Source of the DNA: Herbiconiux sp. L3-i23
GTDB taxonomy: Bacteria; Actinomycetota; Actinomycetes; Actinomycetales; Microbacteriaceae
Assembly (NCBI RefSeq): GCF_023734115.1
Contig: NZ_AP025737.1
Span: 2,108,001 to 2,172,000, forward strand
Length of the DNA stretch: 64,000 nucleotides
Direction of reading: 5' to 3'
Part shown: positions 1 through 64,000 of the stretch, one piece after another
How positions within the stretch are numbered: position 1 is the first letter of the stretch
Layout: each line of letters opens with the position of its first letter
Position numbers and translations under genes: made by a program
Notes under the pieces: model-generated
The model's database searches: none
Told to the model about the DNA's origin: nothing
The model's input: the letters and a program-made list of their open reading frames with translations, nothing else

Positions 1-1973
1 CGCTCATCGCAGGGCCCTACTCGGTCGAGCGCAGCGAGCTCACCTCGTCGGACGGACGCGTCATCCCCCTCGGCGTCTTCGCCCGGGCGTCGCTCGCGAA
101 GTACGTCGACACCGACTACATCGTCGAGAAGACCCGTCAGGGCTTCGCGTTCTACGAGTCGATCTTCGGCTACCCCTACCCCTTCGAGAAGTACGACCAG
201 ATGTTCGTGCCCGAGTTCAACGCGGGTGCCATGGAGAACGCCGGCGCGGTGACCTTCACCGAGACCTACGTGTTCCGGTCGAAGGTGACCGACGCCGTCC
301 GCGAGCGCCGGGTGGTCACCATCCTGCACGAGCTCGCTCACATGTGGTTCGGCGACCTGGTGACCATGAAGTGGTGGAACGACCTGTGGCTCAACGAGTC
401 GTTCGCCGAGTACATCTCGACCCTCGCCACCGCCGAGGCCAGTGAGTGGCACGAGGCGTGGACGACGTTCGCCGCGATGGAGAAGAGCTGGGCGTACCGC
501 CAGGACCAGCTGCCCTCGACGCACCCCATCGTCGCGACCATCAACGACCTCGAGGACGTGCAGGTCAACTTCGACGGCATCACCTACGCCAAGGGCGCGT
601 CGGTGCTGAAGCAGCTCGTCGCCTGGGTGGGACGCGACGAGTTCCTGAAGGGCGTTGGCCAGTACTTCCAGAAGCACGCCTTCAAGAACACCGAGCTGAA
701 GGACCTGCTCGTCGAGCTCGAGGCGACGAGCGGCCGCGACCTCGCTCTGTGGTCGCAGCTGTGGCTCGAGACCGCCGGTGTCAATACGCTCCGCTCCGAG
801 TTCACGGTCGACGACGACGAGAACTTCACCTCCTTCGCGGTGACGCAGACCACCCCGCCCGAGTGGCCGACCCAGCGCCCCCACCGCCTCGCAATCGGCC
901 TCTACAACCTCCGCGACGGCAAGCTGGTGCGCGAGCAGCGGTTCGAGGTCGACATCGACGGCGCCCGCACCGAGCTGCCCGAGCTGGTGGGCGCGAAGCG
1001 TCCCGACCTGCTGCTGGTGAACGACGACGACCTCGCCTACGCGAAGATCCGTCTCGACGATCGCTCGCTGCTCGTCGCGATCGACCACCTCGCCGCCATC
1101 GAGTCGCCGCTCGCGCGGTCGCTCGTCTGGGGGTCCGTGTGGGACTCCACCCGCGACGCCGAGACGAGCCCCCGCGACTACGTTCGGCTCGCCCTGCGCA
1201 ACCTGGGCGCGGAGACCGAGTCGACGACGCTCCGCACGAACCTCGCGCAGCTCGTCCTGGCGGCAACGCTGTACGTCGCCCCTGAGAACCGGCCCGAGGT
1301 GCTCGCCGAGGTCGGCGACACGCTGTGGTCGCTCGCCCGGTCCGCCGAGGCGGGATCGGACGCGCAGTTCCAGTTCGTCCGCTCCTTCGCGGCGGTCGCG
1401 CACACCGACGCGCACCTCGACGTCGTCCAGTCGGTGCTCGATGAGAAGGTGGCCCTCGAGGGTCTCGACATCGACACCGACCTCGGCTGGGAGCTGCTGA
1501 TCGCCCTCGCCGCGGGTGGACGCGTCGGCGCCGCCGAGATCGACGCGGCGCTCGCGAGCGACAACACCGCGACCGGTCAGCAGTCGGCTGCGCACGCCCG
1601 CGCGGCGATGCCGACCCACGAGGCCAAGCTCGCAGCCTGGAACTCGATCGTCGAATCCGAGGGCGCGTCGAACCTGATCGTGCGCGCGACCGGCCTCGGC
1701 TTCCTCCGCGCCGCCGACCCCGACCTGCTGCGTCCGTTCGTCGAGAAGTACTTCGGCGCCCTCGACCGCCTGTGGGAGACCCGCAGCTACGCGATCGCGT
1801 CCGGCATCATCAACGGTTTCTACCCGGCGCCGCTCGCCGACCAGGAGCTCGTCGACGCCACCCGCGAGTGGCTCGAATCGCACCCCGACACGCCCGCCCT
1901 GCGCCGCCTCATCCAGGAGGACCTCGCCGGCGTCGAGCGCGCCCTCCGAGTCCAGGACCGCGACCGCGCCTGA
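1..1973 (+). CDS. pepN: Aminopeptidase N, C-terminal part (5' end outside window)
   Basis: M1-family zinc aminopeptidase that removes N-terminal residues from peptides in the cytoplasm. The reading frame is open from base 3, so the gene starts before the window; the first internal ATG is at 201. Just after it come the substrate-anchoring GAMEN motif (225-239) and the zinc site HELAH (327-341), with the third ligand Glu in NESFAEY at about 396. The ERAP1-like helical C-terminal domain follows to the TGA at 1971-1973. The catalytic residues are all present. The first roughly 200-260 residues of a normal actinobacterial PepN (about 850 aa) are missing only because of the window edge. A palindrome block begins 3 bp after the stop. 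Confidence 0.96.
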   Translation, partial: LIAGPYSVERSELTSSDGRVIPLGVFARASLAKYVDTDYIVEKTRQGFAFYESIFGYPYPFEKYDQMFVPEFNAGAMENAGAVTFTETYVFRSKVTDAVRERRVVTILHELAHMWFGDLVTMKWWNDLWLNESFAEYISTLATAEASEWHEAWTTFAAMEKSWAYRQDQLPSTHPIVATINDLEDVQVNFDGITYAKGASVLKQLVAWVGRDEFLKGVGQYFQKHAFKNTELKDLLVELEATSGRDLALWSQLWLETAGVNTLRSEFTVDDDENFTSFAVTQTTPPEWPTQRPHRLAIGLYNLRDGKLVREQRFEVDIDGARTELPELVGAKRPDLLLVNDDDLAYAKIRLDDRSLLVAIDHLAAIESPLARSLVWGSVWDSTRDAETSPRDYVRLALRNLGAETESTTLRTNLAQLVLAATLYVAPENRPEVLAEVGDTLWSLARSAEAGSDAQFQFVRSFAAVAHTDAHLDVVQSVLDEKVALEGLDIDTDLGWELLIALAAGGRVGAAEIDAALASDNTATGQQSAAHARAAMPTHEAKLAAWNSIVESEGASNLIVRATGLGFLRAADPDLLRPFVEKYFGALDRLWETRSYAIASGIINGFYPAPLADQELVDATREWLESHPDTPALRRLIQEDLAGVERALRVQDRDRA

Positions 1974-1976
1974 CCC

Positions 1977-2030
1977 ACTCGCCCACTTCACCCCGTGTCG
2001 CAGCGCCGACACAGGGTGAAGTGGGCGAGT
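1977..2030. repeat. Family A palindrome, copy A1
   Basis: Two 24-nt arms starting ACTCGCCCACTTCACC pair with one mismatch around a 6-nt loop. It lies just after the pepN stop. Related copies are at 2127-2182, 6765-6820 and, inside treY, 44650-44705. Confidence 0.9.
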
Positions 2031-2046
2031 CAGCGTCAGCACCTGC

Positions 2047-2104
2047 CGAGGTGCCCAGATCTGTCGGTGTTCGCGGTCGAACACCGACAGAACCGGGCAC
2101 CTCG
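2047..2104. repeat. Family B palindrome, copy B1
   Basis: 27-nt arms beginning CGAGGTGCCCAGATCTGTCG pair with their reverse complement around a 4-nt loop with few mismatches. It is unrelated in sequence to family A but always follows an A copy here. Confidence 0.9.
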
Positions 2105-2126
2105 TCGCGTTGAAGCGCGACGCCCC

Positions 2127-2182
2127 GACTCGCCCACTTCGCCCCGTGTCGCAGCGCTGACACGGGGTGAAGTGGGCGAGTC
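2127..2182. repeat. Family A palindrome, copy A2
   Basis: Second A copy, 150 bp downstream of A1. The arms GACTCGCCCACTTCGCC and the complementary 3' arm flank an approximately 8-nt loop. Confidence 0.9.
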
Positions 2183-2199
2183 GGCATCCCCTCGCGCCC

Positions 2200-2253
2200 A
2201 GGTGCCCAGATCTGTCGGTGTTCGCGGCCGAACACCCGCAGAACTGGGCACCT
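2200..2253. repeat. Family B palindrome, copy B2
   Basis: Second B copy, 151 bp after B1. Together with A2 it makes a direct tandem duplication of an A-B composite. The 3' arm has more mismatches than B1. Confidence 0.88.
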
Positions 2254-2382
2254 CGCTCACGTCACAACTACTCGATTCGAAGCACTTCTCGCTGGATCGG
2301 TCGTTAAGTTCCGGTTACGCAACGGATTCAGCGACCGATCCCGCGTTAGGGTGACGAAATCGATCGTGAGAAAGAGGGTGGG

Positions 2383-4026
2383 ATGCGCGACGCCGATGTG
2401 GTCTTCCGGGGCGGGGTCGTCTTCGACGGCAGCGGCTCCGCGGCCAGAAGCGGAACAGTCGCCGTGCGCGACGGACGCATCATCGCCGTCGACCGCGACC
2501 TCGATCGAGACCTCATCGGCTCGGCTACCGAGGTCGTCGACCTCGACGGCGGCATGGTGCTCCCCGGTTTCGTCGACGCCCACGTGCACCCCGTCGAGGG
2601 CGGTCTCGAGCGGCGCGCGTGCGACCTCTCGGAGGGCCACACCCGAGACCAGTACCTCGCGACCATCGAGGCCTACGCCCGCGCGCATCCCGACGCGGAG
2701 TGGATCGTCGGCGGAGGCTGGCACTCGGCCGCGTTCCCCGGCGGCACCCCACTCGCCGCCGATCTCGACCGCGTCGTCCCCGACCGACCCGTCTTCCTCT
2801 CGAACCGCGACCACCACGGCGCCTGGGTCAACTCCGCCGCCCTGAAGCGGGCCGGCCTCGACCGCGACACCCCCGACCCCGACGACGGCCGGCTCGAGCG
2901 GGACGCCGACGGCAACCCCTCCGGCACCCTCCACGAGGGCGCCCGCCTGCTCGTGCACGACCTCATCCCCCGCGTCACCGACGAGGAGAACCGGCTCGGC
3001 CTGCTCGAGGGCCAGCGCTACCTGCACTCGTTCGGCGTCACCTCCTGGCAGGACGCCATCGTCGGCGAATACGGCAGCCACACCGACACCGGCGATGTCT
3101 ACCTCGCCGCCGCGCAGAGCGGCGAGCTGACCGCCCGCGTGGTCGCCGCACTCTGGTGGGACCGGCACTCAGGGCTCGAGCAGCTCGACCATCTCCGCGC
3201 CCGTCGGGCTGCGCTGCGGCACGAGAAGTTCGTCGCGACGAGCGTCAAGATCATGCAGGACGGTATCCCCGAGAACCGCACCGCTGCGCTGCTCGACCCC
3301 TACCTCGCACCGGGATGCACATGCGGCACCGAGCGCGGGCTCGCCTTCCTCGAGCGGGACGAGCTGATCGCCGCGGTGCACGCTCTCGACGCGGACGACT
3401 TCCAGGTGCACGTCCACGCGATCGGCGACCGGGCGGTGCGCGACGCGCTCGACGCGTTCGAGTCCGTGCCCGACCGGCTCCGGCCCGGCGCCCCGCTGCA
3501 TCACATCGCCCACCTGCAGATCGTGCATCCCGACGATGTCGCCCGCTTCGCCACGATCGGGGTGGCCGCGAACATGCAGGCGCTCTGGGCGACCTTCGAG
3601 CCGCAGATGGTGGAGCTGAACCTCCCCTCACTGGGACCGGAACGCGCAGCCTGGCAGTACCCCTTCGCGGGGATCGCCCGCTCGGGCGCGCTGCTGTGCG
3701 CCGGCTCCGACTGGCCCGTCACCACCCCAGACCCGTGGGCCGCCCTGCACGTCGCCGTCAACCGGCGCCTGCCCGAGGGCGACCCCGACTTCGATCCCCG
3801 CCCCTTCTACCCGGAGCAGGCGCTCGACCTCGGCACCGCACTGAAGGCCTACACGGCCGGCTCGGCGCGCATCAACTCGTTGAACGGCACCGGCACCATC
3901 GCCGTCGGAGCCGTCGCCGACCTCGTCGTCGTGGACCGCGATCCGTTCGCGGGCCCGGCCGACGAGATCGCCTCGACCACCACCTCGTCGACGTGGGTCG
4001 GCGGGCAGCGGGTCTACGGCGACTGA
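2383..4026 (+). CDS. Amidohydrolase family protein (YtcJ-type)
   Basis: Metal-dependent hydrolase of the amidohydrolase superfamily, 547 aa, close in size to YtcJ-like amidohydrolase_3 proteins. The N-terminal beta domain (residues 1-50) leads into the metal motif FVDAHVHP (about 63-70). Other metal or catalytic positions include the HVHAIGDRAV stretch (about 345) and the CAGSDWPV stretch (about 440) near the C-terminus. The ATG at 2383 has an upstream GAGGGTGGG. It is the first gene of a run with a polar amino-acid ABC importer 52 bp downstream, so the substrate may be an amidated or acylated amino acid brought in by that importer; this is inference. The exact substrate cannot be read from sequence. 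Confidence 0.9.
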   Translation: MRDADVVFRGGVVFDGSGSAARSGTVAVRDGRIIAVDRDLDRDLIGSATEVVDLDGGMVLPGFVDAHVHPVEGGLERRACDLSEGHTRDQYLATIEAYARAHPDAEWIVGGGWHSAAFPGGTPLAADLDRVVPDRPVFLSNRDHHGAWVNSAALKRAGLDRDTPDPDDGRLERDADGNPSGTLHEGARLLVHDLIPRVTDEENRLGLLEGQRYLHSFGVTSWQDAIVGEYGSHTDTGDVYLAAAQSGELTARVVAALWWDRHSGLEQLDHLRARRAALRHEKFVATSVKIMQDGIPENRTAALLDPYLAPGCTCGTERGLAFLERDELIAAVHALDADDFQVHVHAIGDRAVRDALDAFESVPDRLRPGAPLHHIAHLQIVHPDDVARFATIGVAANMQALWATFEPQMVELNLPSLGPERAAWQYPFAGIARSGALLCAGSDWPVTTPDPWAALHVAVNRRLPEGDPDFDPRPFYPEQALDLGTALKAYTAGSARINSLNGTGTIAVGAVADLVVVDRDPFAGPADEIASTTTSSTWVGGQRVYGD

Positions 4027-4078
4027 TCCTCCCTCCACACCTGCAGATCGACCAAGAAAGCGAAGACACAGAAGAACC

Positions 4079-4978
4079 ATGCGCGCACGCAGATTCCTCC
4101 TCCCCGCGGCCCTGATGGTGGGCGCCCTCGCCCTCACCGGATGCGTCAACAACGAAGTGGCGACCCCTGATTCGGACTCGGACGGCTCCGCGCCCGCGAT
4201 CGCGGTCGACGACGCGGCCGCGGCGCTGCTGCCTGACGACATCGTCGAGGCGGGCGTGCTCGAGATCGGCACCGACGCCACCTATGCGCCCAACGAGTTC
4301 AAGGACGCCGACGGCAACCCGGTGGGTTGGGAGATCGAACTGGCCGACGCGATGGCCGCGAAGCTGGGGCTGACCACCAATTACAACATCGCCAAGTTCG
4401 ACAACATCCTGCCCGCCGTGATCGGCGCGAAGTACGACCTCGGCCTGTCGTCGTTCTTCGACACGCTCGAGCGTCAGGAGCAGGTCGACATGGTCGACTA
4501 CTACACCGCCGGCATCCAGTGGGCGACGCCCGCCGGCACCACCGTCGACCCCGACGACGCGTGCGGCCTGACCGTCGCCGTGCAGAACGGCACCACCCAG
4601 GCGCTCGACGACGTGCCCGCGAAGTCGCAGGCCTGCGTCGACGCCGGCAAGGCCGCGATCGAGATCCTCGGCTACGACACCCAGGACGACGCCACCGCCG
4701 CGGTGACGCTCGGCCGCGCCGACGCGATGACCGCCGACTCCCCCGTCATCCAGTACGCGGTCAAGCAGAGCGGCGGCAAGCTCGAGCTGTCGGGCGACGT
4801 CTACTCGGTCTTCCTCTACGGCATGCCCGTGCAGAAGGACCGCGGCACCCTCGCCGAGGCGCTGCAGGCGTCGCTGCAGTCGCTGATGGACGACGGCACC
4901 TACAGCGAGATCCTCAGCAAGTGGGGCGTCGAGACCGGCGCGATCGACTCGATCGACATCAACGGCGCCACGGAGTAA
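4079..4978 (+). CDS. Amino-acid ABC transporter substrate-binding lipoprotein
   Basis: Extracytoplasmic solute-binding protein, 299 aa, of the SBP family 3 (polar amino acids). A lipoprotein signal peptide ends in the lipobox LTGC with Cys22 as the predicted lipidated residue. The mature part begins with a low-complexity acidic/Ala linker, then the family 3 fold with IGTDATYAPNEF and a GWEIELADAMA segment typical of this family. It delivers the ligand to the permease encoded 2 bp downstream. Ligand specificity is unknown; the neighbouring amidohydrolase suggests a modified amino acid. The ATG at 4079 directly precedes the signal peptide. Confidence 0.94.
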   Translation: MRARRFLLPAALMVGALALTGCVNNEVATPDSDSDGSAPAIAVDDAAAALLPDDIVEAGVLEIGTDATYAPNEFKDADGNPVGWEIELADAMAAKLGLTTNYNIAKFDNILPAVIGAKYDLGLSSFFDTLERQEQVDMVDYYTAGIQWATPAGTTVDPDDACGLTVAVQNGTTQALDDVPAKSQACVDAGKAAIEILGYDTQDDATAAVTLGRADAMTADSPVIQYAVKQSGGKLELSGDVYSVFLYGMPVQKDRGTLAEALQASLQSLMDDGTYSEILSKWGVETGAIDSIDINGATE

Positions 4979-4980
4979 CA

Positions 4981-5979
4981 GTGACCTCACACACCGCGGG
5001 GCCGGCCACCGAGCCGGCCCCCGGGCTCCAGCCCATCCGCGCGGTGCCACTGCGGCACCCGTGGCGCAACCTGATCGGCGTCGTGCTGATCATCCTGATC
5101 GCGGCGTTCGTCTGGGACGCCGCCGTCAATCGCACCGCGTACGACTGGCCCTCGGTCGGCAAGTACCTCTTCGACCGCCGCATCTCCGAGGCCGCGCTCG
5201 TCACGGTGCAGCTGACCGTGTACTCGATGATCGGCGCGATCGTGCTCGGCGTGCTGCTCGCCGTGATGCGCCTGTCGCCGAACCCGATCCTCAAGTCGAT
5301 CGCGTGGGCGTACATCTGGATCTTCCGCGGCACTCCGGTCTACGTGCAGCTCGTGTTCTGGGGCCTGCTCTCGACCATCTACCCGACCCTCGACATCGGA
5401 TTGCCGTTCCTGCCGCCGATCGCGCAGCTGCCGACGGACCAGGCGCTCAACACGTTCTGGATCGCCGTCATCGGGCTCGCGCTCAACGAGGCCGCCTACA
5501 TGTCCGAGATCGTGCGCGCCGGCATCCTCTCGGTCGACCGCGGCCAGGAGGAGGCGGCGACGGCGCTCGGCATGAACTGGGGTCTGACGATGCGGCGGAT
5601 CATCATCCCGCAGGCGATGCGCATCATCATCCCGCCGACCGGCAACGAGGTGATCTCGATGCTGAAGACCACGTCGCTGGTGACCGCGGTGCCGTTCACC
5701 CTCGACCTCTACACGCGGTCCCGCGACATCTCGGCCGAGACGTTCAACCCGATTCCGCTGCTCATCGTGGCGTCGCTCTGGTATCTCGCGATCACGTCGG
5801 TGCTGATGGTCGGCCAGTTCTACCTCGAGAAGCGGTTCGCCCGCGGCATCGACCGGGTCGACGTCCGAAAGGGCGCGCGGCTGCCGCAGGGCGACGCGCC
5901 GACCGCCTCCACCGTCGTCAACACCGGCGACATGACCACCGGTGATTCCGCCCCGAGCGAGACGAAGGAAGGCCGATGA
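4981..5979 (+). CDS. Amino-acid ABC transporter permease (HisMQ family)
   Basis: Integral membrane subunit of the polar amino-acid importer, 332 aa. I place the start at GTG 4981: it lies 2 bp after the preceding stop and the GGAG of the preceding gene's last codons (4972-4975) is well spaced as ribosome-binding site. The same frame is open further upstream, but that is only a shadow of the binding-protein gene. An N-terminal extension and membrane segment precede the conserved permease core, which has the coupling loop [20 protein letters not shown] around residues 185-205. The last codons overlap the ATPase gene by 4 bp. Confidence 0.94.
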
Positions 5980-6755
5980 GCGCCGCAGCCTCCCCTGTTC
6001 CCATGGTGCGGGCCGAGCACCTGTTCAAGAAGTACGGCTCGAACGTGGTGCTCACCGACGTGTCGCTCGAGGTCGCCGCGGGCGAGGTGCTCTGCGTCAT
6101 CGGCCCGTCGGGGTCGGGCAAGAGCACGTTCCTGCGCTGCATCAACCACCTCGAGAAGATCGACGGCGGACGGCTCGAGGTGGACGGCGAGCTCGTCGGC
6201 TACCGCGAGAAGGGCGGTGCACTCCACGAGCTGCACGCGAAGGACGCGGCACGGCAGCGCCGGGACATCGGCATGGTGTTCCAGCGCTTCAATCTGTTCC
6301 CGCATCTCACCGTGCTCGAGAACGTGATCGAGGCGCCGATCCGCGTGAAGCGGCAGTCGAAGCAGGCCGCGATGGAGCGCGCCCGCGCACTGCTCGACCG
6401 GGTGGGGCTCGCCGACAAGATCGACAGCTACCCCGGGCACCTCTCGGGCGGGCAGCAGCAGCGCGTCGCGATCGCGCGGGCGCTCGCGATGGACCCGAAG
6501 CTGATGCTCTTCGACGAGCCGACCTCGGCGCTCGACCCCGAGCTGGTGGGCGAGGTGCTCGATGTGATGAAGGGTCTCGCCGCCGACGGGATGACGATGA
6601 TCGTCGTGACCCACGAGATGGGCTTCGCGCGCGAGGTCGCCGATTCGCTCGTCTTCATGGATCAGGGCCGCATCGTCGAGAGCGGCGCCCCGCGGGACGT
6701 GCTCGCGAACGCCGCGCACGAGCGCACCCGCGCCTTCCTGTCGAAGGTGCTGTAG
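5976..6755 (+). CDS. Amino-acid ABC transporter ATP-binding protein
   Basis: ATPase of the polar amino-acid importer (GlnQ/HisP type), 259 aa. It has Walker [10 protein letters not shown] (about residues 44-52), the Q-loop in [12 protein letters not shown], the signature LSGGQQQR (about 160), Walker [14 protein letters not shown] and the switch His in VTHEM. Its ATG overlaps the permease stop (ATGA), so translation is probably coupled. It closes the four-gene amidohydrolase/ABC operon; a family A palindrome follows 9 bp after the stop and may serve as the transcript 3' end. Confidence 0.96.
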
Positions 6756-6764
6756 CTGCCGCTC

Positions 6765-6820
6765 GACTCGCCCACTTCACCCTGTGTTCCGGCCTCGGAA
6801 CGGGGCGAAGTGGGCGAGTC
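6765..6820. repeat. Family A palindrome, copy A3
   Basis: Arms starting GACTCGCCCACTTCACCC pair with the 3' arm ending GAAGTGGGCGAGTC; the loop is short and the inner stem has a few mismatches. It sits alone, without a B partner, between the ABC operon and the leaderless start of the mechanosensitive channel gene. Confidence 0.88.
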
Positions 6821-6882
6821 AGCGCCCCGCCGACGCGCCGCCCAGCCGGCGGGGAGGCCGTCGCGGCTAAAATCTTCGGCCT

Positions 6883-7905
6883 ATGGATTTGGACGCATTC
6901 TTCGAGACAGGCCTCGGCCAGGCGGTCGGCAACGCCATCAGCGTGGTCGTCATCATCGTCGTCGCGATCCTCGTCAGGGTCGCTCTGCACTTCGTCATCA
7001 AGGGCGTCGTCGACCGCGTCGTCAACGGTGTCAAGCGCCGGCAGCGGGTCGATGACACGCAGGCTCTCGCCGCATCGCCCGTCGCGGCGGTGCGCACGGT
7101 GCAGCGCGCGAGGACCCTCGGCGACGTGCTCAACAACATCGTCACCGTCACCATCACGGCGGTGGCGCTGCTCGCGATCATCACCACGATCGCCCCGAAC
7201 ATCACAGGCTCGTTCGCGCTGATCACCGCCGCGCTCGGTGCCGGTCTCGGTTTCGGCGCCCAGAACATCGTCAAGGACGTGCTCAACGGCCTGTTCATGG
7301 TGATCGAGGATCAGCTCGGTGTCGGCGACGTCGTCGACACCGGTCAGGCCACCGGCGTGGTCGAGAGCGTCGCGATCCGCATCACCCAGATCCGCGACGT
7401 GAACGGCACCCTCTGGTACGTGCGCAACGGCGAGATCACCCGCGTCGGCAACATGTCGCAGGGCTGGGCCCGCGTCATCATCGACCTCGCGGTGCCGTAC
7501 GACGCCGACGTGCAGGCGGTGCAGCAGCGGATGCTTGAGACCGCCGAATCGCTCGCGGACGAACCGAAGTGGCGGCCGAGCGTGATGGAGAAGCCCGAGA
7601 TCTGGGGTCTCGAGTCGATCTCCTCCGAGGCGGTCGTCATGCGCGTCGTGATCAAGACCCGCACGTCGGCGCGCGACGACGTGGCCCGCGAGCTGCGGAT
7701 GCGGCTGAAGGAGTCGCTCGACGACATGGGCGTCAAGCTGCCCTCGCTCAACACCGTCGTGCTGTCGGGCATGGAGGGGGCCGCGAGCGTCCGGGGAGCG
7801 CGTCCGCCGCGCACCAACTCGGTGCCGACGATCCCCCGCGCAGCGCAGGCACCGAAGAAGCCCCGCGCCCCCCGCAAGCCGAAGGATCCGGGCACGGCAG
7901 AATGA
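6883..7905 (+). CDS. Mechanosensitive ion channel family protein (MscS type)
   Basis: Small-conductance mechanosensitive channel homologue that releases solutes on hypo-osmotic shock, 340 aa. There are membrane segments near residues 10-40 and 80-105, then the pore helix region rich in Gly/Ala (FALITAALGAGLGFGAQNIVKD, about 108-129), followed by the MscS beta domain with DQLGVGDVVDTG. The C-terminal 45 residues are basic and Pro-rich and probably unstructured. TAAAAT at 6868-6873 lies 9 nt upstream of the ATG and no Shine-Dalgarno is visible, so the mRNA may be leaderless. It overlaps the globin gene by 4 bp. Confidence 0.94.
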   Translation: MDLDAFFETGLGQAVGNAISVVVIIVVAILVRVALHFVIKGVVDRVVNGVKRRQRVDDTQALAASPVAAVRTVQRARTLGDVLNNIVTVTITAVALLAIITTIAPNITGSFALITAALGAGLGFGAQNIVKDVLNGLFMVIEDQLGVGDVVDTGQATGVVESVAIRITQIRDVNGTLWYVRNGEITRVGNMSQGWARVIIDLAVPYDADVQAVQQRMLETAESLADEPKWRPSVMEKPEIWGLESISSEAVVMRVVIKTRTSARDDVARELRMRLKESLDDMGVKLPSLNTVVLSGMEGAASVRGARPPRTNSVPTIPRAAQAPKKPRAPRKPKDPGTAE

Positions 7906-8375
7906 GCGTCGTGCCAGAAACGCCCGCCGACTCCCCCGCGCCCGCCTCGGGAGCGACCCCGATGACGTTGCGCTCCTCTCCCGGAGGCGACGCGGTGGGC
8001 GGCAACTTCTACGACCAGATCGGCGGCCGGCCGACGTTCGAGAAGCTCGTGCGCGAGTTCTACCGGGGTGTCGCGTCCGATCCGGTGCTCCTCTCGCTGT
8101 ACCCGGAGAAGGACCTCGAGCCGGCGATCCAGCGCCTCACCGGCTTCCTCGAGCAGTACTGGGGCGGGCCGACCACCTACAGCCAGCAGCGTGGGCATCC
8201 CCGACTTCGCATGCGGCACAACGTCTTCCGCATCAATCCCGATCAGCGCGACCGCTGGCTGAGGCACATGCGAGTGGCGGTCGACAGCCTCGACCTCCCG
8301 CCGCTTCAGGACGCGACCCTCTGGGCGTACCTCGAGCGCGCGGCGCACGCGATGGTGAACACCTTCGAGGACTGA
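7902..8375 (+). CDS. Truncated haemoglobin (group II globin)
   Basis: Single-domain truncated globin that binds O2 or NO through haem, 157 aa. The globin part starts at about residue 35 with FYDQIGG. It shows the B10 Tyr in REFYRG, the proximal His in MRHNVF (about 108) and the G8 Trp in DRWLRHM, all features of group II (TrHbO). I use the ATG at 7902 because it overlaps the preceding stop (ATGA). That leaves a 30-residue Pro/Ser-rich leader; GTG 7911 or ATG 7962 are alternatives giving a more typical length. Coupling with an osmotic channel is unexplained. Confidence 0.9.
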   Translation: MSVVPETPADSPAPASGATPMTLRSSPGGDAVGGNFYDQIGGRPTFEKLVREFYRGVASDPVLLSLYPEKDLEPAIQRLTGFLEQYWGGPTTYSQQRGHPRLRMRHNVFRINPDQRDRWLRHMRVAVDSLDLPPLQDATLWAYLERAAHAMVNTFED

Positions 8376-8415
8376 CCCCGCGCCGCAATAGGGTGTCCCG
8401 TGACGAGGAGGTCAC

Positions 8416-10080
8416 GTGACGGGTATCGCGGATGCGCTGGAATTCGACGCCATCGTGGTGGGAGCGGGGCTGGCGGGACTCGCCGCCGCCGCCGAGCTGA
8501 TCGCCGCGGGGCGCCGCGTCGCGATCGTCGACCAGGAGCCGGAGGGCGCGCTCGGCGGACAGGCGTGGTGGTCGTTCGGTGGACTCTTCCTCGTCGACTC
8601 CCCCGAGCAGCGCCGCATGGGCGTGAAGGACAGCCTCGAACTCGCCCGGCAGGACTGGTTCGCCTCGGCGGGCTTCGACCGCCCCGAGGATCACTGGCCC
8701 CGCGAGTGGGCAGAGGCCTACCTCGACTTCGCCGCCGGCGAGAAGCGGGCGTGGCTGCACGAGATGGGGGTGCGCTGGTTCCCGATCGTCGGGTGGGCGG
8801 AGCGCGGCGGCCAGACGGCGACCGCCCACGGCAACTCGGTGCCGCGCTTCCACATCACCTGGGGCACCGGGCCCGGCATCGTGGCGCCCTTCGAAGCGCG
8901 GGTCCGCGCCGCCGCGGAGGCGGGCCTCGCGACCATCCGGTCCCGCCACCGCGTCGACGAGCTCCTCGTCGAGAGCGGGGCGGTCATCGGCGTGCGCGGC
9001 GCCGTCCTCGCGCCGAGCAGCGTGGAGCGGGGCGTCTCGAGCAGTCGCGACACGGTCGGCGAGTTCGAATTCCGCGCCCCCGCCGTCGTGCTCACCACCG
9101 GCGGAATCGGCGGCGACCACGACCTGGTTCGCAACTCCTGGCCCGAGCGGCTGGGCGCCGCTCCGTCGGAGCTGCTGTCGGGTGTGCCGGCGTCGGTCGA
9201 TGGACGCGGGCTCGAGATCGCGCAGGACGCGGGCGCGCGCGTCATCAACGGCGACCGCATGTGGCATTACGTCGAGGGCATCGCCAACCACTCGTCGGTG
9301 TGGCCGATGCACGGCATCAGGATCCTGCCGGGGCCGTCGTCGCTGTGGCTCGACCCGACCGGGCGCCGCCTGCCCGCTCCCCTCTTCCCCGGTTTCGACA
9401 CGCTCGCAACGCTCGATCATCTGACCCGCAACGGGCACTCGCACAGCTGGTTCGTCCTGACGCGGAAGATCGTCGAGAAGGAGTTCGCCCTGTCGGGCAG
9501 CGAGCAGAACCCGGATCTCACCGGCAAGGACCTGCGTCTCCTCGCGAAGCGGGTCGCCCCCGGCGCCCCGGCGCCGGTGCAGGCCTTCGTCGAACGCGGC
9601 GAGGACTTCGTCGTCGCCGACACCCTCGACGACCTGATCGACGGGATGCAGCGGCTCACCCCCGAGCATCCGATCGACCGCGCCCAGGTCGAGCGAGAGG
9701 TTCTCGCCCGTGACCGCGAGATGGACAACGAGTTCACGAAGGATGCGCAGATCCACGCGATCCGCAACGCCCGGAAGTACCGCGGCGACCGCCTGATCCG
9801 CGTCGCGACCCCGCACAAGCTGCTCGACACGAAGGCGGGTCCGCTCATCGCGGTGAAGCTGCACATCCTCACCCGCAAGAGCCTCGGCGGCATCGAGACC
9901 GACCTGTCGTCGCGGGCGCTTGGTACCGACGGGCAGCCGATCCCCGGCCTGTTCGCGGCGGGCGAGGTCGCGGGCTTCGGGGGCGGAGGGGTCCACGGCT
10001 ACCGGTCGCTCGAGGGCACCTTCCTGGGCGGCTGCCTGTTCTCGGGACGGATCGCCGGCCGGGCCGCCGCGGACCGGTGA
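8416..10080 (+). CDS. FAD-binding dehydrogenase (KstD/fumarate reductase-like flavoprotein)
   Basis: Flavoprotein of the FAD_binding_2 family, 554 aa, the size of the uncharacterised PRK12834-type FAD-binding dehydrogenases related to 3-ketosteroid dehydrogenases. It has a Rossmann motif VVGAGLAGLAAAAEL (about residues 13-27), then GALGGQAWWSFGGLF where the flavin pyrophosphate is held. A C-terminal GLFAAGEVAGFGGGGVHGYR gives the second FAD contact. The GTG at 8416 follows AGGAGG (8406-8411). Probably a dehydrogenase acting on a hydrophobic or steroid-like substrate; specificity cannot be read. Its last 4 bp overlap the phosphotransferase gene. Confidence 0.9.
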   Translation: MTGIADALEFDAIVVGAGLAGLAAAAELIAAGRRVAIVDQEPEGALGGQAWWSFGGLFLVDSPEQRRMGVKDSLELARQDWFASAGFDRPEDHWPREWAEAYLDFAAGEKRAWLHEMGVRWFPIVGWAERGGQTATAHGNSVPRFHITWGTGPGIVAPFEARVRAAAEAGLATIRSRHRVDELLVESGAVIGVRGAVLAPSSVERGVSSSRDTVGEFEFRAPAVVLTTGGIGGDHDLVRNSWPERLGAAPSELLSGVPASVDGRGLEIAQDAGARVINGDRMWHYVEGIANHSSVWPMHGIRILPGPSSLWLDPTGRRLPAPLFPGFDTLATLDHLTRNGHSHSWFVLTRKIVEKEFALSGSEQNPDLTGKDLRLLAKRVAPGAPAPVQAFVERGEDFVVADTLDDLIDGMQRLTPEHPIDRAQVEREVLARDREMDNEFTKDAQIHAIRNARKYRGDRLIRVATPHKLLDTKAGPLIAVKLHILTRKSLGGIETDLSSRALGTDGQPIPGLFAAGEVAGFGGGGVHGYRSLEGTFLGGCLFSGRIAGRAAADR

Positions 10081-10955
10081 CGGACGCCGCCGTTCCGCCC
10101 ATCGACGTCGCCCTCGTGCGACGGCTGATCGCGGCCCAGTTCCCGCAGTGGTCGGCACTGCCGGTCGCCGCAGTCGTGCCGGGCGGCTGGGACAACCGGA
10201 CGTTCCGGCTCGGCGCCGATCTCTCCGTGCGGCTGCCGAGCGCGGCCCGATACGCGGCCGCCGTCGAGAAGGAGGCGCGGTGGCTGCCCGTGCTGGCGCC
10301 CCTACTGCCGCTCCCAATCCCGTCGGTCGTCGCGGTCGGAGCACCGGGTGAGGGATATCCGTTCGCCTGGTCGGTCCGCGATTGGCTGCCCGGACGCATT
10401 CCGGTGAGCGAAGCGATCCGCTCGTCGATCGGATTCCGCGACGCGCTCGCCGGTTTCCTGTCGGCGCTGCACTCCATCCCGAGCGCGGGGGGACCTGTGG
10501 CCGGCGCTCACTCCTTCCACCGCGGTGCGGACCTGCGCGTGTACGAGCGCGAGACGCTCGCCGCCGCGCACCGTCTCGGAGAGGAGGATCGCGAGCGCGC
10601 ACTCGCGATCTGGTCCCGCGCGACGCTAAACCCCTATACGGGCCCGCGCCGCTGGTTCCACGGCGACATCGCGACGGGCAACCTGCTCGTCGCCGACTCG
10701 GGCGATCTGGCCGCCGTCATCGACTTCGGCACGAGCGGGGTCGGGGACCCGGCGTGCGACCTCGTCATCGCGTGGAACGAGTTCGACGCGTCGTCCCGCA
10801 TGGCGTTCCTCGACCGCGTCGCCGACGACGCCGCGATGGTCGACCGCGCGCGCGGATGGGCACTGTGGAAGGCGCTGATCACGCTCGACTCCCCCGAGCC
10901 GGAGAAGTCGGAGTGGGCGCGCCGGGCGCTCGCCACCGTGCTCGCCGACGCCTGA
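10077..10955 (+). CDS. Aminoglycoside phosphotransferase (APH) family kinase
   Basis: Protein-kinase-fold small-molecule kinase, 292 aa. The catalytic loop is WFHGDIATGNLLV (about residues 198-210) and the metal-binding motif is VIDFGTSGVGDPACDL (about 219-234); the ATP-binding lobe precedes it (GGWDNRTFRLG). The GTG overlaps the preceding TGA (GTGA), so it forms a two-gene operon with the FAD dehydrogenase. APH-fold enzymes phosphorylate antibiotics, choline, homoserine and others, and nothing here decides among them, so resistance should not be assumed. Confidence 0.9.
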   Translation: MTDAAVPPIDVALVRRLIAAQFPQWSALPVAAVVPGGWDNRTFRLGADLSVRLPSAARYAAAVEKEARWLPVLAPLLPLPIPSVVAVGAPGEGYPFAWSVRDWLPGRIPVSEAIRSSIGFRDALAGFLSALHSIPSAGGPVAGAHSFHRGADLRVYERETLAAAHRLGEEDRERALAIWSRATLNPYTGPRRWFHGDIATGNLLVADSGDLAAVIDFGTSGVGDPACDLVIAWNEFDASSRMAFLDRVADDAAMVDRARGWALWKALITLDSPEPEKSEWARRALATVLADA

Positions 10956-11023
10956 GCGACAGGGCGGATCGACCGAAGCGGCCGTTCGTCCCGTCGACCC
11001 GGCGGTGCCGAGAAGCGCGAGTG

Positions 11024-11704
11024 TCAGCCGAGCAGCGACCAGGCCCGACGACGGACGAGAACGTGTCCGCGCTTCGACGAGACCCTCGACCACGGCCCCG
11101 ACTCGTAGATCGGGATGACCTCGTCGGGGTCGCCGATGAAGCCCAGGCTGTACGCGGCGAAACCCACGCCGGCGGGCAGATGCTCGATCTCGGGGATGGG
11201 CCTGCCCCACACCTCGGAGCGCACGCGGTGCACGATCTGCTCGCCGGTTCCGGACGGGATCGCGGCGGCGACCTCGTCGATGCCTGCGCGCGCTGCGGAC
11301 TCGAACACGGCGCCCGTCGTCTCGTCGACCTTCTTCCAGCCTCCGCGCGGGGGCGAGATCCCGGCCCACGTCACGGTGCTCACCTCGATCGGCAGCGAGA
11401 TGGTCACCGGGCCCTCCGCGGGTCCCTGCGACTCGGCGCGCTTCAGCCGTTCGACGAGCGATCGGACGGGGACGACGACATCGAAGTCCGCATCCCGCCC
11501 GTCGAGCGCCATGGTGCGCAGCCCGAGCACGGTGGGGCTCTCATCGAGCAACCCGGACGGGTAGAAGATCGCCGTGTACACGGCGAGCACGCCGGAGCCC
11601 GCGATCATGCGGACGGACCCGTCTTCGACGCGGCCCGCGCGACCGAGATAGGTCGCGAGGTCGCCGACGGACGGGGAGTCGAGGAGGGAGAATGAACGGC
11701 TCAT
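11024..11704 (-). CDS. Conserved hypothetical protein (possible DUF1990-like)
   Basis: 226-aa soluble-looking protein that I cannot assign with confidence. It has no signal peptide or membrane segment, and a region rich in Val/Ile beta strands with several Pro/Gly turns. The overall look resembles actinobacterial DUF1990-type proteins, but I did not find a decisive motif. AGAGGGG just upstream of the ATG at 11704 is a good ribosome-binding site. It is transcribed divergently from the downstream thioesterase gene, with 72 bp between the two starts. Confidence 0.75.
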   Translation of the reverse strand: MSRSFSLLDSPSVGDLATYLGRAGRVEDGSVRMIAGSGVLAVYTAIFYPSGLLDESPTVLGLRTMALDGRDADFDVVVPVRSLVERLKRAESQGPAEGPVTISLPIEVSTVTWAGISPPRGGWKKVDETTGAVFESAARAGIDEVAAAIPSGTGEQIVHRVRSEVWGRPIPEIEHLPAGVGFAAYSLGFIGDPDEVIPIYESGPWSRVSSKRGHVLVRRRAWSLLG

Positions 11705-11776
11705 CTGCCCCTCTAAACTAGCTGACCACCGGGTCTGTTCCCTGTTCGGACCGACGGCCGAACGGAAGGACCTGGC

Positions 11777-12643
11777 GTGCAGGATCCCATCTCCTCGATG
11801 CTCTCCTCACTCGATCTCGTCGACACCGGCGCGCGCACCAATGAGGACATCTTCACCGGCCCCTCCGAGTGGACTCCGCAGCGGCGGGTGTTCGGCGGTC
11901 AGGTGCTCGCGCAGTCGATCACGGCGGCGATCCGCACCGTCGACGCCGACCGCGTCGTCCACTCCATGCACGGCTACTTCCTGCGTCCCGGCGACATCGA
12001 GCAGCCCATCACCTTCGCGGTCGACCGCATCCACGACGGGCGCTCGTTCTCAACCCGCCGCACGCAGGCGTACCAGGACGGCCAGCCGATCCTGTCGATG
12101 ATCGCCTCGTTCCAGATCGAGGACGACGGGCTCGACCACCAGATCGACATGCCCGACGTGCCGGCACCCGAGGATCTGCCGACCGCGGCCGAGGTGCTCG
12201 GCGGACTCGACCATCCCGTCGCCCGGTTCTGGGCGACGCGGCGGCCGTTCGACATGCGCCACGCCCCGTCGCCCGTGTACCTCAAGGTGGACGGCGATCA
12301 CGTCGCTCATCAGGCGGTGTGGTTCAAGGCGCTCGACGCCCTGCCCGACGATCCGAACCTGCACCGTGCCGCGCTGGCGTACGCGAGCGACTACACGATC
12401 CTCGAGTCCATCCTGCGGCGGCACGGGGTCGCCTGGGTGACGGCGGGACTCAAGATGGCGAGCCTCGATCACGCGATGTGGTGGCACCGGTTCGCCCGCG
12501 TCGATGACTGGCTGCTGTACGTGCAGGAGTCGCCGAGCGCGAGCGGCGGCCGAGGCCTGTCGCTCGGCCGCATCTACCGCCGCGACGGAGTGCTGGTCGC
12601 GAGCGTCGCCCAGGAGGGCATGGTCCGCCTCCCCCGCGACTGA
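11777..12643 (+). CDS. tesB: Acyl-CoA thioesterase II
   Basis: Double hot-dog thioesterase that hydrolyses medium and long acyl-CoA to free acid and CoA, 288 aa, the usual TesB length. N-terminal hot-dog features include RVFGGQVLAQ (about 38-47) and HSMHGYFLRPGD (about 63-74). The C-terminal hot dog contains SLDHAMWWHRF, with the conserved Asp of the Asp-Gln-Thr triad in LDHAMWWH. GTG at 11777 follows GGAAGGA with 7-nt spacing. It stands alone on the plus strand; a family E palindrome lies 58 bp after the stop. Confidence 0.94.
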   Translation: MQDPISSMLSSLDLVDTGARTNEDIFTGPSEWTPQRRVFGGQVLAQSITAAIRTVDADRVVHSMHGYFLRPGDIEQPITFAVDRIHDGRSFSTRRTQAYQDGQPILSMIASFQIEDDGLDHQIDMPDVPAPEDLPTAAEVLGGLDHPVARFWATRRPFDMRHAPSPVYLKVDGDHVAHQAVWFKALDALPDDPNLHRAALAYASDYTILESILRRHGVAWVTAGLKMASLDHAMWWHRFARVDDWLLYVQESPSASGGRGLSLGRIYRRDGVLVASVAQEGMVRLPRD

Positions 12644-12700
12644 CCAGGGCCCTGGCACCTCAACCGCGGCGTCCCCGAACGCCGGCCCTCCGACACCGGT

Positions 12701-12810
12701 GGTACACGGATCAGGAGATTGTGCACGGATCAGGAGATGGTGCGCCGATCAGGAGTCTTCGGGCGCGACACGCCGTGTTCTGGGTGGGTCGATCCTGATC
12801 CGCGCACACC
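12701..12810. repeat. Family E palindrome, copy E1
   Basis: 110-bp element between tesB and the bL36 gene. Its left half has three direct copies of a motif ending CGGATCAGGAG or CCGATCAGGAG. The right end, CCTGATCCGCGCACACC, is the reverse complement of the left terminus. A second copy is at 54653-54759. There is no ORF of its own. Confidence 0.85.
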
Positions 12811-12880
12811 GCTCGGAGCGCACCGACTTGGGAAGATTTCTGCACGGTTCGGCGTTATATGGGATGGAAGCGAGGAAACC

Positions 12881-13003
12881 ATGAAGGTTCGCAACTCGAT
12901 CAGCTCGTTGAAGAAGATCCCCGGATCGCAGGTGGTACGCCGCCGCGGCCGCGTGTTCGTCATCAACAAGCGGAACCCGCGCATCACCGCCCGCCAGGGC
13001 TGA
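12881..13003 (+). CDS. rpmJ: Alternative large-subunit ribosomal protein bL36 (cysteine-free)
   Basis: 40-residue basic ribosomal protein: it begins [17 protein letters not shown] and ends NPRITARQG. It matches the bL36 fold but has none of the four zinc-binding Cys/His positions of the usual copy, so it is the zinc-independent (YkgO-type) paralogue, normally used when zinc is short. The ATG at 12881 is preceded by CGAGGAAACC. Such genes are often controlled by Zur, but I could not find a convincing Zur box in the 70 bp upstream. It is followed by a strong hairpin terminator. Confidence 0.93.
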
Positions 13004-13020
13004 CGCGCCAGCAGACGACA

Positions 13021-13054
13021 GAAGGGCCCGGACACGCGAGTGTCCGGGCCCTTC
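13021..13054. terminator. Bidirectional hairpin terminator between bL36 and thioesterase
   Basis: Perfect 15-bp stem (13021-13035 with 13040-13054) closed by a GCGA tetraloop. It lies in the gap between two convergent genes and can end transcripts from both strands. There is no long T-run, as is common in high-GC actinobacteria. Confidence 0.88.
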
Positions 13055-13073
13055 GCCGTTTCGTCGGCCGACG

Positions 13074-13538
13074 TCAGCGGCGGCTGAACTCGATGGGCGC
13101 CTCGATGTACGGCTCCCAGGCGGCGCGCTGCGCGTCGTCGATGCGACGCGGCTTGCCGGTGGTCGAGTCGACCATCACGAGAGTGGTCGCCGCCTTCGCG
13201 AACAGCACCCGCGGCTCGACGCCATCGGGCGAGAAGATCTCGTAGCAGAGCTTGAGGCTCGCGCCGCCGAGGTGTCCGATCCACAGTTCGATCGCGAGCG
13301 GAGCACGGGAGTACGGGATGGGCGCGAGGTACTCGACCTCCTGTCGCGCGATCAGCGTCATGCTGTCGGCGCCCGGCCGACCATCGAGGATGGCGGTGCC
13401 GGCGGATGATCCGTCATCCCGCGTCCAGAACGCCTCGATGCGGGCCTCTTCGAGGATGCGTAGCAGCTCGGCGTTGTTGACGTGCTGGTAGGCGTCGAAG
13501 TCGGACCAGCGCAGCTTGATCGGAACCGTGAGTCGCAT
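13074..13538 (-). CDS. Acyl-CoA thioesterase (YbgC/FadM-type hot dog)
   Basis: Single hot-dog thioesterase, 154 aa, of the 4-hydroxybenzoyl-CoA thioesterase/YbgC group. The family motif is near the N-terminus: RWSDFDAYQHVNNAELLR (about residues 9-26), with Asp in the catalytic position. It converts an acyl-CoA to the free acid; chain length cannot be read. The ATG at 13538 has AGGAGGATGAAC upstream (reverse strand). It ends near the shared terminator at 13021-13054; the family C block lies between it and the ettA stop upstream. Confidence 0.92.
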   Translation of the reverse strand: MRLTVPIKLRWSDFDAYQHVNNAELLRILEEARIEAFWTRDDGSSAGTAILDGRPGADSMTLIARQEVEYLAPIPYSRAPLAIELWIGHLGGASLKLCYEIFSPDGVEPRVLFAKAATTLVMVDSTTGKPRRIDDAQRAAWEPYIEAPIEFSRR

Positions 13539-13561
13539 AGTTCATCCTCCTGCTTCGGCGA

Positions 13562-13728
13562 GCGAGAACGCACGTTCCGGGTTTGTGTGCCCGCCGGAAC
13601 GTGCGTGCAAGCCCGCATTATCGGATCCCAGAGGGTGGCGCGCACGTTGCGGCAGCTGGGGCCCGCCGCAACGTGCGCGCTCGCCCGGATCCCTCGCCGC
13701 AACCGTGCGACGTGGGGCCCAGCCCTCC
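13562..13728. repeat. Family C repeat block, copy C1
   Basis: Two hairpins in a row downstream of ettA. The first has 12-bp perfect arms CGCACGTTCCGG / CCGGAACGTGCG (13569-13580 with 13594-13605). The second has 15-bp perfect arms (13638-13652 with 13666-13680). The first hairpin plus its tail GCCCGCATTATCGGATCC is shared with blocks C3 and C4. The block reaches to 2 bp from the ettA stop codon. Confidence 0.86.
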
Positions 13729-13729
13729 C

Positions 13730-15412
<1,683 letters not shown>

Positions 15413-15465
15413 TGGTCAATCCTATTCGGCGCGAGCGCCGGCGTCTGAGCAGTCGACCGGGCCGC

Positions 15466-15948
15466 TCACCAGTCGATGGGGCGCGTCTCGCCGATCAGGC
15501 ACCGGCCGGTGCTCAGCAGGTTCCGCGTCTGGGAGACGTACCCGGTGACCTGCCCGCTCTGCCCGATCAGGCAGCCGTCCGCGAACCGCACCGAGAACTG
15601 GATGCTGTCGGCCTGCAGGTCGACGGCGGTGCGGTCGGCGGTGAGCTCCATGGAGGCCTTGTCGAAGCCGGCGGCGACGAGCGAGTCGATGAAGGTGCGT
15701 CCGTCGGCACCCGCGTTCTGCGCGAGCGTCGCCTGGTTGACGTAGTCGAAGTACTCGCGGTTGCCCTCGGCCCCTGCCGTGGGCGAGAAGGTCGGAGCCA
15801 CGGTCGGAGTGGCGGTCGGTGTCGGAGCCTTGGACGACGACTCGGTCGGTTCGGGCTCGTCGGCGATCGCGCAGCCGGCGAGCACCGACAGCACGAGCGC
15901 GGGCGCGAAGACGGACGCGAACAGCACGCGTGATCGACCGGTGCGCAT
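15466..15948 (-). CDS. Putative lipoprotein (DUF6993-like)
   Basis: 160-aa protein with a signal peptide whose lipobox LAGC leads into a Ser/Thr/Pro-rich spacer of about 40 residues (about 30-65). The C-terminal 95-residue domain starts EYFDYVNQATLAQN and contains two Cys (DGCLIG and GRCLIGE) that could form a disulfide. The ATG at 15948 has GGGGGAAG upstream; a longer reading frame exists but lacks a signal peptide start. It resembles the DUF6993 lipoproteins of Microbacteriaceae, function unknown. It lies 54 bp upstream of ettA on the same strand. Confidence 0.85.
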   Translation of the reverse strand: MRTGRSRVLFASVFAPALVLSVLAGCAIADEPEPTESSSKAPTPTATPTVAPTFSPTAGAEGNREYFDYVNQATLAQNAGADGRTFIDSLVAAGFDKASMELTADRTAVDLQADSIQFSVRFADGCLIGQSGQVTGYVSQTRNLLSTGRCLIGETRPIDW

Positions 15949-16105
15949 CTTCCCCCGAACCCTTCGACGTGCAGCGAGCGCTCCCGAGTCTAGGCGGCGC
16001 ACGTCGCGCGAAGGGTCGAGCACGCGAGGGTTCCGCGCGTCACCGCACGCGATTCAGTGTGCCCGCCAGTGGAGTCATCCGCTGCGCGCGTCCCGGCCCA
16101 CGGTC

Positions 16106-16591
16106 TCAGAACGGTAATTCCTCATCGGTTCCGGGCGACGCCCACCCCGCCGTCACCGGCTGCGCCTCGCCGCCGCGCCGACCGTCGGCCGTCTCACCGT
16201 TCGGCGCGTCACCGCTGGAACCGCCGGAGCTCGTTGAGGTCGGACTCAGCACGGTGGTCCCCCGCCGCAGGTCGTGCCCCAGCGCGTCGGCCGTGATGGT
16301 CACATCGAGCCGCTCCGCTCCCGCATCGTCGCGCCACGTCCGCTGCTCGAGCCTTCCCCTCACGACGATCTGCTCGCCGACCTTGAGGGAATCCATGGCG
16401 TTGTCGCCGAGCCCCCGCCACGCCTTGACGGAGTACCAGTTGGTGCCGAGGTCGACCCACCGCCCGGCCTTCTCGTCGTAGCGGCTGCTGTTCGTCGCCA
16501 TGCGGAACGAGACGAACGACCCGCTGTCGCCCACCTCGATCCGGCGTGGTGCCGTCGCGACGCGTCCGGTCGCGGAGATGTGATCGGTCAT
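16106..16591 (-). CDS. ssb: Single-stranded DNA-binding protein
   Basis: OB-fold SSB, 161 aa, binding single-stranded DNA in replication and repair. OB-domain features: SATGRVATAPRR at the N-terminus and SYRVKAWR-like WYSVKAWRGLG (about 52-62), then KVGEQIVVRGRLEQRTW. The tail is Gly/Ser-rich and ends DEELPF, the acidic tip that recruits partner proteins. I chose ATG 16591 (AGGACC upstream) rather than the upstream in-frame ATG, which would add 24 unrelated residues. It may be a second SSB beside the main rpsF-ssb copy expected elsewhere; this is inference. Confidence 0.93.
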   Translation of the reverse strand: MTDHISATGRVATAPRRIEVGDSGSFVSFRMATNSSRYDEKAGRWVDLGTNWYSVKAWRGLGDNAMDSLKVGEQIVVRGRLEQRTWRDDAGAERLDVTITADALGHDLRRGTTVLSPTSTSSGGSSGDAPNGETADGRRGGEAQPVTAGWASPGTDEELPF

Positions 16592-16849
16592 CAGGGTCCT
16601 CGTTTCTCGATGTGGTGCGGTGGTCTCCCCGACGTCCGACGACGTGCCGGTGCCGCCGGACATCGGGGAGCACGTCGATGATCCACGCCGGCTGCCCCGC
16701 CCTGCCGGCGATATCGGGCATCGGTGCAGTCCGACCGCGATTCGCGACCTGGGGAGGATCAGCGCGTGCGGTACCGACGCACGGCGGCATCCCCTCGGAG
16801 ACGACGAACGCCCCGCCGGATCGGCGGGGCGTTCAAGGCGAAGAGAACC
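16592..16849. other. Intergenic region upstream of ssb
   Basis: 258 bp with no credible gene. It contains an imperfect hairpin, CTCCCCGACGTCCG (16625-16638) with CGGACATCGGGGAG (16657-16670), one mismatch, lying between ssb and the terminator of the gene upstream. It could be an ssb leader structure. Confidence 0.5.
16806..16834 (-). terminator. Hairpin terminator downstream of the small 68-aa gene
   Basis: Perfect 12-bp stem GAACGCCCCGCC / GGCGGGGCGTTC around a 5-nt loop, 16 bp after the stop of the 68-aa gene on the minus strand, just before the ssb promoter region. Confidence 0.85.
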
Positions 16850-17056
16850 TCAGTGCTCTTCGAAGGTCACATCGGATCCGCGGTGGGCGGTGACCGCTCG
16901 CTTGGCGATCTCGAGCGTCTCGTAGACGCTCGACGAGCCGTCGCGGTCGAGTCGCCGCACCTCGAACCCGTCATCGGTGCGGTGGATCGACGCGATCGCG
17001 CCGTTCTCACCGAACGCCACCCAGGTCTTGCGGATCTCGGTCTGTGCCTCAGTCAT
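16850..17056 (-). CDS. Small conserved hypothetical protein
   Basis: 68-residue acidic protein that I do not recognise. It begins MTEAQTEIRKTWVAFG and ends DVTFEEH, with alternating beta-type segments (IASIHRTDDGFEVRRLD). A strong GGAGGAG upstream favours ATG 17056; GTG 17062 would add two residues. It shares its general look (small, beta-rich, charged) with the 87-aa protein at 19813. It has its own terminator at 16806-16834 and lies 69 bp downstream of msrA. Confidence 0.8.
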   Translation of the reverse strand: MTEAQTEIRKTWVAFGENGAIASIHRTDDGFEVRRLDRDGSSSVYETLEIAKRAVTAHRGSDVTFEEH

Positions 17057-17125
17057 CGCCACTCCTCCTCGAGTCGGACTGGACGCCGCCCGCGAAGAGC
17101 CGACGACGTCGTCAGACTCGAAAGG

Positions 17126-17653
17126 CTACGCCGCCTTGATGTACTCGGCGTAGGACTTACGGACCTTGTTCACCTTCGGCACAGCGACCGCCAAGCAGTA
17201 GCCCTGGTTCGGGTTCTTCGCGAAGAAGTCCTGGTGGTACTCCTCGGCGTCGAAGTACTCTCCGAGCGGCTCGATCTGGGTGACGATGGGACCGTCCCAC
17301 CAGTCGGCGGCGCGCTCGGCCGCGGCCTCGAAGAGCGCCTTCTGCTCGTCGTTCGCGTAGTACATCGCCGATCGGTACTGGGTGCCGACGTCGTTGCCCT
17401 GACGGTTCAGCTGGCGCGGGTCGTGCAGGGTGAAGAACACGTCGAGGATGACCTCGCGCGGGATGACGTCGGGGTCGAAGGTGACCGCGACGGCCTCGGC
17501 GTGCCCGGTCGTGCCGGTGCAGACCAGCTCGTACGACGGGTTCGGCACGGCACCGCCGGTGTAACCCGACACCACCTCGGAGACGCCCTGCAGGTCGCGG
17601 TAGACCGCGTCGAGACACCAGAAACAACCACCGGCGAGAACGAAAGTCTCCAT
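17126..17653 (-). CDS. msrA: Peptide-methionine (S)-S-oxide reductase MsrA
   Basis: Repairs oxidised methionine S-sulfoxide, 175 aa, full length. The catalytic motif is GGCFWC (about residues 8-13), with the nucleophilic Cys at its first cysteine; GYTGGAVPNPSYE and RSAMYY are further family signatures. A resolving Cys is plausible in QGYCLAVAVP near the C-terminus. The ATG at 17653 is the first residue of the family. It is divergent from the aldo/keto reductase gene with about 125 bp between starts. Confidence 0.96.
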   Translation of the reverse strand: METFVLAGGCFWCLDAVYRDLQGVSEVVSGYTGGAVPNPSYELVCTGTTGHAEAVAVTFDPDVIPREVILDVFFTLHDPRQLNRQGNDVGTQYRSAMYYANDEQKALFEAAAERAADWWDGPIVTQIEPLGEYFDAEEYHQDFFAKNPNQGYCLAVAVPKVNKVRKSYAEYIKAA

Positions 17654-17779
17654 GGGAACTCCTTGGGATAACGGCCTCTCGTAGAGGCCTCGCTTCGATC
17701 GGCCACGATAGCCGAGCGCACATCTATGACAACCGATGGAACGTGCGCGGCATTCCGCGGCGTCACTAGGATCGGGCGG

Positions 17780-18781
17780 GTGAGCTACGTCGCCGCCGAT
17801 GACCGTTATTCGACCCTCGACTACCGCCGTACCGGCCGCAGCGGACTGCTCCTCCCGCCGCTGTCGCTCGGACTGTGGCACAACTTCGGCGACGAGCGCA
17901 GCAGCGGCTCGCAGCGGGCGATCCTGCGTCGCGCCTTCGACCGCGGGGTGACCCACTTCGACCTCGCCAACAACTACGGCCCGCCTCCCGGATCGGCCGA
18001 GACGAACTTCGGACGCGCGCTCGCCACCGACTTCGCGTCCTACCGCGACGAGCTCGTCATCTCGACCAAGGCCGGCTACGACATGTGGGACGGCCCGTAC
18101 GGAGACTGGGGCTCCCGCAAGTACCTGCTGTCCTCGCTCGACGCGAGCCTCGGCCGCATGGGCCTCGACTACGTCGACATCTTCTACCACCACCGTCCCG
18201 ACCCCGAAACGCCGATCGAGGAGACGGCGGGCGCTCTCGCCTCGGCGGTCACCAGCGGCAAGGCGTTGTACGTCGGCATCTCGAACTACTCGCCCGAGCA
18301 GACCGAGGCGATGGTCGAGGCGCTCGACGCGCACGGCATCCACCTCCTCATCCACCAGCCCCGCTACTCGATGTTCGACCGTCACATCGAGCGCGGACTG
18401 TTCCCCGTGCTCGAGAAGCACGGCGTCGGATCGATCGTCTTCTCGCCGCTCGCGCAGGGCATGCTCACGAACCGGTACCTCGACGGCACGGTGCCCTCCG
18501 ATTCGCGCGCCGCGACGAGCCGCTTCCTGTCGGAGGACGCGCTCGACGACACGTATCTCTCGCGCGCCCGCGCCCTCGATGAGATCGCGAAGGGCCGCGG
18601 CCAGAGCCTCGCGCAGCTCGCCCTCTCGTGGGTGCTGCGGCAGAAGGCCGTCACCTCGGCCCTCATCGGGGCCTCGAGCCCCGAGCAGCTCGATGAGAAC
18701 CTGAAGGCGCTCGACGCTCCCGCGCTCACGGACGACGAGCTCGCGGCGATCGAGCCGTACGCGGTGGACGGCACGGTCTGA
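17780..18781 (+). CDS. Aldo/keto reductase (YghZ-type)
   Basis: NADPH-dependent TIM-barrel reductase, 333 aa, of the YghZ/L-glyceraldehyde 3-phosphate reductase group. It has the catalytic tetrad context HFDLANNYGPPPGSAE (Asp and Tyr, about 56-71), Lys in ISTKAGYDMW and His in FYHHRPD. GTG 17780 is used: TAGGAT (17766-17771) lies 8 nt upstream and there is no Shine-Dalgarno, so a leaderless start is likely. It probably detoxifies aldehydes. The EamA exporter starts 5 bp after the stop. Confidence 0.93.
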   Translation: MSYVAADDRYSTLDYRRTGRSGLLLPPLSLGLWHNFGDERSSGSQRAILRRAFDRGVTHFDLANNYGPPPGSAETNFGRALATDFASYRDELVISTKAGYDMWDGPYGDWGSRKYLLSSLDASLGRMGLDYVDIFYHHRPDPETPIEETAGALASAVTSGKALYVGISNYSPEQTEAMVEALDAHGIHLLIHQPRYSMFDRHIERGLFPVLEKHGVGSIVFSPLAQGMLTNRYLDGTVPSDSRAATSRFLSEDALDDTYLSRARALDEIAKGRGQSLAQLALSWVLRQKAVTSALIGASSPEQLDENLKALDAPALTDDELAAIEPYAVDGTV

Positions 18782-18786
18782 CCCGA

Positions 18787-19755
18787 GTGGGCTACGTCTG
18801 GGCGGTTCTCTCGGCGATCCTGTTCGGGATCAACGGAAGTGTCGCGAAGGTCGCGATCGAGGCCGGCATCACGGCGGCGCAGCTCACCTTCTTCCGATCG
18901 ATCGGCGCGGCCGTACTCTGCGCTGTGGCGCTCCTCATCGTCGATCGCCGAGGATTCCGCCCCGACCGCCGATCCCTGCTCGGGTTCGCCGTGCTCGGTC
19001 TCATCGGGGTCGCGGGTGTGCAGTGGCTCTACGCCATGGCGATCTCGCGGCTGCCGGTCGGCATCGCGCTGATGATCGAGTACCTGGGCGTGCCGCTCGT
19101 CGCGTTGGCGGCCCTCGTGCTCTTCCGCGAGCGGATCCGACCGCGTCTCTGGGCGGGGATCGCACTCATGCTCGCGGGGCTCGCCGTGGTCGCGCAGGTC
19201 TGGGATTCGCGCCTCGACGCGCTCGGGTTAATCTTCGCCGTGCTGGCCGCGGTGGCGCTCGCCGTCTACTTCATCGTCGGCGAACGCGGCGTCCGGTCGT
19301 CGTCGCCGCTGGCGGTGGGGTTCTGGTCGATGCTCACGGCCGCGGTGTTCTGGAGCCTGTTCAGCGGCTGGTGGGAAATCGACCCCGCGGTCTTCGGCAG
19401 GAGCGTCGCGCTCGAGGGCGTGCCCGGAGTCGAGCCGCCCGTGTGGGTCGCGCTCATCTGGATCGTCGCCCTCGGCTCGTTCGCCCCGTTCGTGCTGAGC
19501 TTCCTCGCCCTGCGCACACTCGGCGCGACCCGCGGTGGAGTGCTCGCGTCAGCCGAGGTCGTGTTCGCCTTCGCGGCAGCATGGTTGCTGCTCGGCGAGT
19601 CGCTCGATCTGCTGCAGCTGCTCGGCGGCGCGGCGGTGATCGCGGGCATCGTGCTCGCCCAGACGGCACGCCCCGGCACCGCCGTCGACGCGGATCTCGC
19701 GCTCCCGCCGCCGACGGATCCGCCACGGCGCGAGCGTGTCGGAGGCTGGTCGTAG
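18787..19755 (+). CDS. EamA/RhaT-family drug/metabolite transporter
   Basis: Ten-helix membrane transporter of the DMT superfamily, 322 aa, with two EamA repeats (about residues 5-135 and 150-285). It exports small metabolites, often amino acids or derivatives. Positive-inside loops are visible (DRRGFRPDRRS). The C-terminal 30 residues are Pro/Asp-rich and cytosolic. The GTG at 18787 is 5 bp after the reductase stop, so the two are probably one transcript, which would suggest export of a reduced product (inference). Confidence 0.92.
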   Translation: MGYVWAVLSAILFGINGSVAKVAIEAGITAAQLTFFRSIGAAVLCAVALLIVDRRGFRPDRRSLLGFAVLGLIGVAGVQWLYAMAISRLPVGIALMIEYLGVPLVALAALVLFRERIRPRLWAGIALMLAGLAVVAQVWDSRLDALGLIFAVLAAVALAVYFIVGERGVRSSSPLAVGFWSMLTAAVFWSLFSGWWEIDPAVFGRSVALEGVPGVEPPVWVALIWIVALGSFAPFVLSFLALRTLGATRGGVLASAEVVFAFAAAWLLLGESLDLLQLLGGAAVIAGIVLAQTARPGTAVDADLALPPPTDPPRRERVGGWS

Positions 19756-19812
19756 CGTCCTCGAGTACCGGATCACACGAGAAGAATCCGATCCCGCTCG
19801 AGGAGCCACCCC

Positions 19813-20076
19813 GTGTCAACGCTCAGCACCGCCAGCCGTTCCTCGCACCCCGTCATCGGCCGGGCCGCCGCAGGGCTCGGCTTCACGCAGCTCAACAACG
19901 GTCTCTGGCGGGTCACCCGCGCCGACGGGTCGGTGCTCGGCTACGTCGAGCAGCCCGACGTCGGCAAGGGCGGCGCCTACGTGGCGAAGCGACTCGGCAA
20001 CGACCGCCGTTCCTTCTTCACCCTCGGCGATTTCCGGTCGTTCTCCGAAGCGCTCGAGTGCCTGCGGTTCTCCTGA
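19813..20076 (+). CDS. Small hypothetical protein
   Basis: 87-residue protein with no family I can name. It has an N-terminal Ser-rich stretch followed by a compact, probably beta-rich domain (LWRVTRADGSVLGYVEQ and AYVAKRLG). GTG at 19813 follows GAGGAGCC. No membrane segment. Codon use matches the neighbours, so it is likely real. Confidence 0.78.
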   Translation: MSTLSTASRSSHPVIGRAAAGLGFTQLNNGLWRVTRADGSVLGYVEQPDVGKGGAYVAKRLGNDRRSFFTLGDFRSFSEALECLRFS

Positions 20077-20109
20077 GTCCCGGCCGACTCGAGAGGTATA
20101 GTCCGGGGC

Positions 20110-20940
20110 ATGCAGTGGTGGAACGACTTCGTGGACTGGTTCTATTCGGACTCGGGTGAGCGGGTGATCCTCGGGGCGGTGGTCCCGTTCGTCGCCATCA
20201 TCGTCGCCGCGCTGGTCGCCGGAGCGGTCGCTCGGGGTGGCATGAAGCGGCTCATCAGCAGCCGTGATCGCGAGCTGAAGGCCGCCGCGGTCAGCAGCCT
20301 CGTCGACGCCGCCCGTCAGGCGTCCACCTGGAACTCGCTCACCCCGCACGAGCAGGCGCTGGCCGACCGTTCCGCCTCGTCGGCCGATGTGCAGCTGCGT
20401 CTGCTGCCCATCGCGGGCGCTTCGGTCGCCGCGAACTGGGCTGGCCACGAGATCCGCCAGTTCAAGCGCGCGTCCGCCACCTACTCGGTGCAGTTCGACG
20501 CGCCGCTCGCCGAGTTCCGCGACCGCCTGCTCGACTGGCAGCAGCACCCGCGCCGCGCCCGCAAGATCTTCGAAAGCGACCTCGAGCGCTGGAACACGGA
20601 GACCTCCCGCGAGGACCGCGAGCTGCAGGAGCAGCAGGACGCCTGGGTCGCCCAGCAGCACGCGCAGAAGTTCACCCCGGCGCCGGCGGCCGCCGACACT
20701 CCCCCGAGCCCGCTCCTCGCGACCGCCCCGAGTGCCGCCGAGCAGCCGGCGGCGAGCACGCCGGCCCCGTCGACGGAGTCCACCACTCCCCCGTCGAGGC
20801 CGTCGGTTCCGGTGGTCACCGAGTCCCGTTCCGACCACGACGACGAGCCCGGCCAGGTCGAGGCTCCCACCGACGACTCCTACGCTCCCCCGGTGTCGGC
20901 GAGCACTGTGCGACGCCGCAACGAGGCCCCAGAAGCCTGA
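20110..20940 (+). CDS. Membrane-anchored hypothetical protein with disordered C-terminus
   Basis: 276-aa conserved actinobacterial protein of unknown function. One membrane segment at about residues 20-42 (VILGAVVPFVAIIVAALVAG) is followed by a helical cytoplasmic domain with RDRELKAAAVSSLVDAARQ. The last about 85 residues are Pro/Ala/Ser/Thr-rich and acidic and probably disordered. TATAGT (20097-20102) is 7 nt before the ATG, suggesting a leaderless mRNA. It stands immediately upstream of the family F repeat array. Confidence 0.85.
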   Translation: MQWWNDFVDWFYSDSGERVILGAVVPFVAIIVAALVAGAVARGGMKRLISSRDRELKAAAVSSLVDAARQASTWNSLTPHEQALADRSASSADVQLRLLPIAGASVAANWAGHEIRQFKRASATYSVQFDAPLAEFRDRLLDWQQHPRRARKIFESDLERWNTETSREDRELQEQQDAWVAQQHAQKFTPAPAAADTPPSPLLATAPSAAEQPAASTPAPSTESTTPPSRPSVPVVTESRSDHDDEPGQVEAPTDDSYAPPVSASTVRRRNEAPEA

Positions 20941-21022
20941 GAGGAAACGAGCTCCGCGCGCGGAGAACGCAGCAGAGGACGGCGAGCGATCGCCGTCCTC
21001 TTCTCTTTGCGGGATCGCATCC

Positions 21023-21144
21023 CTGGTCATGGAGAAGGCCGTCCACGGCCGTCGCGAAATGACGCGGTTGCAGATTCGCCAAAGCAGCGCACCGCGAAGT
21101 CGAGTCGCATCGCGACGGCCGCGAGCGGCCTCCTCAGCGACCAG
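21023..21144. repeat. Family F unit, copy F0
   Basis: 122 bp; left end CTGGTCATGGAGAAGGCC pairs with the right end GGCCTCCTCAGCGACCAG. The inner arms carry GGCCGTCGCGAAATGAC and TCGCGACGGCC. Confidence 0.88.
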
Positions 21145-21197
21145 TGAAGGCACGCTCCTTCGTATCGCTTCGCTCAACAGGCGGGCAAAGTCGCGTC

Positions 21198-21320
21198 CCG
21201 GTCATTGAGGAGGCCGTCCACGGCCGTCGCGAAATGACAGAGGTCCCAGACCCGCCAGAGCAGCGGACCGCACAGTTGCGTCGCATCGCGACGGCCGCGA
21301 GCGGCCTCCTCAGCGACCAG
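21198..21320. repeat. Family F unit, copy F1
   Basis: 123 bp; left arm CCGGTCATTGAGGAGGCC, right arm GGCCTCCTCAGCGACCAG. It starts 175 bp after F0 and the linker is 53 bp. Confidence 0.88.
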
Positions 21321-21411
21321 TGAAAGCGGCGCCCGTTGAGCGCGGCGATACGCAGGCAACCGCTACGGCTCCTTCGTATCGCTTCGCGGGGCGGGCGGAG
21401 AGAGTCGAATC

Positions 21412-21533
21412 CCGGTCATTGAGGAGGCCGTCCACGGCCGTCGCGAAATGACAGAGGTCGCAGATCCGCCGGAGCAGCGACCGCACAGTTGCGTCGCATC
21501 GCGACGGCCGCGAGCGGCCTCCTCAGCGACCAG
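21412..21533. repeat. Family F unit, copy F2
   Basis: 122 bp, same arms as F1. It begins 214 bp after F1 because the linker is 91 bp here instead of 53. Confidence 0.88.
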
Positions 21534-21586
21534 TGAAGGCACGATCCTTCGTATCGCTTCGCTCAACGGGCGGGCAAAGCCGCGTC

Positions 21587-21709
21587 CCGGTCATTGAGGA
21601 GGCCGTCCACGGCCGTCGCGAAATGACATGAGTCGCCGATCCGCCGCACTGGCGCATCAGAAGTTCCTGTCGCATGGCGACGGCCGCGGGCGGCCTCCTT
21701 CGCGACCAA
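21587..21709. repeat. Family F unit, copy F3
   Basis: 123 bp; the right arm is slightly degraded (CGCGACCAA instead of GCGACCAG). Its end is 33 bp from the marR operator palindrome. Confidence 0.85.
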
Positions 21710-21741
21710 TAGACCTGCCGGTTCGCTCTGCGCGAGCACAC

Positions 21742-21767
21742 ATAGCTCGGCTATATAGCTGAGCTAT
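21742..21767. promoter_or_regulatory. MarR operator palindrome overlapping the marR promoter
   Basis: 26-bp near-perfect palindrome, left half ATAGCTCGGCTAT and right half ATAGCTGAGCTAT, with one mismatched base pair. It overlaps TATGAT at 21765-21770, which lies 8 nt upstream of GTG 21779, so it covers the expected -10 box of a leaderless transcript. This fits autoregulation by the MarR protein encoded next to it. Confidence 0.8.
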
Positions 21768-21778
21768 GATTGTCGTTC

Positions 21779-22213
21779 GTGAACGAGACAAACGACACCA
21801 TCGAATCCCTCATCGTCTCGGCCTACCGTCTCACTCGCGTCGCGACGCAGAGCACCGGAGACCAGACCTCCCCCGCCGTCTGGCGGACCCTGTCGATCCT
21901 CACGCAGGACGGCCCCATGCGCCTCGGTCAGCTCGCCACCGCGAGCCGGGTCGCGCAGCCCACCATGACGAAGATCGTGCAGAACCTCGCCTCCGACGAC
22001 TGGGTGCTGCGCATCGCCGACGTCGAGGACGCCCGCTCGTGGCTGATCGACATCTCCCCGAAGGGCCGGCAGAAGCTCGCCGACTGGCGCGTGCGCGTCA
22101 CGCAGGCCGCCGAGCCGCTGTTCGACGACCTGACCGCCGGCGAGTGGAGCACGTTGCGCGACGCCGCCGCGATCCTGCAGAGCCGCCTCGTCAGCCAGGC
22201 GGTCGCGGCGTGA
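21779..22213 (+). CDS. MarR-family transcriptional regulator
   Basis: Winged-helix repressor, 144 aa, normally a dimer released from DNA by a ligand. Helix-turn-helix region LGQLATASRVAQPTMTKIVQ (about 46-65) and the wing with DWVLRIADVEDARSW. I choose GTG 21779 because the operator and TATGAT end directly upstream; TTG 21770 would lie inside the -10 hexamer. The stop overlaps the MFS transporter start by 4 bp, so it likely controls that exporter. Confidence 0.93.
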   Translation: MNETNDTIESLIVSAYRLTRVATQSTGDQTSPAVWRTLSILTQDGPMRLGQLATASRVAQPTMTKIVQNLASDDWVLRIADVEDARSWLIDISPKGRQKLADWRVRVTQAAEPLFDDLTAGEWSTLRDAAAILQSRLVSQAVAA

Positions 22214-23439
22214 GCGCCGGCGCCTCGTCCTCGCAGATCTTCCGTCAGCCCCGCACCGTGTGGGCGGTCGCGTTCGCAAGCGTGGTCGCCTTCATGGGCA
22301 TCGGACTCGTCGACCCGATCCTCCCGAAGATCGCGGCGGATCTCGACGCGACACCGACCGAGACGGAACTGCTGTTCACGAGCTACCTGCTGATCACCGG
22401 TCTCGCCATGCTCGTGACGAGCTGGGTCTCGTCCCGCATCGGCGCGAAGCGCACCCTGCTGGTCGGACTCGCCCTCATCGTCCTGTTCGCCGCGCTGGCA
22501 GCACTCAGCGGCAACGTGGAGATGGTGATCGGCTTCCGCGCCGGATGGGGACTCGGCAACGCCCTGTTCATCTCCACCGCACTCGCCACCATCGTCGGCG
22601 TCGCCACCGGTGGGACCGCGTCGGCGATCATCCTCTACGAAGCGGCGCTCGGTCTCGGCATCGCCATCGGTCCGCTGCTCGGCGGGCTGCTCGGCAGCAT
22701 CAGCTGGCGCGGCCCGTTCTTCGGCACCGCAGCGCTGATGGCGGTCGGCTTCATCGCGATCCTCACCCTGCTGCGAAGCGAGAAGACCGAGAAGCCCACC
22801 CCGATCCCGTTCACCGCCCCGTTCCGGGCACTGCGCCAGCCCGCGCTGGCCGCGCTGGCCGCGACGGCGTTCCTCTACAACATCGGGTTCTTCATCCTGC
22901 TGGCCTACACGCCGTTCCCGCTCGGCTTCGACGCGCTCGGCATCGGCTTCACCTTCTTCGGTTGGGGCGTCGGACTCGCCATCACCTCGGTGTGGGTCGC
23001 GCCGATCCTCACGAGCCGGTTGCCGCGGACGACGGTGATCGCCATCGCGCTGCTCGTGCTCGCACTCGACCTCGTGTTCGCGGCCTTCGCGATCGCCTCC
23101 CCCGCCGCGCTGGTCGTGGCGGTCGTGGTGGGCGGACTCGTGCTCGGCGTCCTCAACACGGTGCTGACCGAGAGCGTGATGGAGGCGACGGACCTGCCGC
23201 GGTCAGTGGCGTCGTCCTCGTACTCCGCGGTGCGGTTCATCGGCGGCGCCGTCGCCCCACCGCTCGCCACCCTCCTCGCCGACACCGTGGCCGCCTCCAC
23301 GCCGTACTTCGTCGCCGCCGTCGCCGTGCTGGCCGCCACCCTCGTCGTCCTGCTCTCGCGCCGCGCGCTCGCCCGAGTGAATGGCGGCGTCGAGCCTCCT
23401 CGCGTCGAGGCCCAGGCGATCGCTCTCGGCGACGCCTGA
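22210..23439 (+). CDS. MFS transporter
   Basis: Twelve-helix major facilitator efflux protein, 409 aa. Motif-A-like loop SSRIGAKRTLLVG (about residues 73-85) after helix 2. The GTG at 22210 overlaps the marR stop (GTGA). Probable drug or metabolite exporter under MarR control; the substrate is unknown. A perfect 12-bp hairpin terminator follows 3 bp after the stop. Confidence 0.94.
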   Translation: MSAGASSSQIFRQPRTVWAVAFASVVAFMGIGLVDPILPKIAADLDATPTETELLFTSYLLITGLAMLVTSWVSSRIGAKRTLLVGLALIVLFAALAALSGNVEMVIGFRAGWGLGNALFISTALATIVGVATGGTASAIILYEAALGLGIAIGPLLGGLLGSISWRGPFFGTAALMAVGFIAILTLLRSEKTEKPTPIPFTAPFRALRQPALAALAATAFLYNIGFFILLAYTPFPLGFDALGIGFTFFGWGVGLAITSVWVAPILTSRLPRTTVIAIALLVLALDLVFAAFAIASPAALVVAVVVGGLVLGVLNTVLTESVMEATDLPRSVASSSYSAVRFIGGAVAPPLATLLADTVAASTPYFVAAVAVLAATLVVLLSRRALARVNGGVEPPRVEAQAIALGDA

Positions 23440-23442
23440 TCC

Positions 23443-23474
23443 GATCGGTCGCGGTATACGGGCCGCGACCGATC
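23443..23474 (+). terminator. Hairpin terminator of the marR-MFS operon
   Basis: Perfect 12-bp stem GATCGGTCGCGG / CCGCGACCGATC around an 8-nt loop, beginning 3 bp after the MFS stop. Confidence 0.88.
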
Positions 23475-23526
23475 TCATCCCTGCGGCCGATCTGCGCTCG
23501 AGACCCCGCGGCTAGGCTCGCCAGTC

Positions 23527-24789
23527 GTGACCGAGAAGCCCGTCGCCGCCTCAGGGGCCGCCTCCGCCTCGACGGGCGCGTTCTACCGCTTCCTCGCAGC
23601 GCATCCCCGCCTCGTCGACGCGGTCATCGCGAGTGCGGTGCTGTTCTTCACCGGGATGCCGTACCTCATCGTCGCGGCGGTCTCCATCGTCACCGGCTCG
23701 CCGGATGCTCCCGGCGAGCTCTTCGTGCTCGCCATCGAGCTCGCGCTCGTGGTGCCGCTGTTCTGGCGCCGCACCCATCCGGTCATCGCCGCCGCCGTCA
23801 TGCTGGTGCCGTGCCTGATCCAGCTGATCTGGGACGTCGAGATCGTCGCCGGTCAGGTGGCGGTGCTGATCATCATCGCCGCCCTCGCCGGCTACGCGCC
23901 GCGATGGGCGTCCCGCGGCGGGTTGGCGCTCGCGCTCGTCGGCATCCTCCTGCTGGCGATCCGCACCTCCGGCTTCTCCAGCCAGGGCGGCCACCCCTGG
24001 ATCGGCCTCGTGATCTTCACCGTGCTCGGCTGGTCGCTCGTGGGAGTGGCGTGGTTGACCGGCGACCAGACCCGCTCACGCCGGGTCGAGCGCGCCGCGC
24101 TCGCCGACCGCGCGGATCGGATCGAGCGGGAACGCGACCGCGAACTGAAGCTCGCCGCCGCCGACGAGCGCGCGCACATCGCTCGCGAGATGCACGACAT
24201 CGTCGCGCACTCGCTCTCGATCATCGTCACGCAGGCCGACGGCGCACGGTACGCGGCACCGCCCGCCGCGGGTCCGGTGCTGCCCGCGCTCGAGGCGATC
24301 GCCGAGACCGCCCGCACCTCGCTCTCCGACATGCGGCGCCTGCTCGGCGTCTTCCGCGCCGACGAGGACGCCCCGACGGCGCCGTCGCCGCGGGTCGCCG
24401 AGATCCCCGCGCTGCTCGACGCCGTGCGCGCCTCGGGGCTCGCGGTGCGCTTCACCACATCGGGCGAGCGGAATCGACCAGAGCTGCCGATGGGTGCCGA
24501 GCTCGTGCTCTACCGGGTGATCCAGGAATCGCTCACCAACGTGCTGAAGCATGCCGGTGGCGGCGCTCATGCGGAGGTTGACCTCGCGTGGGGCGCCCGA
24601 GAGGTCGTCGTCAGCGTGTCGGACAACGGGCGCGGCATGGCCGCAGAGCAGCACGACCCCGGACACGGCCTCCACGGCATGCGCGAGCGACTCGCGCTCT
24701 ACGGCGGAGGACTCGCGGTCGGTGAGTCGCCCGCCGGCGGGGTCTCGGTGCGGGCGTCGCTGCCCTACGAACGGGAGCTCGGAACATGA
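23527..24789 (+). CDS. Sensor histidine kinase (NarL/LiaS-type, HisKA_3)
   Basis: Membrane sensor kinase, 420 aa. About six hydrophobic segments fill residues 35-185, with no large extracellular domain, so it may sense a signal within the membrane. The HisKA_3 phospho-acceptor His lies in REMHDIVAHSLS (about 222-233). The ATPase domain has IQESLTNVLKHA (N box), SDNGRGM (G1) and GLHGMRERL. TAGGCT 8 nt before GTG 23527 suggests a leaderless start. It overlaps the response regulator by 4 bp. Confidence 0.94.
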   Translation: MTEKPVAASGAASASTGAFYRFLAAHPRLVDAVIASAVLFFTGMPYLIVAAVSIVTGSPDAPGELFVLAIELALVVPLFWRRTHPVIAAAVMLVPCLIQLIWDVEIVAGQVAVLIIIAALAGYAPRWASRGGLALALVGILLLAIRTSGFSSQGGHPWIGLVIFTVLGWSLVGVAWLTGDQTRSRRVERAALADRADRIERERDRELKLAAADERAHIAREMHDIVAHSLSIIVTQADGARYAAPPAAGPVLPALEAIAETARTSLSDMRRLLGVFRADEDAPTAPSPRVAEIPALLDAVRASGLAVRFTTSGERNRPELPMGAELVLYRVIQESLTNVLKHAGGGAHAEVDLAWGAREVVVSVSDNGRGMAAEQHDPGHGLHGMRERLALYGGGLAVGESPAGGVSVRASLPYERELGT

Positions 24790-25499
24790 CGGAAGCGCAC
24801 AGCGAGACCCCCACCATCCGAGTGGCGGTGGTCGACGACCAAGCCCTCGTGCGCGGCGGGCTCTCGATGCTGATCGCGTCGCAGCCCGACATGACGGTGG
24901 CCGTCGAGGCGTCCGACGGGCAGGAAGCGCTCGACATTCTGACCCGGACACCCGTCGACGTAGTGCTCATGGATGTCCGCATGCCGCGCGTCGATGGCCT
25001 CGAAGCGACGCGGCGACTGCTCGACGGGCGCGCCGACGGACCCAAAGTGGTCATGCTCACCACGTTCGACCTGGACGAGTACGTGCTCGCCGCCATCCGG
25101 GTCGGCGCGAGCGGCTTCCTGTTGAAGGACGCGCGTCCGGAGCAGCTGCTCGAGGCCGTTCGCACCGTCGCGCGTGGCGACGCCGTCATCGCCCCCTCGA
25201 TGACCCGCAGGCTGCTCGACCACGTCGCCCCGCTCATCGCCGCAGAGCCCGCGGTGGTGAGCGACGCCGCACGCCTCGTCGCCACCCTCACCGAGCGGGA
25301 GCGCGACGTGTTCCTGCTGATCGCCGCGGCGCGATCGAACGCCGAGATCGCCTCCGACCTCTTCCTCTCCGAGGCGACGGTGAAGACGCATGTCGCGCAC
25401 ATCCTCACCAAGCTCGGCGCCCGCGACCGGGTGCAGGCGGTCGTGGTCGCCTACGAGGCCGGCGTGGTCGGGCCGAGTTCATCTCATCCGAAGGGATGA
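24786..25499 (+). CDS. LuxR/NarL-family response regulator
   Basis: Partner of the preceding kinase, 237 aa. Receiver domain (about residues 15-125) with the phosphorylated Asp in VVLMDVRMPRVDG and the Lys of the active site in FLLKDARPEQ. The C-terminal GerE/LuxR helix-turn-helix has LTERERDVFLLIAAARSNAE (about 165-184) and SEATVKTHVAHILTKLG. ATG overlaps the kinase stop (ATGA). An ABC/FtsX pair starts 78 bp downstream and is its likely target (inference). Confidence 0.95.
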   Translation: MTEAHSETPTIRVAVVDDQALVRGGLSMLIASQPDMTVAVEASDGQEALDILTRTPVDVVLMDVRMPRVDGLEATRRLLDGRADGPKVVMLTTFDLDEYVLAAIRVGASGFLLKDARPEQLLEAVRTVARGDAVIAPSMTRRLLDHVAPLIAAEPAVVSDAARLVATLTERERDVFLLIAAARSNAEIASDLFLSEATVKTHVAHILTKLGARDRVQAVVVAYEAGVVGPSSSHPKG

Positions 25500-25577
25500 C
25501 ATCGCGCCGGTCAGTGGGCGCCGATCTCGCCCGCCGGGCCGATTCGACGGCGGCAGGCCGTTCGTAGCGTTGAGGGC

Positions 25578-26333
25578 ATGCCGAACAACACACCAGCCCT
25601 CTCCGCCGCGTCCGCCGTCGGCGTCACCAAGGTCTTCGGATCCGGGGACGGCGCCGTGCACGCCCTCCGCGGCGTCGACCTCGAGATCAGCCGCGGCCGC
25701 GTCACCGCCATCATGGGGCAGTCCGGGTCGGGCAAGTCGACGCTCCTGCAGGTGATGGCGGGGCTCGAGCCGCCGACCGAGGGTCGGGTGCTGCTCGGCG
25801 ACGAGGTCATCAGCGCGATGGGCGACGAGCAGCTCACCCGCCTCCGCCGCACCCGGATGGGCTTCGTCTTCCAGTCGTTCAACCTGCTGCCCGCCCTCGA
25901 CGCCCTCGAGAACATCCGGCTGCCCTTCCTGCTCGCCGGCCGCTCCGTCGATCGCGACACGGAAGCCTGGATCCAGCTGCTCGTCGACCGGCTCGGCCTG
26001 CGCGAGCGGGTCACGCACCGCCCGCAGCAGCTGTCGGGCGGCCAGCAGCAGAGGGTCGCGATCGCGCGGGCCCTCGCGACCCGACCCGACGTGCTGTTCG
26101 CCGACGAACCGACCGGAAGCCTCGACAGCGCGTCGAGCCGCGACGTGCTCGACCTCCTCCGCACCGCGTCGGCCGAATGGGGGCAGACCGTCGTGCTCGT
26201 CACTCACGACCCCGTCGCCGCGAGCACCGCCGACCGCATCGTGCGCATGGCAGACGGCCGCATCGTCGACGACTGGGATGGCGGCACCGCCGAGCAGATC
26301 GCGGAGCGCATGCTCGAGGGGAGCATCCGATGA
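25578..26333 (+). CDS. ABC transporter ATP-binding protein (LolD/MacB type)
   Basis: ATPase of an FtsX-type ABC system, 251 aa. Walker A GQSGSGKST (about 47-55), Q-loop VFQSFNLLPALDALEN, signature LSGGQQQR and Walker B VLFADEPTGSLD (the GSLD version typical of MacB/LolD/FtsE), switch in VTHDPVA. TAGCGT is 7 nt before the ATG with no Shine-Dalgarno, so probably leaderless. It overlaps the permease by 4 bp. Such pairs export peptides or drugs, or work in envelope stress. Confidence 0.95.
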   Translation: MPNNTPALSAASAVGVTKVFGSGDGAVHALRGVDLEISRGRVTAIMGQSGSGKSTLLQVMAGLEPPTEGRVLLGDEVISAMGDEQLTRLRRTRMGFVFQSFNLLPALDALENIRLPFLLAGRSVDRDTEAWIQLLVDRLGLRERVTHRPQQLSGGQQQRVAIARALATRPDVLFADEPTGSLDSASSRDVLDLLRTASAEWGQTVVLVTHDPVAASTADRIVRMADGRIVDDWDGGTAEQIAERMLEGSIR

Positions 26334-27724
26334 AGATCTGGGCTCTTCGCGAACTGCGCGAATCGGCCGGACGCTACTCGGCGAGCGTCGCCGTGGTCGC
26401 GGTCGTCTCGGCGTTCGCCGTGCTGCTCCTCGAGACGATCGCGGTCTTCGGCGCTGCACTGCGTCAGGCCGGATTCGACGGGGTCGAATCGGTGCAGGCG
26501 GGCCTCCTGAGCGTCGGGGTCGTCTTCCTCGGCATCGCCGTGCTCGTCGCCGCGATCGTCATCAGCAACACGTTCTCGATGGTCTACGCCGGTAGGGTGC
26601 GCGACATCGCGCTGTTGCGCCTCGTCGGCGCGACCGGCGCTCAGGTGCGCCGCACATCGCTGCTCGACGGCGCCGCGGTCGGTCTCGCCGGCGCCGTGCT
26701 CGGCATCGCCGCGGGCGCTCTGCTGAGCATCGCCGGCATCTCCGCGATCAATGCGTCGGCCGGCGCAGAACTCGCATTCCTGATCGAGCCGCAGATCGTG
26801 CTCGTGCCGCTGCTTGGCTCGCTGCTGGCGACCATCGGCGCGTCCTACGCGGGATCGCGCACCGTCTCACGCGTCGCTCCGGGCGAGGCGGGACGCTCGA
26901 TGCCCGAAGGGCAACGCATCCCGGAGCGGGCGTCGCGGGTCCGCGTCGTCGTCGGCATCGTGCTCTTCGCGCTCGGCACCGGTCTGCTGCTGCTCGGGGT
27001 CGCCGTCGGAGCGGTGTCGCCGTTCGGCATCCTCGTCGCCTTCCCCGGCGGGGTGCTGTCGATCATCGGCGTGATCGTCGGAGCACCGGTGCTGCTGCCG
27101 CCGGTACTCGCCCTCGGCGCTCGGCTGATGCCGCGCGGCGCGGCCGCACGGCTCGCCGGAGCGAACCTCCGCCACGACCCGGTCCGCACCGCGCGAACCG
27201 TTCTCGCGATGGTGATCGGCGTCACCCTGCTGACCATGTTCACGGTCGCCGGTCAGATGTTCATCGCCTCGACGCGCGACTACCTCGGCGACGAGGCGGC
27301 CGGGGTGTCGGAGGTCATCGACGGGTTGCTCACCGCCGTGTACGTGTTGACCTCGTTCTCGGTGATCGTCGCCGCGATCGGCCTCGGCAGCACCTTGTCG
27401 ATGTCGGTGCTGCAGCGGCGACGCGAACTCGGAGTGCTGCGCGCCCTCGGGCTCACGACCCGTCAGTCGCGCGGAATGCTGCTGGCCGAGAGCCTGCTCA
27501 TCTCGGCGGTCGGCATCGTCGTCGGACTCGCCCTGGGCATCGGCTACGGCTTCGTCGGCGCGAACTCGGTGCTCGGATCGCAGTCGTTCCAACTGCCGAG
27601 CGTGCCGCCGCCGTTCCTGCTCGCAGTGATCGCAGGCGGCCTGGCCTTCGGCGCCATCGCGTCGCTCGCCCCCGGAGTGCGCGCGAGCCGCATACCGCCG
27701 GCCGAGGCCCTGCGCGAGGCCTGA
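26330..27724 (+). CDS. FtsX-like permease
   Basis: Membrane partner of the preceding ATPase, 464 aa, with two FtsX-type domains. Helices are visible near residues 15-35, 60-80, 110-130, 155-175, 215-265, 340-370 and 415-440. Between them are the family stretches RVRDIALLRLVGAT and RRRELGVLRALGLTTRQ, the cytoplasmic coupling segments after helices. The system may remove antimicrobial agents under the upstream two-component system (inference). The stop TGA at 27722-27724 lies 1 bp from the 3' end of the tRNA gene on the other strand. Confidence 0.93.
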   Translation: MKIWALRELRESAGRYSASVAVVAVVSAFAVLLLETIAVFGAALRQAGFDGVESVQAGLLSVGVVFLGIAVLVAAIVISNTFSMVYAGRVRDIALLRLVGATGAQVRRTSLLDGAAVGLAGAVLGIAAGALLSIAGISAINASAGAELAFLIEPQIVLVPLLGSLLATIGASYAGSRTVSRVAPGEAGRSMPEGQRIPERASRVRVVVGIVLFALGTGLLLLGVAVGAVSPFGILVAFPGGVLSIIGVIVGAPVLLPPVLALGARLMPRGAAARLAGANLRHDPVRTARTVLAMVIGVTLLTMFTVAGQMFIASTRDYLGDEAAGVSEVIDGLLTAVYVLTSFSVIVAAIGLGSTLSMSVLQRRRELGVLRALGLTTRQSRGMLLAESLLISAVGIVVGLALGIGYGFVGANSVLGSQSFQLPSVPPPFLLAVIAGGLAFGAIASLAPGVRASRIPPAEALREA

Positions 27725-27725
27725 G

Positions 27726-27798
<73 letters not shown>

Positions 27799-27819
27799 GC
27801 GGTTCCCGATTCTACCGAG

Positions 27820-27849
27820 AGGCCGTCGGCACCTTCGTGCCGGCGGCCT
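27820..27849 (-). terminator. Hairpin terminator downstream of mesD
   Basis: 13-bp stem with one G-T wobble (27820-27832 with 27837-27849) and a 4-nt loop, 22 bp beyond the mesD stop. It separates mesXD from the tRNA-Arg gene. Confidence 0.8.
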
Positions 27850-27871
27850 TTCGGCGTGCCCGGGACGGAGC

Positions 27872-28903
27872 TCAGACCGCCGCGAGCTCTCCGCGCACGA
27901 TCTCGGCACCCGCACTCAGAGCGGTCAGCTTGCCGAGCGCGACGTTCCTCGGCAACGGAGCCATGCCGCAGTTGGTGCTCGGGATGAGCTTGTCGGCGTC
28001 GACGAACTCGAGTGCCCTGCGGAGGGTGTCGGCGACCTCGTCAGGCGTCTCGACCGCCTCGGTCGCCACGTCGATGGCTCCGAGCATGACTTTCTTGCCG
28101 CGGATGAGCTCGATCAGATCCATCGGCACATGGGAGTGCTGGCATTCGAGCGACACGATGTCGATGCTCGACCGCTGCAGCAGCGGGAACGACTGCTCGT
28201 ACTGCCGCCACTCCGCCCCGAGGGTCGCCTTCCAGTCGGTGTTGGCCTTGATCCCGTAGCCGTAGCAGATGTGCACCGCAGTCTCGGCCCGCAGGCCTTC
28301 GGCCGCCCGCTCCAGGGTTGCGACCCCCCAGTCGCGCACGTCGTCGTGGAAGACGTTGAACGCGGGCTCGTCGAACTGGATGATGTCGACGCCCGCCGCC
28401 TCGAGCTCCCGCGCCTCCTCGTTGAGGATCGTCGCGAACTCCCACGCCAGTTTCTCGCGGCTCTTGTAGTGCCGGTCGTAGAGCGTGTCGATCATCGTCA
28501 TCGGTCCGGGCAGCGCCCATTTGATCGGCTGGTCGGTCTGGGCGCGGAGGAACTTCGCGTCATCGACGAAGACGGGCCTGTCCCGCCCGACGGCACCGAC
28601 GACGGTCGGCACGCTCGCGTCGTACCGGTCGCGGATGCGCACCGTCTCCCGCTGCTCGAAGTCGACCCCGCTGAGGTGCTCGATGAACGTCGTCACGAAG
28701 TGCTGCCGGGTCTGCTCGCCATCGCTCACGATGTCGATGCCGCGCACTCGCTGCTCCTGCACGGCGATGCGCAGAGCATCCTGCTTGCCTTCGACGAGCG
28801 CATCCCCGTCGAGCTTCCAGGGAGACCAGAGCTTCTCGGGCTCCGCGAGCCACGAGGGCTTCGGAAGGCTGCCGGCGGTCGAGGTGGGAAGAAGAGGAGG
28901 CAT
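27872..28903 (-). CDS. mesD: Folate-independent core-MetE methionine synthase (MesD-type)
   Basis: 343-aa protein made only of the C-terminal catalytic barrel of cobalamin-independent MetE, without the N-terminal folate-binding half. The zinc ligands are present: His211 and Cys213 in HICYG, Glu253 in SLECQ, Cys312 in TNCGM. It transfers a methyl group to homocysteine to give methionine. The gene next to it encodes a DUF1852 protein. This pair is the MesD/MesX system described for Acinetobacter, which needs MesX and oxygen and does not use methyl-folate; the natural methyl donor is unknown. ATG 28903 is preceded by GAGGAAC. Assignment rests on the zinc site and the neighbour. Confidence 0.9.
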   Translation of the reverse strand: MPPLLPTSTAGSLPKPSWLAEPEKLWSPWKLDGDALVEGKQDALRIAVQEQRVRGIDIVSDGEQTRQHFVTTFIEHLSGVDFEQRETVRIRDRYDASVPTVVGAVGRDRPVFVDDAKFLRAQTDQPIKWALPGPMTMIDTLYDRHYKSREKLAWEFATILNEEARELEAAGVDIIQFDEPAFNVFHDDVRDWGVATLERAAEGLRAETAVHICYGYGIKANTDWKATLGAEWRQYEQSFPLLQRSSIDIVSLECQHSHVPMDLIELIRGKKVMLGAIDVATEAVETPDEVADTLRRALEFVDADKLIPSTNCGMAPLPRNVALGKLTALSAGAEIVRGELAAV

Positions 28904-28956
28904 GCTCGAAGTTCCTCGGGTCGGGAAGCGGGCGGGAGTCGGACGGTCGGTCGGGG

Positions 28957-29949
28957 TCAACGGACGGCCGCTGAGTAGTCGGCGGCCCACCGCCGCAGCA
29001 CGTCCCCGTGCGGCGTGATGAAGTGCTCGTCGGTGAACGCGCCCTGCGTGACCGCGAGCCGGCTCCGCTCCTCGCGGTCGTAGATGATCTTGGTGAGCGA
29101 GTAGTCCTGCTGGGTGAGACTCGGCCGATAGATGCTCGCGGCTGCCGAATTGGCGTTGTAAATCTCGGGCCGGTAGATCTTTTGGAACGACTCCATCGTG
29201 CTGATGGTGCCGATGAGCTGCAGGTCCGAGTAGTCGCTCAGCAGGTCGCCCCGGAAGTACAAGGCGAGCGGCGCCTTGCCGCCCGGCGGCATGAAGTAGC
29301 GGACCTGCAGCCCCATCCGCCCGAAGTACGCGTCGGTCAGCGAGGCGTCGCCGTCCTGCACGTACTCGACGCCGAGGACCGGGTGGCGGTGCTCCGTCTG
29401 GCGGTAGGTCCTGCTCGTCGAGACGCTGATGCAGATGACGGGCGAGGCGGCGAAGCGTTCGCGGTACGCGTCCGAGTCGAGGAAGTGTTGGAACAGCTTG
29501 CCGTGCAGATCCCCGAAATCGTCGGGGATCGAGGGCCCGGCGCCGCCGCTCACCGATGGCAGCAGGACGCTGAAGTCGTAGTCGCGGACATAGGAGGAGA
29601 AGTTGTTGCCGACGATTCCAGGATGATGCTCCCCTGTGGCGCGGTCGACGATCTCGACGTCGAGCACCTCGATCAGGGGGAACTCGCGATCCTCGCCCTC
29701 TGCGTCGAAACGCAGTTCCACGGAGACGATCTCGAGCTCGACGGCGTACCGGTCGCCGTCCGGATTGTCCTCCCGGGCAAGGTCGTTGAAGCGTCGATCG
29801 ATCATCGTCAGAGCGTTGCGGAGGTTCTCCTGACGCTGATCTCCGCGGGCGAGGTTGGCGAAGTTCGTGGTGGCCCGCGAGCTCTCCGACGGCGCGTAGT
29901 CCTCGTCGAAAGCGGTGGTGGTGATGCGATAGGTGAACTCGTTCGCCAT
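28957..29949 (-). CDS. mesX: MesX, DUF1852 family protein (partner of MesD)
   Basis: 330-aa DUF1852 protein. It has no membrane segment or signal peptide and begins MANEFTYRITTTAFDEDYAP, close to the family N-terminus. In bacteria with MesD, MesX is needed for methionine formation and was proposed to be an oxygen-dependent enzyme supplying the methyl group. It lies upstream of mesD on the same strand with 53 bp between, and the two share one transcript. The divergent LysR gene starts 122 bp away. Confidence 0.9.
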   Translation of the reverse strand: MANEFTYRITTTAFDEDYAPSESSRATTNFANLARGDQRQENLRNALTMIDRRFNDLAREDNPDGDRYAVELEIVSVELRFDAEGEDREFPLIEVLDVEIVDRATGEHHPGIVGNNFSSYVRDYDFSVLLPSVSGGAGPSIPDDFGDLHGKLFQHFLDSDAYRERFAASPVICISVSTSRTYRQTEHRHPVLGVEYVQDGDASLTDAYFGRMGLQVRYFMPPGGKAPLALYFRGDLLSDYSDLQLIGTISTMESFQKIYRPEIYNANSAAASIYRPSLTQQDYSLTKIIYDREERSRLAVTQGAFTDEHFITPHGDVLRRWAADYSAAVR

Positions 29950-29988
29950 GGTCGGCCAATCCGGTGTCTAATCGGCCGGGGTGGCCTC

Positions 29989-30065
29989 GTTACGTCGGTG
30001 GCTCCATAGTGCTGGCGATCGACTGGTATCGGGTAACTAGCCGTAACTATGTCGTCATATAGCCT
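29989..30065. promoter_or_regulatory. Divergent mesX / lysR control region
   Basis: The 122 bp between the two start codons hold GTTAC (29989-29993), a direct repeat GTAACTA at 30033-30039 and 30043-30049 (10 bp apart, one helix turn), and a dyad CTAT-N8-ATAG at 30047-30062. TAGCCT (30060-30065) is 6 nt before the lysR ATG. The dyad fits a LysR-type box overlapping the lysR promoter; the role is inferred. Confidence 0.6.
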
Positions 30066-30071
30066 TCGCCT

Positions 30072-31013
30072 ATGACTCGGAGGTCGGGCGGCGTCACGCT
30101 GCAGCAGCTCAGCTACTTCATCGAGGTCGCCGCCGCGGGGTCGATCACCGCCGCGGCCGACCTGCTCTACGTCGCGCAGCCGACCATGTCGGCGGCGATG
30201 CGGGATCTCGAGACGCGCGTGGGCCGCGATCTGCTGGTCCGCTCCGCTCGCGGGGTGACTCTGACGACCGACGGCGCGGAGTTCCTCGGCTACGCCCGGC
30301 AGGTCGTCGAGCAGGTCGAGCTGCTCGAGCAGCGCTATCTTGATCGGCCGCCGTCCCGACGATTGCTGGGGGTGTCCACCCAGCACTACTCGTTCGCGGT
30401 CGACGCTTTCGTCCGCATGGTGAGAGCAACCGAGGCCGAGGGGTACGAGCTCTCGCTGCGCGAGACCCGCACCTGGGAGATCATCGAAGACGTCCGCACC
30501 CTCCGCAGCGAGCTGGGCATCCTCTACCGCAACGACTTCAACCGCAGCGTGATCGACAAGCTGCTGCGGGATTCGGGGCTCGCGTTCCACCCGCTCTTCC
30601 TGGCCGAGCCGCACATCTTCATCTCCCGCAAGAACCCGCTCGCCTCGGCGAAGCGCGCGACGCTGGCCGACCTCGCCGAGCTGCCGCGCCTCACCTTCGA
30701 CCAGGGCACCAACAACTCGTTCTACTTCGCGGAGGAGATCCTCTCCACCCTGTCGAGCAAGCGCGAGATCCGGGTCTCGGACCGGGCGACCATCTTCAAC
30801 CTGATGATCGGACTCGACGGCTACACGATCTCGACCGGCATCATCAGCGACGACCTCGATCCGGAGATCGTCGCGGTGCCGCTCGACGTCGACGAGCGCA
30901 TCGAGATCGGCTGGATCGGCCACTCCTCGATCCCCCTCACCGAGCAGGCCCAGCGGTACCTCGCCGAAGTGCGGAGCGTCGTCGCCGGTTTCGGCGTGAC
31001 GCTCCTCGACTAG
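30072..31013 (+). CDS. LysR-family transcriptional regulator
   Basis: 313-aa LysR regulator: N-terminal winged helix-turn-helix with ITAAADLLYVAQPTMSAAMR (about 24-43) and a periplasmic-binding-like effector domain after about residue 95. TAGCCT is exactly 6 nt upstream of the ATG, so the mRNA is probably leaderless. Divergent to mesX-mesD, it likely regulates methionine synthesis, perhaps sensing homocysteine or sulfur status (inference). Confidence 0.94.
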   Translation: MTRRSGGVTLQQLSYFIEVAAAGSITAAADLLYVAQPTMSAAMRDLETRVGRDLLVRSARGVTLTTDGAEFLGYARQVVEQVELLEQRYLDRPPSRRLLGVSTQHYSFAVDAFVRMVRATEAEGYELSLRETRTWEIIEDVRTLRSELGILYRNDFNRSVIDKLLRDSGLAFHPLFLAEPHIFISRKNPLASAKRATLADLAELPRLTFDQGTNNSFYFAEEILSTLSSKREIRVSDRATIFNLMIGLDGYTISTGIISDDLDPEIVAVPLDVDERIEIGWIGHSSIPLTEQAQRYLAEVRSVVAGFGVTLLD

Positions 31014-31110
31014 CGCTGCTCAGCCCGCAACGGACCTCCGCCCGCTAACCTCGCTACGGGCTCCTTCTCGGCGGCCGCCCGGCCTCGACCATCAGCCCTG
31101 GAGTGCGCAC

Positions 31111-32001
31111 ATGTCGGTCGGTCTGCTCGCCGTCGTCGATGACATCCTCACCGCCGCCGTCAAGGCGAGCGCGAAGACCGCCGGGGTGGTGATCGACGAC
31201 GCCGCCGTCACGCCGCAGTACGTGCAGGGCATCACGCCGGCGCGCGAGCTGCCGGTCGTGTTCAAGATCGCGCTCGGCAGCCTCGTCAACAAGTTCGTGA
31301 TCATCACCCCGATCGCGCTGCTGCTCACCGCCTTCGCGCCGTGGGCGCTGCCGTTCCTGCTGGTGATCGGCGGCTCGTTCCTCTGCTTCGAGGGCGCCGA
31401 GAAGGTGCTCGAATGGTTCGGCTTCCATCACGGTTCCGCAGAGGACGAGGGGCCGCGCGACGAGAGGAAACTCGTACTGGGAGCCGTCCGCACCGACCTC
31501 ATCCTCAGCGCCGAGATCATGCTCATCGCCCTCGCCAACCTCGACCCCGGTCTCAGCATCTGGATGACGCTCATCGTGCTGCTGCTCATCGGCCTCGCCC
31601 TGACTGCGCTCGTCTACGGCGCCGTCGCTCTCCTCGTCAAGATCGACGACGTCGGATTGGGCCTGATGAAGTCGCCGCGGCGGTCGACCCGTCGCGCCGG
31701 AGCCCGCGTGGTCGCCGCCATGCCCGCCGTGTTCCGGGTCATCAGCATCGTCGGCACGGTGGCGATGCTGTGGGTCGGCGGGCACATCGTGATCGAGAAC
31801 CTCGCCGCGACCCTGTGGGCGGGGCTCTACGACGTCGTGCACGCCGTCACGCATGCGATCGAAGCCGTCGGCCCGGTCGTCTCGTGGATCGTCGAGACCG
31901 TGCTCTTCGCGATCCTCGGCCTCGTCTGGGGACTCGTCATCGTCGCCGTGGTGACGGGCGTCTCACGGCTGATGAGACGCGGCGCGACGACGGCGCACTG
32001 A
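31111..32001 (+). CDS. DUF808 family inner membrane protein (YedI-like)
   Basis: 296-aa membrane protein of the DUF808/YedI family, function unknown. The family N-terminus LLAVVDDILTAAVKASAKTA is present, with conserved DDAAVTPQYVQG (about 30-41). About six membrane helices are seen, and the FEGAEK motif (about 95-100) follows the third. It is single-copy and transcribed alone. Confidence 0.93.
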   Translation: MSVGLLAVVDDILTAAVKASAKTAGVVIDDAAVTPQYVQGITPARELPVVFKIALGSLVNKFVIITPIALLLTAFAPWALPFLLVIGGSFLCFEGAEKVLEWFGFHHGSAEDEGPRDERKLVLGAVRTDLILSAEIMLIALANLDPGLSIWMTLIVLLLIGLALTALVYGAVALLVKIDDVGLGLMKSPRRSTRRAGARVVAAMPAVFRVISIVGTVAMLWVGGHIVIENLAATLWAGLYDVVHAVTHAIEAVGPVVSWIVETVLFAILGLVWGLVIVAVVTGVSRLMRRGATTAH

Positions 32002-32007
32002 CAAGGG

Positions 32008-32229
32008 TCACCGTTCCCCCACGAGCAGCGCGACGCCCATGAGAACGAGGGCGAGCGCCAGAACGAGCGAGACGCTCACGAGCACGATGTGCACGGTCAA
32101 GAACTTCGTCGCCCTGCCGCTCTCGTCGCGCGACCGCGGGTCGCGGATGACGCGGCGCAGGAACGGCGGCCACACCACCCCGCTCCAGATCCCGGCGACG
32201 AGCATGAGGACGGCGGCGGTCGTGATCAC
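32008..32229 (-). CDS. SCO4848-family small membrane protein
   Basis: 73-residue protein with two membrane helices (about residues 1-20 and 45-68) separated by a charged loop RRVIRDPRSRDESGRATKF. It matches the small actinobacterial SCO4848 family, function unknown. It starts 64 bp from the orn start on the opposite strand and ends 7 bp after the DUF808 stop. Confidence 0.88.
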   Translation of the reverse strand: MITTAAVLMLVAGIWSGVVWPPFLRRVIRDPRSRDESGRATKFLTVHIVLVSVSLVLALALVLMGVALLVGER

Positions 32230-32292
32230 CGGTTCAGGCTACAGAAGACCCTCCCCACAGCCGGCGTCGGAGCACGCCGGTAGACTCCGGGG

Positions 32293-32913
32293 GTGGCCAA
32301 TGGTTCTGAAAGACTCGTCTGGATCGATTGCGAAATGACGGGTCTCGACCTCGCCGTCGACGAACTCGTCGAGGTGGCGGTCGTCATCACCGACTACGAC
32401 CTCGTGCCCGTCGACCCCGGTTTCACGATCGTGATCCGCCCCGACCAGTCGGCGCTCGACAACATGAACGAGGTCGTCACCGCGATGCACACCGACTCGG
32501 GGCTGCTCGACGAGATCCCTCACGGGGTGAGCCTCGCCGACGCCGAGTTCAAGGTGCTCGAGTACATCCAGCGCTTCATCCCGACGTCGGGGCAGGCGCC
32601 GCTCGCGGGCAACACCATCGGCACCGACCGCTCGTTCCTCGCGAAGTACATGCCGCGGGTCGACGGCTGGCTGCACTACCGCAGCGTCGATGTCTCGTCG
32701 ATCAAGGAGCTCGCCCGCCGCTGGTTCCCCCGCATCTACTTCAACGCGCCCACCAAGGCCGGTGGCCACCGCGCCCTCGCCGACATCCTCGAATCGATCC
32801 GCGAGCTCGCCTACTACCGGCGCGCGGCCTTCGTCGCACCTCCTGGGCCGTCGACCGAAGACGTGCAGGCCGCCTCGGCGGCCACGGTCGAAGAATTCTC
32901 CTCGCGGATGTAA
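32293..32913 (+). CDS. orn: Oligoribonuclease
   Basis: 3'-5' exoribonuclease of the DEDDh family that degrades 2-5 nt RNA and pGpG in the cytoplasm, 206 aa. ExoI motif VWIDCEMTG (about 9-17) with the Asp/Glu metal ligands; the catalytic His and Asp of motif III are in GGHRALADI (about 159). The leaderless signature TAGACT (32281-32286) precedes GTG 32293 by 6 nt. The tRNA-His gene starts 45 bp downstream of its stop. Confidence 0.96.
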   Translation: MANGSERLVWIDCEMTGLDLAVDELVEVAVVITDYDLVPVDPGFTIVIRPDQSALDNMNEVVTAMHTDSGLLDEIPHGVSLADAEFKVLEYIQRFIPTSGQAPLAGNTIGTDRSFLAKYMPRVDGWLHYRSVDVSSIKELARRWFPRIYFNAPTKAGGHRALADILESIRELAYYRRAAFVAPPGPSTEDVQAASAATVEEFSSRM

Positions 32914-32957
32914 TAGACTTTCCTGGTTGTCACGAGCGGGAAACCGTTGGTGCGCAT

Positions 32958-33034
32958 GGTGGGCGTAGCTCAGTTGGTAGAGCGCTGGCTTGTGGTGCCG
33001 GATGTCGCGGGTTCGAGTCCCGTCGTTCACCCCA
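32958..33034 (+). tRNA. tRNA-His (anticodon GTG)
   Basis: Includes the extra G at position -1 (32958) that marks tRNA-His, acceptor GTGGGCG, D arm GCTCAGTTGGTAGAGC, anticodon loop TTGTGGT with GTG, T arm CGCGGGTTCGAGTCCCG, discriminator C, and encoded CCA at 33032-33034. Confidence 0.97.
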
Positions 33035-33080
33035 CTTCTTCCTTTCGTCGTATCTCCCCCGATCACTGAGGAGTCGGAAC

Positions 33081-33428
33081 GTGGAGATGACGGCGGAGCG
33101 GTTCGAGCAGCTGGTCGTCGATGAGCTCGACGCGCTGCCCGACGACATGGTCGATGGGCTCGAGAACGTCGTCTTCGTCGTCGAGGACCGTCCCGAAGAC
33201 GGATCGCTCGATCTGCTCGGCGTCTACGACGGCGTGGCCGTCACCGAACGCGGCCAGTACGGGTTCGGCGAGATGCCCGACCGCATCGTGATCTTCCGCG
33301 AGCCGCTGCTGGCCATCTGCGACGACGAAGAGACCCTCCGTGACGAGGTGCACGTGACGCTCGTCCACGAGATCGCACACTTCTACGGCATCGACGACGA
33401 CCGGCTCCACGAGCTCGGTTGGGCCTGA
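33081..33428 (+). CDS. Metallopeptidase family protein (zincin fold)
   Basis: 115-aa protein of the metallopeptidase family with a compact zincin motif HEIAHFYGIDDDRLHELG near the C-terminus (about residues 94-111), where HExxH and a downstream His/Asp could bind zinc. No signal peptide. AGGAG (33069-33073) fits GTG 33081 better than the ATG 6 bp later. Its role is unknown. The BenE reading frame starts in the overlap region beyond its stop. Confidence 0.9.
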   Translation: MEMTAERFEQLVVDELDALPDDMVDGLENVVFVVEDRPEDGSLDLLGVYDGVAVTERGQYGFGEMPDRIVIFREPLLAICDDEETLRDEVHVTLVHEIAHFYGIDDDRLHELGWA

Positions 33429-33528
33429 GAGGTCGGGCCTCATCGTCCAGCCGATTGTCGCCGGTATTGTCGGCGCCGTCACCGGGTTCGCGAGCACCTT
33501 CGCGGTCGTTCTCGCCGGACTGCTCGCG

Positions 33529-34590
33529 GTGGGTGCGACGCCCGCCGAGGCCGCGTCCGGTCTGCTGACGCTGTGCCTGCTGCAGGCCGCTCTCGCCGTG
33601 GTGCTGTCGTGGCGCGCCCGTCAGCCGCTGTCGTTCGCCTGGTCGACGCCGGGGGCCGCGCTCCTCGTCGCCGCGCAGGGCTCGACCTCGTCGTTCGGAG
33701 CCGCGGTCGGCGCGTTCATCGTGTGCGGTGCCCTCGTCGTGCTCACCGGACTCTGGCCGCGACTCGGCCGCATGATGACGAGCATCCCGGCTCCGCTCAC
33801 GGGCGCGATGCTCGCGGGAATCCTCTTCCCGCTGTGTCTCGCGCCGGTGACCGCGTCGGTGGAAGCGCCTCTGCTGGCGCTCCCGATCGTCGTCGTCTGG
33901 CTGGTGCTGCAACGCTTCGCCCCGCGGTGGGCGGTGCCGGCGGCGATGGTCGTCGCCCTGATCGGCATCGTCATCGTCAGCGGCGGCGCGCCGATCGAGG
34001 CCGGATCGGCGCTGCCCGGCCTGCACCTCGTGATCCCCGAGCTCGATCCGCTCGTCATCGTGAGCCTCGGAATCCCGCTCTACATCGTCACGATGGCCGG
34101 ACAGAACGTGCCCGGATTCGCCGTGCTGAGCACCTTCGGATACGACCACGTGCCCACGCGGGCGGTGCTGGTCGGCTCGGGCGCGGCGACGATGATCGGT
34201 GCCCCGTTCGGCGCGCACGCGGTGAATCTCGCGGCGCTCTCGGCCGCCATCATGGCCGGACCCGACGCGCATCCCGACCGCGGTCGACGGTGGATCGCCG
34301 CGGTGGCCGGGGGCATCTCCTACCTGCCGCTGGGACTCGCCGCCGGCATCGCAGGCAGCTTCGTCACCGGAGCCTCACCGCTTCTCATCGAAGCGGTCGC
34401 CGGACTCGCCCTGATCGGCGCCTTCATCTCGGGGCTCGTCTCCGCCTTCGCGGACGAACGTCACCGCCTCGCTGCGGCGGCGACGTTCGTGGTGGTCGCG
34501 TCGGGCATGGCGGTCGTCGGCATCGGCAGCGCCTTCTGGGGGCTGCTCGTCGGCGGCGCCGTCTACCTCTGGACGTCGCGGCGCCGCTGA
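33529..34590 (+). CDS. Benzoate/H+ symporter BenE family transporter (start uncertain)
   Basis: Membrane transporter of the BenE (benzoate:H+ symporter) family, at least 353 aa with about 10-11 helices. Family stretches: PISFAWSTPGAALL-like SFAWSTPGAALLVA, and IVTMAGQNVPGFAVL. The coding pattern and the expected N-terminus QPIVAGIVGAVTGF run upstream from 33442, but no ATG, GTG or TTG exists in this frame between the stop at 33355 and GTG 33529. I use that GTG as the first normal start. ATC 33442, with AGAGG 9 nt upstream, is a candidate rare start and would restore the first helix. Confidence 0.85.
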   Translation: MGATPAEAASGLLTLCLLQAALAVVLSWRARQPLSFAWSTPGAALLVAAQGSTSSFGAAVGAFIVCGALVVLTGLWPRLGRMMTSIPAPLTGAMLAGILFPLCLAPVTASVEAPLLALPIVVVWLVLQRFAPRWAVPAAMVVALIGIVIVSGGAPIEAGSALPGLHLVIPELDPLVIVSLGIPLYIVTMAGQNVPGFAVLSTFGYDHVPTRAVLVGSGAATMIGAPFGAHAVNLAALSAAIMAGPDAHPDRGRRWIAAVAGGISYLPLGLAAGIAGSFVTGASPLLIEAVAGLALIGAFISGLVSAFADERHRLAAAATFVVVASGMAVVGIGSAFWGLLVGGAVYLWTSRRR

Positions 34591-34603
34591 GGGGTAGCTC
34601 GCG

Positions 34604-34879
34604 TCAGAAGCGCAGCGAGTCGTCTTCCTCGTCGGCGGTCACCGGGTCGCTGTCGGAGCGGTCGAAGCTGTACGTGACGTGCAGCTCGCCCTCGATCTCG
34701 CGGGTGTCGCCGGCGGTGTACCAGTAGAGCGACTCCGCTCCCCCGACGGCCGCGATGGAGCTGACCTCGCGGTCGTACTTACCGTCGACGAGCACCCGGG
34801 TCTCGGTGGTGCCGTCGAGCGGACCGCCGACGAACTCCGCCAGGTACTTCACGTTCGAAGGGGTCTGTGCATCACTCAT
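34604..34879 (-). CDS. Small conserved hypothetical protein
   Basis: 91-residue acidic protein of unknown function; begins MSDAQTPSNVKYLAEFVGGP and has a beta-rich middle (LYWYTAGDTREIEGELHVTY). It has no membrane segment. It is convergent with BenE, 13 bp apart, and no terminator hairpin is evident between them. Confidence 0.82.
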   Translation of the reverse strand: MSDAQTPSNVKYLAEFVGGPLDGTTETRVLVDGKYDREVSSIAAVGGAESLYWYTAGDTREIEGELHVTYSFDRSDSDPVTADEEDDSLRF

Positions 34880-34950
34880 ACGGCAACCCTAGCGACCCCT
34901 CATCGGCGATGCTGGAGAGTCGCCGACCGCCTCGCAGCTACCCTGACGGC

Positions 34951-36198
34951 ATGGCACGGCGTGAACGCAATCGGGTGGTCGTCGGAGCGGTCGCGGTGCT
35001 CATCCTCGCCCTCGCCGTGTACGGTCCCGTCGCGCTGCTCGCGCCGCTGCCCGCCGCCGACGGCGTCGCGGTCTCGGCGGAGTCGGTCCCGTCCGAGTCG
35101 GCCCCAGTGGTCGCGCTGAGCGCCGACGGGGCGAGCGCGGTCACGCTGTCCGCCGATGCCGCCCCGCTCACCGCCGGCACCGCCGACCCGATCCCGATGG
35201 CGGCGAGCGCGAAGCTCGTCACCGCCCTCGTCGTGCTCGAGCAGTACCCGCTCATCGAAGGCCGCGCCGGCCCGGCGATCCCGGTGACGGCCCACGACTT
35301 CGCCGCCTACTCGCGCTACCAGGCGGAGGGGACGAAGGCGGTCAGGGTGGTACCCGGTGATCAGTGGAGCGAGCGGGAGACTCTGCAGGCGACGCTCATC
35401 GCATCCAGCAACAATCACGCCGAGATGCTGGCGCGGTGGGCGTTCGGCACGATGGACGGGTATCTCGAGGCGGCGACCGCTTGGCTGGCCGAGCACGGTC
35501 TCGACGGCACTCGGGTCGCCGATGCGACGGGCCTGTCGGCCGAGAGCGTGTCGACCGGCACCGATCTCGCCCGTCTCGCGGCACTCGCGATGGCGGACCC
35601 CCTGGTCGGCGAGATCGTCGCGACTCCGAGCGCGACGACGCTGCGCGGACTCGACTTCGAGAACACCATCTCCTACCGCACCGCGCAGGGGCTGCTCGGC
35701 ATCTCCCGCAGCTATACGGACGAGGCGGGCGTCGTCCTGCTCTTCGCCTACGAGGCTGAAGTGACGGGCGGCTCGGCCACCGTCTACGGCGCGTTCGCCG
35801 GGGAACCGAGCTATGACAGCCTGGACGCCGACGTCAGCGCCCTGCTCGCGAGCCTGCCGACAGCCCTCGCGTTGCAGCCGGTCGTCGTCGCCGGGAAGTC
35901 GTACGGAACGTTCACCACGCAGTGGGATCAGAGGGTCGACGCCGTCGCCGAGGTGGACCTCTTCGGCATCGGTTGGAACGGAGTCGACCCGGGAGCGAGC
36001 GTCGCCGTCGAACTCGAGGAGCTCACCGTCGGACGCAAGGGCCGCGAGGTCGGCCGCGTCGTCGCCGAAACCCTCGTCGGCGAACAGAGCTCCCCGCTCG
36101 TGCTGGCCGAGACGGTCGGAGATCCTGGCCCCGTCTGGCGCCTGCTGCACCCGGGCGTCATGGTCCCCGGCTTCCTCGACATGGTTTCCTCCGACTGA
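34951..36198 (+). CDS. DD-carboxypeptidase-like protein with lost catalytic residues
   Basis: 415-aa penicillin-binding-protein-like (peptidase S11) fold. One N-terminal membrane segment (about 10-32) places the body outside the cell. The motif positions are recognisable, but the active site is gone: SxxK reads Ala85-Ser86-Ala87-Lys88, so the acylated serine is Ala; SxN is kept (152-154); KTG reads Ser-Arg-Ser (252-254). It cannot act as a normal carboxypeptidase and may bind peptidoglycan or regulate. TACCCT 6 nt before ATG 34951 suggests a leaderless start. The family D array follows. Confidence 0.85.
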   Translation: MARRERNRVVVGAVAVLILALAVYGPVALLAPLPAADGVAVSAESVPSESAPVVALSADGASAVTLSADAAPLTAGTADPIPMAASAKLVTALVVLEQYPLIEGRAGPAIPVTAHDFAAYSRYQAEGTKAVRVVPGDQWSERETLQATLIASSNNHAEMLARWAFGTMDGYLEAATAWLAEHGLDGTRVADATGLSAESVSTGTDLARLAALAMADPLVGEIVATPSATTLRGLDFENTISYRTAQGLLGISRSYTDEAGVVLLFAYEAEVTGGSATVYGAFAGEPSYDSLDADVSALLASLPTALALQPVVVAGKSYGTFTTQWDQRVDAVAEVDLFGIGWNGVDPGASVAVELEELTVGRKGREVGRVVAETLVGEQSSPLVLAETVGDPGPVWRLLHPGVMVPGFLDMVSSD

Positions 36199-36218
36199 CC
36201 CTGGACCGCGGCCTGCCA

Positions 36219-36306
36219 CTGACCAAATCAAGGAAAAACCGGGGTCGAGTCACACTTTCATGCCGATCCGAGCCCGCCAACGCCGAGATCTCCTTGATTC
36301 GGTCAG
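36219..36306. repeat. Family D palindrome, type Da, unit 1
   Basis: 88 bp from CTGACCAAATCAAGGA to TCCTTGATTCGGTCAG, one mismatch between the termini. Confidence 0.93.
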
Positions 36307-36323
36307 CGGCAGGCGCTCGGGGC

Positions 36324-36411
36324 CTGACCAAATGCAGGAGATTCTGACGCCGAGCACCCGTTTCGGCCCGGATATGGCCGCTCGAGGTGAGAATCTCCTG
36401 CACTTGGTCAG
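36324..36411. repeat. Family D palindrome, type Db, unit 2
   Basis: 88 bp; terminal arms CTGACCAAATGCAGGAGATT and its complement, one mismatch in 22 bp. Confidence 0.93.
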
Positions 36412-36426
36412 CGACGCAGGCGCGCA

Positions 36427-36514
36427 CTGACCAAATCAAGTAAAACCCGGGGTCTAGTCACACGTTCACGCCGATCCGGGCACGCGAAGAGCGAGATCTC
36501 CTTGATTCGGTCAG
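36427..36514. repeat. Family D palindrome, type Da, unit 3
   Basis: 88 bp, Da type like unit 1, with a few substitutions near the left end (CAAGTAAAACC). Confidence 0.93.
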
Positions 36515-36530
36515 TCCGTCGTCACGGTCT

Positions 36531-36618
36531 CCGACCAAATGCAGGAGATTTTGATCCCGAGGGCCCGTTTCAGCCCCGATATGGCCACCCGAGGCGAAAA
36601 TCTCCTGTACTTGGTCAG
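36531..36618. repeat. Family D palindrome, type Db, unit 4
   Basis: 88 bp, Db type like unit 2. The left end is CCGACC instead of CTGACC. Confidence 0.93.
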
Positions 36619-36633
36619 CGACGCCGGTGGACA

Positions 36634-36721
36634 CTGACCGAATCAAGGAAAAAGCGGGGTCGAGTCGCACATTCATGCCGATCCGGGGCCGTTCCCGCTC
36701 GGATGTCCTTGATTCGGTCAG
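36634..36721. repeat. Family D palindrome, type Da, unit 5
   Basis: 88 bp, Da type, ending GATTCGGTCAG at 36721. The array closes 58 bp before the kinase stop. Confidence 0.93.
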
Positions 36722-36778
36722 TCGCGGCGGTCGCACCGGTCGAACTGCGCGTCCAGGCCGTGAGATTCGACAGACGTT

Positions 36779-37333
36779 CTACGGAACGCGGTGGCCGTCG
36801 AGCACGAGGTCTGCGAGGCGGTCGGGATGCTCGCGGAGGAAGAAGGCGCGCTCCTGCTCCGCCCATCGCTCCCAGTGCGGCTCGTAGGTGTCGCCATCGC
36901 GGGCGATCGCACGGCGTCGACGCTCGTCCGGGTCGAGGTCGATCCAGATCCCGAAGGTCGCGAGACGACGCGCCGCACGGCTCAGCGCACCGCACCCCTC
37001 GACGATCAGGGGCCGGGTGTCGTCGATGTGGTGCCGCTCCGCCGGAGCCGAACCGTTCCAGTCCCACCGGTGCCACCGTGACAGCGGGATGATCTCGGTG
37101 TGCACGGCCTCGCTGCCCGCCTCGAGCCCGTCCCATCCTGGGTAGACGTCGTCGAGACGGACCAGCTCCGCCCCGAGTGCTGCAGCGAGAGGCGTCGCAA
37201 GCGTGCTCTTCCCCGCCCCCGACCCACCGTCGAGCAGGACGATCGGCCGGTCGTCGCCTCGGGCGCGCACCGACTCGGCGATCGACGAGGCCAATGTCCG
37301 TAGGTCGGCCGAGCCGCGCGCATCCCCACTCAT
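36779..37333 (-). CDS. P-loop nucleoside/uridine-kinase-like protein
   Basis: 184-aa small kinase with Walker A GGSGAGKST (about residues 34-42) and the pattern VRLDDVYPGWDGLE typical of uridine kinase-like enzymes, then IVEGCGALS (Walker B-like) and RAIARDGDTY. The ATG at 37333 overlaps the ykoC stop (ATGA), so the gene is the last of the thiamine-transport operon. It may phosphorylate a thiamine-related compound, but that is inference; its family is more often annotated uridine kinase or ATP-binding protein. The longer upstream frame is only a shadow of ykoC. Confidence 0.85.
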   Translation of the reverse strand: MSGDARGSADLRTLASSIAESVRARGDDRPIVLLDGGSGAGKSTLATPLAAALGAELVRLDDVYPGWDGLEAGSEAVHTEIIPLSRWHRWDWNGSAPAERHHIDDTRPLIVEGCGALSRAARRLATFGIWIDLDPDERRRRAIARDGDTYEPHWERWAEQERAFFLREHPDRLADLVLDGHRVP

Positions 37334-38127
37334 CGCGCCCCGATGAAGGTGAAGGTGCCGAGCCCGACGGATGCGGCGAGCGCGACGGCCGCGATGATGA
37401 CACCGACGCCGACGAGTGCCCATTCGGCCGCACCGAAGCGCGCCGGGCGAGCCCACGTCCTGGTTCCCGTCCGACCGAATCCGCGGGCCTCCATCGCGGT
37501 CGCGAGGGTCCCGGCGCGGCGCAGCGCGAGCACGAGCAGCGAGAAGGCGAGACCGAGCGCGAACCGGATGCGGCCCAGCACGCCGCCCGAGTCGCCGACA
37601 CCGCGGGCGCGGCGGGCGAGCACGATCGCCCGCCAGTCCTCGGCGAGCAGGCCGACCAGACGGAACGCCGCGAGTCCGCCGAGCACGAACCGGGCGGGCA
37701 GGCGCCAGGTCTGCGCGAGCCCGTCGGCGAGATCCGTGGAGTCGACCGTCGCGACTAGGAGCACCGCGGGCACGCCGATGGCGAGGACGCGGAGCATGGC
37801 CGCGAAGGCGAGAGCGAGCGAGCCGTCGCTCACCGTGATGAGCAGGAAGCGCCAGTGCACCTCACCGGACGGAGCGCCGTAGAGCGCGAGCGTCACGGCG
37901 GTGAGCGGCGCCGCGATCAGGATCGGGGTGAGCCGCAGCAGCAGGGAGCGCCAGGGAACGCCGGCGAACGGGATGAGCAACAGTTCGAGCGCCAGCGCCG
38001 TCGCCCCCGACACGGGGTCGATGGTGATGAGCAACGCGACGGCGATGGCCGCGGACGCCGCGATCTTCGCGACGGGGTTGATCAGATGGATCGCGCGGTT
38101 CCCGGTGACCGGCGCGAGCAAGGTCAT
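37330..38127 (-). CDS. ykoC: ECF transporter T component (YkoC-type)
   Basis: 265-aa membrane scaffold of the energy-coupling factor thiamine transporter. Family signatures: helices at about 20-40, 55-75, 100-120 and 235-260, and the coupling-helix region RARGVGDSGG and AMEARGFGR (about 190 and 215). It joins the S component YkoE and the ATPase YkoD. The ATG at 38127 overlaps the ykoD stop. Confidence 0.9.
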   Translation of the reverse strand: MTLLAPVTGNRAIHLINPVAKIAASAAIAVALLITIDPVSGATALALELLLIPFAGVPWRSLLLRLTPILIAAPLTAVTLALYGAPSGEVHWRFLLITVSDGSLALAFAAMLRVLAIGVPAVLLVATVDSTDLADGLAQTWRLPARFVLGGLAAFRLVGLLAEDWRAIVLARRARGVGDSGGVLGRIRFALGLAFSLLVLALRRAGTLATAMEARGFGRTGTRTWARPARFGAAEWALVGVGVIIAAVALAASVGLGTFTFIGAR

Positions 38128-39650
38128 CGCACGGCTCCCCCGTGGCGTTTGAGAACGAGCTCCTCGTCGCACAGGGCGTCGACGACCTCGCGGTCGTGGG
38201 TCACGGCGACGATCGCGCGCCCGTCGTCGAGTTGCTCGCGGAAGAGGTCGAGCAGTTCGCGCAAGGTGCCGGCATCCTGCCCGAAGGTCGGCTCGTCGAG
38301 CACCAGCAGCGCGGGAGCGGTGGCGAGCACCGTCGCGACCGAGAGCCTGCGCTTCTCCCCGCCCGACAACGAGTACGGATTAGCGCGGTCGAGACGGCTG
38401 AGGCGCAGGCGCTCGAGCAACGGCCCGACCGCAGCGTCGAGACCTTCGCCGCGCAGGCCGAGCGCGCGCGGCCCGAGTTCGAGTTCGGCGCGGACCGTTC
38501 CGGTGAGGAACTGGTGCTCGGGGCTCTGGAAGACGGTCCCGATGCGGGTCAGCAGGTCACGGGAGCGCCAGCGGCGCGGTTCGCTCTGCGCGAGGCCGTT
38601 CCGCAGCCGCGTAGTGGCGGCGAGCGTTCCGCTCTGCGGTGGGAGGAGGCCGGCGACGGTGAGCGCGAGAGTCGACTTCCCTGCACCGTTCGGTCCCGTG
38701 ATCCCGAGGGCCGACCCTTCGCGGATCGTCAGGTCGATGTCCGAGGCGACCGCCGTATCCCGCGCGCGCCCGACCGAGAGGGCGGATGCCGTGAGGAGGT
38801 CGTCCCCGTTGCGCGGCACCGGTCGCGCAGTGCGCTCCTCCGGCCGGTGCGGCAGCCAGATCCCGGCAGCGTCCATTTGGGAGCGGTAACCGGCGAGCAC
38901 CTCGTCGGGCCGCCCGTCGGCGAGGATCCCGTCGACACCGAGGACGACGACGCGGGTGACGAGCTCCCACCAGACGGACACCCGGTGCTCGATGACGACG
39001 AGGGTGCGTCCCTCGGCGACGCGGGCGACCGCATCCCGGATCTCAGAGGCGCCGTCCGGATCGAGGTTCGCGGTCGGCTCGTCGAGCAGGATCAAACCGG
39101 GCTCCATCGCGAGCACGCCCGCGAGAGCGAGCCGCTGCTTCTGCCCGCCCGACAGCGCGGACGTGGAACGGTCGAGCGGAACGTCGAGCCCGACCGCGGC
39201 GAGCGCCGCGGTGACGCGGGGACCGATCTCCTGCGGCGGCACCCCGAGGTTCTCCAGGCCGAACGCCACGTCGTCGCCGACGCGGGCGAGCACCGCCTGC
39301 GTGTCCGGGTCCTGCAGCACCAGGCCGATGCGTCCACGCTGCGCGTCGGCGGGGGCGCCGTCGACGAGGATGCGTCCGCGTTGCTCGCCCTCGTCGGCCC
39401 CGCCCAGCAGCCCGGCGATCCCGTGCAGCAGCGTCGACTTGCCCGATCCGGACGCGCCGAGCAGGAGGATGCGCTCCCCTGGTTCGATGCGGAGATCGAC
39501 TCCGTCGAGAGCGAAGGCGCGCCGGGCGGCGTGACGCCACCCCCAGCCCTGCACGTCGACGGAGGCGCCGCCCGCGGAGCGCTCGCGGCGGTCGGACACC
39601 GACTTCGCCGCGACCGTCTCCTGCGCTCGGCGCCCCCGCATGCTGGACAT
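38124..39650 (-). CDS. ykoD: ECF transporter ATPase with two ABC domains (YkoD-type)
   Basis: 508-aa ATPase subunit with both ABC domains in one chain, as in Bacillus YkoD. First domain: Walker A GASGSGKST (about 69-77), signature LSGGQKQR, Walker B LILLDEPTANLD. Second domain: GPNGAGKST (about 325), LSGGEKRR and LLVLDEPTFGQD. ATG 39650 is used; ATG 39641 lies 9 bp on. It provides ATP energy for thiamine or thiamine-precursor uptake with YkoE and YkoC. Confidence 0.9.
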   Translation of the reverse strand: MSSMRGRRAQETVAAKSVSDRRERSAGGASVDVQGWGWRHAARRAFALDGVDLRIEPGERILLLGASGSGKSTLLHGIAGLLGGADEGEQRGRILVDGAPADAQRGRIGLVLQDPDTQAVLARVGDDVAFGLENLGVPPQEIGPRVTAALAAVGLDVPLDRSTSALSGGQKQRLALAGVLAMEPGLILLDEPTANLDPDGASEIRDAVARVAEGRTLVVIEHRVSVWWELVTRVVVLGVDGILADGRPDEVLAGYRSQMDAAGIWLPHRPEERTARPVPRNGDDLLTASALSVGRARDTAVASDIDLTIREGSALGITGPNGAGKSTLALTVAGLLPPQSGTLAATTRLRNGLAQSEPRRWRSRDLLTRIGTVFQSPEHQFLTGTVRAELELGPRALGLRGEGLDAAVGPLLERLRLSRLDRANPYSLSGGEKRRLSVATVLATAPALLVLDEPTFGQDAGTLRELLDLFREQLDDGRAIVAVTHDREVVDALCDEELVLKRHGGAVR

Positions 39651-39658
39651 GCGCCCGA

Positions 39659-40291
39659 TCAGACGAGCTCGCTGTGCTCGCGACCCGACGCGAACCGCGA
39701 GAGCGCTCCGGTGCGGGCGATGGCACGGACGAGCAGCCAGCCGAGCAGCCCCGCGAGCACGATGCCGGTGACGACCGAGCTGACCGTGTAGACGACGGCG
39801 AAGGTGGGGGTGAGTGCGCTCGCGTACCAGACGATGAGGTCGTTGACCGCCATGGCGAGCCCCGCGCCGGCACCGGCGAGGAGTGCCGGGACGATGCCCC
39901 AGCGGCGGTAGAAAAACAGGGCGAAGACGAGCTCGGCGCCGAGTCCCTGCACTAGACCGGCCTCGATGGTCCACCATCCCCACTCGTTCGGGACGATGAG
40001 CACCGACACGGTGGCGGCGAGCAGCTCGGTGTAGAGCGCCGCGCCCGGCTTGCGGATGATGAGGGCGCCGATCACGGCGGGCAGCAGCCAGATGCCGGCG
40101 AGCAGCGCGCTGAGTCCGGGGACGAGCGCGCCGAGGGCGTCGCGCAACGGGGACCCGGCGGTGTTCCAGAGGATGAAGACGAGGCCGAGCGCGACGCCGA
40201 GGACGCTGGCGGTCACGATGTCGACGACCCGCCAGCGGGTGCGCGAGTTGTCTGCGGTGGACTCGGTGGTGGATGGTGTTGCAGCGGTCAC
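39659..40291 (-). CDS. ykoE: ECF thiamine transporter substrate-binding S component YkoE
   Basis: 210-aa membrane S component. The YkoE signature RWRVVDIVTASVLGVALG (about 20-37) precedes about five more helices (EWGWWTIEAG, VYTVSSVVTGIVLAGLLG). I take GTG 40291 because GAAAGGGGC lies 10 nt upstream; ATG 40324 has no ribosome-binding site. Behind a TPP riboswitch and followed by ykoD and ykoC, so it captures thiamine or a precursor. Confidence 0.9.
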   Translation of the reverse strand: MTAATPSTTESTADNSRTRWRVVDIVTASVLGVALGLVFILWNTAGSPLRDALGALVPGLSALLAGIWLLPAVIGALIIRKPGAALYTELLAATVSVLIVPNEWGWWTIEAGLVQGLGAELVFALFFYRRWGIVPALLAGAGAGLAMAVNDLIVWYASALTPTFAVVYTVSSVVTGIVLAGLLGWLLVRAIARTGALSRFASGREHSELV

Positions 40292-40349
40292 GAAGATCGT
40301 GCCCCTTTCGTGTCGTTGTGACATGGAGGGCACGGGAGAAATTGAAAGA

Positions 40350-40440
<91 letters not shown>

Positions 40441-40461
40441 CACGGCTCACACTACCCCCGC

Positions 40462-40808
40462 GTAGGGCGTTCCGGGCGAACGCGCACTGGGCCCATCGTC
40501 GCCCGTTCGCGGCGAGGCATCCGGCGGGCCCCGTCCGCCGCAACGCACTCGCACGATCCGATATTGCGGGCACAGACGCACTGGGCCCACCCGCGCCCGT
40601 TCGCGCGGGGGGATCCGGCGGGCGCACGTGCCCGGAACGTGCGTTCTCGCGGCACCCGTCGTTCGCGGCTTGCCCGCTGCGCGTCTGCTGAGCCAATGCA
40701 GCCCTGTGAAGTCGGCCGCGCGCACGTTCCGGCGCCGGGGGCCCGCCGGATCCCTCGCCGCGAACGGGCGACGATGGGCCCAGTGCGCTTTCGCCCGGAA
40801 CGCCCTAC
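40462..40808. repeat. Family C element C2 with 71-bp terminal inverted repeats
   Basis: 347-bp element. The left end 40462-40532 (starting GTAGGGCGTTCCGGGCGAA) is the inverted copy of 40738-40808 with only two mismatches. The 205-bp interior contains CACGTTCCGG-type hairpins like those of C1, C3 and C4. No ORF of its own. The right end abuts the -10 hexamer TAGGGT (40809-40814) of the next gene. It fills the region 40448-40820. Confidence 0.9.
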
Positions 40809-40820
40809 TAGGGTGCGGGG

Positions 40821-41744
40821 GTGGAGTTCTGCATTTTCACCGAGCCGCAGCAGGGATACGAGTACGAGGAGCTGCTCGCCAGCGCGCAGCTCGCAGAGAG
40901 GCTCGGCTTCGACGGGTGGTTCCGCAGCGACCACTACCTCAAGATGGGCGACCACTTCGACGGGCTGCCCGGCCCGACCGACGCGTGGACGACGCTCGCC
41001 GGTCTTTCACGCGAGACTGAGCGGATCCGCCTCGGCACCCTCGTCTCGTCGGTCACCTACCGCTACCCCGGCGTCCTCGCGATCCAGGTCGCCCAGGTCG
41101 ATCGGATGTCGGGCGGTCGCGCCGAGCTCGGCCTCGGCACCGGCTGGTACGGCGCGGAGCACCGGGCGTACGGCATCCCGTTCCCCGAGAAGCGGTTCGG
41201 GATCCTCGAGGAGCAGCTCGAGATCGTGACAGGACTCTGGTCGACCCCGGTCGGCGAGACCTTCCACTTCGCGGGCCGTCACTACTCGCTCGAGGACTCC
41301 CCCGCGTTGCCGAAGCCGATCCAGGACCGCATCCCTGTCATCGTCGGCGGTTCGGGCGCCAAGCGGACCCCGCTCGCCGCCGCCCGCTTCGCCAGCGAGT
41401 ACAACGCCAACTTCGTCGATGACGCCGGAGTGGCCGCGAACTTCGCCCGCGTCCGGGAGGCCGCCGACAGCATCGGACGCGACCCCGACGACCTCAAGTA
41501 CTCGGTCGCCCTCGCGACGGTCGTCGGCGAGGACGAGTCCGAGTTCCAGCGGCGCGCCGCCGCGATCGGCTCGAATCCGGCCGACCTGCGCCGCACGAAT
41601 CTCGGCGGCACGCGCGCCGAGGTGGAGGACCGCCTGGGCCGCCTGCGCGACCTCGGCGCCGAGCGCGTCTACGTGCAGGTCATCGACCTGGCCGACACGG
41701 ACCACCTGGAATTGATCGCGGATATCGTCCGCCCGTTCCGCTGA
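40821..41744 (+). CDS. LLM-class F420-dependent oxidoreductase
   Basis: Luciferase-like TIM-barrel oxidoreductase, 307 aa. Conserved stretches: ERLGFDGWFRSDHYL (about 28-42), AQVDRMSGGRAELGLGTGWY (about 91-110) and IPVIVGGSGAKRT. It uses F420 or FMN to oxidise or reduce an unknown substrate. TAGGGT is exactly 6 nt before GTG 40821 with no Shine-Dalgarno, so leaderless; the hexamer touches the end of element C2. Confidence 0.94.
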   Translation: MEFCIFTEPQQGYEYEELLASAQLAERLGFDGWFRSDHYLKMGDHFDGLPGPTDAWTTLAGLSRETERIRLGTLVSSVTYRYPGVLAIQVAQVDRMSGGRAELGLGTGWYGAEHRAYGIPFPEKRFGILEEQLEIVTGLWSTPVGETFHFAGRHYSLEDSPALPKPIQDRIPVIVGGSGAKRTPLAAARFASEYNANFVDDAGVAANFARVREAADSIGRDPDDLKYSVALATVVGEDESEFQRRAAAIGSNPADLRRTNLGGTRAEVEDRLGRLRDLGAERVYVQVIDLADTDHLELIADIVRPFR

Positions 41745-41971
41745 CCCCGTCTCCCTGACGTTCGCCGCCCGACACTGCTGGCGCCCCAGGGACGAGAAAG
41801 CACGTTCCGGGCTTGCGCGCCCGCCGCAACGTGCGTCTGTGCCCGCAACATCGGATCGCGGGGGTGGGGTGGGAAAAAGCGGGGAGCCGCCTGGGTGGTT
41901 CTCAGCATCGGTCTGAGAGAGTTCATCCGCTTGTAGTTTGATCAGCAGATCGAGCCCCAGACGGAGGATTC
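41745..41971. other. Short intergenic region with family C module C3
   Basis: 227 bp between the oxidoreductase and glgX, holding C3 at 41793-41860; the rest should contain the glgX promoter. No gene seen. Confidence 0.7.
41793..41860. repeat. Family C module, copy C3
   Basis: 68 bp beginning CGAGAAAGCACGTTCCGG; the hairpin tail GCCCGCAACATCGGATCGCG matches the tails of C1 and C4. Confidence 0.85.
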
Positions 41972-44176
<2,205 letters not shown>

Positions 44177-44205
44177 CCGACCGGATCCGAAAGGCCAGAC
44201 CGACC

Positions 44206-46575
44206 ATGAAGATCCCCGTCTCCACCTACCGCATCCAGGTGCGGAAGTCGTTCGACCTCGACGAGGTCGCCGCGACCGTCGACTACGTGAAGGCTCTCGG
44301 CGCCGACTGGGTCTACCTGTCACCGCTGCTCGAAGCCGAGGCGGGGTCCGACCACGGCTACGACGTCGTCGACCACTCGCGCGTCGATCCCGCGCGTGGC
44401 GGCGACGAGGCGCTCGTGCGCGCTGCGAAGGCCGCACACGATGCGGGCCTCGGCGTGCTGATCGACATAGTGCCGAACCACGTCGGCGTCGCCACCCCGG
44501 CGGCGATGGCGTGGTGGTGGGATGTGCTCGAGAAGGGCCGCGACTCCCGCTACGCCGAAGCGTTCGACATCGACTGGGAATTCGGGCAGGGCAAGCTGCG
44601 CATCCCCGTCTTGGGCAGCGGCGACGATCTGCCCGCGCTGACGCTCGTCGAGTCGTCCACTTCACCCCGTCCGGACGGCGCAACACAGGGCGAAGTGGGC
44701 GAGTCGGGCTTCGAGCTGCATTACTACGACCACCGCTTCCCCGTCGCCGCCGGCACCGCCTCCGCGGGCGACGACCCGGTCGAGGTGCACTCCCGACAGA
44801 ACTACGAACTCGTCGACTGGCGCCGCGCCGACTACGACCTCAACTACCGCCGCTTCTTCGCGGTCAACACCCTCGCCGCGATCCGCGTCGAGGTGCCGTG
44901 GGTGTTCGACGAGTCGCACGAGCGCATCGTGTCGTGGATCACCGACGGCATCGCCGACGGCCTCCGCGTCGACCACCCCGACGGCCTGTTCGACCCGGGC
45001 GCCTACATCGACGACCTCGCCAAGGCGACGAAGGGCGCGTACGTCCTCGTCGAGAAGATCCTCGAGGGCGACGAGCGCATGCCCGCTGAGTGGAAGACGC
45101 AGGGCACCACCGGCTACGACGCGCTCGCCGACATCGACCGCGTGCTCGTCGATCCTGAAGGTCAGGCGGCGCTCGATGCACTCGACGGTCGCCTGCGCGA
45201 CGGCGATCCGATCGACTGGCACGATCTCATCCACACGACGAAGCGCGGCATCGCCGACGGCATCCTCAAGTCGGAGGTGCTCCGCATCGACCGCATCATC
45301 GCGGCCCGCTCCGCCGAGCGCGACGATCGGATCGCGGACGCCGTCGCCGAGCTCCTGACCTGCTTCCCGGTCTACCGCTCCTACCTGCCCTTCGGGCTCG
45401 GCCATCTCGAGCACGCGGCGCAGCTCGCGAAGCAGCACCGTCCCGACCTCGCGGGCACCGTCGACGCTCTGCTGCCGATCCTCTCCGACCCCGACGACCC
45501 GGCGGCGCAGCGCTTCCAGCAGACCTCGGGCATGGTCATGGCGAAGGGCGTCGAGGACACCGCGTTCTACCGCTACTCCCGCCTGACGAGCCTCACCGAG
45601 GTCGGCGCCGATCCTTCGGAGTTCGCCATCCCGGTCGACGAGTTCCACACGCGGGCGCAGCGCCGCTTCGAGAACTTCCCCGCCTCGATGACCACCCTGT
45701 CGACGCACGACACGAAGCGCGGCGAGGACGTCCGCTTCCGTATCGACGCTATCGCCGAGATCCCGGACGAGTGGGCTGCGGCGATCGAGGAGCTCCGCAC
45801 GCTCGCCCCGCTCGGCGACGGCCCGCTCGAGAACCTCATCTGGCAGGCGATCGTCGGATCCTGGCCGGCGAGCCGCGAGCGCCTGCACGCCTACGTCGAG
45901 AAGGCTTCGCGTGAGGCGGGCGACTCGACGACGTGGACCGCGCCGGACGAGGACTTCGAGAGGCGGATGCACGCCCTGGTCGACGCCGCGTTCGACGACG
46001 CCCGCGTGCGCACCATCGTCGACGGCCTCGTCGACCGCCTCTCGGCCGCCGGCTGGTCGAACTCGCTGTCGGCCAAGTTGCTGCAGCTCACCGAGCCCGG
46101 CGTGCCCGACGTCTATCAGGGCAGCGAACTGTGGGAGACCTCCCTCGTCGACCCCGATAACCGTCGCCCGGTCGACTTCGCCGAACGCCGCCGGATCCTC
46201 GCCGAGATCGACGGCGGAGCGAAGCCCGCCGTCGACGAGACCGGCGCCGCGAAGCTGCTCGTCACCGCGACCGCGCTGCGCCTGCGCCGCGACCGGCCGG
46301 AGCTGTTCGAGTCGTACACGCCGCTCACCGCGACCGGACCGGCCGCAGGGCACCTCGTCGGCTTCGACCGCGGCGGTGCCATCACCCTCGCCACCCGGCT
46401 TCCGCTCGGCCTCGCTTCGGCGGGCGGCTGGGAGGGCACGAGCGTCGACGTGGGCTCCGCGCCGTGCGTCGACCTGATCACCGGACGCCGATACCAGGGC
46501 GGCGCGCTGCCGCTCGCCGACGTGTTCGCCGACTACCCCGTTGCACTGCTCGTCGAAGACGGAGGCAAGCCATGA
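44206..46575 (+). CDS. treY: Malto-oligosyltrehalose synthase TreY
   Basis: 789-aa GH13 enzyme converting the terminal maltose of malto-oligosaccharides to a trehalose unit. I use ATG 44206 because family members start just before PxSTYRIQ; GTG 44173, overlapping the glgX stop, would add 11 residues. Region I is [11 protein letters not shown], the nucleophile is in [11 protein letters not shown], the acid in VEKILEGD, the third Asp in STHDTKR. A family A palindrome (44650-44705) is read in frame as about 19 extra residues beginning SSTSPRPDG, between LTLVE and ELHYYDHRF. It probably forms a surface loop. Downstream, treZ starts by a 4-bp overlap. Confidence 0.95.
44650..44705. repeat. Family A palindrome inside treY, copy A4
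   Basis: 56 bp: left arm GAGTCGTCCACTTCACCCC, right arm CAGGGCGAAGTGGGCGAGTC, the same termini as A1-A3 with some decay of the left arm. It lies wholly within the treY coding sequence and keeps the frame. Confidence 0.9.
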
Positions 46576-48314
46576 CCCTGTTCCGCGTCTGGGCACCGAA
46601 AGCGCCCTCGATGACCCTGCTGCTCGACGGGCAGCGCGTGCCGATGCTCTCCGAAGCGGACGGCTGGTGGAGTGTCGAGGCAGAGGGCAGCGACTACGGC
46701 TATCTGATCGGCGAGAGCGACAGCCCTCGCCCGGATCCGCGGTCGCGGCGCCAGCCCGACGGCGTCCACGGACTCAGCCGCGTCTTCGACCCCACCGCCT
46801 ACGTGTGGGGCGACGCGGCGTGGACCGGTCGTCAGCTGCCCGGTGCCGTGATCTACGAGCTGCACATCGGCACCTACACCCCCGAGGGCACCCTCGACTC
46901 TGCGATCGAGCGGCTCGACCACCTCGTCGACCTCGGCGTCACCCACGTCGAGGTCCTCCCGGTCAACGCGTTCAACGGCACGCACAACTGGGGTTACGAC
47001 GGGGTCCTCTGGTACGCCGTGCAGGAGACCTACGGCGGCCCCGAGGCCTACCAGCGCTTCGTCGACGCGTGCCACCAGCGCGGTCTCGCGGTCATCCAGG
47101 ACGTCGTCTACAACCACCTCGGACCGAGCGGCAACTACCTGCCCGAGTACGGCCCGTACCTGCACGAGGCGAGCGCCAACACGTGGGGCTCCTCCGTGAA
47201 CCTCGACGGTGAGGACTCGGACGTCGTCCGCCGTTACATCCTCGACAATGCCCTGATGTGGCTGCGCGACTACCACGTCGACGGGCTCCGGCTCGATGCC
47301 GTGCACGCGCTGCTCGATCACCGGGCGGTGCACCTGCTCGAGGAGATGTCCGAGGAGGTCGCCGCCCTGTCGGCGCACGTCGGACGCCCCCTCACCCTCA
47401 TCGCGGAGAGCGACCTCAACGATCCGAAGATGATCCGTCCCCGCGAGGCGAACGGTCTGGGCATCGACGCGCAGTGGAGCGACGACTTCCACCACGCGCT
47501 GCACGTCAATCTCACCGGCGAGACCACGGGCTACTACGCGGACTTCGACTCCGTCGAGGCGCTCGCGACCGTGCTGCAGGAGGGCTTCTTCCACGCCCGG
47601 TCGCTGTCCTCCTTCCGCGGCCGAGTCCACGGGCGCCCGCTCGACCTCGATCGCACGCCCGCCTGGCGTCTGGTGACCTTCAATCAGGACCACGACCAGA
47701 TCGGCAACCGTGCCATCGGCGACCGACTCTCGGCGACCCTCGACGAGAACCGCCTCGCCCTCGCCGCGCTGATCACCCTCACCGCTCCGTCGACCCCCAT
47801 GCTGTTCATGGGTGAGGAGTGGGCGGCGTCGACCCCGTGGCAGTTCTTCACCTCGCACCCCGAGAAGGATCTCGGTGAGGCGACCGCGAAGGGCCGCATC
47901 GCCGAGTTTGCGAAGATGGGCTGGGATCCCGAGGTCGTGCCCGATCCGCAGGACCCCGAGACTTATCAGCGGTCGAAGCTCGATTGGAGCGAACCGGCTA
48001 CCGAGGACTCCCCGCACGCCCGCATGCTCCGTCTCTACCGCCGCCTCATCGAGCTGCGTCGCACCCGGCCCGAACTGACCGACCCGCGCTTCGGAGCGGT
48101 CGAGGTCGACTTCGACGAGAACGCCCGCTGGCTCGTGATGCACCGTGGCGCGCTGAGCGTCGCCGTCAACCTGTCCGATCAGGTGATCAGCCTGCCGATC
48201 GGCGGACGCATCCTCGTGGCGACCGATCCGGGCGCGGACCTCGCCGACGGACTCGAGCTTCCGCCGGCGAGCGGCGCGATCATCGACTCTGGTGCGGGAG
48301 CACCGGTCGCATGA
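46572..48314 (+). CDS. treZ: Malto-oligosyltrehalose trehalohydrolase TreZ
   Basis: 580-aa GH13 enzyme that releases free trehalose from malto-oligosyltrehalose. It has an N-terminal beta domain, then [13 protein letters not shown], the nucleophile in [10 protein letters not shown], the acid in LIAESDLND and the Asp in [14 protein letters not shown] 46572 overlaps the treY stop. With GlgX and TreY it completes the glycogen-to-trehalose route. Confidence 0.96.
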
Positions 48315-49516
48315 CCCGGTACGACTACCTGATCGTCGGCGGAGGCATGGTCGCGGCGGGAGCGGTGCACGGCATCCGCGAGCGGGATCAGGTGGGCACC
48401 GTCGGGGTGATCAGCGCCGATGTCGACCCGCCCTATACGCGGCCCGCGCTGTCGAAGAAGCTGTGGACCGATGACGAGTTCGGGCGCGACCAGGTGCCAC
48501 TCGACCTCGACAACACGGCGGTCGACCTGGTGCTCGAAACGGTCGTGACCTCGATCGATCCCGGGGCGCATACGGTGACGACGGCCGCGGGCGACTCCCA
48601 CGAGTACGGTCGCCTGCTGGTCGCCACCGGCGGAACGCCGAGGGAGCTCGACGGGCTTCCGGCGTCGGACCGGGTCTTCTACTTCCGGTCCTTCGACGAC
48701 TACCGGCACCTGCGCACCCTGGCAGCCGACGCCCCGCACGTCGCCGTGGTGGGTGGCGGCTACATCGGGTCGGAACTCGCGGCCGCCCTCGTGCAGAACG
48801 GGTGCCGCGTGACCCTCGTCACTCCCGACGAGGTGCTCGGCGCCTCCACCTTCCCCGCCGAACTCGCCGCGCGCTACGAGCGACTCTTCACCGACGCGGG
48901 CGTCGAGCTCCGCCGCGGAACGCGCGTCGAGTCGGGCAGTGAGAGCGCCGACGGCGTCCGGCTCGACCTCGGGAACGCGGGTTCCCTCGATGTCGACGCC
49001 GTGGTCGTCGGACTCGGCATCGACCCGGTCACCGGCATCCTCGAGGAGGCCGGGATCGAGACCGACGACGGCGTGATCGTCGACGCGCGCCTCTCGACCA
49101 GCGCCGCCGACGTATTCGCCGCCGGCGACATCGCCAGCTACCCCGACCGCATCCTGGGTCGCCGCCGCGTCGAGCACGTCGACAACGCCAACGAGCAGGG
49201 CCCGGTCGTCGGCCGCATCATGGCGGGCTCCAACGAGACCTACGACCACACGCCTTACTACTACTCCGCGGTCTTCGGCGAGCGCTACGAGGCGGTGGGC
49301 ACGATCGACGGATCGCTCACCGTGCGCGAGCGGTGGAGCGAAAACGGTACCCGTGGCGTCGTCTACTACCTCGACGGCGCCGACCTGGTCGGCGTGCTGC
49401 TCTGGAACCTGTCGGACGACGACGACCCCTCGAAGCGCGACGACGCGCGCGCGGTGCTGTCGGATCCCGACGCGGGCGCCGATCCCGACCTCGAATCGCG
49501 CATTTCCCTCGACTGA
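48311..49516 (+). CDS. NAD(P)/FAD-dependent oxidoreductase (ferredoxin reductase-like)
   Basis: 401-aa two-dinucleotide-binding flavoprotein: FAD motif [12 protein letters not shown] (about 6-17), NAD(P) motif [15 protein letters not shown] (about 145-159), and the FAD Asp in VFAAGDIAS (about 275). The C-terminal reductase dimer domain is present. No redox Cys pair, so it resembles rhodocoxin- or putidaredoxin-type reductases rather than disulfide reductases. ATG overlaps the treZ stop (ATGA), so it is in the trehalose operon; its link to trehalose metabolism is unclear. Confidence 0.9.
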
Positions 49517-49583
49517 CCTGCAGGACAGGTGACGGCCCCGCATCCTTCGGAATGTCGGGTCTTTCCTCTGGGCGCCTGCGCGA

Positions 49584-49613
49584 TTGACATTACCGTGTGA
49601 CGCACTCTATCGT
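49584..49613 (+). promoter_or_regulatory. padR promoter
   Basis: TTGACA (49584-49589), 18-bp spacer, TATCGT (49608-49613), then 7 nt to ATG 49621: a clear promoter with a transcription start at or near the start codon. A CACTC/GTGTGACGCAC dyad inside the spacer could be the PadR site. Confidence 0.75.
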
Positions 49614-49620
49614 CTGACGC

Positions 49621-49962
49621 ATGCTCGACGACCAGACCGTAGCGGGACACCTTCAGGAGCTTCGACGTGGCACCGTCGTCGTGGCCTGTCTTGCCGTGCT
49701 GGTCACCCCTGGCTACGGCTACGGGCTGCTCGAGACGCTCGATCGACTGGGCTTCACGGTCGATGCGAACACCCTCTACCCGTTGCTGCGCCGCCTCGAG
49801 AAGCAGGGGCTGCTGCAGAGCGAGTGGAACACCGACGAGTCGCGCCCGCGCAAGTTCTACCGAACGAGCGACGACGGTCGTGAACTCCTCCGCGTCCTCG
49901 TCTCCGACTGGCGCGCCCTCACCGCATCGCTCGACTCCCTCGACGAAGGACTGCCCTCATGA
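49621..49962 (+). CDS. PadR-family transcriptional regulator
   Basis: 113-aa winged-helix regulator. Family stretch GYGYGLLETLDRLGF then TLYPLLRRLEKQGLLQSEW (about 54-72), the recognition helix and wing. Probably controls the membrane protein that overlaps it by 4 bp; leaderless start. Confidence 0.94.
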   Translation: MLDDQTVAGHLQELRRGTVVVACLAVLVTPGYGYGLLETLDRLGFTVDANTLYPLLRRLEKQGLLQSEWNTDESRPRKFYRTSDDGRELLRVLVSDWRALTASLDSLDEGLPS

Positions 49963-50927
49963 CCTCCCCCACCGACCGCTACATCGCCGCGACCCTCTCC
50001 GGGGTGCCCGAAAGCTCCCGCACCGATGTCGAACGCGAGCTCCGCGCCTCGATCGCCGACGCGGTCGACGCCCGCACCGAACAGGGTGAGCCGGTCGAGT
50101 CGGCGGAACGCGGGGTTCTCACCGACCTCGGCGACCCCGCCAGGCTCTCCGCCTCGTACGCCGAGCGGCCGCTCTATCTGATCGGGCCAGCCCATTTCCT
50201 GCCGTGGCGGCGAACGCTCATCACCCTCATCAGCGTCATCCCGCCGCTGGTGGCTGTGATCAATTTCCTGATCCGCTCAGCCCTCGCACCCGAACCTTCC
50301 AGCATCGCAGACGCTCTGGCCGACGCGATCGTGCTCGGCCTCGGTGTCGCCCTGCAGGTCGCGTTCTGGGTCACGGTCGGGTTCGCCGTGCTGGAACGGG
50401 TGCCGACCGGTCGCGTGTTCGGCTCGTGGACACCCGACGCTCTGCCCGACCCGTCAGCGAGACAGAGCCGCACCGACGCGGTCGGTGTGCTCATCTTCGC
50501 CGGGCTGATGATCGCCGCGTTGGTGTGGCAGCAGTTCGCGACGGTCGCCGTGACCGCGGACGGTCCGGTCGAGGCGCCCGTGCTGGCGCCGTCGCTATGG
50601 ACTCTGTGGTTGCCGGTGCTGATCGTCGTGCTGGTGGGGCAGATCGCCGTCGCCGTGCTTCGTCTGCGTCAGGCGTCGCCGACGCGGGCTCTCGACGTCG
50701 TCAAGCTGGTGTTCGACCTCGCTTTCCCGCTCGTCGTGCTGTACCTCGCGGCGCAGGACATGCTGGTGAACCGCGAGTTCCTCGCCGCCTTCGACGCACC
50801 GGTCGACGACACCGCGGCGGTCGTCGACGCGTTCGTGATCATCGGATCCGCGATCGTGATCGTCTTCATCCTGATCGACTTCGCCGTGAAGGCGCTTCGG
50901 CTCCGACGCGGGCACGCCACGGCGTGA
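49959..50927 (+). CDS. HAAS-type membrane protein
   Basis: 322-aa membrane protein with an N-terminal HAAS-like helical domain (about 1-60: VERELRASIADAVDARTEQG) and about six helices. Such proteins follow PadR regulators, which control them; function unknown. ATG overlaps the padR stop. Confidence 0.88.
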   Translation: MTSPTDRYIAATLSGVPESSRTDVERELRASIADAVDARTEQGEPVESAERGVLTDLGDPARLSASYAERPLYLIGPAHFLPWRRTLITLISVIPPLVAVINFLIRSALAPEPSSIADALADAIVLGLGVALQVAFWVTVGFAVLERVPTGRVFGSWTPDALPDPSARQSRTDAVGVLIFAGLMIAALVWQQFATVAVTADGPVEAPVLAPSLWTLWLPVLIVVLVGQIAVAVLRLRQASPTRALDVVKLVFDLAFPLVVLYLAAQDMLVNREFLAAFDAPVDDTAAVVDAFVIIGSAIVIVFILIDFAVKALRLRRGHATA

Positions 50928-50957
50928 CCTCCGGCAGGAGGGCGGCCCTCGCCGAGC

Positions 50958-51170
50958 TCAGGACTTGAGCTTGTTGAGGGCCGAGCCCTTGTGGGCGGCC
51001 TTCGCGCCGGTCTTCTCGCTCTCGACGACGAAGGCCGGCTCGTCCTTGCTGGCGGTGAACTTCTGCCCGTCGAACTCGAAGTCCTTATCGTGCCGCTCGA
51101 CGACCTTGCCACGGGTGCGTCCCTGCGAGGTGTTCCAGCTGACGTGGTCGCCCTTGGAGAAAGAAGTCAT
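50958..51170 (-). CDS. DUF2945 domain protein
   Basis: 70-aa small basic protein with the DUF2945 (hypervirulence-associated Tudor-like) motif: GDHVSWNTSQGRTRGKV. Soluble; often near stress genes. No partner is evident here. Confidence 0.92.
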   Translation of the reverse strand: MTSFSKGDHVSWNTSQGRTRGKVVERHDKDFEFDGQKFTASKDEPAFVVESEKTGAKAAHKGSALNKLKS

Positions 51171-51276
51171 GCCGCGACGCTAAGCGGCGTCACTGTCATC
51201 CGGCCGGGCGGGTGCTGGGAAGCCGCCGGTGAGGTCGTGGCGGTTTGCGACGGCGGGCGCTCAGCTGCGGCGGGGC

Positions 51277-52548
51277 TCAGTGCTCGAAGCGCGGGGCCTC
51301 GGGCGGCTTGGTGTCATAGGCCCGCTCGGCGCGCCCGAGCAGTGCGGCGGGACGGATCGCGCCGCGGCCGAATCGGGCGGATGCGGCATCCATGACGCCT
51401 TCCGCCTCGCGCCAACCGTCATCCTCGTCGTCGCTCCACAGCGTGAAGGCGGACTGCTCGTCGCCGTCGGTCAGCTGCTCGGCGCGAACGCCGATGAGCC
51501 GGATCTTGCGCCCCTTGAGTTCGACCTCGTCGAGCAGCTCGACGGCCTGCTCGTAGATGCGCCGACCGGTGTCGGTCGCCTCGTGCAGAGTGCGCGACCG
51601 GGTGATGGTGGTGAAGTCCGAGAAGCGCAGCTTGAGCGCGATGGTGCGGCCCTTGAAGCCGCCCTTGCGCAGCCGATACGCCACCCGTTCGGACTGGTCG
51701 AGCAGCTCACGACGCAGGAACTCGGCGTCGGCGGTGTCGGCGGCGAAGGTGTTCTCGTGTCCGACGCTCTTCTCGGTGCCGTGCGGATTGACCCGGCGCG
51801 GGTCGCGACCCCAGGCAAGGTCGTGCAGGTGGGATCCGGCCGCCGGCCCCAACCAGTTGCGCAGCACGTCGGGCGGGGTGTCGGCGAGGTCGCCGACGGT
51901 CTTGATGCCCCGTTTCGTCAGCGACTCGGCGGTCACCTTGCCGACCCCCCACAGGGCGCCGACCGGCAGGGGGCGCAGGAACTCGAGCGTCTTCTCGGCG
52001 GGCACGACGAGCAGCCCGTCGGGCTTCGAATGGGTGGAGGCGAGTTTCGCGACGAACTTCGTCGACGCGGCGCCGATGGAGCAGGTGAGGCCGGTCTCCT
52101 CGCGGACGCGCGCACGGATCGCGCGGGCGATCTGCAATGGCGAGCCGAGCAGTCGGCGGGCGCCGGCCACGTCGAGGAACGCCTCGTCGATACTGAGCGG
52201 CTCGACGAGCGGGGTGACGTCGCGGAACATGCCCATGACGACCTTCGAGTAGTGGGAGTACTTGGCGCCGTTCGGCGGGATCACGACGGCCTTCGGGCAC
52301 AGCCGCATCGCCAGGCCGACGGGCATCGCCGAGCGGACGCCGTAGCGGCGGGCCTCATACGTGGCGGAGGTGACGACACCGCGGCCCGACGCGCCGCCGA
52401 CGATGACGGGCTTGCCGACGAGATCGGGGCGGTCGAGCAGTTCGACGCTCGCGAAGAACGCGTCCATGTCGATGTGCAGCACGGTGGCGGTGTCGCTGTC
52501 GAGCTCGCCCGACACCTGCCTCTCGCCCTGCCCACCCTTCACGCTCAC
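51277..52548 (-). CDS. dinB: DNA polymerase IV
   Basis: 423-aa Y-family lesion-bypass polymerase. Catalytic motifs HIDMDAFFASVELL (first metal Asp), YSHYSKVV and LSIDEAFLDV (second carboxylates), palm and little-finger domains present. GTG 52548 is preceded by CATGAT with a 6-nt gap (minus strand), fitting a leaderless start. Confidence 0.96.
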   Translation of the reverse strand: MSVKGGQGERQVSGELDSDTATVLHIDMDAFFASVELLDRPDLVGKPVIVGGASGRGVVTSATYEARRYGVRSAMPVGLAMRLCPKAVVIPPNGAKYSHYSKVVMGMFRDVTPLVEPLSIDEAFLDVAGARRLLGSPLQIARAIRARVREETGLTCSIGAASTKFVAKLASTHSKPDGLLVVPAEKTLEFLRPLPVGALWGVGKVTAESLTKRGIKTVGDLADTPPDVLRNWLGPAAGSHLHDLAWGRDPRRVNPHGTEKSVGHENTFAADTADAEFLRRELLDQSERVAYRLRKGGFKGRTIALKLRFSDFTTITRSRTLHEATDTGRRIYEQAVELLDEVELKGRKIRLIGVRAEQLTDGDEQSAFTLWSDDEDDGWREAEGVMDAASARFGRGAIRPAALLGRAERAYDTKPPEAPRFEH

Positions 52549-52968
52549 GCGTCAATCATGCGCCATCCCCCCGACACCAGGGCGGTAGGGCGTTCCGCGC
52601 GAACGCGCACGTTGCGGCGGGCCCCGTCCGCCGCAACGCACTCGCGAGATCCGATATTGCGGGCACAGACGCACGTTCCGGCAGGCGCATAAGCCCGGAA
52701 CGTGCGTTCTCGCGCGCGGGTATGGCGGGGAACCGGGTCGAACTTCCGCCCGCTTTTCCGGCGTTGGGTCGGTCGTCGCTCCGACTCGGCATGCGACCGC
52801 GACGCGACGACTCTCCGCTATCGGCCGTCAGACATGCGCGATCTGCGATCTGCGATCTGCCACCTGCGAGAACGTACGTTCCGGGCACGATGGGTATGCC
52901 GGAACGTGCGGATATGCCCGCAATATCGGATCTCGCGGGTGCGGGGTCGGCCGGAACGCACTACTCCG
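52549..52968. other. Intergenic region with repeat block C4
   Basis: 420 bp between dinB and the methyltransferase stop. Mostly C4 (52585-52964) with a 150-bp unique core that includes three tandem GATCTGC repeats. No gene seen. Confidence 0.85.
52585..52964. repeat. Family C block C4 with an inverted module pair
   Basis: 380 bp from GTAGGGCGTTCCG to GGAACGCACTAC. It contains two inverted copies of the family C module, one ending CGTGCGTTCTCGCG (near 52712) and the other starting GCGAGAACGTACGTTCC (near 52867). It lies between dinB and the methyltransferase. Confidence 0.85.
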
Positions 52969-53487
52969 TCAGCGGGAGGGGGCCAGGGCCTTGTTCTCCG
53001 TGGGGATGCGGAAGGCCAGCAGCAGCCAGGCGTTCAGCGCCGTGAAGGCCAGTGCGGTGATCCACGCCGAGTGGACCAGCGGGAGGGCGATGCCCTCGAG
53101 GGCGACCACGACGTAGTTCGGGTGGGTGAGAAACCGGTACGGCCCCCGCGTGACGAGCGGCATGCTCGGCACCACGATGACCCGGGTGTTCCACTGATGC
53201 CCGAGAGTCGCGATGCACCAGTACCGCAGCACCTGCGAGAGCACGACCAGCGCGAGCATCGGCCAGCCGAGCCACGGGATGAACGGGCGATCCAACGCGA
53301 CCACCTCGATGAAGCACGCCACCAGAAGCCCGGTGTGCAGGGCGACCATCCACGGGAAGTGGCCCTTGCCGTATTCGACTCCCCCGCGTGCGAACGCCCA
53401 CTTGGCGTTGCGGGTCGAGAGCACCAGCTCGACGATGCGCTCGACACCGGTCGCGAGCAGCAGCGCCGCGTACCAGGCGACGCTCAC
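52969..53487 (-). CDS. Isoprenylcysteine carboxyl methyltransferase-like protein
   Basis: 172-aa integral membrane methyltransferase of the ICMT family: helix-rich, with the SAM-binding tail LVTRGPYRFLTHPNYV (about 112-127). The GTG at 53487 overlaps the type III PKS stop. In similar pairs the methyltransferase acts on the phenolic polyketide head group; this is inference from context. Confidence 0.93.
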   Translation of the reverse strand: MSVAWYAALLLATGVERIVELVLSTRNAKWAFARGGVEYGKGHFPWMVALHTGLLVACFIEVVALDRPFIPWLGWPMLALVVLSQVLRYWCIATLGHQWNTRVIVVPSMPLVTRGPYRFLTHPNYVVVALEGIALPLVHSAWITALAFTALNAWLLLAFRIPTENKALAPSR

Positions 53488-54572
53488 GCCGCCGCGCCGT
53501 ACTGCTCGGGCCAGCGCAGCAGCACCAGCTCGGCGCTCAGCCCGGGGCCGAGCGCGAACAGCAGGCCGCTGTCGCCCGAGCGGTGCTCGGCGCGTTCCAG
53601 CGAATCGGCGAGCACGTGCAGCACCGACGACGACGAGAGATTGCCGACCGCCGCCATCGACCGCCAGCTCGACTCGAGCGCATCGTCGGAGATATCGAGC
53701 GCGCGGGCGAACGCCTCGAGCACCCGCGGGCCGCCCGGGTGGGCGAAGTATTCGGCGACCCCGCCGAGATCGAGACCGTTGTCGCCGAGGAACTCGATGA
53801 CGTCGTGCGAGAAGTGCGCATCGACGACATCGGCGACGCCGCCGGTCAGGATGATGCGGAACCCGGTCGACCCCGGCGTGAAGCCGAGGACGTGACCGCT
53901 GTCCGGGTAGAGGTGACTGCGGGCGTCGACGATCTCGGGACCGGTGTGCTGCAGGCTCGCAGCCCGGCGTGCCCCGACCGCGACGACGGCGGCCGCGCCG
54001 TCGCCGAACAGCCCGCTCGCCACCAGGTTCGCCATGGAGTCGTCGTCGCGCTGCACCGTGAGCGAGCACAGCTCGACCGAGACGAGCAGCGCGACATCGT
54101 CGGAATGACCGAGCAGGTAGTCATGCAGCCGCCCGATCCCGGCGGCGCCACCCACGCAGCCGAGCCCGAACATCGGCACCCGCTTCACGTTCTCGCGGAG
54201 ACCGAGGCGCGGCACCAGCAGCGCGTCGACCGACGGCGCGGAGACGCCGGTGACCGAGGTGAAAATGACGAGATCGACCTCGTCGGCGCGGATGCCCGCC
54301 CGATCGAGCGCGCGCTGCGACGCCTGCTCGGCGAGCCCGGTGGCGGCGTCGATGAACCGGTCGTTCGACTGCGTGAAGGTGAGCGCCTCGCGGTACTGCT
54401 CGAGCGGCATGACGAGGTGCCGGGTCGCCACTTTGCTGCCCTCGTGCAGTCGTCGCATCACCGCCTGCTTGGCGGGATCGGAGGTGATCATGGGCGCGAG
54501 CATCTCGGTGATCTCACTCTGCGCGTACCGATAGGGCGGTAGCGCGGTGGCGACGGCGGCGATCCTGCTCAC
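53484..54572 (-). CDS. Type III polyketide synthase
   Basis: 362-aa chalcone-synthase-fold enzyme that extends an acyl-CoA with malonyl-CoA units. Catalytic Cys in MFGLGCVGGAAG (about 135), His in YFAHPGGPRVL (about 272), Asn in GNLSSSSVL. GTG 54572 with TACGTT 7 nt upstream; a longer frame exists but has no support. With the ICMT-like partner it resembles alkylresorcinol or alkylpyrone synthases that make phenolic lipids. Confidence 0.93.
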   Translation of the reverse strand: MSRIAAVATALPPYRYAQSEITEMLAPMITSDPAKQAVMRRLHEGSKVATRHLVMPLEQYREALTFTQSNDRFIDAATGLAEQASQRALDRAGIRADEVDLVIFTSVTGVSAPSVDALLVPRLGLRENVKRVPMFGLGCVGGAAGIGRLHDYLLGHSDDVALLVSVELCSLTVQRDDDSMANLVASGLFGDGAAAVVAVGARRAASLQHTGPEIVDARSHLYPDSGHVLGFTPGSTGFRIILTGGVADVVDAHFSHDVIEFLGDNGLDLGGVAEYFAHPGGPRVLEAFARALDISDDALESSWRSMAAVGNLSSSSVLHVLADSLERAEHRSGDSGLLFALGPGLSAELVLLRWPEQYGAAA

Positions 54573-54652
54573 GTGTCGCAACGTACCACCGCGATCCTGA
54601 GCGGATTCCCCCGCTTCCGACAGGATGGGCGCGGCCGCAGTGCACACGACCA

Positions 54653-54759
54653 GGTGCACGGATCAGGAGTTCGTGCGTCGTTCAGGACGATTTCGCCCGA
54701 CACGCCGAGCCTCGGGATCAGAACTCCTGATCCGCGCACGATCTCCTGATCCGTGCACC
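54653..54759. repeat. Family E palindrome, copy E2
   Basis: 107-bp element with left end GGTGCACGGATCAGGAG and right end CTCCTGATCCGTGCACC, an exact inverted repeat. It lies in the 272-bp gap (54573-54844) between divergent genes. Confidence 0.9.
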
Positions 54760-54844
54760 CGCTGGGGCGAGGAGGCGGCGCGAGAGCGCGAACGGAGCGC
54801 GGGGCGCGGAGCGGGCTCGGACCTCGCGGGTCCACAATGGGGGC

Positions 54845-55504
54845 ATGACTCGTATCGCGGTGATCGGCGCTCACGGACAGGTGGGGCAGCGGCTCCTCAA
54901 CCAGATCTACAACCGAGGCGACGAAGGCGTCGGCATCATCCGCAATCGCGACCACGGCGAGGACCTCGTCCGTCTCGGCGCCGAAGCCGTGCTGCTCGAC
55001 ATCGAGAACTCCGACGTCGAAGCGCTCGCCTCGGTGCTGCGCGGGGTGGACGTCGTCGTCTTCAGCGCCGGCGCCGGCCCGAACTCCGGCCCCGCGCGCA
55101 AGCGCACCGTCGACTACAACGGCTCGGTGAAGACGGCCTGGGCGGCCGACCTCGCCGGGGTCGAGCGCATGATCCAGGTCTCGGCGATGGGCGTCGACGA
55201 GCCGCTCGCCGACGACACCGAAGAGGGATGGCGCGCCTACGTCGAGGCCAAGCGCGACGCCGACGCGAATCTGCGCGACACCGACCTCGACTGGACCATC
55301 ATCCGACCCGGCGGGCTCACCACCGACGAGGGCACCGGCCTCGTCACGCTCGGCGACAGCGTCGGGCGAGGCGAGATCCCGCGCGACGACGTCGCCGCCC
55401 TGATCCTCGCCGCCATCGACGACGACCGCACCATCGGTCGCACCTTCGAGGCGATCTCGGGCGACACCCCCATCGTGGACGCGATCGACGCCCTGGTGCG
55501 CTGA
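54845..55504 (+). CDS. NAD(P)-binding oxidoreductase (SDR/YhfK type)
   Basis: 219-aa atypical short-chain dehydrogenase with the Rossmann motif IGAHGQVGQRL (about 7-17). CACAAT 6 nt before the ATG suggests a leaderless start. No catalytic YxxxK, as in NmrA/YhfK-type proteins. The corA gene starts 2 bp after its stop. Confidence 0.9.
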   Translation: MTRIAVIGAHGQVGQRLLNQIYNRGDEGVGIIRNRDHGEDLVRLGAEAVLLDIENSDVEALASVLRGVDVVVFSAGAGPNSGPARKRTVDYNGSVKTAWAADLAGVERMIQVSAMGVDEPLADDTEEGWRAYVEAKRDADANLRDTDLDWTIIRPGGLTTDEGTGLVTLGDSVGRGEIPRDDVAALILAAIDDDRTIGRTFEAISGDTPIVDAIDALVR

Positions 55505-55506
55505 CC

Positions 55507-56523
55507 GTGCCCATCGTCGACAACGCCGTCTACGTCGACGGCCGTCGGGTCGCGGTCCCGCCCACCCTCGAGGAGACCTTCGAGACGGCGCGAGCCCACA
55601 AGGGCATGGCCTGGATCGGTCTGTACCGTCCCAGCGAGCAGGAGCTCCGCGCGGTCGCGACCGAGTTCGGGCTGCACCCTCTCGCGGTCGAGGATGCGCT
55701 GCACGGTCACCAGCGGGCGAAGCTCGAGAAGTACGGTGACGTCACCTTCGTCGTGCTTCGTCCCGCCCGCTACCTCGACGCCGAGGAGCGGGTCGAGTTC
55801 GGCGAGGTCGGCGTCTTCATCGGCGCGGACTTCGTCGTCACCGTCCGCCACGCCGAGTCCCCCGACCTCGCGGCGGTGCGGCATCGGATGGAGGCCTCCC
55901 CCGAACTGCTGAAGCTGGGCCCGCCCGCGGCGCTCTACGGAGTCCTCGACCAGGTCGTCGACGAGTACGGTCCCGTCACCGCGGGCCTCGAGAACGACAT
56001 CGACGAGATCGAGGACCAGCTCTTCGGCGGCGCGACCGATGTCGCCCGTCGCATCTACGAGCTGCTGCGCGAGGTCATCGCGTTCCAGCGCGCCGTCGCG
56101 CCGCTCGAGTCGATCCTCCGCAACCTGCAGAGCGCGTTCGAAGCGCACGGAAAGGACGTGGAGCTGATCCGCTACCTGCGCGACGTCCACGATCACGCCA
56201 TCCAGGTCGCGGAGCGGGCGGACTCGTTCCGTGCTCTGCTGCAGAACGCGCTGATCACCAACTCGGCGCTCGTCGCCGAGGCGCAGAACAGCGAGACGCG
56301 GAAGCTGACCGAGACGAGCCTCGCCCAGGGCGAGCAGGTCAAGCGCATCTCGTCGTACGCGGCGATCCTCTTCGCCCCGAGCCTCGTCGGCAGCGTCTAC
56401 GGCATGAATTTCGTGCACATGCCCGAACTGCACTGGCTGCTCGGCTACCCGTTCGCGCTCGCGCTGATGGCGTTGCTGAGCGGCGGCCTCTTCCTGCTCT
56501 TCCGCCGCAACGGCTGGCTCTGA
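55507..56523 (+). CDS. corA: Magnesium and cobalt transporter CorA
   Basis: 338-aa homopentameric channel for divalent cations. The GMN signature is in SVYGMNFVHMPEL (about 298), between the two C-terminal helices; the cytoplasmic N-terminal domain is long and acidic. It is translated next to the SDR gene (GTG 55507, 2 bp after its stop). Confidence 0.95.
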   Translation: MPIVDNAVYVDGRRVAVPPTLEETFETARAHKGMAWIGLYRPSEQELRAVATEFGLHPLAVEDALHGHQRAKLEKYGDVTFVVLRPARYLDAEERVEFGEVGVFIGADFVVTVRHAESPDLAAVRHRMEASPELLKLGPPAALYGVLDQVVDEYGPVTAGLENDIDEIEDQLFGGATDVARRIYELLREVIAFQRAVAPLESILRNLQSAFEAHGKDVELIRYLRDVHDHAIQVAERADSFRALLQNALITNSALVAEAQNSETRKLTETSLAQGEQVKRISSYAAILFAPSLVGSVYGMNFVHMPELHWLLGYPFALALMALLSGGLFLLFRRNGWL

Positions 56524-56548
56524 CGCCGCGCGCGAACAGGGCGGTCCG

Positions 56549-56566
56549 GCCCGGCCGTCGCCGGGC
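56549..56566 (+). terminator. Short hairpin after corA
   Basis: 7-bp perfect stem GCCCGGC / GCCGGGC around CGTC, 25 bp after the corA stop. Weak, so tentative. Confidence 0.5.
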
Positions 56567-56587
56567 GCATGGTCGATACTGAGACCC

Positions 56588-57421
56588 ATGGCTTGGCGCT
56601 ACGTGGTCACTCCCCAATGGCAGGGTTCCGGTTCCAGCAGGGCGATGCGATTGATCGACGGCGCCGAGGCCATCAAGGGCGACCTCCCCGCCCGCCTGAC
56701 GATCGAGGTCGACGCTCCGATCGGAGCCGGCGACTCCCTCGGCACAGGGGTGCACCGTCTCTCGTCGATCATCACCGTGCGCGATCGCCTCGCCGACGCA
56801 CTCGATGGACTCGACGCCGGGGAGACGCCGCTCGTGATCGGCGGCGACTGCGGCGTCGAACTCGCCGCGGTGACGCGCGCGATCCGCACCGAACCGGACA
56901 CCTGCGTGCTCTGGTTCGACGCGCACGGCGACCTCAACACCCCTGATACATCGCGGAGCTCCGCATTCGGCGGCATGGTGTTGCGCAGCCTGCTCGGCGA
57001 CGGTGAACCGCTGATCGCCGCCGCGCCGGCGGTCGACCCGTCGCGGGTCGTCCTCGTCGGCGCCCGCGCGCTCGACGACGGCGAAGCCGACTACCTCGCC
57101 GGCGGGAGCCTGCACTCGATCTCGGCGGCGGACGTCGACGCCACGACCGTGGTCGACGCGATCGCCGCGACCGGGGCCACGTCCGTCTATCTCCATCTCG
57201 ATCTCGACGTGCTCGACCCGGCCGAGATCGCCGGCGTCGGATCGGGTGAGCCGTTCGGGCTCTCCCTCGAGACGGTGCTCGCCGTCATCGGGGCGGTCCG
57301 AGCCCGCTACCCGCTCTCGGGCGGCGCGATCCTCGGTTTCGCGCCCGAATCCCTTGCCGCCGCGGTCGACGATCTGCCCGCGATCCTGCGCATCCTGTCG
57401 GCGATCACGTCCTCCCGCTGA
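56588..57421 (+). CDS. Arginase-family protein
   Basis: 277-aa ureohydrolase-fold protein. Metal motifs WFDAHGDLN (Asp/His/Asp, about 110-118) and HLDLDVLDP (about 203-211) are present, but the first ligand motif reads GGDCG instead of GGDHS, so one metal-binding His is Cys. It may act on another amidine, or not be an arginase. GATACT 7 nt before the ATG suggests a leaderless mRNA. Confidence 0.88.
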   Translation: MAWRYVVTPQWQGSGSSRAMRLIDGAEAIKGDLPARLTIEVDAPIGAGDSLGTGVHRLSSIITVRDRLADALDGLDAGETPLVIGGDCGVELAAVTRAIRTEPDTCVLWFDAHGDLNTPDTSRSSAFGGMVLRSLLGDGEPLIAAAPAVDPSRVVLVGARALDDGEADYLAGGSLHSISAADVDATTVVDAIAATGATSVYLHLDLDVLDPAEIAGVGSGEPFGLSLETVLAVIGAVRARYPLSGGAILGFAPESLAAAVDDLPAILRILSAITSSR

Positions 57422-57491
57422 CGCCGCCGCGTTCAGCGGAGGCTCAGCCAACACCCGGAATCGGACGCCCCCGTCGCGGTAGCCTTCAGCC

Positions 57492-58292
57492 ATGACTCCC
57501 GACGACGGCCGCCCGAGAGTGGTCGTCGAGCGCCGCGGTCACGTGACCCTGGTCGGCCTCGACCGCCCCGAGAAGCGCAACGCGGCCGACGTGCGGATGC
57601 TTCGCGAGCTGGCCTCGGCGTACGGCGAGTTCGAACGCGACCCCGAGGCACGCGTCGCGGTGGTGCACGGCGTCGGCGACCACTTCACCGGCGGCCTCGA
57701 CCTCGCCGACATCGGCCCCCGCATGGCATCGAGCGGTGGGCTCGACCTGGTGCCCGACGGCGGACGCGACCCGTGGGGACTCATCGGCCCCGACCGCACG
57801 AAGCCGGTGGTCGTCGCGGTCCAGGGCACCTGCCTCACCCTCGGCGTCGAGCTGATCCTCGCCAGCGAGATCGCGGTCGCCGCCGACTCGACGCGTTTCG
57901 GTCAGATCGAGGTCTCGCGCGCCATCCTGCCGTTCGGCGGCGCGACCCTGCGCTTCCCCCGCGCCGTCGGCTGGGGCGACGCGATGCGCTGGATGCTCAC
58001 GGGCGAGCTCTTCGACGCCGCCGAAGCGCACCGCATCGGCCTCGTCAGCGAGGTCGTGCCGCACGGTCAGCAGCTCGACCGGGCGCTCGCCATCGCCGCG
58101 CGGATCGCGGCGCAGGCCCCGCTCGCCGTGCAGGCGACGCTCTCGAACGCCCGCCTCGCCGTCCGAGAGGGCGACGCCGCAGCCGCCGCCCGATTGGGCG
58201 ACGAATTGACCCGGCTCGCGGCCAGCGAGGACGCCGCCATCGGGATGCGCGCGTTCCTGACGCGAACCGATCCCGACTTCGTCGGTCGATGA
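57492..58292 (+). CDS. Enoyl-CoA hydratase/isomerase (crotonase) family protein
   Basis: 266-aa crotonase-fold protein. Oxyanion-hole Gly region and GQIEVSRAILPFGGATLR are present; the first catalytic Glu fits QIEV, but the second, normally in AMEM, is AMRW, so it may not be a hydratase. TAGCCT lies 6 nt before the ATG. The disulfide reductase-like gene follows after 23 bp. Confidence 0.9.
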   Translation: MTPDDGRPRVVVERRGHVTLVGLDRPEKRNAADVRMLRELASAYGEFERDPEARVAVVHGVGDHFTGGLDLADIGPRMASSGGLDLVPDGGRDPWGLIGPDRTKPVVVAVQGTCLTLGVELILASEIAVAADSTRFGQIEVSRAILPFGGATLRFPRAVGWGDAMRWMLTGELFDAAEAHRIGLVSEVVPHGQQLDRALAIAARIAAQAPLAVQATLSNARLAVREGDAAAAARLGDELTRLAASEDAAIGMRAFLTRTDPDFVGR

Positions 58293-58315
58293 CCGACGCG
58301 AGAGGAGCAGAATCC

Positions 58316-59755
58316 GTGACGAAGACCTACGACCTGATCGTGATCGGCGCCGGGCCGGTCGGCGAGAACGTCGCCGATTATGCGACGAAGCGCGGGCTCA
58401 GCACCGTCATCGTCGAGAGCGAACTCGTCGGAGGCGAGTGCTCCTATTGGGCGTGCACGCCGTCGAAGGCGATCCTGCGGCCCGTGCTCGCTCGCGACTC
58501 CGCGCTGCGGGTCGAAGGGGCGAAGGAGTCGATCACCGCACCGATCGACTCCGCCGCCGTACTGCGCCGCCGCGACTCGTTCGTGCACGACTGGAGCGAC
58601 CAGGGTCAGGTCGACTGGCTCGATTCGGCCGGAATCGATCTCGTGCGCGGTCACGGCCGCATCACCGGGGTGAAGAAGGTCACCGTCACCGCACCCGACG
58701 GGTCCGAAATCGAGCTCGAGGCGCGCGCCGCCGTCACCATCGCCACCGGGAGCGCAGCGCTGCTCCCCGACATCCCCGGCCTGCTCGACGTCGACCCGTG
58801 GACCAGCCGCGAGGCGACGGGCGCCAAGGAGGTCCCCGCGTCCCTCGCGATCATCGGCGGCGGCGTCGTCGCCGCCGAGATGGCCACCGCCTACACCGGC
58901 CTCGGCAGCGAGGTCACGCTCATCGTGCGCGGCACGCTCCTCGAGAAGATGGAGCCGTTCGCCGGGGAACTCGTCGCCGAGCAGCTCGAGAAGAGCGGCG
59001 CGACCCTGAAGTCCGGCTCGTCGCCGACTTCCGCCCGGCGCGGAGACGATGGCCTGGTCGTGCTCGAGTTCGATGACGGCAGCACCGTGACGGCGGCGGA
59101 AGTGCTCGTCGCGACCGGCCGCACGCCCCGCACCGAAGACCTCGGTCTCGGCAGCATCGGTCTCACCAACGGCGACTGGCTGCAGGTCGACGACACCCTG
59201 CTGGTGACGGCGCCGACCAACGACGACGAGAAGTGGCTCTACGCGACCGGCGACGTGAACCATCGCGCGCTCCTCACCCACCAGGGCAAGTACCAGGCGC
59301 GCGCCGCCGGCGAGGTCATCGCCGCCCGCGCGCAGGGCCGCCCCGTCGACGACGCCCCGTGGGGGCTGCACGTCGCCACCGCCGACGCCGAAGCCGTCCC
59401 GCAGGTAACCTTCACCGACCCCGAGGTCGCCTCGATCGGCCACACCGAGAAGACCGCGACGGACGCCGGATACCCGGTGCGCGTCGTCGACTACGACATC
59501 GGCTCGGTCGCGGGCGCCGCCCTGCAAGCCGACGGATACGCGGGCAAGGCGCGACTGATCGTGGACACCGACCGCGACGTCATACTCGGCGCGACCTTCG
59601 TCGGCCAAGACGTCGCCGACCTGCTGCATTCGGCCACCATCGCCGTCGTCGGCGAGGTGCCGCTGCGCCGACTCTGGCACGCGGTCCCCTCCTACCCGAC
59701 CATCAGCGAAATCTGGCTGCGACTGCTCGAGACCTACGGAAGGCCCGAATCGTGA
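58316..59755 (+). CDS. FAD-dependent disulfide-reductase-like oxidoreductase
   Basis: 479-aa class I flavoprotein disulfide oxidoreductase. FAD motif IVIGAGPVGENV (about 8-19), redox pair Cys42-x4-Cys47, NAD motif AIIGGGVVAAEMA (about 180), and the FAD Asp in YATGDVN. The C-terminal His of lipoamide dehydrogenases is Tyr460 in PSYPTISE, so it is probably not a true dihydrolipoamide dehydrogenase. GTG 58316 has AGGAG upstream; ATG 58289 lies further out. Confidence 0.9.
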   Translation: MTKTYDLIVIGAGPVGENVADYATKRGLSTVIVESELVGGECSYWACTPSKAILRPVLARDSALRVEGAKESITAPIDSAAVLRRRDSFVHDWSDQGQVDWLDSAGIDLVRGHGRITGVKKVTVTAPDGSEIELEARAAVTIATGSAALLPDIPGLLDVDPWTSREATGAKEVPASLAIIGGGVVAAEMATAYTGLGSEVTLIVRGTLLEKMEPFAGELVAEQLEKSGATLKSGSSPTSARRGDDGLVVLEFDDGSTVTAAEVLVATGRTPRTEDLGLGSIGLTNGDWLQVDDTLLVTAPTNDDEKWLYATGDVNHRALLTHQGKYQARAAGEVIAARAQGRPVDDAPWGLHVATADAEAVPQVTFTDPEVASIGHTEKTATDAGYPVRVVDYDIGSVAGAALQADGYAGKARLIVDTDRDVILGATFVGQDVADLLHSATIAVVGEVPLRRLWHAVPSYPTISEIWLRLLETYGRPES

Positions 59756-60255
59756 ACATCACGCAGGCTCTGGGCGATGCCCGCGACAGCCTTCGCCGAG
59801 TCCGCAACTCCCCCGAGATGATGCGCACCTTCCCGCCCGGGTGGATGCGCGCGATCGGCTTCGAGTACGCGACCATCGTCGGCCTCACCATCGGCCTGCC
59901 CCTCAGCAAGGGCCGAATCCGCACGGAGGGCGATCTGATCGTGCTCACCGGGCTGCCGAAATGGGCGTTCAAGCGCGGCGGCACGACCGTCGGACGCGTC
60001 TACCTGACGCGCAGCAACGACGGTCCCGACGTCATCAAGCACGAGCAGGTGCACCTCGAGCAGTGGCGCAAGTACGGATTCTGGTTCCCGCTGCTCTACG
60101 CCCTCGCAGGCCCCGACCCGCTCACGAACCGCTTCGAGATCGAGGCCGGACTCGAAGACGGCGGCTACCTGCCGAAGAAGAAGCGCGCGCCCGCTCGGCG
60201 GCCGCGCACGCAGTCGGCGACCGCCACGTTCGAGACCGAAGAGCCCGCCGAGTGA
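59752..60255 (+). CDS. Hypothetical protein with HExxH motif
   Basis: 167-aa protein of unknown function, begins with GTG overlapping the preceding stop. It contains HEQVHLEQW (about residues 97-105), a zincin-type HExxH, and a basic C-terminal tail rich in Arg/Lys/Pro. Sometimes annotated as an Fe-S oxidoreductase, but no Cys cluster is present. Confidence 0.82.
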   Translation: MNITQALGDARDSLRRVRNSPEMMRTFPPGWMRAIGFEYATIVGLTIGLPLSKGRIRTEGDLIVLTGLPKWAFKRGGTTVGRVYLTRSNDGPDVIKHEQVHLEQWRKYGFWFPLLYALAGPDPLTNRFEIEAGLEDGGYLPKKKRAPARRPRTQSATATFETEEPAE

Positions 60256-61139
60256 GCCCGCAGCACGACCGCGAGCTGCCGCCGCCGACCGGCATGGTCG
60301 GCCGTACGGTCATCCTCACCGGGGCGAGCTCGGGCATCGGACGCGCCGCCGCACGTGCCCTGTCGGCCCTGGGCGCCGATGTGGCCGTCGTCGGTCGCAA
60401 CCCCGACCGCACCCGCGAGATCGCGTCCGAGCTCGGCGCCGAGCCCTTCGTCGCCGACTTCGGCCGACTCTCCGACGTCAGGGAACTCGCCGATCAGCTG
60501 CTCGAGCGCTTCCCGCGCATCCACGTCCTCGCGAACAACGCCGGCGCCATGCAGCACGCGCGCGAGTACACGGTCGACCGCAACGAGCGCACGTTCCAAG
60601 AGAGCCACCTGGGCGGATTCCTGCTCACCTCGCTGCTGCTACCCCGCCTGATCGAGACCGCTGCCGATGCCCCTCCCGGCAGCGTGAGGGTGCTGCAGAC
60701 CGCGAGCATCGCGGCGCGCGGCGGCCGCATCCGACTCGACGACCTCGACAATCAGCACGGTCCATGGCTCGGCGGCTGGCGGGCGTACTCGAACGTCAAG
60801 CTCGAGAACGTCATCTTCATCAAGGAGCTCGCCCGCCGCCTGCAGGGCACCGGGGTCGAGGCGTTCTCGTTCCACCCCGGCTTCGTGCGCTCGAACTTCG
60901 GCGCGGGGAACTGGGCGATGAGCGTCCTGAACTTCGTCACTCAGGGTCACTACGGCATCAGCCCCGAGCAGGGAGCGGAGCCGCTCATCCGGCTGGCGGC
61001 GACGCCCGAGGTCGGCTTCCCGAGCGGGACCTACTTCGACCGTCTCACGGGCGACGGTCCGACCGCGCCCCAGGCCGAGCAGCGTTCGCTCGCCGCCGGA
61101 CTCTGGCGCGCGAGCGAAGAGCGGGTCGCTCGCAGCTGA
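60252..61139 (+). CDS. Short-chain dehydrogenase/reductase (SDR)
   Basis: 295-aa classical-fold SDR: cofactor motif TGASSGIG (about 24-31), LANNAGA (about 95), catalytic YSNVK (Tyr-Lys, about 180). GTG overlaps the preceding stop (GTGA). Substrate unknown; the C-terminal region with HPGFVRSNFGAGN suggests a retinol-dehydrogenase-like subgroup. Confidence 0.93.
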   Translation: MSPQHDRELPPPTGMVGRTVILTGASSGIGRAAARALSALGADVAVVGRNPDRTREIASELGAEPFVADFGRLSDVRELADQLLERFPRIHVLANNAGAMQHAREYTVDRNERTFQESHLGGFLLTSLLLPRLIETAADAPPGSVRVLQTASIAARGGRIRLDDLDNQHGPWLGGWRAYSNVKLENVIFIKELARRLQGTGVEAFSFHPGFVRSNFGAGNWAMSVLNFVTQGHYGISPEQGAEPLIRLAATPEVGFPSGTYFDRLTGDGPTAPQAEQRSLAAGLWRASEERVARS

Positions 61140-61164
61140 GCGGCGGACACGACGGGACCGGCGG

Positions 61165-62088
61165 TCAGCTGGCTTCCGCGCTGCCTTCGCGCCAGTACCC
61201 CATGAACGCGACCTGTCGGCGATCGATGCCGCAGTCGCGGACGAGGTAGCGGCGGATGAGCTTGATCATGCTCGATTCGCCCGCGATCCACACGTAGAGG
61301 CCCTCGTGCGGATCCTCGACGGGGGTCTCCCAGAGCATCTCGTCGGTGTCGGGCTCGACCGTGTCATCGGCAGAGGCGAACACGCCGCCGCATTCCGCGG
61401 CGTACCAGTCGCGCACCGCGGGAGCGAGCAGCTCGCCGGCACGAGCGCCGTTCCGGGCGATCCAGCGGGTGCTGACCCCGGGGTGCGCGACGACGGTGAG
61501 CGCGTCGTCGGCGTGCGGCACTTCGAGGATCGCGTGCGCGCTGATGCTCGCCGGCAGGTTCTCGAGGATCGCGCAGATAGCGGGAACCGCCGTCTCGTCC
61601 CCGGCGAAGAGCACCCGCGTGGCGATGCCCGGCTTGAACTCGATGCCCTCGTGCGAGAGGGGGCTGCGTGAATCGGGGCCCACGATGACGAGCGGGTCGC
61701 CGACGGCCGCCCGGGACACCCAGGTCGATGCGGGGCCGGTCTCGCCGTGCAGGGCGAAGTCGACATCCAGCCGGCGGGAGTCGGCGTCGATGCGGCGCAC
61801 CGTGTAGGTGCGGATGGGGTTGCGCAGGTCGTCGGGCAGCTCGCGCCAGCGGGCGTACCAGGTGCCCTCGAGGTGCGTCTCCTCGTCGTCGATGCCGAAG
61901 TCGCTGAATCCGCGCCCCGGCAGCGGAAGCACCAGCTTGATGCGCTGATCGAGCCCGTCGACGCCGAAGACGTCGAGGTCGGGACCCGTGAAGGTCACGC
62001 GGGTGAACGTGCTGCTGACGCGTTCGATCGCGGCCACCTCCACACGGTACGGACGGTACGACGGCCGGACGAGGGTGGAAGTTAGCAC
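61165..62088 (-). CDS. Siderophore-interacting protein (SIP family)
   Basis: 307-aa FAD/NAD(P)H ferric-siderophore reductase that releases iron in the cytoplasm. FAD-binding region RTYTVRRID (about 93-101) and GDETAVPAI, with the C-terminal tail GYWREG typical of SIP proteins. GTG 62088 is used: TAAAGT 6 nt upstream and a DtxR/IdeR-like box overlaps the start. Confidence 0.93.
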   Translation of the reverse strand: MLTSTLVRPSYRPYRVEVAAIERVSSTFTRVTFTGPDLDVFGVDGLDQRIKLVLPLPGRGFSDFGIDDEETHLEGTWYARWRELPDDLRNPIRTYTVRRIDADSRRLDVDFALHGETGPASTWVSRAAVGDPLVIVGPDSRSPLSHEGIEFKPGIATRVLFAGDETAVPAICAILENLPASISAHAILEVPHADDALTVVAHPGVSTRWIARNGARAGELLAPAVRDWYAAECGGVFASADDTVEPDTDEMLWETPVEDPHEGLYVWIAGESSMIKLIRRYLVRDCGIDRRQVAFMGYWREGSAEAS

Positions 62089-62100
62089 AGCCTTACTTTA
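62082..62100 (-). promoter_or_regulatory. DtxR/IdeR-type iron box over the SIP start
   Basis: TTAGCACAGCCTTACTTTA matches the DtxR consensus at 13 of 19 positions. It covers the -10 hexamer TAAAGT and the start codon of the siderophore-interacting gene, so iron-loaded repressor would block a leaderless transcript. Confidence 0.75.
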
Positions 62101-62148
62101 CTTGCCGTTCGGCGCGAGTCGACCTCCGCGGCGGAAAATCGTCCGCGA

Positions 62149-63576
62149 TCACCAGCCGGGCGGGTGCCGGCGCTGCCACTGCAACGCCCGTTCGAGCTGG
62201 CGTCCGATCGAGAGGATGGTGGCCTCCCCACCGGGCCGCCCGATCAGCTGCACTCCCATGGGCAGCCCCTGCTCGGTCGTCGAGACCGGCAGGGTGACGG
62301 CCGGCAGCCCGGACACGTTCACGAACGAGGTGAACGGCGTGTAGGCGACCTGCTGCGCGAAGTTCGCGGCACCGTCGTCGGGGTCGTACCAGCCGAGCGG
62401 CCGGGGCGGCAGCGCCAGCGCGGGTGTCAGCACGGCGTCGAGCCGTGCCCCCTCGCGCGAGAACCAGGCCCGGTTCACGCCCTTCTCGAAGCGCGACAGG
62501 GTCGCGAGCGCCTCGACGAGAGCGGCGACCGGAAGCGAACGGCCCTCCCGGATCAGCCACGCGGTGAGCGGCTCCACGAGACCGAGGCCCTCGTCGCCGA
62601 GCGGGATCGCGGCGGCCCCCGCCTTCCACACCGTCTCGAACGCGCCCGCGTATCCGATGCTGTCGGGGAACGGGACCTCCTCGAGCCCGTGGCCGCGGTC
62701 GGCCAGCAGCTCGATGGTGTCGTCGAGCGCGCGGCGTGCCGACGGGTCGAGCGCGATCTCGTGCGTGTCGTGCCAGGGCGAGCTCGTGGTGATGCCGATC
62801 TGGAAGCGACCTTCGCCGCGCACCGCCTCGCCGAGCAGCCGTCCGGGGTCGGGTGGGCGGAGGGTCGAGAGGAAGTCGATCTCCCCCGACGTCCTGGCGG
62901 TCATGGCGTCGAGCAGCATCGCGGCGTCTTCGACGGTGCGGGCGAGGGCGCCGTTCGAGACGAAGCCGGCGAGGCTGTCGGCCGTCGCCGGCACGAGGCC
63001 GCGGGTGGGCTTCAACCCGACGAGCCCCGTCGCGGCCGCGGGGATGCGCACCGACCCGCCCCCGTCGGAGCCGGGCGCGAACGGCAGCAGACCCGCGGCG
63101 ACCGCGACCGCCGCTCCCCCGCTCGAACCGCCCGCACCGAGCGAGAGGTCGTAGGGGTTGCTCGCCGCCGGACGTCCGAGCGGCTCGGTGTAGGAGGGCA
63201 TCCCGAACTCGGGTGCCGTGGTGGCGCCCACGCTCACGGCACCGGCCTCGTCGAGCACACGGACGATGTCGTCGGTGCCGTCGGCCACGCGGTCGGCGAA
63301 GGCACGGGACCCGCCCGTCCAGGAGGCCCCTTCGCGTCGCGAGAGCTCCTTCTCGGCGAGGGGCAGCCCCCACAGCTCGAGACTGCGGGGACGGTCGGCG
63401 AGGCGCTTCGCGGTGTCGAGCGCCCGATCCGGGTCGACCCGCGAGAACGCGCCGAGCGGGCCGTTCAGGCGGTCGATGCGGGTCAGGTAGTGCTCGAGCA
63501 GCTCGACGGGAGAGACGTCGCCGCGCTGCAGCCAGTCCCACTGTTCCTGCGCGCTCAGGTGATGCAGCTCGAACAT
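62149..63576 (-). CDS. Amidase (amidase signature family)
   Basis: 475-aa Ser-cisSer-Lys hydrolase: Lys in LPLAEKELS (about 76), cis-Ser in GAGGSSGGAAVAVAAG (about 148) and the catalytic Ser in GSDGGGSVRIPA (about 169-180). Substrate unknown. TAGGCT 7 nt before the ATG (minus strand) fits a leaderless start. Confidence 0.94.
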   Translation of the reverse strand: MFELHHLSAQEQWDWLQRGDVSPVELLEHYLTRIDRLNGPLGAFSRVDPDRALDTAKRLADRPRSLELWGLPLAEKELSRREGASWTGGSRAFADRVADGTDDIVRVLDEAGAVSVGATTAPEFGMPSYTEPLGRPAASNPYDLSLGAGGSSGGAAVAVAAGLLPFAPGSDGGGSVRIPAAATGLVGLKPTRGLVPATADSLAGFVSNGALARTVEDAAMLLDAMTARTSGEIDFLSTLRPPDPGRLLGEAVRGEGRFQIGITTSSPWHDTHEIALDPSARRALDDTIELLADRGHGLEEVPFPDSIGYAGAFETVWKAGAAAIPLGDEGLGLVEPLTAWLIREGRSLPVAALVEALATLSRFEKGVNRAWFSREGARLDAVLTPALALPPRPLGWYDPDDGAANFAQQVAYTPFTSFVNVSGLPAVTLPVSTTEQGLPMGVQLIGRPGGEATILSIGRQLERALQWQRRHPPGW

Positions 63577-63670
63577 GTTCCCGAGCCTAGGTGGTCCCTC
63601 CCGGCGTCGGGCTGACCCGACGGGACGGAGCGGCCCGCTGGGCCGGCCACTCGCGGACGCCCGACGAGAG

Positions 63671-64000
63671 CTACTTCAGGCTCTTCTGCAACAGCACGGT
63701 GCCGAGCCAGCGGTCGAACTTGAAGCCGACGCGTCCCATCCGCCCGATCTCCTTGAAGCCGAACGACTCGTGCGTGCGAATGGAGGCTTCGGCGCCCTTG
63801 TCGGCGATGACCGCGAGGATCTCCTTCAGCCCCGCCTCCTTCGACCGGTCGATCAGCGCCGCGAGCAGGTCGCGCCCCAACCCCTTGCCGGTGGCGGCGG
63901 GACGGAGATAGATCGAGTTCTCGACGGTGTAGCGGTAGGCGCGCTTCTGCTTCCACGGCTGCACGAGCGCGTAACCGAGCACTCCCCCGGTCGGCGACAC
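63671..64000 (-). CDS. GNAT-family N-acetyltransferase (5' end outside window)
   Basis: 109 residues visible of an acetyltransferase; the acetyl-CoA-binding motif RPAATGKGLGRDLLAALID (about 34-52) is intact, with HESFGFKEIGR behind it, as in phosphinothricin-type acetyltransferases. The gene continues past 64000. Substrate unknown. Confidence 0.9.
   Translation of the reverse strand: MSPTGGVLGYALVQPWKQKRAYRYTVENSIYLRPAATGKGLGRDLLAALIDRSKEAGLKEILAVIADKGAEASIRTHESFGFKEIGRMGRVGFKFDRWLGTVLLQKSLK

Follow-up and report, generated by a model that had tools for sequence, protein, structure and literature searches.

REPINs are symmetric doublets that carry compensatory changes (PMC3116915). REPs are described as usually exceeding 100 copies (PMC2817692); they adjoin gene 3′ ends, provide stop codons, and occur within genes, and different REPs occupy about the same recB site in two Xanthomonas species (PMC3733652). 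The palindromic elements of Rickettsia, of ~150 bp, lie within genes in nearly half of cases (PMC10969869), and spaced palindromic motifs are described from other prokaryotes (PMC5217627). The string "actinobact" does not occur in the main text of PMC3733652, and a search of the open-access literature found no paper on the present repeat in Microbacteriaceae.

The element described here adds a REP-like system in the Actinobacteria, one in which exact length and pairing are kept and sequence differs between species. It resembles REPs and REPINs as described in PMC3116915 in several respects: inverted arms around a spacer; conservation of length and pairing over sequence, with compensatory changes; intergenic location; and genome-specific types. 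Moreover, such palindromic repeat DNA has become part of the coding sequence of treY and, probably, of a pxpB-like gene. The best reading, which we consider fairly probable, is a REP/REPIN-like mobile palindrome that lacks both the usual tag and the usual enzyme.

A palindrome read in frame within treY

The window, the whole stretch of DNA analyzed, comprises 64,000 nucleotides (G000:C1:2108001-2172000) of the 3.18-Mb genome G000. Two relatives figure throughout: Amnibacterium flavum (G002); and G008, the sister of G000, an uncultured Naasia metagenome assembly of 99% completeness. In the window, treY (44173..46575, + strand) encodes maltooligosyl trehalose synthase (NCBIfam TIGR02401, E 1e-250), and its reading frame is intact across a 56-bp palindrome at 44650..44705 (+). 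Two 21-nt arms (44650-44670 and 44685-44705) enclose a 14-nt variable center (44671-44684). The first-pass annotation had recognized in this palindrome a repeat that is otherwise intergenic, at 1977, 2127, and 6765; it is indeed the same repeat as at 1976-2031, 2127-2182, and 6765-6820, here termed dialect A.

The annotation had also counted about 19 extra residues. The element does span 19 codons in frame; the net gain relative to G008, however, is 45 bp, or 15 residues. About 11 bp of the 56-bp element thus coincide with target bases: the G008 target reads GTC GAC GGC GAG AGC GGC, with which the first GA and the last GGCGAG of the element coincide. An alignment of 35 TreY proteins puts the length of the loop that holds the segment at 44 residues for the window and A. 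flavum, compared with 22-35 for the remaining 33. The segment is a lineage-specific insertion, and the corresponding site in G008 is empty. The segment of equal length in A. flavum is not a shared sequence devoid of palindrome similarity; it is a palindrome of that species' own dialect.

The predicted structure of TreY (mean pLDDT 85.1, with the 35-row alignment as input) places the insert between strands 156-160 and 180-184, and residues 164-175 fall below a pLDDT of 50. A predicted loop of such low confidence makes it plausible that the insertion is tolerated.

The treY copy most resembles an unlinked element of the same genome, at G000:2652738, to which it is identical at 51 of 56 positions (12 of 14 in the center); a second, at 2652598, matches at 50 of 56. 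A chance origin, or one through local mutation of a repetitive loop, would be eased by the natural variation in loop length noted above, and is scarcely conceivable all the same: both 21-nt arms and their exact spacing match the intergenic family, and so close a match to one particular copy is foreign to such an origin. Searches of the window and the genome likewise rejected a chance palindrome. With as many as 3 mismatches allowed, a 15-nt arm pattern matches the window 11 times against 0.93 expected, and 8 of the 11 matches are the arms of the four dialect-A copies. A gapped arm-gap-arm pattern finds 19 places genome-wide in G000, treY included, and its reversed control none; the inner length is 40 nt in all 19, even though gaps of 12-42 nt were allowed.

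Rfam searches gave only mir-2242 as an overlapping match, at no more than 41.5 bits against a gathering score of 70, and these hits were set aside as hairpin look-alikes. Separately, a TPP riboswitch scores above its Rfam gathering score at window 40337-40447 (− strand).

A superfamily with fixed geometry and covarying arms

The treY copy belongs to a superfamily of palindromes with fixed geometry and covarying arms. A tolerant scan of selected stretches recovered dialect A 30 times in G000, with arms GACTCGCCCACTTCACCCCGT and two imperfect copies among the 30; in A. flavum it recovered a different dialect 25 times, with arms near GAGTTGCCCACTTCGGGCAGT. The center is 14 nt in all of these copies except that at 1277983, where it is 13 nt. 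The second repeat of the window, at 2048 and 2199, is dialect B, with arms near GAGGTGCCCAGTTCTGCGGGT and the geometry of dialect A. A covariance model, in which 40 of 87 rows are G000 copies that match by construction, gave 136 strand matches in G000, equivalent to 68 places. The element is 56 bp long in 66 of the 68 and 55 bp in two, and 67 places divide into 30 of dialect A and 37 of dialect B.

Pairing between the arms holds across sequence change. Across an alignment of 87 copies, 90.9% of arm cells are paired, a value raised by the choice of copies through arm or palindrome matches, and 36-43% are paired once partners are slid. Doubly changed cells number 277; shuffles give 97.5, and controls with slid partners 49-100. 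Counting pairs changed on both sides gave no separation (13, compared with 12.0 in shuffles; 150 of 500 shuffles reach it). Alignment A1 took 22 of the 30 first-match loci from the strict-pattern search described below. Seven loci not palindromic beyond the pattern (L241, L243, L249, L254, L260, L261, and L264) were left out, as were a duplicate (L251) and the two imperfect G000 copies (L219:4084 and L231:2254).

Elements often stand in arrays. In the window, an A-B-A-B array of four, entered without strand like the element at 6765, begins with dialect A at 1976..2031 (intergenic, 2 bp past a predicted stop codon), continues with dialect B at 2048..2103 (21-14-21 geometry) and intergenic dialect A at 2127..2182, and closes with intergenic dialect B at 2199..2254. 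A further dialect-A element occupies 6765..6820, intergenic and 9 bp past a predicted stop codon. The intervening segment, 2255-6764, is collinear in G008 and missing at this place in A. flavum, in which the outer flanks lie ~220 bp apart. Across G000, 22 neighboring pairs are less than 400 bp apart, and 15 of these set A beside B. In BIMEs, it is the REP orientation that alternates, whereas in these arrays it is two near-symmetric dialects. The likeness to BIMEs is in the arrays of regularly spaced units (PMC2817692).

The window holds other repeats as well. Three direct repeats of ~90 nt with inverted ends (TGACCAAATCAAGG...) at 36217-36721 represent another repeat family. Inverted repeats with GCACGTTGCGGC/GCACGTTCCGGC-like sequence, of a geometry other than 21-14-21, are present at 13558-13689, 40457-40813, 41793-41871, and 52594-52943. 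A repeat with CACGGATCAGGAG / CTCCTGATCCG occurs at 12680-12736 and 54724-54780, and also between two elements in locus L339; and tandem repeats of 42-166 nt, spaced at about 175 and 214 nt, fill 21022-21716.

Distribution in the Microbacteriaceae

A strict pattern, GCCCANNTC-N28-GANNTGGGC, matches 31 of 398 Microbacteriaceae genomes, 18 of them at least twice; matches per genome reach 60 in G003, 42 in G000, and 18 each in A. flavum and G217. The reversed pattern matches at most once per genome, in 11 genomes. The 13 of the 31 genomes with a single match were accordingly not counted as carriers, even though seven of these matches extend to full palindromes and are included in alignment A1. 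Among the matches listed, each carrier genome has its own characteristic inner-arm sequence.

Within the genus, covariance-model strand matches number 77 in A. flavum, at least 149 in G003, 47 in G006, 46 in G007, 36 in G001, 24 in G004, and 2 in G005. G008 has none genome-wide, against 68 places in its sister G000 and many in A. flavum and G003; in 300 kb of a G008 contig, no model match is better than E 0.25. Viral carriage was rejected, a superfamily pattern having 0 matches in the viral_contigs set.

Placement at gene ends

Gene positions around the elements were taken from a codon-usage gene finder, with no use of annotation, and elements that overlapped a gene end by no more than 20 nt were scored as intergenic (the largest overlap seen was 16). 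By this scoring, the neighbors of the 68 G000 places are convergent genes in 38 cases, tandem genes in 24, and divergent genes in 5; the one remaining place is in treY. The 37 places in other genomes comprise 16 convergent, 13 tandem, and 4 divergent, with 3 not determinable and 1 in a gene (L253 and L256 were dropped as duplicates of L325 and L324, as were weak second matches in L253/L325). Around 67 G000 places, 48 of 100 facing gene ends fall within −3 to 20 nt of the element, and 12 of 100 facing genes share the TGA of the element as their stop codon. A pyrimidine immediately precedes the element at 133 of 134 G000 ends and 73 of 74 ends in other genomes, so the ends read YGA...TCR.

Placement mostly at gene 3′ ends makes a hairpin role at transcript ends possible for the intergenic copies. 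In its strongest form, this role would make the palindromes mainly gene-end hairpins (bidirectional terminators) under selection, with repetition a by-product and the coding copy an accident. The convergent and tandem placement, the closeness of facing gene ends, the shared stop codons, and the folding energy of the RNA (mean of −41.6 kcal/mol over 67 G000 elements) all accord with that explanation. We nonetheless judge it quite improbable. A U tract, such as an intrinsic terminator would have, follows 1 of 134 G000 ends when scored as 4 or more U within 8 nt; common arm sequences and genome-specific dialects require copying, not convergence; and the in-gene copies sit away from gene ends.

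Like REPs and REPINs, the element is a dispersed, mostly extragenic palindrome with inverted arms at fixed spacing. As with the GTAG and CGTC repeats of PMC3733652, copies lie near the 3′ ends of convergent genes, have ends that provide stop codons, and include intragenic members; the ends themselves differ from those repeats, being YGA...TCR and neither GTAG nor CGTC. No CGTC tag was found in the consensus of 87 copies and flanks, and the REP tag GTAG is absent from consensus ends that read GAG...NTC, with G at base −3 in 64% of G000 ends. The 56-bp element, with 68 places in G000, also differs from REPs in number, these usually exceeding 100 copies in the account of PMC2817692. The first-pass annotation had likened the in-frame insertion to the Rickettsia palindromic elements. 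A palindrome inserted in frame into a gene is indeed common to both (PMC10969869), but an element of 56 bp with 1 of 68 places in a gene departs from them in length and in location, and the REP/REPIN/BIME elements are the closest parallel.

Turnover at orthologous sites

The 67 G000 places amount to 45 sites, 14 of which have both flanks in selected A. flavum stretches. Eight of the 14 have no element there, with poorly placed flanks at four of the eight (572425, 698140, 2244012, and 3058380). Six carry an element of another dialect, a fraction inflated by the choice of 26 of 46 stretches for arm matches, including those with all six occupied sites; the 6 sites in stretches picked by synteny alone have no element. 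In G008, all 5 aligned sites, treY included, are without an element; a sixth with flanks there (2244012) was left out. The treY site alone, with its net gain of 45 bp, is clean at base level, the other four being diverged; these sites did not reveal a target-site duplication, which counts against the mobile reading. Together with the 51 of 56 match to an unlinked copy, these element-free sites bear out the earlier suggestion that family A is, or was, mobile.

Position and length agree between G000 and A. flavum at treY and at 756526, directly past a stop codon. At each of four further gene junctions, an element is present in both genomes, of dialect B in G000 and of the species' own dialect in A. 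flavum; the alignment at 1990423/1990496 is poor. Orthologous-site copies are no more alike than others (ranks 22, 6, 10, 27, 27, 2, and 20 of 27). The best reading of the six sites with differing dialects is recurrent insertion or overwriting in place. Sites that are empty or differently occupied in A. flavum and G008 imply that turnover is fast and that some sites are occupied repeatedly. Occupation of 6 of 14 sites by another dialect also speaks against independent random insertion, within the limit that stretch choice raised this fraction. Such same-site copies of different dialects make the spread and mutual overwriting of orphan palindromic repeats testable in sister species.

Origin of the treY copy

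In a treX-treY-treZ tree computed without the insert, G000 and G008 are joined at 99.8/99 with A. flavum outside; treY by itself gives the same grouping with weaker support (84/83). A. flavum has its palindrome at the same codons as the G000 element, and the length of the empty G008 site equals that in G004, G005, and G001. This grouping leaves two histories: either two insertions at one spot, or a loss in G008 that restored the length seen in G004, G005, and G001.

The second history would make the treY element ancestral to G000 and A. flavum, precisely lost in G008, with arms overwritten in each genome by gene conversion or homing: an old site with young sequence. Such a history is favored by the agreement of the two species in element position and length at treY and 756526, and by the four further shared junctions. 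It is somewhat unlikely nevertheless, since orthologous-site copies are no more alike than others, and since G008 groups with G000 while its treY site has the length found in G004, G005, and G001.

Within-genome copying of a mobile palindrome is the preferred origin. The G000 treY copy is identical to the A. flavum treY copy at 37 of 56 positions, whereas the treY flanks of the two genomes are 78-81% identical. Because its nearest match is an unlinked G000 element and not the A. flavum treY copy, it was probably copied within G000. This donor link hangs on 5 differences among 56 positions and on a modest null: under column shuffling, a partner as near as this arises for the treY copy in 8 of 500 trials, and six unlinked pairs, the number observed, in 2 of 500.

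A proposed route can be outlined. A copy of another element of the genome, of which G000:2652738 would be the nearest surviving relative, may have been placed in the treY loop once this lineage and G008 had diverged; the target presumably already resembled the element ends (GA and GGCGAG). We propose that it persists because the reading frame was kept and a flexible, length-variable loop was enlarged. The same treY spot would have been hit separately in A. flavum.

Proposed mobilization

Classical REPs moved by a RAYT were rejected for the genus on both tag and enzyme. Y1 transposase (PF01797) was found in none of 9 genus genomes, whereas 5 of 14 control genomes were positive; the genus has a REP-like system, and no REP-moving enzyme was found in those nine, which counts against the preferred reading. 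The CGTC-type repeats likewise have no dedicated transposase in the account of PMC3733652. In a MITE partner test, arm matches with 0-1 mismatch (100 of 124 matches listed) lie at full palindromes, except one at 1138544.

It seems reasonably likely that movement is by copying, with arms recognized by a putative enzyme; that the element settles near end-like targets; and that it survives best after stop codons. Movement would proceed through the folded hairpin form and an arm-recognizing enzyme other than a Y1/RAYT transposase, and gene 3′ ends may be where insertions survive or are useful.

One gene of G000, L221:4019-4900, lies between dialect-A elements at 1550870 and 1551898 and is DUF559 / REase_MTES_1575-like (PF04480, 25.3 bits, above the cut-off of 20.6; PF18741, 28.9 bits, below the cut-off of 38.2). 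No relative of it was found at E 1e-3 near copies in the other loci examined, and the nuclease was accordingly rejected as a general mobilizer and kept as a lead. More speculatively, and in our judgment unlikely, Microbacteriaceae palindromes might spread without a Y1 transposase by overwriting or re-targeting existing sites, an arm-recognizing nuclease (for example, of DUF559 type) driving a homing-like process. Species would then differ in dialect at sites identical to the nucleotide, and even at a single codon position within a gene.

A probable second coding copy

The first-pass annotation had called for a search for other coding copies. In G000 this yielded treY and nothing further (1 of 68 places); in another genus, it yielded a likely second case. 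The G227 element at L266:1496-1551 lies in frame within a PxpB/PxpC-type fusion gene (L266:1244-3046, start codon predicted), in an extended linker preceding the C-terminal part of the CT_C_D domain. It is read as ELPSSAGFDGANPTEMGNS, in a frame identical to that of both treY copies. The pxpB-like gene likely holds the second superfamily element to be translated in frame, and in-frame copies occur in unrelated genes: treY, in G000 and A. flavum; and, given its predicted start, the pxpB-like gene of G227.
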